Assembly (NCBI GenBank): GCA_017647245.1
Contig: JAGCKY010000137.1
Span: forward strand, 1 to 5,631
Direction of reading: 5' to 3'
Source of the DNA: Elusimicrobiaceae bacterium
Lineage (GTDB): Bacteria > Elusimicrobiota > Elusimicrobia > Elusimicrobiales > Elusimicrobiaceae
DNA: 5,631 bases
Shown piece by piece: positions 1 to 5,631 of this stretch. The notes beneath the pieces were generated by a model. The model was not told where the DNA came from. It ran no database searches and saw only the letters and a list, made by a program, of their open reading frames with translations. Positions within the stretch are counted from its first letter, which is position 1. Each line of letters opens with the position of its first letter. The position numbers were made by a program, and so were the translations under genes.

Positions 1-161
1 ACTAATAGCTCAATAAGCGTAAATGCTTTTGTTTTTGTCGTCATTGCGTGCGTGGACACGGAATCCAGGTTTTTATAAAAGTTGTGTTTCCTTATAAACG
101 GACTGGATCCCGGATCCATGTCCGGGATGACGGCATAATTTGGTATTTCCTTTTTATTCAT
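1..161 (-). CDS. Type IV prepilin-like protein, N-terminal fragment (runs off left edge)
   Basis: The last visible residues read TKAFTLIELLV, the class III (type IV prepilin) signal. Cleavage would fall between Ala46 and Phe47, and the conserved Glu sits at mature position 5. After cleavage and N-methylation by prepilin peptidase, such proteins assemble into a pilus or pseudopilus through this hydrophobic helix. I chose the start at 159-161 because AAGGAG lies 5 nt upstream, whereas the in-frame ATG at 42-44 has no Shine-Dalgarno. From 161 the frame is open for 53 codons and starts MNKKEIPNYAVIPD. This gives a 46-residue leader instead of the usual 6-10. The extra length is almost all encoded by the palindromic repeat at 39-132, which covers about residues 10-41. 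A third in-frame ATG at 192-194 lacks a ribosome site. Pilin identity is firm. The start is an inference, and the mature domain lies outside the window. Confidence 0.8.
   Translation of the reverse strand, partial: MNKKEIPNYAVIPDMDPGSSPFIRKHNFYKNLDSVSTHAMTTKTKAFTLIELL
39..132. repeat. Imperfect palindromic element, about 94 bp, inside the pilin leader
   Basis: The ends are inverted: CGTCAT at 39-44 and ATGACG at 127-132. The outer 30-nt arms (39-68 and 103-132) match as inverted repeats at about 22 of 30 positions. The right arm holds a perfect hairpin, ATCCCGGA (107-114) and TCCGGGAT (121-128), around a 6-nt loop. The middle (about 69-102) is AT-rich. This is the general form of small dispersed palindromes of the GTCATCCCGGA...TCCGGGATGAC kind seen in many bacterial genomes. 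It encodes no protein of its own, but the minus-strand frame through it is open and joined to the pilin. Its end supplies the ATG at 42-44. Exact borders are uncertain and could extend to about 150. Confidence 0.7.
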
Positions 162-189
162 AACCTCTCCTTTTGTTTTCTTTTTATTC
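150..189. repeat. Short A/T-rich direct repeats around the left pilin start
   Basis: CTTTTTATTC occurs at 150-159 and again at 180-189. CTTTTGTTTT occurs at 170-179 and again at 26-35, beyond the first palindromic element. On the minus strand each palindromic element ends ...ATGACG and is followed shortly by AAAACAAAAG. This hints that leader sequence was duplicated when the elements arrived. The motifs are short and A-rich, so chance is possible. Confidence 0.3.
164..172 (-). promoter_or_regulatory. Strong ribosome binding site for the left pilin
   Basis: On the minus strand AAGGAG (167-172) is followed by AGGTT and then ATG at 161-159, a near-ideal 5-nt spacing. It is the best Shine-Dalgarno upstream of this pilin, and the reason for preferring the long leader over the internal ATG at 44. 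Confidence 0.7.
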
Positions 190-270
190 GTCATCCCGCA
201 GGGTCCTTGTGCGGGATATAAGGTTGTTCTTTCTCCGGCACAATCCGCACAGAAACCTTGCGCGATGACG
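189..270. repeat. Second palindromic element, in the 5' leader of the left pilin
   Basis: The element is bounded by inverted CGTCATC (189-195) and GATGACG (264-270), the same termini as the element at 39-132. It has a perfect 8-bp hairpin, ATCCCGCA (193-200) with TGCGGGAT (210-217), loop 9 nt. Further internal pairings are AAGGTT (220-225) with AACCTT (254-259), and TCTCCGGC (232-239) with GCCGGAGA (273-280) just beyond the right end. The strong hairpin is at the left end here and at the right end in the other copy, so the two copies are in opposite orientation. It lies between the predicted promoter and the ribosome site, so it would be transcribed as structured leader RNA. A regulatory role is possible but not shown. 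Confidence 0.6.
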
Positions 271-293
271 AGGCCGGAGAGGCACTACCTCCT

Positions 294-321
294 ATCGTAC
301 CAAAAAAAAAAAACAAGTCAA
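294..321 (-). promoter_or_regulatory. Sigma70-type promoter for the left pilin gene
   Basis: On the minus strand the -35 box is TTGACT (316-321, 5 of 6 to consensus) and the -10 box is TACGAT (294-299, 4 of 6), separated by 16 nt. The spacer contains an unbroken run of 12 T (302-313). Transcription would begin near 287 and give a leader of about 125 nt, most of it the palindromic element at 189-270. The position, just downstream of the terminator of the preceding gene and upstream of the next pilin, supports a real promoter. It has not been tested. Confidence 0.55.
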
Positions 322-361
322 GCCCTATTTTTGCCCAACCAAAACCCAAATAAAACACAAC

Positions 362-390
362 AAAAAACCCCTGTATCAAACAGGGGCTCT
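362..390 (-). terminator. Rho-independent terminator after the large pilin
   Basis: On the minus strand CCCCTG (381-386) pairs with CAGGGG (368-373) around a 7-nt loop and is followed directly by six T (362-367). The stem can be extended by weak A-T and G-T pairs. It starts about 20 nt after the stop of the 564-residue pilin. The other side also has a T run on the plus strand (about 390-395), so it could act in both directions, although no plus-strand gene ends here. Confidence 0.85.
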
Positions 391-411
391 TTTTTAATAA
401 ACCGAAATGTT

Positions 412-2106
412 TTATGAAACCGTGGCGCTACCCCAAGACGAGCAGGTTTTACCGCTCCAACTGTTGCAAACTGACGTAGATAATAAATTTCCTTTTTCGT
501 CGTACATATATTTGCTGCCGCTGCTGTAAGAGGTGCAGGTTGTACCGTCAAAAGACCCGCATTTATATTCCCCGGTCACATTACCGTACGCATCGTATGT
601 ATAATCTTTGCTCTCGTCGCTGACGGTATACGCGGTGCATACCCCTTGACTGTTTACATTACTGCCGCAGGTGCGTACGGAAGTAATGTTTTTGGCGGCG
701 TCATACGTGTAATCGGTATTATCGCTTGTGGAATAAGACGTGCACGCGCCGCCTGCACCCACGGTGGCACATTTGCGTTGCGCCGAAACATTGCCGTCGG
801 TATCGTATTGATAATTAAAATTCGGTTTTGTGTAGTTGGTGGTCGGACCGTACGCGGTACAATTTCTTCCTTCAAAGGAAGTACATTGTTTTTCGGAAAC
901 CAAAACACCGTCCTCATAGGTATAATCTACGCTTGCTTCATTAGCCGCATAAGCGGTGCAAATGCCGTCGCTGTCAATGCTGGCGCAACTACGGGTGCTG
1001 ATGATATTGCCGTCATCGTCATAAGTATAATCATTATTTTGCGAACTGGCCCATTGTGCACAGGTACTTCCGTTAAAAACTTCACAATTTCGTTCAATGA
1101 TATCTTTGCCCGTGGCATCATATACATGAAAGACTCCGCTTTCATATTCCGCGCAATCCCCGTTGCTGTAAAATTGTTTGCAAGAAATGACAATTTGATT
1201 TTTATCTTCGTCGTACAAATAGGACGTACCGTTTCCGTATGACGCACAAGAACCGTCTGTATTGGTGCCGGTACATGCGCCCGTCTTGGCAATGACTTCG
1301 CCTTTGTTGTTGTACAAATACGTGCGCGATGCGGTGCAATTGTTGCCGTTTACTTTACAAACCGTTTCTTGACGGATTCTACCGTTTGCATCGTACGTTG
1401 CGTTTACACATACCGTTGAGGTACTGTTAGACTGACAAATTTTTTCCGTGTAGGTTTTGTTTTCGTTGTAAGTTCCTTCGCACGTATAGCCCGCGTTTAC
1501 GTGTACTTCGCGCGCGCAGGTTTTATTGCAAGGATAATTTTCGCAAGCTTGCCACCCGGTAGGCGCATTGGCCATTTCACGTGCCAAACTGGCAGGCGTA
1601 CCGTTGCCGCTACCCTCTAAAACATAGGTATCATATCCGTCGGTTAAACTGCCCGCAATCGGCTCTCCGTTTAACACTTCACATAATTGTTGAGCACGGG
1701 CGCTGTTTTTGAGGGCTTCGCAATGTATTTCGCCGGAAAAATTTTCGCTGTTGGCCAAATAGACAATGTAATTGTTTTTCAAATTATTTTCGGTTAATTT
1801 AATATAGGAGTAATCCGGCTCCTCGCTTAACGTAATAGTTGTTCCGTTCTCCAGCGTGGCGCTGATCCCGCTGGGACTACCCGGCAGTTCTATATTTAAA
1901 GTAGATAAATCTTTGGTGTAGGTGCCGCTGGTGAGATAATAGGATTCTTGCGCGGCCGCTAAAGTTTTACCCAAGGGCATTAAACGCGAATAACGACTCT
2001 GGTCCACGGCGTTTTGATACTGCGGAAGTGCCATAGCCACCAACACGCCGATTATCAACAACACCACCAACAGTTCTATAAGCGTAAACGCTTTTTTATT
2101 TTGCAT
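412..2106 (-). CDS. Large prepilin-like protein with C-terminal Cys-paired YD-like repeat array
   Basis: The 564-residue protein starts MQNKKA with FTLIELLVVLLIIG next, a class III prepilin signal with a 6-residue leader, Ala at -1 and Glu at +5. It would be cleaved by prepilin peptidase and anchored through the hydrophobic helix at about residues 7-27. ALPQYQ and residues to about 180 resemble the alpha/beta head of short type IV pilins, which usually total 130-180 residues. Residues 188-233 form a Cys-rich neck (Cys188, 193, 197, 209, 224, 233). From 238 to the end are ten tandem YD-like units. There are 28 Cys in all, suggesting an exported, disulfide-stabilised protein. It begins 8 nt after the amylase stop, so translation may be coupled. 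Likely a surface-exposed minor pilin or adhesin carried on a pilin base. The head is established by family resemblance, and the role of the repeats is not known. Confidence 0.85.
   Translation of the reverse strand: MQNKKAFTLIELLVVLLIIGVLVAMALPQYQNAVDQSRYSRLMPLGKTLAAAQESYYLTSGTYTKDLSTLNIELPGSPSGISATLENGTTITLSEEPDYSYIKLTENNLKNNYIVYLANSENFSGEIHCEALKNSARAQQLCEVLNGEPIAGSLTDGYDTYVLEGSGNGTPASLAREMANAPTGWQACENYPCNKTCAREVHVNAGYTCEGTYNENKTYTEKICQSNSTSTVCVNATYDANGRIRQETVCKVNGNNCTASRTYLYNNKGEVIAKTGACTGTNTDGSCASYGNGTSYLYDEDKNQIVISCKQFYSNGDCAEYESGVFHVYDATGKDIIERNCEVFNGSTCAQWASSQNNDYTYDDDGNIISTRSCASIDSDGICTAYAANEASVDYTYEDGVLVSEKQCTSFEGRNCTAYGPTTNYTKPNFNYQYDTDGNVSAQRKCATVGAGGACTSYSTSDNTDYTYDAAKNITSVRTCGSNVNSQGVCTAYTVSDESKDYTYDAYGNVTGEYKCGSFDGTTCTSYSSGSKYMYDEKGNLLSTSVCNSWSGKTCSSWGSATVS
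415..1395 (-). repeat. Ten tandem YD-like, two-Cys protein repeats in the large pilin
   Basis: Units begin at Tyr 238, 265, 298, 329, 362, 397, 434, 468, 504 and 535, a period of 27-37 residues. The consensus is Y-D-x-x-G-N, then about six variable residues, a first Cys 11-13 residues after the Tyr, a second Cys 7-10 residues later, then T/S-x-Y/W and a polar linker ending in Y-T-Y. All ten units keep both Cys. The YTYDAYGN core resembles RHS/YD or YwqK/MORN_2-type repeats, but the invariant Cys pair is not a feature of those families. At the nucleotide level the units differ widely through silent changes, so the duplications look old. Confidence 0.8.
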
Positions 2107-2110
2107 GCAA

Positions 2111-2117
2111 TACCCTA
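2111..2117 (-). promoter_or_regulatory. Weak ribosome site overlapping the amylase stop codon
   Basis: On the minus strand the amylase ends ATG TAG and runs on as GGTATTGC before the pilin ATG (2106-2104). TAGGG is the only Shine-Dalgarno-like sequence, so the stop codon is part of the ribosome site. A weak site joined to an 8-nt gap suggests translational coupling between the two genes. Confidence 0.45.
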
Positions 2118-3572
2118 CATGGTATACGTAAAAATTTTGCTTTCAAACGGCTGCAATGTAATTTCTATACCCTCGCGGATTTGTTCGTCGTTTAATTCAA
2201 CGTCTTGCCCTGAAAATTCTTCGTGCCATGTTTTGTGTTCGGTCGATAAGCGTTGCGGTTTTATGCGGCACTTGGACGGACTATCGCTGTAATTAATGAA
2301 CACGATGGCGGCGGTATTCATTTGTTTCCACGTCCAGCATAAGATATTTCCCGCGGAATTATCCTCTGCCGCTTGCACATCCGTAAGCGACCATTGTCCC
2401 CCGTGAAACACCGGTTTAGAAGCGATTTTAAGCAGTTTATCATAATAATCGCGGATCGTAAAATCTTCTTCAAAATCGTCTTTGATATACTGAATAGGCA
2501 GGCGCGTTTGCCGTCCCATGAGTTGGAATAAATAAATCATACGCGCACCGGGCAAAGTCGCAATAATTGTGCTGGCCGCAAGAGATATTTCGCGCCCGAA
2601 CGCGGTTAAGCTTTCTTCTTCATCGTGATTAGAGGTAAAGCGCATGGAACGCATTTGAAATAAATGTTCCGCACGCAAATGCCCTTTAATATCCTGCGGA
2701 GTGGAGAAACGCAAGCGGTCATACAGCACTTTATCGTACGTATAATCAAAACCCATTTCCTGGATTTCCCACTCCAACCCCCAGTACACTTCCGCGATAA
2801 ACACAAAATCCGGATGGTCTTGGCGCACTCTTTCCAGCGCGACTGACCAAAATTCTTCTTTGGGCAAATTGCCCCCGATAAATTCCCACCAGGTATCGCG
2901 ATGCACTTTATTTAGGGTCAGCATGGCCATATCGCAACGTACGCCGTCGCACATAGAAGCCACTTTGAGCAAATTGTCCAGCATGAATTTTTTGGTGGAA
3001 GGATTAAAATAATTCAGCTGCGCGCTATCGGTCCACGGGGCAAAATACGGGTCGCGCCCGTGTGCAATCCATACGCCGTTTTTGTTTTGAAAAAACCAAT
3101 CTTTGTGTATGTGCGGCTCTTGTGTGCCGGTGTTAATAAATAAATCGGGTGCGGCGTTTACCATGGGATTGTCAATGGCTAAATGATTGGGCACAAAATC
3201 CAAAAACAGCAAAATGCCCATGCTGTTTAATTTCTCACGCAATTGGCGCAAGCTTTCCCGGCCGCCTAAATCTTGTGCGGGTTCATAATCGTACACGGCG
3301 TAAGGCGACGCAATTACATCGTCTATGCTGTATGTGGGTTTAATTTTTTTGATAGCTTCCTGAATGTCCGGGTGGGTTTGTGCGATTTCGCGCGCTTTGG
3401 GGCTTTGTTGCCACACGCCCATGAGCCAAACGGCGTCAAAACCGCGGTTTTTAAACGTGCGCCAATACGAATCGGGGATTTCATGCAAAACAAAACGCCG
3501 GCCGTGTTTTGCTTCTAATCGGCTTAACCCGGCCCGCGTATTAATTTCTAAAATGTGCGGATTTGTGCGCAT
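2115..3572 (-). CDS. GH13 alpha-amylase-family glycosyl hydrolase, cytoplasmic
   Basis: A 485-residue protein carrying the four GH13 regions in order: DFVPNH (125-130); GVRCD with nucleophile Asp214; FIAEVYW with acid/base Glu261; and FTSNHD with transition-state Asp317. The catalytic triad is therefore intact. The barrel spans about residues 5-390. A beta-sandwich C-terminal domain follows (about 395-485, NILCWTWKQ...). NPHILEINTR at the start, AVWLMGVW and HGRDPYFAPWTD match a widespread bacterial GH13 group without a settled substrate; an alpha-glucan such as glycogen or a maltodextrin is the likely substrate class. There is no signal peptide, so it should act in the cytoplasm. Start ATG at 3570-3572 has AGGGGA about 9 nt upstream. 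It is the first gene of a unit with the downstream pilin, an unexpected pairing. The family is certain; the reaction, hydrolase or transferase, is not. Confidence 0.9.
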   Translation of the reverse strand: MRTNPHILEINTRAGLSRLEAKHGRRFVLHEIPDSYWRTFKNRGFDAVWLMGVWQQSPKAREIAQTHPDIQEAIKKIKPTYSIDDVIASPYAVYDYEPAQDLGGRESLRQLREKLNSMGILLFLDFVPNHLAIDNPMVNAAPDLFINTGTQEPHIHKDWFFQNKNGVWIAHGRDPYFAPWTDSAQLNYFNPSTKKFMLDNLLKVASMCDGVRCDMAMLTLNKVHRDTWWEFIGGNLPKEEFWSVALERVRQDHPDFVFIAEVYWGLEWEIQEMGFDYTYDKVLYDRLRFSTPQDIKGHLRAEHLFQMRSMRFTSNHDEEESLTAFGREISLAASTIIATLPGARMIYLFQLMGRQTRLPIQYIKDDFEEDFTIRDYYDKLLKIASKPVFHGGQWSLTDVQAAEDNSAGNILCWTWKQMNTAAIVFINYSDSPSKCRIKPQRLSTEHKTWHEEFSGQDVELNDEQIREGIEITLQPFESKIFTYTM

Positions 3573-3592
3573 ATCCCATTTCCCCTAGATAT

Positions 3593-3622
3593 TTTATAGC
3601 ACTTTTTAGGTCAAGCAGGCAA
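3593..3622 (-). promoter_or_regulatory. Candidate promoter for the amylase-pilin unit
   Basis: On the minus strand the -10 box is TATAAA (3593-3598, 5 of 6). An 18-nt spacer separates it from a weak -35 box, TTGCCT (3617-3622). A better-looking TTGACC at 3609-3614 is only 10 nt from the -10 and cannot pair with it; with a later -10 the match is poor. Transcription would start near 3586 and leave a very short 5' leader of about 14 nt with the ribosome site in it. Confidence 0.4.
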
Positions 3623-3651
3623 CTTTTTTTATCGCCGATAATTACCGATAC

Positions 3652-3688
3652 CAAAATAAGAACGCCGGCCCTATTAACAGAGCCGGCG
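3652..3688 (-). terminator. Stem-loop terminator after gyrA
   Basis: On the minus strand CGCCGGC (3682-3688) pairs with GCCGGCG (3663-3669). Three further pairs inside, one of them a T-G wobble, give a 10-bp stem with loop GTTAAT. An interrupted T run (TTCTTATTTT) follows. It begins 22 nt after the gyrA stop and separates gyrA from the amylase unit. The T run is imperfect, so termination may be partial. Confidence 0.65.
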
Positions 3689-3709
3689 CAAGGAGTATAT
3701 GAAAAAGCC

Positions 3710-5631
3710 CTATTTGGCTTCTACCGCCGCTTTCGATTCGGCGGGTTGTTCTTCCTCATCGTCCTTAACAACCGGAGCGATACGGGCGATTTTGTCGCCT
3801 TCTTCCAGCTTTACTAACCGCACGCCTTGGGCGTTGCGGCCGACAGAGCGGATTTCTTCGCAGCGGGTACGTATGGTCATGCCTTTTTCGGTAACGACCA
3901 TGAGGTCTTTGGACTCATCTACCAGTTTAATACCCACAACCGCGCCGTTGCGCTCACTGGTCTTAATGGTAATCACGCCCATGCCGCCGCGGTGCTGACG
4001 TTTGTATTCGCTAAACGCAGTGCGTTTACCGTAACCGTTTTCACACACGGACAACACATCGGGCTGTTCGCCGTCGGTCGGCGCTTGTTCCATACCGACT
4101 ACTTCGTCCCCTTTGGCCAGCGAAATACCGCGTACGCCTTTGGCCGGGCGGCCCATAGAACGCACTTCGTTTTCGTCAAAGCGGATAGATTTGCCCTGCT
4201 TGGTAGCAATCGCAATGTCGCTCTTACCGAACGTCATTTGTACGCTGATTAACACGTCGCCTTCTTCCAAGCCAATGGCAATAATACCGCTGCGGCGGAT
4301 ATTAGCAAATTCGCCCAGTTCCACACGTTTAATACTGCCCATGCGGGTGCACATGGTCAGATAAGCGGTTTGGCCGCCTTCGTGTTTCTTGGGGTCAAAG
4401 TCTTCAATCGGTAGCGCAGACGTTACTTTTTCTTCCCCGTTGAGTTGCAACAGATTGACGAGTGCCTTGCCTTTAGACATACGGTTGCCTTCGGGGATTT
4501 CAAACGCACGCAAGGCAAACACACGTCCGCGGTTGGTGAACATCAAAAGCGTAGCGTGAGAAGACATAATGAATAGATGTTCCATAAAGTCTTCTTCTTT
4601 TGTTTTTCCGCCGATAATGCCTTTGCCGCCGCGGTTTTGGCTCTTGTAGGTAGCCAGCGGGATGCGTTTGGCATAACCGTCGTTGGAAATCGTAACAACC
4701 ACGTCTTCTTTTTCAATGAAATCTTCCATGGACAAATCGGTCAAATCCGGTCCGATTTGCGTGCGGCGTGCGTCGCCGTAATTCTTTTTCAGTTCGGCAA
4801 GTTCGCTGACAATAATATCCAAGATTTTTTGCGGGTCGGCTAAAATGCCTTGCAATTCGGCAATGAGTTTTAAGAGTTCCTTTTGCTCTTGCTCAATGGC
4901 CGCGCTGGACAGTTGGGTCAGCTGGTGCAAGCGCATATCCAAAATAGCTTGCGCTTGTACTTCGGACAATTTAAACGTCTTCATCAAAGCCACTTTGGCG
5001 GCCGGCACATCGGCACTGCCGCGGATAATGGCCACTACTTCGTCCATGTGCGCAATGGCAATGAGTAAACCCGACAAAATGTGTTCGCGGCGAATGGCTT
5101 TGTTTAAGTCAAATTTGGTGCGGTTGGTCACCACTTCTTGGCGGTGTTTAACATACGCTTTCATTACGTCTTTGAGCGACAACACGCGCGGGCGTCCGTC
5201 CACAATGGCCAGCATATTGACCGGGAAAGAAGTTTGTAACTGCGTATGTTTATACAAGTGATTGAGTACGACTTGTGCATTACCGTCGCGTTTAATTTCA
5301 ATAACTAAACGCATGCCGCGGCGGTCCGACTCGTCGCGAATATCGGCGATATCGGTAATCTTTTTATCGCGCACCAGCCCTACAATGTTTTCAATGAGCG
5401 CGGTTTTATTGACCATGTACGGAATTTCGGAAACGATAATCGCTTCGCGTCCGCCTTTGCGCTCCTCAATTTCGGTGGTGGCCTGTACTTTTACACTGCC
5501 GTGGCCCGTTTCAAAATACTCATAAATTCCTATGGTACCGCGGATAATAGCGCCCGTCGGGAAATCTGGCCCTTTGATGATTTTCATCATCTCTTTTTCG
5601 GTAATGGCCGGGTTTTTAATGTAGGCAATAA
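3710..5631 (-). CDS. gyrA: DNA gyrase subunit A, C-terminal part (5' end beyond right edge)
   Basis: The frame is open from the right edge (IAYIKNPAITEKEMMKIIKG) to a TAG at 3710-3712, about 639 residues of a protein usually 800-900 long. The active-site Tyr and quinolone-resistance region lie outside. Visible are GPDFPTGAII of the breakage-reunion core, SFPVNMLAIVDGRP and ILDMRLHQLTQL of the tower/coiled-coil part, then the beta-pinwheel C-terminal domain. The GyrA box reads QNRGGKG (4619-4639), with Asn for the first Arg of the E. coli form; it is the element that lets gyrase wrap DNA and introduce negative supercoils, and separates GyrA from ParC. A second, degenerate box QHRGGMG lies in a later blade. 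The protein ends in an acidic tail (KDDEEEQPAESK...). With GyrB it supercoils DNA using ATP. No start is visible; internal ATG codons such as 5590 are not starts. Confidence 0.96.
   Translation of the reverse strand, partial: IAYIKNPAITEKEMMKIIKGPDFPTGAIIRGTIGIYEYFETGHGSVKVQATTEIEERKGGREAIIVSEIPYMVNKTALIENIVGLVRDKKITDIADIRDESDRRGMRLVIEIKRDGNAQVVLNHLYKHTQLQTSFPVNMLAIVDGRPRVLSLKDVMKAYVKHRQEVVTNRTKFDLNKAIRREHILSGLLIAIAHMDEVVAIIRGSADVPAAKVALMKTFKLSEVQAQAILDMRLHQLTQLSSAAIEQEQKELLKLIAELQGILADPQKILDIIVSELAELKKNYGDARRTQIGPDLTDLSMEDFIEKEDVVVTISNDGYAKRIPLATYKSQNRGGKGIIGGKTKEEDFMEHLFIMSSHATLLMFTNRGRVFALRAFEIPEGNRMSKGKALVNLLQLNGEEKVTSALPIEDFDPKKHEGGQTAYLTMCTRMGSIKRVELGEFANIRRSGIIAIGLEEGDVLISVQMTFGKSDIAIATKQGKSIRFDENEVRSMGRPAKGVRGISLAKGDEVVGMEQAPTDGEQPDVLSVCENGYGKRTAFSEYKRQHRGGMGVITIKTSERNGAVVGIKLVDESKDLMVVTEKGMTIRTRCEEIRSVGRNAQGVRLVKLEEGDKIARIAPVVKDDEEEQPAESKAAVEAK

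Follow-up and report, generated by a model that had tools for sequence, protein, structure and literature searches.

A REP-like palindromic dimer in frame in a predicted type IV pilin leader, and the recurrence of leader repeats within its genus

A palindromic dimer at positions 39-132 of a 5,631-nt stretch of DNA (the window, meaning the whole stretch that was analysed) lies in frame within a type IV pilin leader of 46 codons. It is probably tolerated there, as the leader is predicted to be cut away. In-frame leader repeats recur in other pilins and in other species of the genus; they comprise several element types, occupy three codon phases and can be nested. In-frame palindromic elements are already known from Rickettsia, and the novelty here is the restriction to a removable leader.

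Genome setting and pilin-type genes

The window is contig C131 of a 1.12-Mb genome that is 78% complete (the home genome), and the neighbours of the pilin gene with the element are genes for a 564-residue pilin, an alpha-amylase-family protein and gyrA. Two MAGs, Reindeer_2_mag_101 (uncultured Elusimicrobiales) and RUG14242 (uncultured Elusimicrobium), match its gyrA at 95% identity over the best segment, and many of the next matches belong to Elusimicrobiaceae from ruminant guts. Matches to the FTLIELLV motif numbered 119 in the home genome and 91 in a second species (G054), and were present in 66 of the 66 genus genomes searched (range 5 to 211). The genomes G004 and G020 held 211 and 208 matches in ~1.5 and ~1.7 Mb, respectively, an extreme number of pilin-type genes. 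One prepilin peptidase domain (PF01478) was found in each of the six genomes tested, the copy of the home genome lying on contig G000:C146. As a separate observation, the 564-residue pilin (412-2106, minus strand) shows by eye about ten tandem YD-like, Cys-containing repeats after N_methyl; Pfam reported N_methyl only.

Structure of the leader and its start codon

The features of the pilin gene that carries the element are as follows.

1..23, minus strand: mature pilin start FTLIELL, Phe codon 23-21 (PF07963 on full-length relatives)
24..161, minus strand: prepilin leader of 46 codons, MNKKEIPNYAVIPDMDPGSSPFIRKHNFYKNLDSVSTHAMTTKTKA (translation and Shine-Dalgarno (SD) scan)
39..132, no strand assigned: dimer of CGTC-tagged hairpins, tags outward, inside the leader (genome matches, unit scan and fold)
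40-64 and 107-131, no strand assigned: hairpin units of the element (unit scan)
42..44, minus strand: internal ATG made by the ATGAC end of the element, no SD found (SD scan)
167..173, minus strand: Shine-Dalgarno sequence AAAGGAG upstream of ATG 161 (SD scan)
189..270, minus strand: second palindromic dimer with CGTC tags, located in the 5' untranslated region (strict unit 190-217; second half by eye)
294..321, minus strand: promoter-like site TTGACTTG-T12-GG-TACGAT, common to most pilins of the home genome

As the earlier note had described, the frame from ATG 161 crosses the element with no stop codon; on the minus strand the ATG lies at 161-159, its ribosome site is placed here at 173-167, and the frame stays open to the Phe codon at 23-21. 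The junction reads KA/FTLIELL, at which cleavage is predicted, and N_methyl (PF07963) scored above cut-off at residues 43-67 of the public proteins P0003 and P0005, with Gly/Ala before Phe+1 and Glu+5. A further in-frame ATG at 194 has a weaker SD (AAGGA); because a stop codon stands a few codons ahead of the common ATG in the paralogues on contigs C19, C14 and C152, ATG 161 is taken as the shared start. Prepilin leaders span 6-26 residues in general and about 15-30 in type IVb according to excerpts of PMC4471445, so that 46 codons exceed the general range, in agreement with the unusual length noted earlier. According to PMC4471445 and PMC10191384 (both in excerpt), leaders of 6-26 residues remain cytoplasmic, and prepilin peptidase cleaves them off behind a Gly or Ala.

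Only 23 bases of the mature pilin fall inside the window before it ends. Window bases 1-141 match the end of contig C119 (L198 1-141) without a difference. That contig encodes a full mature pilin and probably holds the remainder of the gene, and the public protein P0005 spans the junction without a break. An exact contig-end overlap of 141 bases is of the size expected from an assembler's longest k-mer.

The second dimer lies downstream of the promoter-like site. A site of the form TTGAC-T(10-15)-(-10 box) preceded 77 of the 96 home-genome pilins with enough upstream DNA, with a spacer of 12 T in 64 of these 77, and 53 of the 91 pilins of G054. Because the homopolymer sits between -35 and -10, the arrangement suggests slippage-type phase variation of the whole pilin repertoire.

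REP-like build of the element

Each half of the element is a CGTCAT-tagged hairpin with a CCAG tail, CCA being present in both halves. Positions 38-133 folded at -38.8 kcal/mol, whereas shuffled sequences averaged -20.4 (z -5.2) and none of 200 did as well. The home genome held 45 matches to 39-132, of which a few are one place on both strands and some are partial. Hairpin units were defined strictly, including a stem of at least 8 starting with A-T pairs and a GTCAT beginning, and were counted in both species.

The earlier note had likened the element to Rickettsia palindromic elements. This holds in that in-frame elements are known there, but the closest named group is that of the CGTC-tagged REPs, to which excerpts of PMC3733652 assign Neisseria dRS3 and Rickettsia RPE-4 and RPE-6. 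Units resemble this group, as described in those excerpts, in their tags (CGTC in 77 and TGTC in 13 of 92 home-genome units, together 90/92; 76 and 14 of 115 in G054, where, as in the home genome, units had to begin GTCAT), in the stem of at least 8 starting from AT and in the mostly outward (HH) orientation of tags (26 of 37 home-genome and 28 of 45 G054 neighbour pairs within 100 nt). The CCA tail of the group is shared less consistently, by 49/92 units in the home genome, where it is the commonest tail, and by 26/115 in G054. The units differ in the loop, which is usually 4-5 nt in CGTC-REPs, with exceptions given in the same source, and here mostly 6 or 9 nt (6 nt in 53/92 and 9 nt in 32/92 in the home genome; 9 nt in 80/115 and 5 nt in 23/115 in G054). 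We therefore call the element CGTC-tagged and REP-like and not a formal member. A second difference from that account is that intragenic copies were found here only in pilin leaders.

The Rfam family Wolbachia sRNA46 was considered for the element and rejected, as its score of 27.9 bits was below the gathering threshold of 65.3. CGTC-tagged REPs are characterised by the lack of a dedicated transposase; here the Y1_Tnp profile (PF01797) gave four matches spread over three of six genomes tested and none in the other three, including the home genome (78% complete).

Long leaders recur and are largely built from repeats

In the home genome 107 distinct pilin starts were read and four at contig edges excluded. 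The remaining 103 comprised 81 short leaders with an SD-supported ATG and 22 long leaders with a far in-frame SD-supported ATG, and none with neither. Nine of the 22 lacked every type of start codon in the 14 codons nearest the cleavage site, one had only GTG/TTG nearby, and 12, the window gene included, had a near ATG with no detectable SD. In G054, a genome chosen because of its element matches, 64 of 91 leaders were short and 27 long; an SD supported 24 of the long ones, 22 of which lacked a near start codon, and two of the three with a weak SD were 16 codons long and showed no clear repeat. Among 54 pilins drawn from various other genomes, some of them chosen for element matches, there were 33 short leaders, eight long with SD, four long with weak SD, six at contig edges and three that could not be assigned. 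The longest leaders reached 64 codons (L010). The suggestion that the arrangement could be a general way for a repeat to live in pilins is borne out as far as recurrence among 103 home-genome and 91 G054 pilins goes, but many copies probably reflect movement of leaders and not independent insertions.

Under a slightly different leader rule, 55 long leaders (23 from the home genome, 22 from G054 and 10 from elsewhere) were collected, of which 42 contained at least one GTCAT-type hairpin (up to two mismatches). The other 13 had no recognisable GTCAT hairpin, and some of these had another repeat type. Tags on the sense side fell in phase 0, 1 and 2 in 21, 17 and 3 cases, respectively, and reverse tags in phase 0 and 1 in 11 and 10 cases, so that peptides with no resemblance to one another, among them VIPDMDPGSS, RHPELVSGSS and SSSRSVSVRD, arise from a single repeat type. 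Nesting was seen where the 20-codon GRHPEFISGSNKQG (L252, L270) corresponds to a 39-codon GRHPEL...ISGSNKQG (L250, L265), in frame both times. Because a second GFT or AFTLI copy is kept ahead of the insert in several leaders, insertion probably took place into a pre-existing pilin start. The leaders of L202 and L310 look built from a different repeat (SPLAGEDTRRAGDG and CPPCGESTLKGGKG, respectively), so leaders may also accept repeats without the CGTC tag.

Distribution of hairpin units

Units were counted in 544 kb of the home genome, a sample in which pilin contigs are over-represented, and in 846 kb of G054 (including one whole 398-kb contig); about 85% of this DNA lies in ORFs of at least 150 codons. 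The home-genome DNA contained 92 units, compared with four in the reversed control. Pilin leaders accounted for 18 of the 92, pilin 5' untranslated regions for 49, other intergenic DNA for 19 and ORFs for six, the letters of these six being unlike the family by eye. For G054 the count was 115 against six, with 22 in pilin leaders, 50 in pilin 5' untranslated regions, 40 in other intergenic DNA and three in ORFs. Of the last three, one is a further pilin leader with the deviant motif FPLIELLV and two lie in start-extended or spurious ORFs, one of these two upstream of what we take, from its motif, to be uppS. Units within other ORFs were few, and either chance-like or in start-extended frames. 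Together with the hairpins in 42 of 55 long leaders, this scarcity supports the proposal that the leader is a tolerant landing site.

Copies near pilins in random frames interrupted by stops, an outcome that would have spoken against this proposal, occurred in none of the 103 home-genome and 91 G054 pilins: leader copies were in frame, and the many further copies close to pilins that fall in 5' untranslated regions (49 of 92 home-genome units) are outside the frame.

Selection on leaders and comparison with and without the insert

Over 25 equal-length leader pairs, 60 synonymous and 207 non-synonymous codon differences were counted, whereas the 25 mature codons that follow in these pairs gave 290 and 26; pairs within families are non-independent, so these counts overstate the number of events, and the leaders were selected as open. 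The synonymous share in leaders was 0.22, against 0.29 under random substitution. As this share is about neutral, the leaders show no sign of amino-acid constraint, yet their frame is open and the adjoining mature start is conserved. The sense frame was open in 55 of 55 leaders (by selection); of the two alternative sense frames, one was open in 10 of the 55 and the other in 3. A comparison of indels in multiples of three gave alignment noise, alike for leaders and untranslated regions.

The comparison of pilins with and without the element that the earlier note had called for is afforded by L020, with a 57-codon leader, and L074, which has the 5-codon leader MKNRA and no insert. The two are sisters on the tree of pilin bodies (support 100/95) and are 86% identical over 540 nt of the mature part, and 180 nt upstream align at 42%. 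In this closest paralogue pair the gene without the insert does not have the long leader.

Near-identical leaders in front of diverged pilins

Three further pilins of the home genome carry the window leader at the same site, and contig C16 ends within one more. Across the four genes, identity is 94-97% in the leaders, 77-87% over the 75 nt of mature start that follow and 48-73% in the bodies. The genes must accordingly be older than the leader DNA in front of them, and leaders probably also move between pilin genes. Among the 66 genus genomes, none but the home genome matched the window leader at E 1e-6. A search with the leader protein found none in a collection of named genomes, from which records of the home genome or a very near one may be absent. 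Matches to the leader region came from seven public protein clusters, of which five show 92-95% identity, P0009 81% and P0010, a related leader type, 64%; P0004, P0005 and P0007 match genes seen in the analysed DNA, and P0006, P0008 and P0009 place the window leader in front of other bodies.

Leader families were mapped on a tree of 107 bodies, consisting of home-genome pilins and three public proteins, whose bootstrap had not settled. The label 'otherlong' includes the contig-edge L029, which has no meaning, and family B was drawn by regular expression. Family A required six changes for seven rows, five of them forced by supported branches (shuffled mean 6.8). Changes and rows were equal for B (six), C (four), D and E (two each), and family F alone formed one group; leader families are thus scattered over the tree. 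All labels together showed a little more clustering than their shuffled counterparts (27 changes against 29.3, with 3 of 200 shuffles as low), as did the label 'short' (22 against 26.4).

Discussion

We propose that the residues of the element are translated as leader and would then be cut off by prepilin peptidase. The insertion is likely tolerated because these residues never reach the mature pilin. In-frame insertions would drift neutrally, those out of frame or bearing stops would be lost through destruction of the pilin, and insertions elsewhere in genes would be removed by selection. Recombination may later carry repeat-bearing leaders to further pilin genes, and this would account for near-identical leaders before diverged bodies.

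Other readings differ in how well they fit. If translation began at ATG 44, created by the ATGAC end, the element would lie in the 5' untranslated region and the leader would have a normal seven residues. ATG 44 is in frame, REPs at an N-terminus are often misannotated extragenic copies according to a warning in the excerpts of PMC3733652, and 49 of 92 home-genome units do lie in pilin 5' untranslated regions. The scan found no SD for it, AAAGGAG precedes ATG 161 and the frame is kept open while amino acids drift. Such a start is not available to those long leaders in which no start codon lies nearby, nine of 22 in the home genome and 22 of the 24 with SD support in G054. We regard initiation at ATG 44 as very unlikely, and the earlier note's own counter-case, a start at ATG 44 only, was not upheld. 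Still harder to credit is an assembly artefact fusing repeats to pilin starts: the window does end in a 141-base repeat overlap, but the same arrangement occurs within long contigs of other species (398 kb, G054:C1; 50 kb, G024:C25) and the same leader is found in public proteins.

Two further readings grant that the leader is long and dispute that the repeat is a passenger. The long leader or RNA hairpin could have been selected as a regulatory device that holds back translation or times membrane insertion, as might fit the strong fold, the crowding of units in pilin 5' untranslated regions and the sharing of leaders by several genes. The near-neutral proportion of amino-acid changes, the free variation of element type, phase and leader length, and the 81 of 103 pilins without a long leader make this unlikely in our judgement. 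Somewhat less improbable, if still not favoured, is that repeats are kept as recombination sites for pilin shuffling, with exchange breakpoints at the leader. The scatter of leader families on the body tree (family A, near its shuffled mean) and the fall in identity from leader to mature start agree with it; most pilins, however, have no leader element, the conserved promoter and FTLIE stretches alone could carry exchange, and the labels as a whole are slightly more clustered than shuffles. The reading we prefer thus remains that of a repeat tolerated in a leader predicted to be removed.

In-frame REPs and RPEs are on record in Rickettsia and others (PMC3733652, PMC10969869, in excerpt). The elements described in excerpts of PMC10969869 are palindromic, of several types and in frame in working genes; those here resemble them, with read-through in a functional gene being predicted from the open frames and the conserved mature start. 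There the elements lie in unrelated genes, whereas here they lie in one gene family and in a part predicted to be removed. Compared with the longer-leader prepilins of the excerpted PMC4471445, the leaders here likewise are hydrophilic and precede a class III cleavage site, but they reach up to 64 codons and are largely built from repeats, with 81 of 103 home-genome pilins being short. The strings 'Elusimicrob' and 'pilin' do not occur in the main text of PMC3733652, and no report of repeats in pilin leaders or of Elusimicrobium pilins was found in the open PMC literature.

Gene callers, and rules based on leader length, may mislead for genes with such leaders. Since one genome contains pilins that carry the insertion alongside others that do not, the tolerance of in-frame palindromic elements becomes directly testable. 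The arrangement also offers an explanation for how selfish repeats persist within genes, in that the repeat sits in the one stretch of the protein that is predicted to be removed. More tentatively, and in our view less likely than not, leaders may be exchangeable cassettes: REP-like dimers would colonise them because they are discarded, the repeats would then supply the common DNA through which promoter-leader units are shuffled across ~100 pilin bodies in a recombining repertoire, and selfish repeats and pilin diversification would feed each other. The findings point to leaders that can move as modules within very large families of pilins.
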